A DNA stretch of 31,467 nt from a virus. A program made the position numbers and the translations under genes. The DNA lies in the IMG/VR virus record IMGVR_UViG_3300030107_003274, positions 1 through 31,467 of that record; one strand, 5' to 3'. The notes under the pieces are model-generated. The model did no database searches. It saw nothing but the letters and a program-made list of their open reading frames with translations, and was not told where the DNA came from. This document shows, piece after piece, positions 1 to 31,467 of the stretch (positions within the stretch are counted from its first letter, which is position 1; the number at the start of each line of letters is the position of its first letter).

Positions 1-412
1 TGATGCCCACCGACTTTACGCTTGGTGCTTGGTGAGGTGAACAATTTACGTCGAAGCTGATGCGACTCCAGCGAGAATCGTCTGATTTCGGTTGCAGATG
101 TTTTAGCCATGGGGTTTCAATGATAAGTTTTTGTAGGAAGATTGACATGTTATCTGCTCTTTCTTTAGAAGCAGATATAATCATTATTTTCTTTTCACTG
201 TCTTTAAATAAAGTCCATAAAACAAAAGCACCAGTAATCCAAGACTTACCAACACCTCGGAAGGCCTGAATCTGAAGCCTTTTGGGACCGTTCTGAAGGT
301 AATCTGCAATAGCATATTGTGCTCTTGTTGGTTGAGGTAGGTCAAGCTGTTCCCATAATGCTTGCAGAAACAGCTTGAAATCGCCCTGTAAGGCGGTTAA
401 AGTATCGTTCAT
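1..412 (-). CDS. terL: Terminase large subunit, N-terminal part (T7 gp19-like; runs off window)
   Basis: Start of the DNA-packaging ATPase/nuclease that drives the genome into the prohead at the portal. Only about 137 N-terminal residues are in the window. Residues 51-58 read FRGVGKSW, a Walker A loop, followed by a hydrophobic strand and, around residue 80, a second strand (KIMIISASKERADNM) typical of terminase ATPase domains. The Walker B and nuclease parts lie beyond base 1. The ATG at 412 is the first in frame after an upstream TGA; no good Shine-Dalgarno sequence precedes it. It follows the 558-codon gene by 34 bases and lies downstream of the small terminase, as in T7 (18 then 19). The family assignment rests on the Walker A loop, the start of the domain and the position. 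Confidence 0.9.
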   Translation of the reverse strand, partial: MNDTLTALQGDFKLFLQALWEQLDLPQPTRAQYAIADYLQNGPKRLQIQAFRGVGKSWITGAFVLWTLFKDSEKKIMIISASKERADNMSIFLQKLIIETPWLKHLQPKSDDSRWSRISFDVNCSPHQAPSVKSVGI

Positions 413-446
413 GTATGTTTCATCGTTTCACTTATTTCAGAGGGGT

Positions 447-2123
447 TCAAGAGCTACCAAAGCCTTTCTTTTTAGGAGGGAATTTTTTCTTTATTTTATT
501 AGTAATAATATTTATCTGTCCAGGATTAATATCTGGATTTCCTTTTTTAATACTTCTTATTATAGCTCTTTGAACTAATGGATCTTTTAAATTTACCTTT
601 ATTCCTGTGTTAATCTTAACTTCACCACCAAATAATTCCCTTAATAATTGAACCGATTCTCCATCAAAAGAGCGTAACATATCTAAGAATTGATCATCAC
701 TCATTTTACCAGCTGAACCAATTACATCAAGTTCATCGGATATTTTCTGTACTAATTCCTGCATCTTAGGTATTTGATACTCTTCTTTCATTATACGTTC
801 AGGTAATAATCCTCTTTCATCTAATTTACCTAATTTATCAAGGAATGTTTCAGTAAGTTCATCAGTCCAAACTGTACCAGGATTTAATAGTTCATATGTA
901 TCCATAGCTTGGTCTGTAATTATTTCAGATCTTTTTACTATCCTAGCGAATTCTTCGGCTTTTTTATATCTGTATCTTGGATTATCATTCATCTTTTTCA
1001 ATTCACTTTTACGCCAAAAGTTTTTTCCACCTTTAGGTCTGAGTTTATGGTCATAGAATAAATGAGTAACACCATGTGCAGATCTTGTCGGACCTGTTTT
1101 TTGTTTAGCTTGACCTATAACTACTTTATAATTCATCTTACCTCCAAACTCCCAAGCACCAGGTCTAATAGCTCTTTTTAGTAGGAACTCTGTTAAATCC
1201 CACCATTCTTTACTGTTATATATCAGACCATCATATAATGGGATACTATCTGCTAAAGCCATTATATGGTGTAATTGTACATCACCTGGCGAAATACCAG
1301 CAGCTTCTAAAAATGGTGCATATCTACTTTTAAATTCTCCTGTTAAAGTAGCAGCAGTACCTGAAAAACCTCTTTTATAGAACCCTGGTGTAAGAAAATC
1401 TTCTATAACAAGCCTTCTATAAGTAGGTGTCCATGGACCTTTTGCCGCTTCGTAAGAATTATAAATAAACTTACCTCCTTTCATATCTGGAGATATTTGT
1501 CCCATTCTATATCTAACTTTATTTGCTTGTTCTTTACTAACATATCTCCTTACTTTAAGTGCTGTTCCAGTAGCAGGATCTGTAGGTATATCTCCTACCA
1601 CTTGTCTCAGTAAGTCTTGTTTAAGATTTTTAATTCTAGCTAATCTTTGAGGATTTAATGCATTTTCTATACCTTGAATATCACCTGATGATGGAGATAG
1701 TTTTCCAAATCTAGCAGCACCTACTGAAGGACTAAGTTCATCTAGGAGGTTAACACCTCTTATACCACTTAATACTTTTCTAGCACCTTTATCAGCAAGT
1801 ATTCCTGTACCAATACGTGTACCCCAGCCAGCAAACCGTGGATCTAACCACGGTGTTAGCTGTTCATTAAGTGCTCTAGCTTGTCCTGCAAGCCAATCTT
1901 CACCTTGAGCAAGTTTATCAAGTAGAGGTATCTTAGATATAGCCCAAGCAGTGTTCTTTATACCACCACCTAAGAGCCTTAAGACATCATCTGTATAGGT
2001 ATCAGGATTCTCTTCTGCTTGTTTCTGTAACCATTGTGTAGTACCTATAACTCCACCTTCAATACTATCAAGTAATCTAGTACCTAAGTATACTTTCTCA
2101 TCCTTTCTAGGATTGTATTCCAT
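447..2123 (-). CDS. 558-aa protein of unknown function, possible HNH-like nuclease domain
   Basis: I do not know a characterised homologue. The N-terminal ~115 residues contain Gly/Ala-rich and amphipathic stretches (LLGGGIKNTAWAISKIP, DPRFAGWGTRIGTGILADKG) of a kind I associate with other marine phage proteins. The middle has a basic region (160-250). At 281-300 it reads GDVQLHHIMALADSIPLYDG, followed by W307, W308 and then AHGVTHLFYDHK at 349-360. The 'LHHI ... H..H' layout resembles the metal-binding beta-beta-alpha core of HNH/GHH nucleases, with H285/H286 and H350/H354 as candidate ligands; a clear central Asn is not obvious. The C-terminus (370-558) is charged and probably helical. The gene lies between the small and large terminase genes, a place where HNH proteins occur in other phages. 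Nuclease function is inference. Confidence 0.6.
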   Translation of the reverse strand: MEYNPRKDEKVYLGTRLLDSIEGGVIGTTQWLQKQAEENPDTYTDDVLRLLGGGIKNTAWAISKIPLLDKLAQGEDWLAGQARALNEQLTPWLDPRFAGWGTRIGTGILADKGARKVLSGIRGVNLLDELSPSVGAARFGKLSPSSGDIQGIENALNPQRLARIKNLKQDLLRQVVGDIPTDPATGTALKVRRYVSKEQANKVRYRMGQISPDMKGGKFIYNSYEAAKGPWTPTYRRLVIEDFLTPGFYKRGFSGTAATLTGEFKSRYAPFLEAAGISPGDVQLHHIMALADSIPLYDGLIYNSKEWWDLTEFLLKRAIRPGAWEFGGKMNYKVVIGQAKQKTGPTRSAHGVTHLFYDHKLRPKGGKNFWRKSELKKMNDNPRYRYKKAEEFARIVKRSEIITDQAMDTYELLNPGTVWTDELTETFLDKLGKLDERGLLPERIMKEEYQIPKMQELVQKISDELDVIGSAGKMSDDQFLDMLRSFDGESVQLLRELFGGEVKINTGIKVNLKDPLVQRAIIRSIKKGNPDINPGQINIITNKIKKKFPPKKKGFGSS

Positions 2124-2131
2124 AGGTCACC

Positions 2132-3001
2132 TCATGAAGTACGTGTCAGGTAAAGACCAGGAGCACGTTTAGGTTTTTGTTTATTTATTCTTAAAGCTTT
2201 CTCAAATGCTTTACGTTGATTTCTAGTAAGTACTCCTACTGATTCTCCTGCTTTACCATACCGGCTAAATTGTCTACCCTCAGGTATTTCTGTAAATACA
2301 TCAGTTCTTAAATCTGCAGGATCTTTACTTTTTTTAGCTTCTGATTGATTTTTTTCACTAACAAGTTTCTCTTCTAAAGTTGAATTAGGATCTTTAGTAG
2401 AGCCTCCTATAGGCGTTTCTCTACCTCCCGTAGATAGAATTTTTGCTGACTCTTCTATACTTATTCCATGGTCTTCAGCATGAGCTCGTAGTTCATTTTC
2501 AGCTATACCTTCTGCTCTAGCTTTATTAAATGCTTGAATTTTCAGATCATGCCCTCTAACATAATGAGGATTAATTTGTTTACCACCTTTACCAAAAAGA
2601 TTTTGACCATAATCTGCTTTAAATTTTCCTATTATAGCTTCGCTGCCAGTAAAATTAAATTTATCACCTTCTTTTAATTCTCTTGTACCAAGGTATTTTT
2701 TAACTTCTTCTATTTCACCTGAGATTTTATCTAGTTGAGTATTAAGATCAATATCTTTATTTTTATCTTTAAAAAGATCAGGAGCTATTATTTTAAGCCA
2801 GTTTCTATTCTTTTCATTCTTTTTAAGTTTTAAAGCATCTTTACCTTTTAGCTTTCTTTGTTGTCTAAAAGTAAAGTTTGCATCATCTACATCAATAGCA
2901 TTCTTTAGAATTTTATTTAATCGTGATTGTTCTGACTGAAGGAGTTTAAGATAATCTAATGCTTTATTTGTAGTTGTTTTCTTTTTTGTAGTTTCTGCCA
3001 T
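2132..3001 (-). CDS. 289-aa lysine-rich hypothetical protein
   Basis: Function not recognised. The protein is strongly charged and Lys-rich. The N-terminus (1-105) looks helical with probable coiled-coil character (ALDYLKLLQSEQSRLNKILK; DKISGEIEEVKKYLG). The middle carries a Gly/Asn segment (NLFGKGGKQINPHYVRGHDL) and an acidic/amphipathic helix (ARAEGIAENELRAHAEDHGI). The C-terminus is basic and ends in a Lys/Arg/Pro tail (NKQKPKRAPGLYLTRTS). No signal peptide or membrane segment is visible. It sits 8 bases before the 558-aa gene and 2 bases after the small basic protein, so the three probably form one translational unit between the two terminase genes. Nucleic-acid binding or virion packing would fit the composition but is only a guess. 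Confidence 0.6.
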   Translation of the reverse strand: MAETTKKKTTTNKALDYLKLLQSEQSRLNKILKNAIDVDDANFTFRQQRKLKGKDALKLKKNEKNRNWLKIIAPDLFKDKNKDIDLNTQLDKISGEIEEVKKYLGTRELKEGDKFNFTGSEAIIGKFKADYGQNLFGKGGKQINPHYVRGHDLKIQAFNKARAEGIAENELRAHAEDHGISIEESAKILSTGGRETPIGGSTKDPNSTLEEKLVSEKNQSEAKKSKDPADLRTDVFTEIPEGRQFSRYGKAGESVGVLTRNQRKAFEKALRINKQKPKRAPGLYLTRTS

Positions 3002-3003
3002 AG

Positions 3004-3255
3004 TTACTTACGTTCAGCCCCTCCTCGGCCTCGATTTTTCTTAACTGATTCGGTACCATTTTTAGTGACATCTTTACCACCCTTACCCATAATACCTAAT
3101 TTTCTACGTTGTTCACTATGCCAACGGGTATATTCAGGAGACTTGTCATACTTACCTCCTTTATTATTATCACGATTATGTTTCTCTCTAGATTTCTTAT
3201 TCTTACGATAGAATCTAGATGTTTTCCCAGGATTCTTAGCGAGTTTTGGAGCCAT
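3004..3255 (-). CDS. 83-aa very basic protein, probable nucleic-acid binding
   Basis: A short Lys/Arg/Gly-rich protein beginning MAPKLAKNPGKTSRFYRKN and ending in KKNRGRGGAERK. The Met at 3255 is preferred over an in-frame upstream codon at 3288 because a GGAGG Shine-Dalgarno sequence lies just before it and the longer N-terminus (MLTLNLYNGGC) overlaps the small terminase further. The real start still overlaps the terminase 3' end by 20 bases. Aromatic and His residues (YTRWHSEQRRK) sit in the centre. From memory, short proteins opening 'KLAKNPGK(S/T)SR(Y/F)YR' recur in marine cyanophages next to packaging genes. DNA binding is inferred from charge; no catalytic motif is clear. Confidence 0.7.
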   Translation of the reverse strand: MAPKLAKNPGKTSRFYRKNKKSREKHNRDNNKGGKYDKSPEYTRWHSEQRRKLGIMGKGGKDVTKNGTESVKKNRGRGGAERK

Positions 3256-3502
3256 ACATCCTCCGTTGTACAAGTTCAGGGTCAACAATGGGTAGTATTT
3301 TATTCAATTTATCTAAAGGACTACCTTCATAAGCTACTCCTGTGATGTCGTTAGTCTTAAGCCAATCACATGCAGCCTTCAAGTCTTGAGTACTAGCCTC
3401 ACCACTACGAACTCTCTTTAGAAAATCCTCAGTGACAAGGTTATGTAACTCATTAAACTTATCTTCAGTAGCCTTCTTAGGAAGTACTCTGATTTGTTCC
3501 AT
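3236..3502 (-). CDS. terS: Terminase small subunit (T7 gp18-like)
   Basis: 88 residues, against 89 for T7 gp18. The protein is helical and carries a pattern I associate with small terminases of marine T7-like phages: an N-terminal helix (KATEDKFNELHNLVTEDFLK), then RVRSGEASTQDLKAACDWLK and a short C-terminal tail (SPLDKLNKILPIVDPELVQR). This subunit recognises phage DNA and regulates the large terminase. Its ATG (3502) shares an A with the stop codon of the upstream 51-aa gene (TAATG), which suggests coupled translation. The large terminase is not directly adjacent, as three genes intervene. The call rests on size, sequence pattern and position. Confidence 0.75.
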   Translation of the reverse strand: MEQIRVLPKKATEDKFNELHNLVTEDFLKRVRSGEASTQDLKAACDWLKTNDITGVAYEGSPLDKLNKILPIVDPELVQRRMYGSKTR

Positions 3503-3657
3503 TAACTAAATAGTTTTTCTTTTACAATTTCCAATGCCCTGTCATCAAGTTTATTATCAGTTCTAGCTACATATGCAGTAAGTAGATCAATTACTAATTG
3601 CTTAACTGAATCTGACTTTAAAAAGGCGAAAAGGATGGGCTTGATTAATACGATCAT
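3502..3657 (-). CDS. 51-aa small protein with hydrophobic N-terminus
   Basis: Read directly from the sequence: it begins MIVLIKPILFAFLKSDSVKQ and ends DDRALEIVKEKLFS. The first 14 residues are hydrophobic with one Lys, then an amphipathic helix follows. The stop codon overlaps the small terminase start (TAATG), so it is very likely translated and coupled. The pattern 'VARTDNKLDD' followed by an amphipathic helix is typical of small conserved phage proteins. A membrane-associated or holin-type role is possible given its place next to packaging genes (T7 places holin 17.5 just before 18), but the hydrophobic stretch is short and nothing proves it. Confidence 0.65.
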   Translation of the reverse strand: MIVLIKPILFAFLKSDSVKQLVIDLLTAYVARTDNKLDDRALEIVKEKLFS

Positions 3658-3672
3658 TGTTTTAATAGTGGT

Positions 3673-4347
3673 TTAGCGTTTGTCTAGGGTGCCACGTGTG
3701 GCTTTTTCTGAATATTTTCCAGGAGTAACTGTAGGTACCACTGTAGGTACCACTTCTACTTTTTCTTCTACTACTTCTTCGACTGCTACAGTGTCTTCAA
3801 CTGCTACAGTATCCTCTACTTCTACAGTATCTTCTACTGTTACGGTGTCTTCTGCCATTGGATCTTTTTGTTTTATAGGTTGTAATGCAATAGGTACGAC
3901 ATCATTGCATAAATGTTCAAATGTAGACTTATGACGTAAAGTAAATCCTTTCTTCATAAGTTCAGCGCATTTAATAACTCTTGAAAGTTCATATTCAATA
4001 CGCATTTTTTCTTCGTATCGTCTAGCAATTGATTTACATTGTTCCGTAATAGAATTATCTAATGGAACCATAAAATTCAATTGACCACCATAATTCATCC
4101 CTCTAGAATAACTTTCAGGATCATATGGTATACTTTCACTACCTAACCAAAAGGGTGAGAAAGTCATGGTAGGTCCATTACATGCTATATTTGGACCCAT
4201 ATTTTGTCTAGAAGGTGCTCCGTTATTCTGAAACTGTACTGCTTGATTAGTAACATTGCCCGTAGCAGTAGATTTTGGAGCTGCTGTATTGTATGTTTCG
4301 TCTCCTTCAGCATATACTGGTAAGCATCCTACTGTGAGAATACTGAT
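3673..4347 (-). CDS. Exported Cys-containing protein with VEDT repeats; start codon unclear
   Basis: From about 4350 downward the frame reads like a real protein: a hydrophobic export-type segment (LLISILTVGCLPVYA), then TATGNVTNQAVQFQNNGAPS, MTFSPFWLGSES, a Cys/Arg/Lys-rich helix region (EQCKSIARRYEEKM, IKCAELMKKGF, EHLCNDVVP), four EDTVxV hexapeptides and a Thr/Pro/Lys tail. It resembles from memory an exported protein found next to the 128-aa exported protein in cyanophages. The problem is the start: no in-frame ATG, GTG or TTG lies near the signal-like segment, and the open frame further upstream (to 4707) is an Arg/Asn-rich shadow of the neighbouring gene. The boundary given uses the ATC at 4347-4345 only as a placeholder. 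'TVGC' is a near-lipobox, so lipoprotein processing is possible. Confidence 0.6.
   Translation of the reverse strand: MSILTVGCLPVYAEGDETYNTAAPKSTATGNVTNQAVQFQNNGAPSRQNMGPNIACNGPTMTFSPFWLGSESIPYDPESYSRGMNYGGQLNFMVPLDNSITEQCKSIARRYEEKMRIEYELSRVIKCAELMKKGFTLRHKSTFEHLCNDVVPIALQPIKQKDPMAEDTVTVEDTVEVEDTVAVEDTVAVEEVVEEKVEVVPTVVPTVTPGKYSEKATRGTLDKR
3785..3856 (-). repeat. Four tandem 18-bp units encoding EDTVxV-type hexapeptides
   Basis: Four imperfect 18-base units run head to tail (3785-3802, 3803-3820, 3821-3838, 3839-3856). They translate on the minus strand to consecutive acidic hexapeptides based on VEDTV. A shorter 12-base direct repeat (actgtaggtacc, twice) follows at 3728-3751 and encodes VPTVVPTV. 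Such units can change in number by replication slippage. They probably form an extended acidic linker before the basic C-terminus. Confidence 0.85.
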
Positions 4348-4715
4348 AAGGAGGTAGTTGTAGCGTCTGTTTCTATTTCTCTCTCTATATCGATTGTTTC
4401 CATTAGCACTAATCCAGTATTTGAATCTGCTAATCTGGTTATCACATCTAATTGAAAGTCGTCTCCAGCATCTTTTATAGTAAAGACTATATCTGAGTCT
4501 GCTATACCTCCAGAACTGGCTGAAGTAGCTGTTATATTGGTCCCAGACCAACTTTTGAGTTCTCCGCCATAGACTTTTTGTGAGATTGTTTCTGTTACAA
4601 CTTGATTTGTAGTTGTGGTGGCATTCATTGAGCCTTGTGTAAAGGCTGGTGTTATTTGATTCGCTCTTGCCACGGAGGGGGATAACAGTGCTAAGAGAAT
4701 TAACCATCGTTTCAT
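4329..4715 (-). CDS. 128-aa exported protein with signal peptide
   Basis: The N-terminus MKRWLILLALLSPSVARA is a classical signal peptide (KR, a Leu-rich core, then ARA before NQ at 18/19), so the mature protein should be in the periplasm or outer envelope. The mature part is Thr/Ser/Gly-rich and beta-type (ITPAFTQGSMNATTTTNQVV, GGELKSWSGTN, DDFQLDVITRLADS) and ends SLSVFSQ. Its ATG overlaps the stop of the upstream membrane protein (ATGA), suggesting coupling. Its last ~20 bases overlap the signal-like segment of the next gene in a different frame. Function unknown; an envelope-directed role near lysis is plausible but not shown. Confidence 0.75.
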   Translation of the reverse strand: MKRWLILLALLSPSVARANQITPAFTQGSMNATTTTNQVVTETISQKVYGGELKSWSGTNITATSASSGGIADSDIVFTIKDAGDDFQLDVITRLADSNTGLVLMETIDIEREIETDATTTSLSVFSQ

Positions 4716-5014
4716 TCTTCTTTCTTTTTAGCCATAGGACAATTTATGGGTGTTTGATTTTTACCTTTAGAATTACTAGTAGACAAACCAAAAGTAGCAA
4801 GTGCTCCAGTAAAGACGCTAGCCACGAACGTGATATCGCCACTAGAACCCTTCTTAATCATCGGGAGTTCCACGTAATTTAAGGTTATGATAAATCCTGC
4901 CCAAACCACAACTCCAAGCCTTACAAAGGTACCAAGTATTTGAATTTGTTCTTCTTTATCATCGATACCATCTTTGAGTTTATCCAGAAGATTCTTCTTT
5001 TCCGGTGTCTCCAT
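4712..5014 (-). CDS. 100-aa membrane protein with two hydrophobic segments, holin candidate
   Basis: Starting at METPEKKNLLDKLKDG, the protein has a charged N-terminus, a hydrophobic segment (FVRLGVVVWAGFIITLNYV), a short charged loop (ELPMIKKGSSGD), a second hydrophobic segment (ITFVASVFTGALATFGLST) and a Lys-rich tail ending AKKKEE. This two-span topology with charged ends is common in holins. The Met at 5014 was chosen over one at 5047 because it begins a more protein-like N-terminus and reduces overlap with the upstream gene; neither has a strong Shine-Dalgarno sequence. From memory, similar proteins are conserved in cyanomyoviruses, where some are reported in virions, so a structural membrane protein is an alternative. 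Confidence 0.65.
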   Translation of the reverse strand: METPEKKNLLDKLKDGIDDKEEQIQILGTFVRLGVVVWAGFIITLNYVELPMIKKGSSGDITFVASVFTGALATFGLSTSNSKGKNQTPINCPMAKKKEE

Positions 5015-5423
5015 TTTTGGTGAATTTCTTTTGTATACGTTTTGCAAGTTGCATGATAATAGGTTTAAATACTTTCACACATTGCTTAAAAAGACTGGTG
5101 GCTGTCAATGTTGCTGCAACTGAGATCGCTGCAGTAGTAGCTGCAGTAATCATTATCTCTTCTTCAGGTACAGGCATTCGATAATTAGTCCAGGGTATAT
5201 CTATCTTCTTTACTTCTTTTGGTTTAGGTCTAGCCGCTTCTTTATCTTCTTCCTCTGATGTTACACCTTCAGGTGCTATTAGTAATTTAGCTGGTACTAA
5301 CATCGGTTTAAAAGACGGTAACTCAGCTTTTGGTAAATCTAATGAAGGTCTTGGTAAAGGATTAGGTGGGGGAATAATAGGTGCTGGTAAAGTAAAAGAA
5401 GGTACTAGAATATTATTTTCCAC
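4980..5423 (-). CDS. 147-aa Pro-rich protein with one transmembrane segment
   Basis: The N-terminal ~60 residues are rich in Pro, Leu and Ser (PSFTLPAPIIPPPNPLPRPS). A charged linker (EEEDKEAARPKPKEVKK) and a conserved-looking patch (DIPWTNYRMPVPEEEIM) follow, then an Ala/Thr-rich membrane segment (ITAATTAAISVAATLTATSL) and a basic helix (KPIIMQLAKRIQKKF). From memory this architecture occurs in proteins of T4-like cyanophages and pelagiphages, some found in virions. The start overlaps the stop of the 266-aa gene by one base, and the end overlaps the next gene. It probably spans a membrane once; its exact role is unknown. Confidence 0.65.
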   Translation of the reverse strand: MENNILVPSFTLPAPIIPPPNPLPRPSLDLPKAELPSFKPMLVPAKLLIAPEGVTSEEEDKEAARPKPKEVKKIDIPWTNYRMPVPEEEIMITAATTAAISVAATLTATSLFKQCVKVFKPIIMQLAKRIQKKFTKNGDTGKEESSG

Positions 5424-6223
5424 TATTTAGTTACAGTTTTATACATATAGTCACTGACTGTAAAGTCAGCCTTACCGAATAATCTTTCAGCAGTTTTATC
5501 TGCATTCTTATAATACTTCTCACCCATCTCATCTAAGAATTCTTCTAAATCATTAGAATGTAAAATCTCTCCATCTGATATTCTTTTAGAACAATAAGCA
5601 ACATAACCAGAAGTTTCAGTCATACAAATTTGTGGATGTACACCAAATTGTTGACAGTATTCAATAGTGGATGTAGCCATTCTACCAGTGTCAAGTAAGT
5701 TACGATACATTAATTCAAATGCACGCCTTACATGATGTTTCTTCTCTTCTTTTTCAAATGCTTCTTCATCCCAATCTTCGATACCATTAGCAGCTTTAAT
5801 ATTATTATAAGCTTCTATTAAGGTAGCAAGATCACCAAAAGACCCATTGATTTTCTGTTCCATTGTAGCAAGATTAACTACACTTTGTCTATATCTTGCT
5901 TGTTGAATTGGATCATCAGAATCTTTAAGAGTTTCTATTTTCTTTAAAGACTTAGCATAATTAACTTGAGCTTCAGCTAAAGCACCTTTTCTTTTCTCAG
6001 CTTCTGCTAAGATCTGCCTAAGCATACGATAAGGAGAATGACCATTAAGCATGGTCAAGCTCATCATAGCTAGTGTTGATTGACTATTTTTACTACCAAA
6101 AGCAGCTGTCTTTTCAGCTAACTCAGGTAAATACTCTTGTACTTTTTGTACTGCAGCTTCATTAACAACATTATTTGGAATGATAAAACCTGCAGATTCT
6201 TTTTGTTTTACAATGTCGGTCAT
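5423..6223 (-). CDS. 266-aa helical conserved phage protein of unknown function
   Basis: A soluble, mostly helical protein with an early Ala/Glu-rich region, the sequence MMSLTMLNGHSPYRMLRQIL near residue 55-75, a long probable coiled coil (AEAEKRKGALAEAQVNYAKS onward to ~140), an acidic patch (EDWDEEAFEKEEKKHHVRRA) and a C-terminal segment with Cys residues (EYCQQFGVHPQICM, VAYCSKRISDG). I recognise this pattern from marine T4-like and T7-like phages without knowing a function. It follows the propeller-like adhesin gene by 18 bases and overlaps the next start by one base (TAGTG-type junction), so it belongs to the same transcription unit. A virion or assembly role is the simplest guess. Confidence 0.65.
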   Translation of the reverse strand: MTDIVKQKESAGFIIPNNVVNEAAVQKVQEYLPELAEKTAAFGSKNSQSTLAMMSLTMLNGHSPYRMLRQILAEAEKRKGALAEAQVNYAKSLKKIETLKDSDDPIQQARYRQSVVNLATMEQKINGSFGDLATLIEAYNNIKAANGIEDWDEEAFEKEEKKHHVRRAFELMYRNLLDTGRMATSTIEYCQQFGVHPQICMTETSGYVAYCSKRISDGEILHSNDLEEFLDEMGEKYYKNADKTAERLFGKADFTVSDYMYKTVTK

Positions 6224-6241
6224 AATTGAGTGGATAAAAAG

Positions 6242-7180
6242 TTAATCACCGGCACAGCCAGCACAGCCCCAACGGCTTGATTGCAAAGAACCAAAATCAG
6301 AGGAGTTCCCAGTAGTTTGTATCGTAACGTAGTCAATAGTAGTGGTTGGATAAGCTCCTCCCCAAACACCTCTTAAACTACTAGCTAAAGAAGCACCACC
6401 TCCTCTTGCGGAGTCAAGATCACCGAAATCTGAAGCGTTACCAGTAGTTTGTATAGTAACGTAATCAATAGTATTCTGGTATCCACTAGCATTACCACCT
6501 CCAAAGACACCTCTAGTTGAATCAGATAATCCATCTAAATAGGATCGATCCTGTGTGAGATCTCCAAAGTCACTAGCATTACCAGGTGAGGCAATAGTTA
6601 CGTAGTCAATAAAACCTGCAGGGTTTTGTGAGGCTCGTTCTCCTCCAGCGATAAGACCTCTTGTTTCATTACCAGCAACACCACAATGAGCCCCAGCGCT
6701 TGTCAAATTACCGAAATCAGTTGCATCTCCAGTAGTGTCAATTGTGACTTTACATATGGTGTCATTAAACGCACTGTTAGTCCATGATGCACAAAAGAGG
6801 CCTGTTATTCCATCTGAACAGGCATTCGTAGAAGTCATATTTATTGTTAAATCGCCGAAATCAGTGGCGTTACCAGTCGAACCAATCGTCACGTAGTCGA
6901 TAACATCAGAATTACCACCACCTCCCCAAATACCTCGTGTTGCATTAGAAGTGCTACCAAAATACCAATTAGTTCTTGTTAGGTCTCCGAAATCACTTCC
7001 ATTACCTGTACTTGAAATTGAAAAATAATCGATTGCATTTGAATCACTACCGCTAGCAATTAAACCTCTATCTCCATACCACTTGCCTCCAGCTACTTCT
7101 TCTTCATGAAAGGTTAGACCAGATATACCACCGCCTAACCCACTCACACCTGCTATAGGACTCATTTTAATATAATTCAT
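6242..7180 (-). CDS. 312-aa repeat protein, probable beta-propeller-like adhesin or tail appendage
   Basis: Residues 6-22 carry the shared tag MSPIAGVSGLGGGISGL also present in the next two upstream proteins. From residue 50 the protein is six repeats of about 45-50 residues, each built from 'IDYVTIxTTGNxSDFGDL' followed by a variable, Gly-rich strand such as 'TRGIWGGG' or 'LRGVWGG'. Such repeats are seen in phage tail proteins and fit beta-propeller blades, with the variable parts on the exposed face. The C-terminus has two Cys (WGCAGCAGD). The first ATG (7180) overlaps the previous stop (ATGA), supporting that start; M6 is an alternative. A receptor-binding role is inferred from repeats, tag and position after the tail fibre. 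Confidence 0.7.
   Translation of the reverse strand: MNYIKMSPIAGVSGLGGGISGLTFHEEEVAGGKWYGDRGLIASGSDSNAIDYFSISSTGNGSDFGDLTRTNWYFGSTSNATRGIWGGGGNSDVIDYVTIGSTGNATDFGDLTINMTSTNACSDGITGLFCASWTNSAFNDTICKVTIDTTGDATDFGNLTSAGAHCGVAGNETRGLIAGGERASQNPAGFIDYVTIASPGNASDFGDLTQDRSYLDGLSDSTRGVFGGGNASGYQNTIDYVTIQTTGNASDFGDLDSARGGGASLASSLRGVWGGAYPTTTIDYVTIQTTGNSSDFGSLQSSRWGCAGCAGD
6284..7033 (-). repeat. Six tandem ~45-50-aa repeats in the propeller-like protein
   Basis: The coding sequence repeats a unit whose translated core is I-D-Y-V-T-I, two or three small residues, then G-N-A-S-D-F-G-D-L. Six cores are visible; the third is the most diverged (ICKVTIDTTGDATDFGNL). Conserved cores alternate with variable segments, as expected of blades with diversified loops. 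Confidence 0.8.
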
Positions 7181-8376
7181 AATATAGATGTATTAAAGTT
7201 AGATGTATACTTAGCTGCACCTTTGTAGAGGCGGATATCTTGGAAGTAGCCTTTCCAACCTTCAGCACTGTTTACATCAGCACCCATTGTAAAGTTTTGA
7301 TCTGAAAAATCAAAGTTTGCACCAGAATTACCGATATATGTTCCATTTACATACATTTTTGTAGTTGTTGAACCGCTACGCACAATTGCTACATGATGCC
7401 AAGCATCTTCAGTTACTACATCAGCACCACTTGAGATTGCATATCCTCCACAATACATATGAATTGAATGATTCCCTTGTACAACAATACTAAAACCTTG
7501 TTGAGCACTTGCGCCACTACCAGTTTCATCTCTAAGATCAAATAGACATCTATTATTAGTATTATCTGTAGGGTATATCCAGAATTCAAATGTGAAATTA
7601 CCTGTTCCTAGTGCGAAATCTGCATTGTTATTAAATGTAATGCAACCATTACCATCAAAATAAACAGAACCATTACCATAGTACTTTTGTGTAGTATTTG
7701 TACCATGAACAGAGTGATCATCTGAATAGAGAGTTGAAGTATGACTAGATCCACTACCTTTAATTAAATGATGTACGTCTTCAAAATCAACAACTTGTAC
7801 ACCATCTAGTTCAAGACCACCCCAACTATTCCAGTTATTAGCTGGAGCAACATTATTTAAATATTCAATAGTACCTGATCCAGAATATAATGTTTGCCAT
7901 TGACCACCAGTACTAATAGTAACAGCAGATTCTGCACTGTGTCCTACTCTTTTTAAGGTCCATACTTGACCACCAGTTGCATTACTATGCCATACTTTTA
8001 TAGAAGTTGTAAAGGTAATAGCTTGGTCAGGAGTCCATCTTAACCATTTTTGAGTACCATTAGCTTCAAGAACATTATTTGAATTCTCTGCACCATTAAA
8101 GACAAATCCAACAGGACGGTCTGCATAAAAGGTTGTTGTTTCTTTTGTTATCTGATCATCATGTGTATATCTTGCTGTCATTGGTAAAGCTAATACCAAA
8201 GAACTAGCTAAAGGATCAGTCCAGAATTCATTATAATTAGCAAAAGCTGATCCATCTTCATTTGTATGGAATATAGGCATCACATCTTTTGTAGGTGCAT
8301 AAGGGTCTGCACCACCTGTAACTGTAAGTCCAGAGGCTCCTCCACCAAATCCACTTAATCCTGCTATAGGTGTCAT
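7177..8376 (-). CDS. 399-aa tail-associated protein with C-terminal LamG/ConA-like domain
   Basis: The N-terminus MTPIAGLSGFGGGASGLTV is the tag shared with neighbouring genes. The middle (~30-215) is a beta-rich region with Trp/Thr patches. The C-terminal ~165 residues match a concanavalin/laminin-G-like jelly roll: NGSVYFDGNGCITFNNNADF, then LGTGNFTFEFWIYPTDNTNN, WHHVAIVRSGSTTTKMYVNG and EGWKGYFQDIRLYKGAAKYT, the standard order of strands in this fold. Such domains bind glycans, so this is likely a surface-recognition protein, displayed on the tail or capsid. It is separated from the upstream gene by 13 bases and overlaps the downstream start (ATGA). Confidence 0.8.
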   Translation of the reverse strand: MTPIAGLSGFGGGASGLTVTGGADPYAPTKDVMPIFHTNEDGSAFANYNEFWTDPLASSLVLALPMTARYTHDDQITKETTTFYADRPVGFVFNGAENSNNVLEANGTQKWLRWTPDQAITFTTSIKVWHSNATGGQVWTLKRVGHSAESAVTISTGGQWQTLYSGSGTIEYLNNVAPANNWNSWGGLELDGVQVVDFEDVHHLIKGSGSSHTSTLYSDDHSVHGTNTTQKYYGNGSVYFDGNGCITFNNNADFALGTGNFTFEFWIYPTDNTNNRCLFDLRDETGSGASAQQGFSIVVQGNHSIHMYCGGYAISSGADVVTEDAWHHVAIVRSGSTTTKMYVNGTYIGNSGANFDFSDQNFTMGADVNSAEGWKGYFQDIRLYKGAAKYTSNFNTSIL

Positions 8377-8389
8377 TTTTTTATCTCCA

Positions 8390-9190
8390 TTAATTGCTTC
8401 CTGTCCAAGGTGTTGCAGTTACACTACTTGAATAAAAAGCCATCCAAGCAACACGTAAATTAGTTACTGAATAACCTGTTCCTTGATTACCATTTAATAG
8501 TATTCGACCTACATTACTATTAGAAATATTAGGACCAGCTCCACTTACAGAGCCTGAAAATTCATTTCCACTATCTGCCCAACCACCGCCACTTTGTTGA
8601 TACCATTTACAATATACTGTATTACTACTACGTCTCAGTCTACTTACACACCATTTATCTTCTACATAATTATCACCACTACTACCTCCAGCTTCACCTA
8701 GCCTTCCAGTCCAAGAAGTATTTGCAGTATCAAATCTACAACTACCAGTATAGTTATAAATATACCATTCCCAGTGACTACTATTCGCATCACCTCTTAC
8801 ACACCATACTATATTCTGGCTAGTATTAACTGGATGTGGATTATAAGAGCAAACATCAAAAGTAAAATCACCAGACATATCAGGTATAGAATCTGAAGAT
8901 GTCTGATATTTATCTGCAAATGCTTCAACATCAGCTAATAAACCTCCTGCACTATATCCTGGTGGTCCTCCTTCATCACCTTGATTTAATTCCATTTCAT
9001 CAGTATTCACATCAAAGTGAACACTACCAACTAAGTCTTCATGACTATGAGTGAAATCCCAGAAATGAGAAGCTGATGAAGGTATCTTAGGTGCGCTAGG
9101 TCCACCAGTTGTAACTAATGAAGAAGTCCCACCACCAAATCCAGATAATCCAGCAATCGGGGCTTGCTTAATTGTTGGATATATTAACAT
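8390..9190 (-). CDS. 266-aa tail-associated adhesin-like protein with shared N-terminal tag
   Basis: Residues 10-26 (APIAGLSGFGGGTSSLV) carry the same tag as the next two genes. The rest is a probable jelly-roll domain: SHFWDFTHSHEDLVGS near the start, then DMSGDFTFDVCSYNPHP, VWCVRGDANSSHWEWYIYN, VSRLRRSSNTVYCKWYQQSG and the C-terminal NLRVAWMAFYSSSVTATPW, similar in strand order to lectin-like LamG folds. Four Cys and many Trp occur. Its ATG shares an A with the stop of the previous gene (TAATG), so it is translationally coupled. A role in host-surface binding is inferred from fold type and position. Confidence 0.7.
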   Translation of the reverse strand: MLIYPTIKQAPIAGLSGFGGGTSSLVTTGGPSAPKIPSSASHFWDFTHSHEDLVGSVHFDVNTDEMELNQGDEGGPPGYSAGGLLADVEAFADKYQTSSDSIPDMSGDFTFDVCSYNPHPVNTSQNIVWCVRGDANSSHWEWYIYNYTGSCRFDTANTSWTGRLGEAGGSSGDNYVEDKWCVSRLRRSSNTVYCKWYQQSGGGWADSGNEFSGSVSGAGPNISNSNVGRILLNGNQGTGYSVTNLRVAWMAFYSSSVTATPWTGSN

Positions 9191-10041
9191 TAGCTTGTTT
9201 TCTGTTGGTTAGCAATAACAGTCCAAGTAGCAGAAGCTGTCTTGATGATGGTATAGGAATGAATATCTACTCCTGATGATCCACCTGCATCTGGTGCACT
9301 ACCTCCTACCCAGTTCTCAGTAACAGCTGCTCCATCAATAGTTAGCTGCGCACAGAAACCAGAAGCATTAGCAGTTGTAACAAGTACCACTGTAACAACA
9401 TCACCTACAGCCATCTTACTGTTCAAAGTTGTTGAACTGTTATAGCGAAGGTTAGGGGTTGCAGTTGTAGATTCTGCTGTTGTGAATAAGAAGACGTTAC
9501 CATTGGCAAGGTCTAGGTTAGCTGCATCACTCAGTTTACCTGCAGTAACTGTTACATGCTCAGTTAGAAGACCAGCTAGGTCAAGACCTGCTAGTGTACC
9601 TACTGAGGTTAGTGAGCTACCTACAACTGAAGATCCAAGTGTTGTTGCACTTAGTACTGATACATTATTAATCTTAAATTCTTGACCTGTTGCAGCATTA
9701 ACGTGCTGGTTAAAGTCCCAAGAATCAGTTGAGTTTGTCCACGTAATTGTCTTGTCGGACCCGCCCTTCAAAGTTATGCCTCCTCCATCGGCGGTGCTAT
9801 CTGAAGGTGAAGCGACAGAGCCTATTTCTATATTCTTATCATCTACGGTAAGAGTTGTGGAATTTACCGTGGTGGTTGTTCCATTAACTGTTAGGTCACC
9901 ACTGAGTGTAAGGTTTACACCAGTTGCTGTACCTGTGAAAGCAGGAGCCGCCTTAGGTGCCAAGGCGCTTACACCTACTTCTACATCAGAGCCACTGTTG
10001 TCGTATACAAGAGTGTCTGTTTTTAATTTTCCGTATGCCAT
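9190..10041 (-). CDS. 283-aa fibre-like virion protein
   Basis: A low-complexity, beta-rich protein starting MAYGKLKTDTLVYDNSGSDV. It contains TLSGDLTVNGTTTTVNSTTL followed by TVDDKNIEIGSVASPSDST and GGGITLKGG, a module I know from tail or fibre proteins across T4-like cyanophages and pelagiphages. The C-terminal half (LANGNVFLFTTAESTTATPN to TWTVIANQQ) looks like a compact beta domain closing the trimer. It is visibly richer in GC than the surrounding genes, which may indicate exchange with other phages or selection on expression. It lies between the gp17-like fibre and the tagged adhesins, overlapping the latter's start. Confidence 0.75.
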   Translation of the reverse strand: MAYGKLKTDTLVYDNSGSDVEVGVSALAPKAAPAFTGTATGVNLTLSGDLTVNGTTTTVNSTTLTVDDKNIEIGSVASPSDSTADGGGITLKGGSDKTITWTNSTDSWDFNQHVNAATGQEFKINNVSVLSATTLGSSVVGSSLTSVGTLAGLDLAGLLTEHVTVTAGKLSDAANLDLANGNVFLFTTAESTTATPNLRYNSSTTLNSKMAVGDVVTVVLVTTANASGFCAQLTIDGAAVTENWVGGSAPDAGGSSGVDIHSYTIIKTASATWTVIANQQKTS

Positions 10042-10044
10042 AGT

Positions 10045-12564
10045 TTAAACTATCATCCAAGTTGAGTTTTCAGGAATTGTGACTACAGCACTACTGTTGA
10101 CTGCAATCGGCCCAACTGAATGGGCATTTTTAGTAGCTGTAATACTATAACTAGTAGTTACTGTTCTTTCGTTTTCTACAAATATTTCATCATTACCACC
10201 ACCAGTTGCACCAGCTGCTGCTGCATCTGCAAATGATAGATTACCACTACCATCTGTAGTTAAAAGCTGGTTTGCACTTCCATCAGCTGCAGGTAATATG
10301 AAGGTAATATCACTTGAAACTGAAGCAGGTGCACGTAGTCCTATATAATTAGTACCTTGTCCTGAGTCTTCGAAATACCTAGTAGCAGCTCTGTTCGCAT
10401 ATGATATGTTACCACTAAACGTACCTCCAGTTAGAGGCATTTTACTACTATCAGTTGTAGAGTCTGTGACCCATCCTAAATTTCCTGATCCATCAGTTTT
10501 TAAGTGCTGGTTAGCACTACCATCTGCTGATGGAAGAGTCCATGTAACATTAGAAGATATTGTAGCAGGTGCTTGGAAAGCTACATAATTTGAGCTATCA
10601 GAATCAGCAAATCTTAAATCCTTTTGAGCATTTAATTGAACATCACCAGTAAAGTTACCTCCAGTTATAGGCATTGAGCCTGAATCAACAGTAGCCCATG
10701 ATAATGCTCCAGAACCGTTTGTAATTATAGCTTGACCATTACTACCATCAGCTGTTGGTAGAGTAAATGTTACATCAGCTGACAGGGAAGCTGGTGCTTT
10801 AACTGCTATATAATTATTACCATTTGCTGTAGCTTCTTCAAAACGTATCTCAGATTCGTTATCCATGACTAGATCACCAGTCATAGTACTACCAGCTGTA
10901 GATACTAAGTTTCCAGTAGCTGTTACACCGCCTTGCCATGCACTTCCACTATATACTTGAAGCTCATTAGAAGATGTATTGAAATATAAGTCACCAGCTG
11001 CTAGAGAGTTTCCTCCACCATCTGCACTTGGTGCAGAACTTGCTACTTGATATTGATCTCCATAATTCGCAACAGAAGTCAGGTTACTTGCACATGTATT
11101 AACACTAGCTATAGAACCAGCAACTGTATTCATATTGGTTACATTACTAGATGTACCCAATGTATTCATATCAGACACAGCATCTGCTGTACCTAATCTT
11201 CCTATTTCAGTAGCTTTACCTGCAACTGTACCAATATCTGTTGCATCTCCTGCAACTGCTGTTACATTACTTGAGATACCAGCAACAGTTGTTACATTAG
11301 AAGATATACCAGCAACCGTTGTTACATTAGCAGATACACCAGCTACTGTTGTTATATTGCTATTATTACCTGCAACTGTCGTTACATTGCTATTATTACC
11401 TGCTACAGTATTTACATTAGCAATTGATCCTGCTACAGTATTAACGTTTGAAATACTACCTGCAACTGTAGAAGTAGTTGTAGCATCAGGTACTTGTCTA
11501 TGGAATGTGTATGCTCTAGGAGGACTTGAACTACCATTACCACTAGTAGTGGTTGTTTCTAAAAGCATACCAAGTCCAGCAGCATAAGTAGTACTTTCAG
11601 TTAAGCCTGTAATTGTTACAGTATTGCCTGAACCTGCACCATTAGTTATGCTGGCAGTGGTTACACCGGAGCCTGTTGTGATAGCACTAGAGAGGGCTTT
11701 AATGCTAACAATAGTTCCAGCCCCATTATTAACATCGGGATTAGCGCTTGGAAAAGAAGTTTCATTTGCTATAGGTACGAAGCCTCCTACATCATCAACA
11801 AGATCTATAATTCTATCATTGATAGCAGCTGTTGTTGCAATAGTTGTATCGTTATCTGGAAATGTTACTCCATCTTTAATTGTATCACCACTACTTATAT
11901 TAAAATATCTAGAATCAGAAGCTGAAGTAGTGAAGAATGAAGTATCATTTGCAGTATGACCAGATTGTTCTGAATTAGTTACAATAGCATCGGCGTGAAA
12001 ACTAGCTGCTGTAACTGAAGAAACTGATGCTGTAACATTAGTTAAATTTGCACCACTAATAGCTGGTAATGTAGCAGGAAACCTAGCATCAGCTATAGTT
12101 CCTGTAAGTTTACTTGCTGCAACTGCAGATATTTTAGCATCTGTTACATTAGCATCTTTTATTTTAGAAGTAGTTACAGTATCATCATCTAAGTCAATAG
12201 CTCTTACTGTTTGATTCTGCTCTTCTTGAGCTGCATATAATAACTGTTTATTATTATTATCTAAATCTGCAGCTTTTAGGGATGATCCAGCAACGAAATC
12301 ATGTTTAATAGTATCTACTGCAGTATCTCGGTAGATATAAATGTTATCTGTACCAGATGGTGGTATATTTCCCGAAGTAAATGTAACAGTACCTCCAGTT
12401 ATATTAGGACTAGTACCTGTTACTGCGACTGTATAATGAGTAGTTACTGTTTTTAATACACCATCTACTTGGACTTTTACATCAGTAGCCTCATATAAGG
12501 GGAAGGAAAAGTCCCAGGTCGCATCTGACCCATCCCCGTCATGTTTTACAAAAGTTGTTGCCAT
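10045..12564 (-). CDS. Tail fibre protein (T7 gp17-like N-terminus)
   Basis: 839 residues. The first ~120 (FVKHDGDGSDATWDFSFPLY, YEATDVKVQVDGVLK, YIYRDT, LDNNNKQLLYAAQEEQNQTV) match the N-terminal domain by which T7-family fibres attach to the tail. A Thr/Ser/Asn-rich shaft follows. Residues ~365-454 are nine tandem decapeptides of the TVAGxxSNVT type, and residues ~540-790 are three larger repeats of ~75 residues, each with 'RFEE/RYFED...NYIAxxAPAS(L/V)S(A/S)D(V/I)TF.LP.ADGS'. The C-terminus ends in a short beta segment (SAVVTIPENSTWMIV). It is longer than T7 gp17 (553), mostly because of these repeats. It recognises the host cell surface. Confidence 0.88.
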   Translation of the reverse strand: MATTFVKHDGDGSDATWDFSFPLYEATDVKVQVDGVLKTVTTHYTVAVTGTSPNITGGTVTFTSGNIPPSGTDNIYIYRDTAVDTIKHDFVAGSSLKAADLDNNNKQLLYAAQEEQNQTVRAIDLDDDTVTTSKIKDANVTDAKISAVAASKLTGTIADARFPATLPAISGANLTNVTASVSSVTAASFHADAIVTNSEQSGHTANDTSFFTTSASDSRYFNISSGDTIKDGVTFPDNDTTIATTAAINDRIIDLVDDVGGFVPIANETSFPSANPDVNNGAGTIVSIKALSSAITTGSGVTTASITNGAGSGNTVTITGLTESTTYAAGLGMLLETTTTSGNGSSSPPRAYTFHRQVPDATTTSTVAGSISNVNTVAGSIANVNTVAGNNSNVTTVAGNNSNITTVAGVSANVTTVAGISSNVTTVAGISSNVTAVAGDATDIGTVAGKATEIGRLGTADAVSDMNTLGTSSNVTNMNTVAGSIASVNTCASNLTSVANYGDQYQVASSAPSADGGGNSLAAGDLYFNTSSNELQVYSGSAWQGGVTATGNLVSTAGSTMTGDLVMDNESEIRFEEATANGNNYIAVKAPASLSADVTFTLPTADGSNGQAIITNGSGALSWATVDSGSMPITGGNFTGDVQLNAQKDLRFADSDSSNYVAFQAPATISSNVTWTLPSADGSANQHLKTDGSGNLGWVTDSTTDSSKMPLTGGTFSGNISYANRAATRYFEDSGQGTNYIGLRAPASVSSDITFILPAADGSANQLLTTDGSGNLSFADAAAAGATGGGNDEIFVENERTVTTSYSITATKNAHSVGPIAVNSSAVVTIPENSTWMIV
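11201..11470 (-). repeat. Nine tandem 30-bp units encoding TVAG-type decapeptides in the tail fibre
   Basis: Exactly 270 bases divide into nine 30-base units, translated as TVAGSISNVN, TVAGSIANVN, TVAGNNSNVT and related decapeptides. One further degenerate copy follows the tandem block (NTVAGSIASVN). The regular period suggests a trimeric fibre shaft whose length can change by slippage. Confidence 0.88.
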
Positions 12565-12566
12565 AA

Positions 12567-15500
12567 TTATTTATACATATTAAGGATGGGTTCTAAGCCC
12601 TGAGTTTGACGTTTCTTTTCAAGTCTTGTGACTTTCTTTCGACGTGCTTTAGTTGCAAGTTCTTCTATACGTGGATCATCCATAATAGATGCCCATGCTT
12701 TTTTCCTTGCTTTTTGGAAAATATTATCTATTATAATATTGTGGTAGAAATCTGAAGTCTCATAATCTCCTCTTTGACCTGTTTTAATAACTCTATTCAT
12801 CTCTTCAATAGAGGCAAGAATCTTAGGATCTTCAGCTAGTTTATTTAACTTGAGTTCTAAGTTCTGTTTACCTATTGCTTCTTGGAATAAAGATCTTAAT
12901 ACAGGTTCTTTTGATAAGTTATCACCCATAGGTGAGAAGTATGTAGATAATCTTGTATCATATCCACTATCAAATAGGAGTTGTCTACCAGGACTTTGAG
13001 TTAAATTCAAAGGGATAGGACTAAACATATTAAACATTCTAGTCATGAAATCATGATCTTTGATTCGATCACCATTTAACATATCATATTTAATAGGTAA
13101 TTGTTCACCAGCAATATTCTCAGTAATTAAGTTTCTATTTCGTAAAGCTTGTTCAATACCTGAACCTAATTCTCTAGTATAAGGTGTGAATAGTTTACCT
13201 AATTCATTTCTCAAACCAGCAAGAGGTACTGTATTATTAGCTATTCCTGCAAGTATTCTTTCAGCTTGTCCAGGTCTACCTGCAAATAAATCTACAAATT
13301 GCTGCATACCAGCTAGATATGATTTACTTGATATACCTTGAGCTAATACGAGAGCAACTTTCTGTAATTCTTTTTCAGTCCATTCACTACCCATTAGTTC
13401 TGAATTATCACCAATATCTGCGATAATGGTCATTATTTGACTAAAAGGTTCAATAGACTCATAACCTACCCAGACATCACCTAACTTAATGCTTCTTGGT
13501 TGGTACTTACCATCCAGCCACATCTGTCTTTTCTGTCTATCAGTAGGGCCATTACCTGTCATGTCTCCTCTCATCCATGCCCATGAGGCCATACTAACTA
13601 ATGCAGCACCCATACCTAAACGTCCGGTCTGCAAAGCCTTAGCGTTAATTAGTTCCTCTGGTGTTGTAATACCATATTTAGCAACATTCTCTAAGTTATC
13701 AACTTTAGCAAAAGCTATATCATTGAATTCTTTAACTAAGAAATTAAAACCAGGTGTATGTTTAGCAGTTAAACTGAGACCATTGACACCAGTTCGTGCA
13801 AAAAGAAAGAAAGGCTTGGCCCATGGGTTAGCAGTAAATACATCATTCAATCCTTTAGCAAATCCAGTTAATTCTTGTGTAAGTGTTACTTCTTTACGTG
13901 CAAATTTAGTTGCTTCATCTATTATATTACCATCTCCATCGAAGATTTGTTCATAGAAATCTTGCTCATAAGCAGACATCAACTCTCTAGTTATATGAGG
14001 AGTCTTACCACCTGCAGCTTGAATATCTAATACTTGACGCATTGCTTTCTCTCTAGCTTTAGCTCTACCTAAAATGAAACCAAAGGCATCATCAGTAGCA
14101 GCCATAAGCTTTGTAGAGTAGGTAAGGAATCTATTGTTATTCATATTCCTAGCCATATTTGCCATAGCAAATGCAGCTTTATCACCATCTGAAGCTCTAC
14201 CAGTATCTTCGTAGTAACGTCTTAATATCTCCCAGTTATCATCATTTCTAGTATATTCAGAGTATCTAGTTTTAATACTAGACACATCACCACTCCAATA
14301 TGAGTTAAGTTTATTTCTAAATAATTCAAAAGATTCAGGTATAGCTTCCATCATAGCATTGATGGATGCAAGACCAGTTCTGATTGTAGCAGTGTCACCA
14401 GTCCAAGGGTACCTCATTGTAGCCCCTAAGGTCGTAGCAAGGGGTCTAAGGAAGGTAGCTGTACTTGTACCTAGAATAGCACGTGCAGGGGTCTTAGGGC
14501 CGCTTAGAATGCTATGTACGAATACACCTTCAAGTTCTCTAATTAGAGCACCTGTTCTGTCTGGTCCTTTAGGATCTATCTGACCACCTTTAATCATCTT
14601 TCTAGCCCATGCATCAAAATCATCAAGATTATTGACTGTCTTCATGGATGAGAAAGTTTCAAATAAGGCATTCATTAAATTATCATCTGCATCATCCTTA
14701 GCTATTTTAAGGATAGTCATTATAGAATCTCTTGTATCTGCCATATCTGCAGTCAGTTGTGATTCTATGAATTCTCTTTGTTTACCAGCTCCTATCTCTC
14801 TAAAGTTTTGTGATTTAACAACTCTTGCTTTCTTAGTTTCAGTTAAGGCAGTTAATATTGTATCAACAATTTGAGAAGCTGGACCATCAATATCTCCAAG
14901 GTCTGCTATATCTGCTAATTCTCTACCAGAAATACCAGTATCTCTTATTTGATGAAGTAAGGAACCAACAACTAAATCAGCAACAACTATATTCTTACTA
15001 GTAAATGTTTCTAATTTATCAATTGTTTTACCTGCTGAATCTGTAATATCATAAGTATCACTAGATTCAAATAACTCTTTAAGATATTCAGCTGCAGGTA
15101 ATTCAGCAGCATTTCTACCTTCAGTTATTCTTTGGTAAGCTAAGATAGAATCTCCAAATACATCAGTTAATGATTGTCTACCAGCTTTAACTCTTTCAAT
15201 TATAGCTTTATATTTATCATTACTGTATAGTTTCTTCAGAACACTATTAACAGTATCTTCACTAATATCAGCTTCTCTAGCTATACGTTCTCTTTGTACA
15301 GGAGTAGTTACAGAACCAGTAGAACCTTCTTCAGAACCCCATTCATTTCTAATCCTTTGTTGAGTTTCCCATACTTCATAAGGTGTCTGTTCAGATATGT
15401 GAGCACCTTGTGTGGGATCAGCTATAGGTCTATTCTTATCAGCTCTAAATTCACCTTCTGCTTTTCTAAGTTGTCTTAGACCAGCTTGAATAGTAACGTC

Positions 15501-16289
15501 TTCTATATTTGCATTTCTAGCTTTAGCTGCTTCAATTACTTTTTTAGAACCTCTACCAAGAAGTATTGAGGCACCATCAAATAAAGCACCTATACCCATA
15601 CCTTCAACGATGTTTTTCAATTTCATCATTATAGGATGGTCTGTATCCCTAGTACTTAAAGGAGTATCAAAGAAACCATAATGATCTCTAAGTGTACCTA
15701 ATGCATTATGTCCATCTGATTCTTTTGAAATTACATCAGATGCAGCACCTACAGCAGCACCTCTTAATAAACTAGAACCAATTGTTTTACCACCTAAAGC
15801 AGCTATACTAATACCTGTTCTAGCAGCTGTTACTTTAGCTGCAGGTATAATAGCAGCAGCCAAGGAACCAAAGTGAACTACACCTCTTAGTAATTTACCC
15901 CACCATGTTTTTGTTTCAATAGGATTATCATAGTTAGTAAAAGGATGCCAGTCAGGTCTATAATAACCTTTCTCTTTTCTTTCTCTAGCCATTTCACCAG
16001 AGAGTGCATCAACTGTACGCTCTGGGAAAGTAGCTATTGAAGAGGCAGTATCTTGTAAACCACCAGATAGAATTGATTGACCTTCTTTTACTAATCCTTT
16101 AAATCCCCAATTTTCTTTATTTCGTGGATCATCTTGTTCAGCCTTAGCTTGAGTTTCTTCAGACTGTGTTACTTGTTGAAGTTCTTGATCCGCTTCTTTA
16201 TCTTGTTGGATTTCTTTACCGTAGTCTAGTGACTCTTGAGCACTTTCTTGTAGCTTTTCTACGTCGAAATCCGAAGGATCTATTGGCAT
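12567..16289 (-). CDS. Internal virion (core) protein, T7 gp16-like, DNA ejection
   Basis: 1240 residues, close to T7 gp16 (1318), and in the gp16 position between gp15 and the tail fibre. It is ejected at infection to help form the DNA channel across the cell envelope. The N-terminus is charged and acidic ([20 protein letters not shown]); I do not see the lysozyme-type transglycosylase motif that T7 gp16 carries there. A hydrophobic Ala/Gly-rich region lies at ~140-185 ([20 protein letters not shown]), and another around 890-915 ([20 protein letters not shown]). The middle is helical and rich in Asp/Arg. The C-terminus is basic ([20 protein letters not shown]). Two bases separate it from the fibre gene. 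The call rests on order, size and composition. Confidence 0.85.
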
Positions 16290-16296
16290 TTTTTTA

Positions 16297-18861
16297 TTAT
16301 TGTAATGTCTGCTGAACCATCTCCGTAGCGACAGCTGGCAGTAAAGTATTTAATTCAAGATATGGTGGTATATCTCCAACTATTCTTAAAAATTCTAATT
16401 CATCTTCTTGATTAATATTTACTAATCGTCTATACCGATCACTTACTGTTAGGTATCTTTGATTATACTGTGATTTCTGTCTCAATCTTGCTAGTATTGA
16501 TAAGTCTTGTAGTTCTTGATTAAACACTGCTTCTAATTCTACAGGTGTAGATTCAAGTATATCAAGTATAGCATCAGTAGTTAACTCATACATACCAAAA
16601 TCAGTATAACCTGATTGTATTAATCCTAGAACTTCACCTACTGTATGCTCAGATAAAGGCTTTTCTAGTTCTGCATAATCACCATTCTTATCTCTAATAG
16701 CATCATAACCACCATTAGCTATAGCAGGTTTCGATTTAATTACATCTAGTAACTTAACAAAATCTTGATTCTGTTTAGTGACACGATATGTTCTAGATGC
16801 AGAAGGTTTATTTAATAATAACTGTGCATCAGATGGTTTTAATACCTCCTCTTCTGGTATAGTAAATTCATTTTCTTTTAATAAACCAGTAGCTATTAAC
16901 CTTTTTCTCATTAATTGTATAGGTGACATTTTCGTCCAACCACCTTTTAATATTTGATCATAGAAAACTGGTCTAACTGTAGATTTACCACTTAAAAATA
17001 ATGCAGCTTTACGTAAGTGTGGCTCTTCTCCTTCCCATGGTTCACTACTATCTAGAAGATTAATATCTTTAGCTATAGAGCTCTGTGTTTTACCAACAAG
17101 TGTTTGTAAATTAGAATCTCTCTCTTCTCCTACTTGCTCTCCTAAATTAAGATTACCATCTTTTGCTGCAGCCATAGCTTTCATTACTTCTCTTTGAGCT
17201 GCAGTGACAGCTTGTGCATGACTTCCAGTTTTTTCTAGGACTTCTTCATACTCAGCATTGTATAGGTTTTTTAAGTTTTGATTAGTAAAGAACCATTCTA
17301 AAGTACCTCTACCTGCTTCACCTAATGTATTTGTTAAGTGTTCATCAGTTGCCTTTTTTATGAAACTTTTTCTATCATCAGCAACACCACCTCTTTTTCT
17401 TACTACCTCTCGATATTTATCTCTAAGTGCTGTGTCCTCAAGTGCAGCTAGATCTTGTTCAGTAAGCATACCACCATTACTTAGTATTTCATCATACTGT
17501 TGAGCTAATGAAATGTCATCTTCTATACCTACATACCTTAAATTCTTTAATACATCAGGTACTTTGGTTGGGTCATTTACACCAACCTTTACCATCCATT
17601 CTGATATTGCATTATTTTTTTGATCTATAGTTACACTGTCTGGTAAATTACTAACTATTTGTTGTGCTTCAAATTTCCATTCATTTTCTGTTATAGCTCG
17701 TTCATCATCAACTACTTTCTTTTGATAATCTGCTAGACCTTTTCGAATGATACGTGACTCATTTTTCCAATACTTTCTTATAGTTTGGGTAGTACCATCA
17801 GCCGCTTCAAATGGATGATCTAATACAGCATTCATAGTAGGTTCTGATATTTTACCAGTACTCAATGAATTAGATAGATTTTGAGCCATCTCTTGCTTTG
17901 CTAATTTTTTAGATCCCCCAAATGCACCAGCATAAACATTAACATAATCAACTGCATAACCAGGATAATCTGCTAACTTAAGTTCAAGATCTTCAGCTCT
18001 AAGTTCTTTGTATACTCCACTTAATTCTTTACCATACTCTGTTAAGTATTTCTTTTCTCTAGTCTGCTCTTTCTCTAACAAACTTAAGAAATATTTTCTT
18101 TTAATACTACCATCTCTATTAGTTACAACATCTTTATTTTGATAGAGATATAGAGCCATTATTTTATTAGCTATATAAGCACGCTCTTCTGGACCAACTG
18201 CATTTACATAAGATTTTATATTGCGAGTTTCTTTACCAGTCTTTGGATCAATTATTGGACCAGTAATATCTGTTACATCAACTAGTAAACCTTGAGTTGC
18301 TTTTGCCCAGAATACAGGTTCCCATTTTGAAACTTCATTTAAAGTTCTACTTTGTTCAACTTTTAATCTATTACTTCTTAAAGCTTGTTCTTGTAAACCT
18401 ACATCGCCCATACTAGCAGCTAATGCTTCTGCATCAACTCCAAATTTATTTGAGATGTTTTCAGCATTTTGTTGTTGAAGAGCTACTTCATCTACCCACC
18501 TAATACCTTCAGGTCTGGTATGGAAATTACCACCAGATGCTCTAGTTAAACCTTCTCTTAAGGCATTTACATTTTCTTGCCAATCTTTAAATTGATCCCA
18601 ATCTTGTTTAGCTTTATCAACTTTACCAATTAAACCAAGTATTTGAGATGGTATTGTACCTTGACCTCTTTCTCTTTGATTATACTGCTGAATAAGAGAA
18701 TCAAACATACTTTCGACTTTTTGAGTATTCTCGTCGATAGCTTTATTCTGTTCTTCAGTTGGATCAACCTGTGTCTCTGTATAGTTTTGAGCACTAATAT
18801 CTACTGGTGCTCCAAGAGTTCTAAGAGCACTAGTTCTTTGTTCTGAATAAGATGATGTCAT
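16297..18861 (-). CDS. Internal virion (core) protein, T7 gp15-like
   Basis: 854 residues, long and predominantly helical, like T7 gp15 (747). It lies in the gp15 position between the gp14-like and gp16-like genes with 3- and 7-base gaps. Gp15 builds the internal core in the capsid and the periplasmic part of the ejection tube. Visible features are a Gln/Glu-rich N-terminal helix (TEEQNKAIDENTQKVESMFD), QQYNQRERGQGTIPS, repeated Lys/Glu helices through the middle (EKEQTREKKYLTEYGKELSG) and a C-terminal region ending ATEMVQQTLQ. No membrane segment or signal peptide is seen. Sequence alone would not identify it; order and size do. Confidence 0.82.
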   Translation of the reverse strand: MTSSYSEQRTSALRTLGAPVDISAQNYTETQVDPTEEQNKAIDENTQKVESMFDSLIQQYNQRERGQGTIPSQILGLIGKVDKAKQDWDQFKDWQENVNALREGLTRASGGNFHTRPEGIRWVDEVALQQQNAENISNKFGVDAEALAASMGDVGLQEQALRSNRLKVEQSRTLNEVSKWEPVFWAKATQGLLVDVTDITGPIIDPKTGKETRNIKSYVNAVGPEERAYIANKIMALYLYQNKDVVTNRDGSIKRKYFLSLLEKEQTREKKYLTEYGKELSGVYKELRAEDLELKLADYPGYAVDYVNVYAGAFGGSKKLAKQEMAQNLSNSLSTGKISEPTMNAVLDHPFEAADGTTQTIRKYWKNESRIIRKGLADYQKKVVDDERAITENEWKFEAQQIVSNLPDSVTIDQKNNAISEWMVKVGVNDPTKVPDVLKNLRYVGIEDDISLAQQYDEILSNGGMLTEQDLAALEDTALRDKYREVVRKRGGVADDRKSFIKKATDEHLTNTLGEAGRGTLEWFFTNQNLKNLYNAEYEEVLEKTGSHAQAVTAAQREVMKAMAAAKDGNLNLGEQVGEERDSNLQTLVGKTQSSIAKDINLLDSSEPWEGEEPHLRKAALFLSGKSTVRPVFYDQILKGGWTKMSPIQLMRKRLIATGLLKENEFTIPEEEVLKPSDAQLLLNKPSASRTYRVTKQNQDFVKLLDVIKSKPAIANGGYDAIRDKNGDYAELEKPLSEHTVGEVLGLIQSGYTDFGMYELTTDAILDILESTPVELEAVFNQELQDLSILARLRQKSQYNQRYLTVSDRYRRLVNINQEDELEFLRIVGDIPPYLELNTLLPAVATEMVQQTLQ

Positions 18862-18864
18862 AAT

Positions 18865-19497
18865 TTAACTCCAAGCTTTTTTATAATCCCAACCTGGGTT
18901 AGAGAAATCACCAAGTTTATAGCTTGATTTAGTACCGAAACCTTGTGATATATTACCTAAACCAGTTACTAAACCAGCAATGTCTGTTGCAAGACCAACA
19001 CCTTGTTTAAGTCTATCGAAACCACTTTGACCTACATACATTGTATCAGGTCCGAATTCAGGTCGTATCTGAATACTCTTTTTATTTTCAGCTAACATAC
19101 CTTGAGCTTTTCTAGTAACACCTAACATATATTTAGTCATTTTAGCACCATAAGTTTCATCACTAATTCGATCTAAATTAGCTTGTTGATTTAATAAAGC
19201 TAGGTATTGGTTTCTATTAGCTGTCCTAGATACACCATACTGGCCTTCATCTATTTTCTGTTCTTGAGCATAACCTCTAGCTAAGGCTTCTTGACCTTTC
19301 CTTACTTGACCTAAAATGTGAGAAGCTTGTTCTTGTAGATCACTTTTATCTCTACTTGCTCCTATAGCTATTCTATTTACGTTACGTTTGTAACTTATCT
19401 CTACATTTTGCTTATATTTTATTTTATCAGCTTGATATTTATAAAGCCTTTTTTTCTGCTCTATTTCAGCTGCTGCTTTATTTGGATTACTGCACAC
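18865..19497 (-). CDS. Internal virion (core) protein, T7 gp14-like
   Basis: 210 residues (T7 gp14 has 196). It begins [20 protein letters not shown], a short N-terminus containing Cys/Pro followed by a long Ala/Gln/Lys-rich helix, as is usual in gp14 proteins of marine T7-like phages. The C-terminal half has a Gly-rich amphipathic stretch (LATDIAGLVTGLGNISQGFG), a candidate membrane-inserting segment that fits the gp14 role of forming the outer-membrane pore during DNA ejection. The start overlaps the end of the gp13-like gene by 11 bases, and gp15 follows after 3 bases. Confidence 0.82.
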   Translation of the reverse strand: MCSNPNKAAAEIEQKKRLYKYQADKIKYKQNVEISYKRNVNRIAIGASRDKSDLQEQASHILGQVRKGQEALARGYAQEQKIDEGQYGVSRTANRNQYLALLNQQANLDRISDETYGAKMTKYMLGVTRKAQGMLAENKKSIQIRPEFGPDTMYVGQSGFDRLKQGVGLATDIAGLVTGLGNISQGFGTKSSYKLGDFSNPGWDYKKAWS

Positions 19498-19921
19498 GGC
19501 AAAACTCGATAAAGGACAATTGATTGGGTCCGTAAATTATTTTTCTTAAAAATTTGAACCCTAAAAATCTAAGTAATTTTAAATGTACAACATTCCGTTC
19601 ATCAAGAATATTCCAGAGTAAAGGCTCCTTCCTACTATCGACAAACCGTTTAGCTTCTCTTGCAAAAGTTAATGGATATTCATGTATTGCAGGTGTACAT
19701 AACATCCATATAATTCCATTTTCTTCTACACCAGCCATTCCGGCAGTCTTACCGTTTGGAACTGTAAAATAAACAGTAGTGCTTGAGTAAGCTGCACATT
19801 TTGCATATTCAATTGGATCATCCCCATGACCTTCTTGAAGCTCTCTGAGGTCATCTGGACGTAAGTTAGAGGCCACCTCCAAGGCAGCCTCCATTGTTAT
19901 CGGGTGAATGTAATTAGACAC
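19487..19921 (-). CDS. T7 gp13-like protein with GNAT acetyltransferase-like fold
   Basis: 144 residues, close to T7 gp13 (138), and in the gp13 position between gp12 and gp14. The sequence has features of the GNAT fold: an N-terminal helix region ([20 protein letters not shown]), central strands ([31 protein letters not shown]) and a C-terminal N...H.K.L..LGF pattern ([20 protein letters not shown]). Whether it acetylates anything is unknown; T7 gp13 is needed for proper virion assembly. Its start overlaps the end of gp12 by 8 bases, and its end overlaps gp14, consistent with coupled translation. Confidence 0.8.
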
Positions 19922-22900
19922 GTCTATGTTGTTTTTGTGAGTACGCTCCTTCCCATGATAAAGATCTTAATGTTGCAGGTGCAGGGTGTTCAGATTTTAT
20001 TATCATTTCAACATTAGTATTCTTTTCATAGATAGGTATTGTTTTTATTTCTTCATTTAAATAAGGTGCATCAGATACTTCATATTCATCTAATTGAACT
20101 GATTCATGAATATCAGTATATGTATCCTTACCAGTTCTTCTTAACTCTGTTTCATAAAGACCAACCTTACCAAAGTTTAAATTAACTCTTTGTATGGTTA
20201 AGTATCCATTTAAATTAGAATCATAATTCGATTCACCTACTTGTTTCTTTATGTAGAATTTAGGTAATCTAACTCTATATACATATAAATAACCAACATA
20301 TAAACCTCCTGTAATGGAAGCAGTTGCTGCTGCACTTGATCCACCACCACCGCTAAAGGATATAGTAGGATTAGAAGTATAATTAGAACCACCATTAGTT
20401 ATAGTTATAGCAGTTACAGCACCACCTGATACTGTAGCTGTAGCTGTAGCTCCTGTACCTCCACCTCCACTAAAGGATATAGTAGGTGCTGATGTATAAT
20501 TACTACCACCATTAGTAATTGTTATAGTGGTTACTTCCTCAGACCAGTCTCCAGGAACTGTAAATGATGAGCTAGTCTTATCTCCACATATAGCATATCT
20601 ACCTATTCTAGTAGATGTACTATCAGTTTGTGTATCAACTATTACTAATTCATGTGTTGCTATTAATTGAGTTACATCTCCTAACCAACTTTGACTAGAG
20701 AATGTAGTCTTATTAGTAGTAGAACTATAAACACCTCCTGTTACAGAAATATAATTATCTAAATGTATTGGGAAGTCTCCTTCTTGATCATCATCAACTA
20801 CAGGATCACTAGCCATCTGTTTGAAATTTATCTTCTGTAAGAAGTCATCTGTATCTATGAAGAAATATTCATCATTAACAATGAAGTGATACTTAAGTGG
20901 ATTACTTAATCTCCATTTAAACCATGCAGCTTGCTTTCTATCACCTTGACCAGTAGATGGTGGTAGGTATTTAAACCCATATACTAAGTCTGCATTTGGT
21001 GTAGAAGTTGCATCAACATAAGATTGAGCAATAAAGATAAGATTATTTTCTCTAGAATTAGTTATAAGATCTACATCTTTAGGAATTAAAGTAGGTACAA
21101 GTATACTAGCATTATTAATTAACGGTTCTGTATCTCTAGTAACACCTATGACTTCATTCAAACGACTATATTTATTAGAAGTATCTACAAATGCAAAGGT
21201 AGTACCTAAAGATATGGGAGGAATTTTTTCGCTATAATTATAAGAGGATACTGGTTTAAGTTTAGCAGTATTAGGATCTAATACAGTATCATCAGAAGTT
21301 AATAAGAACTGCTGATTAGAACTAAAGCATAGTAATCCTGCTGTAATTTCTAAAGAATCATGTAGATTAGATGGGAATAAAGAAGACGAAGTTATATCTA
21401 TAGGATCTATTGCACTGATTGTTAAAGCAGTATTAGCCCAAAAATCAGGCTTATCTACTGTACCAGGTCTGGCTAAAATAACACTACTACCTGCTAAGAA
21501 ACCTAATCTATTTCTAAAGAAAACACATTTATTAATCCGTGTACCACTTCTAGATTTTGTTTTTAAGAAAGTAGGTTTAGGATTTGTTTTGTTATCACCT
21601 ATCCTTCTATTCTCCCACAACCATGGTTTAACAGTAAATGATCCTCCAGCATCTCTAACTAATGCCATTGGGAATGTAGATTGATCAAAGGCATTTCTGA
21701 TCTGAGGTCTAGGACATTCTACCCAAGAACCTGCACCATCTCTACCATTCTCTCCTTGAAATTTAAGATAGTAATCATCATCTTGAGAGTTTTCAAAGTT
21801 TAGAACTCTGACTACATAACCATCTTTACATTGTGCAGGTAGGTCAGCTACAGAATTAACTTCTCTATGCATTACTCTCATTAAATCTGAATGTAAAACT
21901 TCTATATTAAAATCAGATTTACAATATAAATATATACCATTACCTATTATTTTATAATTTATATGATCACTTCCAGATTTAATATTTAACTGACCAACAG
22001 TAGATGACTGCTTTTTAAGCATGGCATTACCTATTGTTGTATACCATCCATTCTCATCATTCCCTAAACTATTCTGAGTAGATGTATTCCAGTTAGGAGG
22101 ATAGTCATTTTGTATAGTATTTGCTCCACCTGAACCACGATTCCATGAAGGAGGATTAGATGGGCTATTACGGCCCCAATTATGCTGACCATTCAGTGCA
22201 TCAATAATGCCACCTAAAATACCATCTACAGAAACTGCTACCTGTGTATCAAATGGTGTTGGTACAGGTCTAGCTGGCATAATATTAGCTTTATGTTTAA
22301 CTATTTCATGGTCAGTAACTTCAATCTTTTGATAAGATTGTTCCTTACATTGAGTCATTTTGACTAAACATGTATCACCAGTAACCCAACCTTCACCACC
22401 ATGTAATAAATCTACAGTTCTAGCATATGTACAGCGATAATCATTACCCTCAATACTACCACTAGCACCACTTTTCACACCTTGCTGACCATTAATTGTA
22501 ATTCTAAAGGTTAAGTTATGTCTATACTCTGGTCTTTTATCTCCAGCATTTATATCATTATAAACACCCCATTTAGATAAAACAGGAGCAACTGCATCTT
22601 GTTCTCTAATTTTAGCAGGATTATGATTATTAGTTTCAGCTGCACTAAAGACTTGTGTACCTATACCTTCACATGTTCCAGTTCCATCGCCTTCATTTAA
22701 ATCATTTGAACCTGCAGTATCAAGAAGTTTGATTCTTGTAGCAGTTGATACTATAGTACCAGGGTGTTCTCCTGAAGTACTTTGATTAGCAGCTACATCT
22801 TCAGTAAAATCAACAGCATTATTTCTTTGGCCCCACCTAGAGAATCTTGGTCCTAAAGTATCATCCTCTGAATTATAAACATTTAATCCATACTGTCTAC

Positions 22901-23729
22901 CATTCTCTGTTCTGATTATCTCTATAAAACAACTATACTGTTCTTTCTCATTATCATAAGTAGAGTCTCCAGTCTTATCACCCCAACCTGCAGAATAGCT
23001 TGCATCAACTATATCAGGTTCAGTCTTTGGATTAGTAATATCTCTATTACTTATAAAAGAATAATCATTTATTGTAAGTACATTAATATTATTTGCAGGT
23101 CCAGTGGAATCACTTCTACTATGACCAGCTGCATCATTATTTGTACCTGTTGTTGCAAGGTACTGAGTGGTCATATCTTCTGTTGTTATAGCTGTTGCAG
23201 TAGCTGTTGTACCACTTGTAGGAGCTGCAATAGTTATAGTAGGAGTTGATGTATACCCACTACCATGATTAGTTATAGTTAGTCCTATTATAGTACCTGT
23301 TGTACTTAGTGTTGATGTAGCTGTTGCATTTACACCACCAGTAACATTAGGTGCTGAAATAGTTACAGTAGGTGCTGATGTATACCCACCACCTGCGTTT
23401 GTAATAGCATTTAATAAAACTCCATGGGCCATTGTACATGCAGAACCATCAGAGGTCTTCCACATTCTAGTGACACCATTATTATCTACTTGTCCTATAT
23501 AACTACCTTCTGTTTCATCTCTATGGTAATGAAAAAACTTACCACTAGATTGTACATTAGCTAGTTTAGAAGTACCTATTCTTGCAGCACCAGGTCTTTT
23601 AACTAATCCCTCTACAGGATCAGGTATACCATTTAAAATATTATTAACTTGATTAGGTAACTTCCTATCGTCTGGTTGTTCTGATATACCACCATTAAGG
23701 TTATCTATAGTTTGTGTGATGCCTGCCAT
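19914..23729 (-). CDS. Tail nozzle protein (T7 gp12-like tail tubular protein B), enlarged
   Basis: The N-terminus ([20 protein letters not shown], then [20 protein letters not shown]) is characteristic of T7-like tail tubular protein B, which forms the nozzle through which DNA leaves. The conserved nozzle core is visible at ~735-830 ([58 protein letters not shown]). The protein is 1271 residues against 794 in T7. Part of the excess is four Gly-rich modules of the type GGxYTSxPT: two at ~105-180 and two at ~1065-1140. The end ([19 protein letters not shown]) is typical of the family. It shares one base with the gp11 stop. Confidence 0.93.
20304..20530 (-). repeat. Pair of [18 protein letters not shown] modules near the C-terminus of the nozzle protein
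   Basis: Two near-identical copies, [20 protein letters not shown] and [20 protein letters not shown], separated by an Ala/Thr linker. The DNA copies are also close, so the duplication is fairly recent or maintained by conversion. Confidence 0.85.
23188..23412 (-). repeat. Pair of YTSxPT modules near the N-terminus of the nozzle protein
   Basis: Two related modules ([20 protein letters not shown] and [20 protein letters not shown]) inserted after about 100 residues. They share the pattern of the C-terminal pair, so the same module has been added at two places in one tail protein. Confidence 0.8.
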
Positions 23730-24352
23730 TATCTACGTAAATTCCTCCAAGGTTGATATGTTGTATGAACTGAATCTTCAGGGAACCCGAACATCGAATG
23801 ATTACCTTGATTACATTCATACTCTATACACGCAGCTCTAGCTAGACCTTCTTGGTTAGCTAATAGACTAGTCAATTGTGGATCACCGACCAACTGTGTT
23901 GCTGCTACACGACTTGCTCTATATATTATATACCTTTTAAATACTGAAGGTAAGTCTTCGTAAGTAAATAATCTAGTAATATCAAGATTAATACCAGTTG
24001 ATGGTAACTCAGACCAGTCATCAGTGTGATCATACTTGTCATATAAATAACCATTTCTTTTTACTACATCATATTCACGTCTTTCCCATCCTTCAGATAC
24101 ATCCATTTTTAATATATCATTAGTAATAGTTATTTTACCATTACCATCTGGAATATAAGCTACATGTTTCTCTGTATTGAAATGCCACCCCTCATTTTGA
24201 ACATCTATATTAGCATCTCTTAGCAAATTATAGATAAACCCAACTTCTGGATTAGTAAACTGTAATGAGTTTATTGGTGACTGACCTATAGCACCCAGTA
24301 TTGAGTTAACTGCGGAGAGTTCGGTCTCGGTATCAATTGTCGTAGTTGCCAT
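23729..24352 (-). CDS. Tail adaptor protein (T7 gp11-like tail tubular protein A)
   Basis: 207 residues (T7 gp11 has 196). The opening [20 protein letters not shown] matches the start of this family almost diagnostically, followed by [20 protein letters not shown] and WHFNTE. Later motifs, [20 protein letters not shown] and a C-terminal helix ([20 protein letters not shown]), also fit. The adaptor ring connects the portal to the nozzle (gp12), whose start overlaps this stop by one base. It is the first gene after the capsid terminator, so it depends on read-through or on its own promoter; I could not identify one. Confidence 0.92.
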
Positions 24353-24360
24353 AAGTTATA

Positions 24361-24393
24361 TAAATAAAAAAGGGGAGCGTGAGAACTCCCCTA
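24361..24393 (-). terminator. Intrinsic terminator after the capsid gene
   Basis: On the minus strand a perfect 7-bp stem, AGGGGAG/CTCCCCT with an 8-base loop, is followed directly by TTTTTTATTT. It starts 7 bases after the capsid stop codon, the same place as the T-phi terminator in T7, and would reduce transcription of the tail genes relative to the capsid. Confidence 0.92.
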
Positions 24394-24399
24394 TGTACA

Positions 24400-25557
24400 T
24401 TACCCGAATGCAGCAGGTGCGGTTGCTGTACCAGCGTACAGTTCCACAGCAGCAGCTGGGTTAAGATAATCAGCACCCATTGCCAAGCGGCCAAGGATAA
24501 CATCACCCTGATAAATCACGGAAACGTCACCTGAAGTTACTTGAACTTGAGGTCCAATTGCTTCAACAACACCTGCGGCTTCCTTCTGGAAGATAAGACC
24601 ACAGCTATTCTCGAAGTCTGATGTTCCGTTACCATAGTTGTTTACGGTCTCGGAAGTTTCATCAACCATTTCTACTTCAACGAAGCTACCTTTGTTACCT
24701 GGATCAGTAGTTCCTGGGTTAGTAGCAGATCCTGTACCATACTTAGCACCGAATCTTCCGAAGTAAGGAATGTTCATTGACTTGTAAATCTTGATACCAG
24801 CGATCTCGTAAACACCCTTACCTGATTGTAGGGCATCTCCTTGCTCGTCACGGTTAACAAGATAAGCACCAATACCAGAACCATCTAACCCTTTGATAAG
24901 AGCGTAGTACTGTCTTGGATTTAGTACACCTACACGACCTTCAGAACTTACTCCCTTCTCATCAAGTGCAGCTGCAGCATCATAGAATGCGTTAACTAGC
25001 TTATCTGGATCAAGAGCATCAGAACCGTTAGCTGTTGCGCCAACACGGATCTGGGTTCCACCTGGTTCTACGAAGTTAGTCTTCGTAATAGGTGATGCTT
25101 TACGTGCAGACTTAGTGATTGCACGGAAGATCTTTCTATCATAATTCTCTGCTAGAGCATATCCAATCTTCTTAGATATTTCACCACGTAGATCGTAGTG
25201 TGCAAGAGTCTCATCTAATTCATATACGAATGCACTTGAGATTAATAGATCATCACAAGTAATCGTCTTCTCAGCTACTGGAGGTGCGCCATCACTGTTA
25301 CCAAGAATGGAGTTACCAGGGGTATGGTACTCTGATTTGGTGCGACCCGTGTAGATGAACTGCAATGATTTGCCGTTCTTTAGGGTACGCTTAGTGATAA
25401 GATCCCTTGCAATTGTATTACGTTGGAATCCTTTGAACATCTCTCCAGAAAATAGCTTCAAATATAAGGCACGGCGTTGCGTGGTATTAGCAGCCGCCCC
25501 ATTATCAGCACCAGGTGCGGTAAGCGAAGCCTGATGTGCGGTTGATTGTTGAGCCAT
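24400..25557 (-). CDS. Major capsid protein (T7 gp10-like)
   Basis: 385 residues forming the icosahedral shell (T7 gp10A has 345). Sequence signs are the N-terminal arm (MAQQSTAHQASLTAPGADNG), then RRALYLKLFSGEMFKGFQRN, the E-loop region (TLKNGKSLQFIYTGRTKSEY), DDLLISSAFVYELDETLAHY and the C-terminal QGDVILGRLAMGADYLNPAA, all standard for T7-like marine phages. Codon use and GC content are richer than the neighbours, as expected for the most abundant protein. No Shine-Dalgarno sequence is visible in the 20 bases before the ATG; the leader is AT-rich. A hairpin cluster lies upstream and a strong terminator downstream. I saw no programmed frameshift product like gp10B, since the terminator follows at once. 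Confidence 0.95.
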   Translation of the reverse strand: MAQQSTAHQASLTAPGADNGAAANTTQRRALYLKLFSGEMFKGFQRNTIARDLITKRTLKNGKSLQFIYTGRTKSEYHTPGNSILGNSDGAPPVAEKTITCDDLLISSAFVYELDETLAHYDLRGEISKKIGYALAENYDRKIFRAITKSARKASPITKTNFVEPGGTQIRVGATANGSDALDPDKLVNAFYDAAAALDEKGVSSEGRVGVLNPRQYYALIKGLDGSGIGAYLVNRDEQGDALQSGKGVYEIAGIKIYKSMNIPYFGRFGAKYGTGSATNPGTTDPGNKGSFVEVEMVDETSETVNNYGNGTSDFENSCGLIFQKEAAGVVEAIGPQVQVTSGDVSVIYQGDVILGRLAMGADYLNPAAAVELYAGTATAPAAFG

Positions 25558-25629
25558 TGTTATGGATAAAGTTTATATATACGTTCTTCAGCTGAAAATT
25601 TTTTGATCAGTTTTTTGTGGTCTTTCCCA

Positions 25630-25672
25630 CCGTCTAGACGGCTAAAGGTATCCTCCGTGGAGGGCTAAAGCC
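25630..25672 (-). promoter_or_regulatory. Hairpin cluster in the capsid leader
   Basis: Read on the minus strand this gives GGCTTTAGCC (4-bp stem), CCTCCACGGAGG (4-5-bp stem) and CCGTCTAGACGG (perfect 12-base palindrome, 25630-25641). The sequence TTTAGCC recurs before two of them. It is followed by ~70 AT-rich bases that include TATATATAA (25572-25580), a possible -10-like sequence, and then the capsid ATG. Possible roles are RNase processing or mRNA protection, as around T7 gene 10, or a phage RNA polymerase promoter region. I could not assign one. Confidence 0.55.
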
Positions 25673-25677
25673 AATGA

Positions 25678-25708
25678 AAGAGAGGTCCGACTCTGAGGTG
25701 CCTCTCTT
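25678..25708 (-). terminator. Possible weak terminator or processing hairpin after the accessory cassette
   Basis: An 8-bp stem AAGAGAGG/CCTCTCTT with a 15-base loop begins 5 bases after the stop of the 51-aa gene. The T-tract is poor (TTTCATT), so it may be a leaky terminator or an mRNA-stabilising hairpin. Confidence 0.5.
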
Positions 25709-25713
25709 CCTAG

Positions 25714-25869
25714 TTAACCTGCTAATGCTTCTTCCAAAGATTGAGGTTCTTTTTCATCATCTGTTCCTGGAGGTTGGTATTCACTAGGCATAGTGTCTAC
25801 AGGTTCCTTCTCAGGTTCAGGTGAATATGATGTAACGAATGCTCGTTGAGCTGAACTTTGTTGTGCCAT
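25714..25869 (-). CDS. 51-aa acidic Pro/Glu-rich protein with capsid-like first residues
   Basis: Translated directly: it starts MAQQSSAQRAFVTSYSPEPE and ends DDEKEPQSLEEALAG. It is acidic and disordered-looking except for a short C-terminal helix. Its first residues (MAQQSSAQ) closely match those of the capsid protein (MAQQSTAH), encoded 157 bases downstream. A GAGGAG Shine-Dalgarno sequence precedes the ATG, which shares an A with the stop of the 43-aa gene (TAATG). Function unknown. Possible explanations are a small capsid-associated protein or a remnant of a duplicated capsid N-terminus. Confidence 0.75.
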   Translation of the reverse strand: MAQQSSAQRAFVTSYSPEPEKEPVDTMPSEYQPPGTDDEKEPQSLEEALAG

Positions 25870-26000
25870 TAATACTCCTCTATTTCACATGGTGGGCAGG
25901 ATCTACAGTGTTCATGTTCATACATGTGTAGACCCTCTACTAAAGTAAGGAACCCCAAGAGCATGAATAAACATGCCCAAGGGGATTCTAAATACTTCAT
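25869..26000 (-). CDS. 43-aa single-pass membrane protein with CxxCxxC motif
   Basis: Translated directly: MKYLESPWACLFMLLGFLTL, then VEGLHMYEHEHCRSCPPCEI and EEY. Residues ~8-22 form one hydrophobic span; after it come His26, His29, His31 and Cys32-x-x-Cys35-x-x-Cys38, a set of possible metal ligands or redox thiols. The ATG overlaps the stop of the secreted-protein gene (TGATG) and the stop overlaps the next ATG (TAATG), so it is embedded in a coupled chain. I know no named family. The His/Cys cluster suggests metal binding at a membrane face; this is inference. Confidence 0.75.
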   Translation of the reverse strand: MKYLESPWACLFMLLGFLTLVEGLHMYEHEHCRSCPPCEIEEY

Positions 26001-26368
26001 CAGAAAGTATATTTAACTCCAACCTTGGTTGCCCAAGCGTTGTCGTCATCTGTATCAGAATCTGCTGTTAGTAACGCTAGCTCACCATATACATCTACCT
26101 TATCAGTAGCTGCTACGGAACCACCAACTTTACCAGAAATTCTAGTATCAGATTCATCAGCTCCATCTAATGCAACGATGGCAGGGCCACCTTGTACATA
26201 GAATGATGCTGTATCATTACCACCTTCAAATCCTACATGGACATCTGTGGTAGTGCTGGTGTAATCCGATCCTGTTAGTGAGGAATTTGCCTCTACATTT
26301 ACATATACACCAGCTGTTGCAGGTGTCGCCAGGGCTGTAGTAGCCAGTACGGCAAGTGCTAATTTCAT
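26000..26368 (-). CDS. 122-aa secreted beta-rich protein, small porin-like
   Basis: MKLALAVLATTALATPATA is a clear signal peptide (cleavage expected after residue 19). The mature ~103 residues alternate polar and hydrophobic positions in about six strands (GVYVNVEANS, TTDVHVGFEGG, SFYVQGGPAIVAL, RISGKVGGSVA, KVDVYGELALLT, ATKVGVKYTF). The last residue is Phe, the usual terminal signal of outer-membrane beta-barrels. It is short for a monomeric barrel, so an oligomer or a non-barrel secreted protein is possible. No Shine-Dalgarno sequence precedes its ATG; instead a 16-codon peptide with a strong ribosome site ends 6 bases upstream, so translation is probably coupled to it. Confidence 0.75.
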   Translation of the reverse strand: MKLALAVLATTALATPATAGVYVNVEANSSLTGSDYTSTTTDVHVGFEGGNDTASFYVQGGPAIVALDGADESDTRISGKVGGSVAATDKVDVYGELALLTADSDTDDDNAWATKVGVKYTF

Positions 26369-26374
26369 TGTTAA

Positions 26375-26425
26375 TTAAATAATTTTGGTATAAGGGATAC
26401 CACGATACTTTAGTTGGACTTTCAT
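26375..26425 (-). CDS. 16-aa peptide behind the riboswitch, translation-coupling leader
   Basis: The peptide MKVQLKYRGIPYTKII has an ideal ribosome site: AAGGAG (26433-26438), 7 bases before its ATG. The core 'LKYRGxPY' resembles the start of the small cyanobacterial DUF4278 proteins (typically MKLTYRGxxY), which I recall in cyanobacteria and cyanophages. Its stop codon is 6 bases before the secreted-protein ATG, which has no ribosome site of its own. It sits exactly where the short ORF of the 'Downstream-peptide' RNA motif is expected. Either the peptide has a function or its translation serves to deliver ribosomes to the next gene. Confidence 0.7.
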   Translation of the reverse strand: MKVQLKYRGIPYTKII

Positions 26426-26500
26426 TAGTCTTCTCCTTAGTACCTAACCCCCGTTCCATGGTTAGGGTTCATGCGTCCTGTTAAGGATGAACGGACGTGG
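26426..26500 (-). promoter_or_regulatory. Candidate glutamine-II (Downstream-peptide) riboswitch
   Basis: Read on the minus strand, three pairings can be drawn: GTTCAT (26487-26492) with ATGAAC (26467-26472); CCTAACC (26460-26466) with GGTTAGG (26443-26449); and loop TCCTTA (26482-26487) with TAAGGA (26434-26439), which is part of the Shine-Dalgarno sequence. This gives two hairpins and a pseudoknot that would hide the ribosome site. A further pair, CGTCC (26493-26497) with GGACG (26474-26478), competes with these. The core 'CGTTCATCC...GGACGCAT' resembles, from memory, the glnA/Downstream-peptide family, known from marine picocyanobacteria and a cyanophage, located before a short-peptide ORF and shown to bind L-glutamine. 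The setting (hli upstream, 16-codon ORF downstream) fits. Not confirmed by a covariance search. Confidence 0.68.
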
Positions 26501-26502
26501 TA

Positions 26503-26664
26503 TTAAAGTATGCCAGGGATGATCTGACCTGTTGTAAGATATGCTCCTACTGCTGCTACGAATCCTATCATCGCAAGCTGTCCATTAACTCTCTCTGCAT
26601 TTTCAGAGTATTTAATATCTAGTACTTGAACGGTAGGTTCAGAAGCGAAACGATTGTCTGTCAT
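26503..26664 (-). CDS. hli: High-light-inducible protein (Hli, one-helix chlorophyll-binding protein)
   Basis: A 53-aa protein translated directly. Residues 21-35 read ENAERVNGQLAMIGF, the ExxNGxxAMxGF chlorophyll a/b-binding motif of Hlips, followed by a hydrophobic helix (VAAVGAYLTTG) and the typical QIIPGIL end. Hlips sit in the thylakoid membrane with photosystem II, bind pigment and dissipate excess light energy. Cyanophages carry them, usually with psbA, to protect photosynthesis during infection. It lies 60 bases after the 38-aa gene. No Shine-Dalgarno sequence precedes the ATG; the leader is AT-rich (TATTTTTATTATTA). The candidate riboswitch starts within a few bases of its stop. Confidence 0.95.
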   Translation of the reverse strand: MTDNRFASEPTVQVLDIKYSENAERVNGQLAMIGFVAAVGAYLTTGQIIPGIL

Positions 26665-26724
26665 TAATAATAAAAATAGATTAATGGCCGAGGATGATAG
26701 GTCAGGTCGGCACGATATACTATC

Positions 26725-26841
26725 TTATACACCTTTAGGATATATTGCTGCAGCTTCTAGAAGAATTTTAATCTTCTTCTTAGGTGATTTACCTTGAGCT
26801 GATTTGACTTTCTTATCAAATTTATTGTAGTGTCCAGGCAT
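26725..26841 (-). CDS. 38-aa basic protein coupled to psbA
   Basis: Translated directly: [20 protein letters not shown], then KKKIKILLEAAAIYPKGV. It is Lys-rich with a short C-terminal amphipathic stretch. Its ATG shares an A with the psbA stop (TAATG), so ribosomes finishing D1 could re-initiate here. Small basic 'MPGxY' peptides occur in cyanophages as far as I recall, without known function. The tight coupling to psbA makes expression with D1 very likely; a role in D1 assembly or repair is only a hypothesis. Confidence 0.7.
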   Translation of the reverse strand: MPGHYNKFDKKVKSAQGKSPKKKIKILLEAAAIYPKGV

Positions 26842-27869
26842 TATGCTAAATCCAATGGGAAATTGTGTGCATTTCTTTCATGCATTACTTCCATACCTAA
26901 GTCGGCACGGTTAAGTATATCTGCCCATGTTGGTACAACTTTACCACTTGAATCTACAATGGATTGATTGAAATTAAACCCGTTGAGATTGAATGCCATA
27001 GTTGCGATTCCCATAGAGGTAAGCCATATGCCCACGACTGGGAAAACACCAAGAAAGAAATGAAGAGAACGAGAATTATTAAAGCTCGCATATTGAAATA
27101 TAAGTCTACCGAAATAACCGTGGGCGGCTACGATGTTATAAGTCTCTTCTTCTTGACCAAACTTGTAGCCATAGTTTTGTGATTCATTATCTGTTGTCTC
27201 TTTAACAATAGAACTAGAGACCAATGATCCGTGCATAGCAGCGAACAAAGCCCCACCAAATACCCCCGCAACACCCAACATATGGAAAGGATGCATGAGG
27301 ATATTATGTTCCGCTTGAAAGACAAACATAAAGTTGAACGTTCCTGATATCCCCAACGGCATACCGTCAGAGAAACTTCCTTGCCCGAAAGGATATACCA
27401 GGAAGACAGCGAATGACGCTGCAACGGGCGCTGAATAAGCAACACAAATCCAGGGACGCATCCCTAATCTATAACTAAGTTCCCATTGTCGTCCCATGTA
27501 TGCTGCAATACCGATGAGAAAGTGGAACACAATAAGTTGATATGGTCCTCCGTTATATAACCACTCGTCGAGGGTTGCAGCTTCCCAGATTGGGTAGAAG
27601 TGAAGACCGATTGCGTTGCTTGATGGCACGACTGCGCCTGAGATGATGTTGTTTCCATAGAGTAGTGATCCAGCAACTGGTTCACGTATCCCGTCTATGT
27701 CTACAGGCGGTGCTGCGATGAAAGCGATAATGAAACAAGTAGCTGCAGTAAGTAAGCATGGAATCATGAGGACACCAAACCACCCCACGTAGAGGCGGTT
27801 GTTGGTGCTTGTAACCCAGTCGCAGAACTGATTCCAATTATTCTGCTTAGGTAGTGTGAGTGTACTCAT
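26841..27869 (-). CDS. psbA: Photosystem II reaction-centre protein D1, without C-terminal extension
   Basis: 342 residues, intact, in standard numbering minus 2. All key residues are present: Tyr-Z Y159 (Y161), D168 (D170), E187/H188 (E189/H190), chlorophyll ligand H196 (H198), iron ligands H213/H270 (H215/H272), S262 (S264, QB/herbicide site) and H330, E331, H335, D340, A342 for the Mn4CaO5 cluster. Residue 128 (130) is Gln, the form usual in low-light D1. The protein ends exactly at the alanine that is the mature C-terminus (A344), so no CtpA-cleaved extension exists. D1 supplied by the phage replaces photodamaged host D1 so that photosynthesis can power infection. The start overlaps the preceding stop (ATGA), leaving no untranslated leader. 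Confidence 0.99.
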
Positions 27870-28093
27870 GCGTTTACGTCTTGATTGAAAGGATCAGGTC
27901 GATTCATGTGTTTACGTTTAGCTTTTTCAGGTTGACTGTATGGTTTATCTGATTTTTCAGTTAAAGGTTTAGATTTCTTATTCTTCTTAGCTAACTTTGT
28001 AGGAGGTTTAGGTGGGTTAGGATACCCAGGCCAAGGTGGTCCTCCAGGTGGGCGTGGGCGGTATGGTGCATCTTCTTTATTAGGTTCCCTCAT
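27866..28093 (-). CDS. 75-aa Pro/Lys-rich protein upstream of psbA
   Basis: Begins [20 protein letters not shown] and continues with Pro-rich ([13 protein letters not shown]) and then Lys-rich segments ([20 protein letters not shown]), ending [12 protein letters not shown]. It looks disordered and strongly basic, with no membrane segment. The stop overlaps the psbA start (ATGA) and the ATG lies 2 bases after the preceding gene, so it is in the same coupled chain. Function unknown; nucleic acid or virion binding would suit the charge. Confidence 0.65.
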
Positions 28094-28095
28094 AA

Positions 28096-28266
28096 CTAAT
28101 TATTATTGTTAACTTCATTAACCATTTTATCAAACCTTTGCTTAGTTTTCCAAGGAAGTTTTTGGTAATTAGGGTCTACATACTTCTTCTTTGTACCATC
28201 AGTATTGTACTGACTGTTAGATCTACCTGGCTTATGCTTAGGTGACCCTGCTGTTTTTTCTGACAT
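28096..28266 (-). CDS. 56-aa basic hypothetical protein
   Basis: Translated directly: MSEKTAGSPKHKPGRSNSQY, then NTDGTKKKYVDPNYQKLPWK and TKQRFDKMVNEVNNNN. It is polar and basic, with no hydrophobic span. It starts 2 bases after the scaffold stop and ends 2 bases before the next ATG, filling the space completely, which argues that it is translated. I recognise no family. The Pro-Trp-Lys-(Thr/Lys) segment followed by a helix is the only structured-looking part. Confidence 0.65.
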   Translation of the reverse strand: MSEKTAGSPKHKPGRSNSQYNTDGTKKKYVDPNYQKLPWKTKQRFDKMVNEVNNNN

Positions 28267-28268
28267 AA

Positions 28269-29165
28269 TTAGAAGATTAAATTGTCTGATCGTTCAAGTT
28301 TAGCAATGACATCCTGCCGATAAGCAGGGTCATTGTCATATCTTTTATCACTCATTGCTGAAACCAATTCAGCTTGACTTCTATAAACATCTTTTGTTGG
28401 AGATGCTGGTGCTTTTCCTGATAACATAGTTCCTTCGTAACCTACTGCATTTTGATATTGAGCTTTTAATCCACTGACTGCTAACTTAATAGCAGGTACA
28501 CTTCCTGTATTTACTAATGTATCAAAAGCTTGTATCTCTTTAGCATCAAGATTATTAGATGCCCAATCTACAATTTGTTGATAAGTTTCTTCACCACCAA
28601 CTGATTGTTTAACTTCTGCTACAGCTGAATCAGATATATCATCTGGATCACTAGTGCTTGAAGTGTAACCAGATTCTGCAGCTCTACCAGCTAGGTAAGA
28701 ATCCACAGAACTTTTAGATAAACCAGCATCTAACAATGAATTATACATATCATCAGTTATTTGTCCTTGGTTTTCATGGAAGTGCTTACTGATAGCATAA
28801 GGATCTACGTTAGAGTCTTGGAATATCTGACTCAACTTCTCACCATAATCACTGCTTACAGTCTCATAATTAACAGAACCATCTTCTTTATAAAAATTCT
28901 CTTGAGTTGGTGTTTCTTCTACAGTCTCTTTAGCTTCAGGTTCTTCTGTAGTTACCTCTTCCTTACCATCTTCTCCAAGTTTCTTTTGAAGTTCTATATA
29001 AGCTTTCTCTAATTCCTGTGCATTCTGATACTTACCAGCAAGTAATGATTCTTGTTGAGCTTCTAGAGCTTCACCAACTGCAAGAGCTTCTTGTTCAGTT
29101 TGAGTTAAATCATCACCTTGGGTAACTGTATCAGTACCAGGATCATAAGTTAATGTTTCTGCCAT
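28269..29165 (-). CDS. Capsid assembly scaffolding protein (T7 gp9-like)
   Basis: 298 residues (T7 gp9 has 307), acidic and largely helical, as scaffolds are. The region AGKYQNAQELEKAYIELQKK near residue 40-62 is the characteristic 'G K(Y/F) x (S/N)xEELxKAYxEL' motif of this family. It is followed by an acidic low-complexity stretch (TTEEPEAKETVEETPTQENF) and a helical C-terminus (AYRQDVIAKLERSDNLIF). It directs capsid subunits into the prohead and leaves before packaging. It follows portal after 2 bases. The capsid gene is not next; ~2.7 kb of accessory genes separate them. Confidence 0.9.
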   Translation of the reverse strand: MAETLTYDPGTDTVTQGDDLTQTEQEALAVGEALEAQQESLLAGKYQNAQELEKAYIELQKKLGEDGKEEVTTEEPEAKETVEETPTQENFYKEDGSVNYETVSSDYGEKLSQIFQDSNVDPYAISKHFHENQGQITDDMYNSLLDAGLSKSSVDSYLAGRAAESGYTSSTSDPDDISDSAVAEVKQSVGGEETYQQIVDWASNNLDAKEIQAFDTLVNTGSVPAIKLAVSGLKAQYQNAVGYEGTMLSGKAPASPTKDVYRSQAELVSAMSDKRYDNDPAYRQDVIAKLERSDNLIF

Positions 29166-29167
29166 AA

Positions 29168-30778
29168 TTATTCAGTAGGTGGTGGTTCAGGTTGTGCTTG
29201 TAATGCATCGGATATATTATTTATCCTATCTGTAGCATCAGGGTCTTTAGAAGCATCCATTAAAGGAGTACCTGCTAACTGACCTGCTTGATCTACTAAG
29301 GATTGCTGTGCATATTGTTGTTGTTTCCTCTGCATATCCATAGCCATCTCTTGTTCAGTCTTGATAAGATTAAGTATATCAATACCTTGAGATGCAGCTA
29401 ATCGTTTAATAGCTTCAGTTGGATTAACATATCTAACTAATGCTTCTGGTCCTAATGTTTGAGCTATTATTTGTATGAATGTAGTTAATGAATCCCTATC
29501 TCCAGCACGACCAAGTGCATTAACACCTGCTACAATCTTAGGTCTAACTAAATCTTTAGGTAGCTTAGGTATTTGATTTGATCGCTGGAGTACTAACAAC
29601 GTTCGGTTTAAATATGGGATTAAGAACTCAATTGTAAGTAATGAGAATAGACCACCAAGTTGTTGTTCTAATTCTAATTGAGTCATACGAACTTCTTCAG
29701 CTGTTGTTCTTTCACTGTCTCTTATATTAAGGACAAGGAAAGCTTCTAATATTCTCTTCTCTAATTGTATTGCAAGGTCATGAGCTGTACGGAAGTCAGC
29801 TGTTTTACCAACTTCAATTACAGAAACATCTTCTTCTCGTCCCTGTATGATAGCACCATTACCTGCATTGGCTAAGGTCTGTGGTTTTGTTGTAGCACTA
29901 GGAGATACCAGGAATAAAACCTTAGCAGCTACACTAGACCCCTCTACAAGGGCCTGTGATAGGCCATCAAGACTTCTTAGGTCTCCTATGAACTCTTCTA
30001 CTCTACCACGTCCGTAGTCCTCTCCATCGACTGTATTGAAACGAAGAACTAACCAAGGGCTAGCATTCTTTGGAGCTGTGCTACGACTACCAGGGATGAT
30101 CATATCATCTACTTCCTGATGCCAAACCCAACGTCCGCTGCTTTCCTCTTGCTTAACACATGTGTATACTTCTGCGTCGTCTTCATCTGAGCCTGTTTTA
30201 TTTTGATTAGGATCATTAGGATAGGGATCAGGTTTCGACTCAAGACCTAATACTTTCCTACTAATCATCTCTTTTGTAACGATCTCTATGACGTTACCAT
30301 TACCATCTCTATTGACAACAAATCTTTGTAGTGGGAAATGTTTTAAACCATCTTTACCCATAAATATGAGTGCATTACCTGATACAATCAGATGTTTTAA
30401 TGCTTGATGGACAACTACTCTATCATTAGAAGCTGCAATATAATCCATAATCATCCTCTCCATCTTGGAGAAAGATAGATCTAACTCACTTCTTATTGAT
30501 GGATCAAGTTCTTCACCTAACTTATCATCTCTGACTTGTAGTTTAAAGAAGCTTGTAGAAGGAGGCAGGATTGCTAACATTAGCTTTGCTGCTAAAGTTA
30601 CAACTGCTTTCGCCCCAACTGATTGCCAAGGTTGTAGTAAATGTTGTTTACCACCACGTTGACCTGTGTCTTTTTGTATTAGATATGGCAGAGTTAATTC
30701 AGAACACTCAATAGCTGTATCTAAAAATTGAGATCTATTTGTAGATAACTTTGAGTATCTTTCACTTGCCTTATACAT
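29168..30778 (-). CDS. Portal (head-tail connector) protein, T7 gp8-like
   Basis: 536 residues, the same length as T7 gp8. It forms the dodecameric ring at one capsid vertex through which DNA is packaged and ejected. Family hallmarks are the N-terminal RSQFLDTAIECSELTLPYLI, KAVVTLAAKLMLAILPPSTS FFKLQ, the central region DYGRGRVEEFIGDLRSLDGL SQALVEGS, and the RDSERTTAEEVRMTQLELEQ QLGG segment near residue 350-375. The C-terminus is Gln-rich (MQRKQQQYAQQSLVDQAGQL), also usual. It overlaps the upstream gene by 8 bases. Confidence 0.95.
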   Translation of the reverse strand: MYKASERYSKLSTNRSQFLDTAIECSELTLPYLIQKDTGQRGGKQHLLQPWQSVGAKAVVTLAAKLMLAILPPSTSFFKLQVRDDKLGEELDPSIRSELDLSFSKMERMIMDYIAASNDRVVVHQALKHLIVSGNALIFMGKDGLKHFPLQRFVVNRDGNGNVIEIVTKEMISRKVLGLESKPDPYPNDPNQNKTGSDEDDAEVYTCVKQEESSGRWVWHQEVDDMIIPGSRSTAPKNASPWLVLRFNTVDGEDYGRGRVEEFIGDLRSLDGLSQALVEGSSVAAKVLFLVSPSATTKPQTLANAGNGAIIQGREEDVSVIEVGKTADFRTAHDLAIQLEKRILEAFLVLNIRDSERTTAEEVRMTQLELEQQLGGLFSLLTIEFLIPYLNRTLLVLQRSNQIPKLPKDLVRPKIVAGVNALGRAGDRDSLTTFIQIIAQTLGPEALVRYVNPTEAIKRLAASQGIDILNLIKTEQEMAMDMQRKQQQYAQQSLVDQAGQLAGTPLMDASKDPDATDRINNISDALQAQPEPPPTE

Positions 30779-31025
30779 TTAATCCTTGACCTCCTTGTTG
30801 TTCATCAACATTCAATGGTATCCTCAAAGCATCTGCACCTGTTCTATTAGCATCAGCGATAGAAGATTCTCTTCTGGAACCATAATTTACAGTTGCATCT
30901 ACTTCATCTTTATCAGCTAGGTCTATAGGATTAGGTAAAGATTCTTTAATTACTGGAGGTGGTGTTATTGGTGGTGGTGCTGCACCTGCCTTTTGTACAG
31001 GTGGTGAGAAAAAATTCTTACACAT
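30771..31025 (-). CDS. 84-aa protein upstream of portal, possibly T7 gp7.3-like tail assembly protein
   Basis: Begins MCKNFFSPPVQKAGAAPPPI, with a Pro/Ala-rich first third, an acidic middle (DLADKDEVDATVNYGSRRES) and a C-terminus RTGADALRIPLNVDEQQGGQ GLNV. The 'S.R....G..ALRIPL......GLN(I/V)' ending resembles the C-terminal pattern of small tail assembly proteins, and T7 gp7.3 occupies the same place before gene 8 and ends GGGINI. It overlaps its upstream gene by 8 bases and portal by 8 bases. Similarity to gp7.3 is based on the tail pattern and position only. Confidence 0.55.
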   Translation of the reverse strand: MCKNFFSPPVQKAGAAPPPITPPPVIKESLPNPIDLADKDEVDATVNYGSRRESSIADANRTGADALRIPLNVDEQQGGQGLNV

Positions 31026-31212
31026 TAGTTTCGTCTAATAATGTCTTAACATAATCTACTACGCTTGTTTGACCAGCTCTGTACATGATAGAAGCAATCT
31101 GTTCTTTAGGATGGACAGGTTGAGGAGGAAACTTATTTTCTAAATCCTCAACCAATTTCTCTAACTTCTCTGAGTGTATGTTAAGCGTAGCTGGGTAAAT
31201 TTGTGTTTGCAT
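31018..31212 (-). CDS. 64-aa hypothetical protein
   Basis: From the ATG at 31212: MQTQIYPATLNIHSEKLEKL, then VEDLENKFPPQPVHPKEQIA and SIMYRAGQTSVVDYVKTLLD. A TTG two codons upstream is an alternative start. The protein is small, soluble and helical, with a central Pro-rich hinge. It overlaps the reductase gene by 32 bases and the next gene by 8. Similar small proteins with an 'SIMYRAGQxSVVxY(V/I)' stretch occur at this site in cyanopodoviruses as far as I recall; function unknown. Confidence 0.65.
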   Translation of the reverse strand: MQTQIYPATLNIHSEKLEKLVEDLENKFPPQPVHPKEQIASIMYRAGQTSVVDYVKTLLDETNV

Positions 31213-31467
31213 GTTCAAAAAATGCTGGCATTCTGGCTGATTTGGTGTCAGAAAATTGTGGTGCCTTGCCTTGATACATTAAGGTATCACTAGCATCCAG
31301 CCAAAATTTTTTGTCCAAATATTTATCAGTAGTATTTATACCTAGGGGTTGAAGAACCCAGTTAATGGTGGCCTTCCTAAGTTTATCCAGAGATTGACTA
31401 GGAGATAAGCCCAACTCACGACATACAAGGCTATTAGTGGCCACGTGTATTTGTTCGTCTCTAGAGA
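31181..31467 (-). CDS. Class I ribonucleotide reductase beta subunit, C-terminal part (partial)
   Basis: The frame is open to the window edge, so this is the end of a longer protein; a GTG at 31444 is probably an internal Val. The first visible residues, SRDEQIHVATNSLVCRELGL, contain the R-D-E-x-x-H motif of ferritin-like R2 proteins, where the Glu and His bind the di-metal centre. The rest reads KLRKATINWVLQPLGI, then YLDKKFWLDASDTLMYQGKA, and a flexible C-terminal tail (FFEHANTNLPSYA), which in R2 proteins docks onto the alpha subunit. Podovirus P-SSP7 has been reported to encode a class I reductase with a short beta subunit upstream of its structural genes; this fits. It would make deoxynucleotides for phage replication. 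Confidence 0.6.
   Translation of the reverse strand, partial: SRDEQIHVATNSLVCRELGLSPSQSLDKLRKATINWVLQPLGINTTDKYLDKKFWLDASDTLMYQGKAPQFSDTKSARMPAFFEHANTNLPSYA

Follow-up and report, generated by a model that had tools for sequence, protein, structure and literature searches.

The window analysed here, the whole 31,467-nucleotide stretch of the IMG/VR virus record IMGVR_UViG_3300030107_003274, carries on its minus strand a photosynthesis cassette with the major capsid protein gene downstream of it. The initial annotation had placed a candidate glutamine-II riboswitch and a 16-residue peptide between hli and a secreted-protein gene, beside the cyanophage photosynthesis genes, and both the segment (hli at 26664-26503, Phage_OMP at 26368-26000) and the position beside psbA and hli were borne out. 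The strong Shine-Dalgarno sequence and the 16-codon ORF that it had described are also both present on the minus strand (AAGGAG at 26438-26433, ATG at 26425). In the order of the minus strand, the features are as follows.

26841 to 27869, minus strand: psbA (photosystem II D1), PF00124, E 7.8e-89
26503 to 26664, minus strand: hli (high-light inducible protein), phrog_178, E 1.1e-20
26442 to 26496, minus strand: Glutamine-II riboswitch aptamer (RF01704), Rfam 56.5 bits, covariation in homologues
26433 to 26438, minus strand: Shine-Dalgarno sequence AAGGAG, 7 nt ahead of the ATG of the peptide ORF
26375 to 26425, minus strand: peptide ORF of 16 codons plus stop, MKVQLKYRGIPYTKII, with a YRGxxY motif and a net charge of +4
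26000 to 26368, minus strand: Phage_OMP beta-barrel gene, secreted, 122 aa, PF24653, E 1.3e-41
24400 to 25557, minus strand: major capsid protein gene, landmark downstream of the cassette, PF21703, E 7.4e-74

The hli stop codon and the aptamer core are separated by 9 nt, the ORF starts 17 nt past the aptamer, and Phage_OMP starts 6 nt past the peptide stop without a Shine-Dalgarno sequence of its own in the window; in relatives, Phage_OMP likewise follows the peptide, with gaps of 0-17 nt. On the opposite strand to these genes, ARAGORN called a tRNA-Thr (TGT) at 30959-31048 (plus strand), which is probably spurious because the Rfam scan of the window gave no tRNA match there.

Identity and conservation of the aptamer

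RF01704 was the sole Rfam match in the whole window (cmscan, Rfam 15; 56.5 bits, E 2.6e-11, the curated gathering cut-off being 33 bits), and a more permissive Rfam scan returned RF01704 again (E 1.2e-12) with no further match nearby. Glutamine-I (RF01739) gave no match in the window, and none at E up to 1 within 25300-26700. These were the two models that the initial annotation had named for comparison, and its glutamine-II reading is supported by a score far above the RF01704 cut-off, by compensatory changes in homologues and by the conserved peptide ORF; at the level of sequence, the window element is confirmed as a Glutamine-II riboswitch aptamer. Its parts are listed below.

26489 to 26493, minus strand: pseudoknot 5' strand CGUUC (C1-C5, crystal numbering), from the sequence, partner 26456-26452
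26476 to 26487, minus strand: P1 stem-loop UCCU..AGGA, 4/4 pairs with double-sided changes in homologues
26473 to 26475, minus strand: linking strand C17-G18-C19, sequence matched to PMC6698751
26452 to 26456, minus strand: pseudoknot 3' strand GAACG, from the sequence and the Rfam alignment
26450 to 26451, minus strand: G41 (26451, partner C19) and G42 (26450, partner A33), from the sequence and the Rfam alignment
26443 to 26466, minus strand: P2 stem CCUAACC/GGUUAGG around the pseudoknot 3' strand, 7/7 pairs covary

The order of the RNA is C1-GUUC-A-[P1 UCCU..AGGA]-C17-G18-C19-A..[P2 CCUAACC]-A33-U-G-GAACG-G41-G42-[P2 GGUUAGG], and the window RNA is built like the Prochlorococcus RS01 crystal construct, in which glutamine contacts C1, G18, C39 and G40 (and G2) (PMC6698751). 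All of C1, G2, G18, C39 and G40 are found in the window RNA, as are the pseudoknot CGUUC/GAACG and the long-range pairs C19:G41 and A33:G42, and the window copy has P1, P2 and the pseudoknot intact. Of the two hairpins in the initial annotation, CCTAACC/GGTTAGG stands and corresponds to P2, whereas the sequences GTTCAT/ATGAAC exist but are ruled out as a helix of the glutamine-bound fold, which pairs CGUUC (26493-26489) with GAACG (26456-26452); when the minimum-energy fold of the window RNA is computed without the pseudoknot, GUUCAU/AUGAAC forms and competes with that pairing.

Across 27 sequences, 99.1% of the pair cells were standard and 11 pairs had changed on both sides, and across the 54 survey matches (window included) 98.1% were standard with 12 two-sided pairs; shuffles were as good in 0/500 cases for each set, the permutation tests comparing related and hence not independent sequences. 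The covariation signal was gone when the partners were slid by 1-3 columns. The compensatory changes that the initial annotation had looked for in homologues were found at every P1 and P2 pair, plus one in the pseudoknot, where C5:G36 became U:A in one locus (L365), the model used not encoding the pseudoknot. The invariance of the pseudoknot in the pattern-found set is partly imposed, because the pattern fixes the pseudoknot letters. A pattern scan of genome contigs proved too loose, its matches outside cyanobacteria being mostly chance, and only its Prochlorococcus and Synechococcus loci were used, re-tested with Rfam.

The element, mostly unannotated, was observed in P-SSP7, P-SSP2, P-SSP3, P-SSP6, P-SSP10, P-GSP1, NATL1A-7, NATL2A-133 and 9515-10a; in S-TIP37, S-TIP28, S-RIP1, S-RIP2, S-CBP1 and S-CBP4; and in uncultured relatives. 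Among the reference T7-like loci, 16/17 lie above the Rfam gathering score, the exception being L281 from S-SBP1. The four bases 5' of the T7-like aptamer core (-4 to -1; window 26497-26494) were almost invariant. Short-peptide loci read CGUC at these positions (C 69/70, G 65/70, U 70/70, C 68/70) and longer-peptide loci often CGUA, bases that are not shared by hosts.

Because the motif should not be fixed in advance, a survey was anchored on the capsid protein, by which 80 viral contigs were fetched (relatives of 72-87% capsid identity) and searched with a covariance model built in this analysis without the pseudoknot. Where at least 450 nt were available upstream of the capsid gene, 50/59 contigs carry the aptamer at E 1e-5 or better; the remaining nine comprise one weak match (L361) and eight contigs without a match, some of which may lack the aptamer owing to the contig ending too early. 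The peptide family was likewise not found in these eight loci, one of which (L303) has an unrelated-looking YRG ORF. All survey matches lie upstream of the capsid gene and in sense with it.

A conserved, unannotated RNA structure was also observed just upstream of the capsid gene at 25674-25615 (minus strand), with a further hairpin to about 25710, and the Rfam 15 scan gave no match for the structure at 25674-25615. It consists of a GGN stem, a UNCG-like hairpin (CUG-UACG-CAG, CUC-CACG-GAG and other variants), GUCUAGAC and a GUGG/CCAC hairpin. The UNCG-like hairpin pairs in all 83 distinct copies (20 stem types), as against 23% with swapped halves, and compensatory changes occur in the GG[C/A/U]/[G/U/A]CC stem and in the GUGG/CCAC stem (GUAGG/CCUAC, GUGUG/CACAC). 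The structure was found in 38 phage records, including some without the riboswitch, and is a candidate new RNA family in the leader of the capsid mRNA.

The YRG peptide and its counterparts in hosts and other phages

The window peptide holds a single YRGxxY copy, YRGIPY, and the host proteins are mostly two-motif. A YRGxxY peptide of 13-40 residues follows 52/53 survey aptamers (window excluded), and this is the unbiased figure because the 122 distinct motif-bearing phage peptides over all loci, the shortest of 13 residues (MVTYVYRGVVYTK), were picked by the motif. At random positions in the same contigs, a YRGxxY ORF occurred at 95/32000 (0.3%), some being real sites. The in-frame pN/pS of the peptide ORF was 0.42, whereas off-frame readings gave about 1.4, over cores that include the motif-selected codons (Y, R, G, Y), with the third codon position the most variable, and a positive charge was found in 87/87 phage peptides of 39 residues or fewer.

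Against Pfam DUF4278 (PF14105; cut-off 25.3), the longer phage peptides ranged from no match up to 51 bits, and those phage peptides of 20-38 aa that have a single motif fell below the cut-off, the 16-residue peptide being too short for a family profile search. As the longer phage peptides lie partly above and partly below the cut-off, the window peptide is regarded as a one-motif relative of the family, not a member. The C-terminal inhibitory region of the IF7 type (IF17/IF7) is absent from the 16-residue peptide, which stops just past the YRG motif. In two phage loci (L112, L113), peptides with the N-terminus MNPLALIKQQLEKAARLREAQ fused to a YRG motif were observed, and these resemble host proteins of a second type under Glutamine-II control (MNNLALTKKRIKKAERLHAAQ...; host loci L267-L269).

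Ten Prochlorococcus and Synechococcus genomes contain 2-7 Glutamine-II RNAs each, which mostly precede multi-motif YRG (DUF4278-type) proteins, e.g. MTLIYRGQKYVQNKEAAKKQHNELTYRGKTYTS; most copies precede proteins of 33-58 aa with two or three YRG motifs. An NtcA-type box (GTA-N8-TAC) was found within 45 nt upstream in 20/25 distinct host flanks versus 2/105 phage flanks (short and mid peptide classes), indicating that the phage appears to retain the glutamine input and not the transcription-factor input.

Phage peptides of at least 40 aa had initially been assigned to Glutamine-II on account of sequence motifs common to the two aptamers, and this assignment was rejected: of those tested with Rfam, most were Glutamine-I or below the cut-off, L007 being an exception with Glutamine-II. 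Glutamine-I (RF01739) precedes YRG peptides of 42-61 aa, most of them two-motif, in five long-peptide phage contigs (L031, L063, L067, L101 and L105). The long-peptide group is called T4-like on the basis of L016, a contig of this group whose DNA resembles T4-like cyanophages and which is itself without an Rfam match, and of YRG matches in T4-like phages; the YRG loci of P-HM1 and P-SSM7 gave no glutamine match in Rfam. Several contigs of the group show two aptamer-like units in tandem. A tentative reading, possible but less likely than not, is that T7-like and T4-like cyanophages may both have brought a YRG micropeptide under glutamine control by way of two aptamer classes, as a single-motif mimic or competitor of host riboswitch-controlled nitrogen-status proteins that is NtcA-free and produced only at high host glutamine; if true, the phage would impose control on host nitrogen metabolism through a peptide of 13-17 residues.

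Proposed switching mechanism and alternatives

It is likely that the element switches translation of the peptide ORF in response to glutamine. Glutamine binding and the ON direction are attributed to it by analogy with the riboswitch family, in which ON behaviour was reported for a Prochlorococcus copy (PMC6316151) and a Kd of 190 uM for a host-derived RNA (PMC6698751); co-transcription, the ribosome-site mechanism, the coupling and the mimicry are what we infer in this analysis. Translational control is favoured because of the intercistronic position (median of 11 nt from the upstream stop to the aptamer core in phage copies), because no sigma-70-type promoter or terminator was found near the aptamer on the minus strand, and because the ribosome site lies within a few nt of it.

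A polycistronic phage mRNA would carry psbA, hli, the riboswitch, the peptide, Phage_OMP and, further on, the capsid gene, with the riboswitch between two genes. High host glutamine would stabilise the CGUUC/GAACG pseudoknot, the formation of which would break the alternative pairing around its 5' strand and free the ribosome-binding site, so that the 16-residue cationic peptide could be translated; the neighbouring Phage_OMP gene of this genome may be translationally coupled to the peptide ORF. The peptide would be a one-motif miniature of the host riboswitch-controlled YRG (DUF4278-type) proteins and would most likely bind the same host partner, adjusting nitrogen or glutamine control during infection. 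Taken alone, this mimicry step is quite possible, though short of probable.

Without the pseudoknot, the window RNA folds GUUCAU/AUGAAC and pairs the Shine-Dalgarno GGA with UCC, and imposing the bound fold raises the predicted openness of the Shine-Dalgarno sequence from 0.54 to 0.89 (folding energies, pseudoknot ignored); over 96 phage sequences, the mean predicted openness rises little, from 0.52 to 0.57. The upstream strand forms a mean Watson-Crick helix of 4.66 with its own ribosome site and of 4.05 with swapped partners (0/2000 permutations). This complementarity occurs in many relatives, e.g. GTAGACTCCA/TGGAGTCTAC in L052, where it reaches 11 Watson-Crick pairs, and a helix of at least 7 pairs was observed in 17/104 sequences. 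An upstream anti-Shine-Dalgarno strand was rejected as a universal mechanism, since the long-peptide class did not show it and the window helix spans only 3 bp, for which reason the upstream-strand part of the mechanism is inferred for the window.

The peptide could instead be merely a leader ORF, with the switch chiefly governing Phage_OMP or later genes by translational coupling, as might be expected from the window and its nearest relatives, where Phage_OMP begins 0-17 nt past the peptide stop and has no Shine-Dalgarno sequence. This is unlikely, since P-SSP7, P-GSP1 and others keep the peptide without Phage_OMP after it, and since YRGxxY is conserved with an in-frame codon bias among the T7-like phages and is met again in hosts and in phages of the T4-like kind. 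The sense orientation of all survey matches upstream of the capsid gene would also suit a device that controls the capsid operon further downstream by attenuation or antitermination of transcription, an explanation made very improbable by the missing terminator-like site near the aptamer on the minus strand, by a ribosome-binding site only a few nt past the aptamer, and by an aptamer-capsid gene distance that varies from 162 to 1141 nt where measured.

The strong covariation, a binding core that hardly varies and the in-frame conservation of the peptide over dozens of divergent phages, together with the intact window copy, leave hardly any probability for a captured host fragment that has lost its function in this phage, for which the close relative L311 may be cited, as it retains the peptide beside an altered P1 (41.3 bits with our own model, 37.7 with Rfam). 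The preferred reading is the translational switch acting on the peptide.

Comparison with known glutamine-responsive systems

The main photosynthesisers of the ocean, where growth is widely limited by nitrogen, are hosts of T7-like cyanophages. With a glutamine sensor encoded by most of the genomes examined here, these phages would sense the nitrogen status of the host directly by RNA, and a conserved product down to 13 residues makes the function of DUF4278/YRG proteins in picocyanobacteria easier to approach. Earlier work has established the riboswitch class, the ON response and the association with ORFs that are short or encode DUF4278 (PMC2864571, PMC6316151), and the remark in the initial annotation that the motif was already known from a phage is plausible. 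In the literature searched, which was covered incompletely, no description was found of how widespread Glutamine-II is in phages, of Glutamine-II in T7-like cyanophages, of the minimal peptide or of YRG micropeptides as a phage family. The parts consulted of three reports of glutamine riboswitches in T4-like cyanophages and other marine myophages (PMC9602691, PMC9964418, PMC9004378) describe elements that are likewise phage-borne but of the glnA (Glutamine-I) type where the type is named, and these parts held no mention of Glutamine-II in T7-like phages or of YRG micropeptides.

The host RF01704 elements of marine picocyanobacteria resemble the window element in aptamer sequence and fold, in the short ORF that comes next and in its YRG-type product, whereas the window element is phage-borne, lies 9 nt past a stop codon, has no NtcA box and precedes a one-motif product of 16 aa. 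Yfr6 of Prochlorococcus MED4 and SS120 is similar in that a Downstream-peptide RNA is followed by a short peptide, reported at 33 aa (PMC2864571, PMC1242208, PMC2518516), the 5' regions of the yfr6 ORFs being Downstream-peptide RNAs (PMC2864571); the host copies observed here include 33-aa two-motif YRG peptides, whose identity with the Yfr6 peptide is suggested by length and context. It differs in being a host locus with a separate 244-nt transcript and an antisense RNA, Yfr14, that goes up in phage infection: in an array study of infected MED4, Yfr14 increased, as did a further antisense RNA lying opposite a gene similar to the Yfr6 peptide (PMC2518516), which is compatible with a contest over this peptide family.

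Synechocystis gifB, which encodes IF17 with an N-terminal DUF4278, is comparable as a DUF4278-bearing protein made in response to glutamine (PMC6316151), but it is controlled by a Glutamine-I aptamer, and IF17 has a C-terminal glutamine-synthetase-inhibiting half that is absent from the phage peptide. Host DUF4278 proteins are similar to the N-terminal part of IF17. Since this part, covered by DUF4278, stabilises IF17 and is not the inhibitory half (PMC6316151), the phage peptide would be likelier to mimic host YRG proteins or compete with them than to inhibit glutamine synthetase directly.
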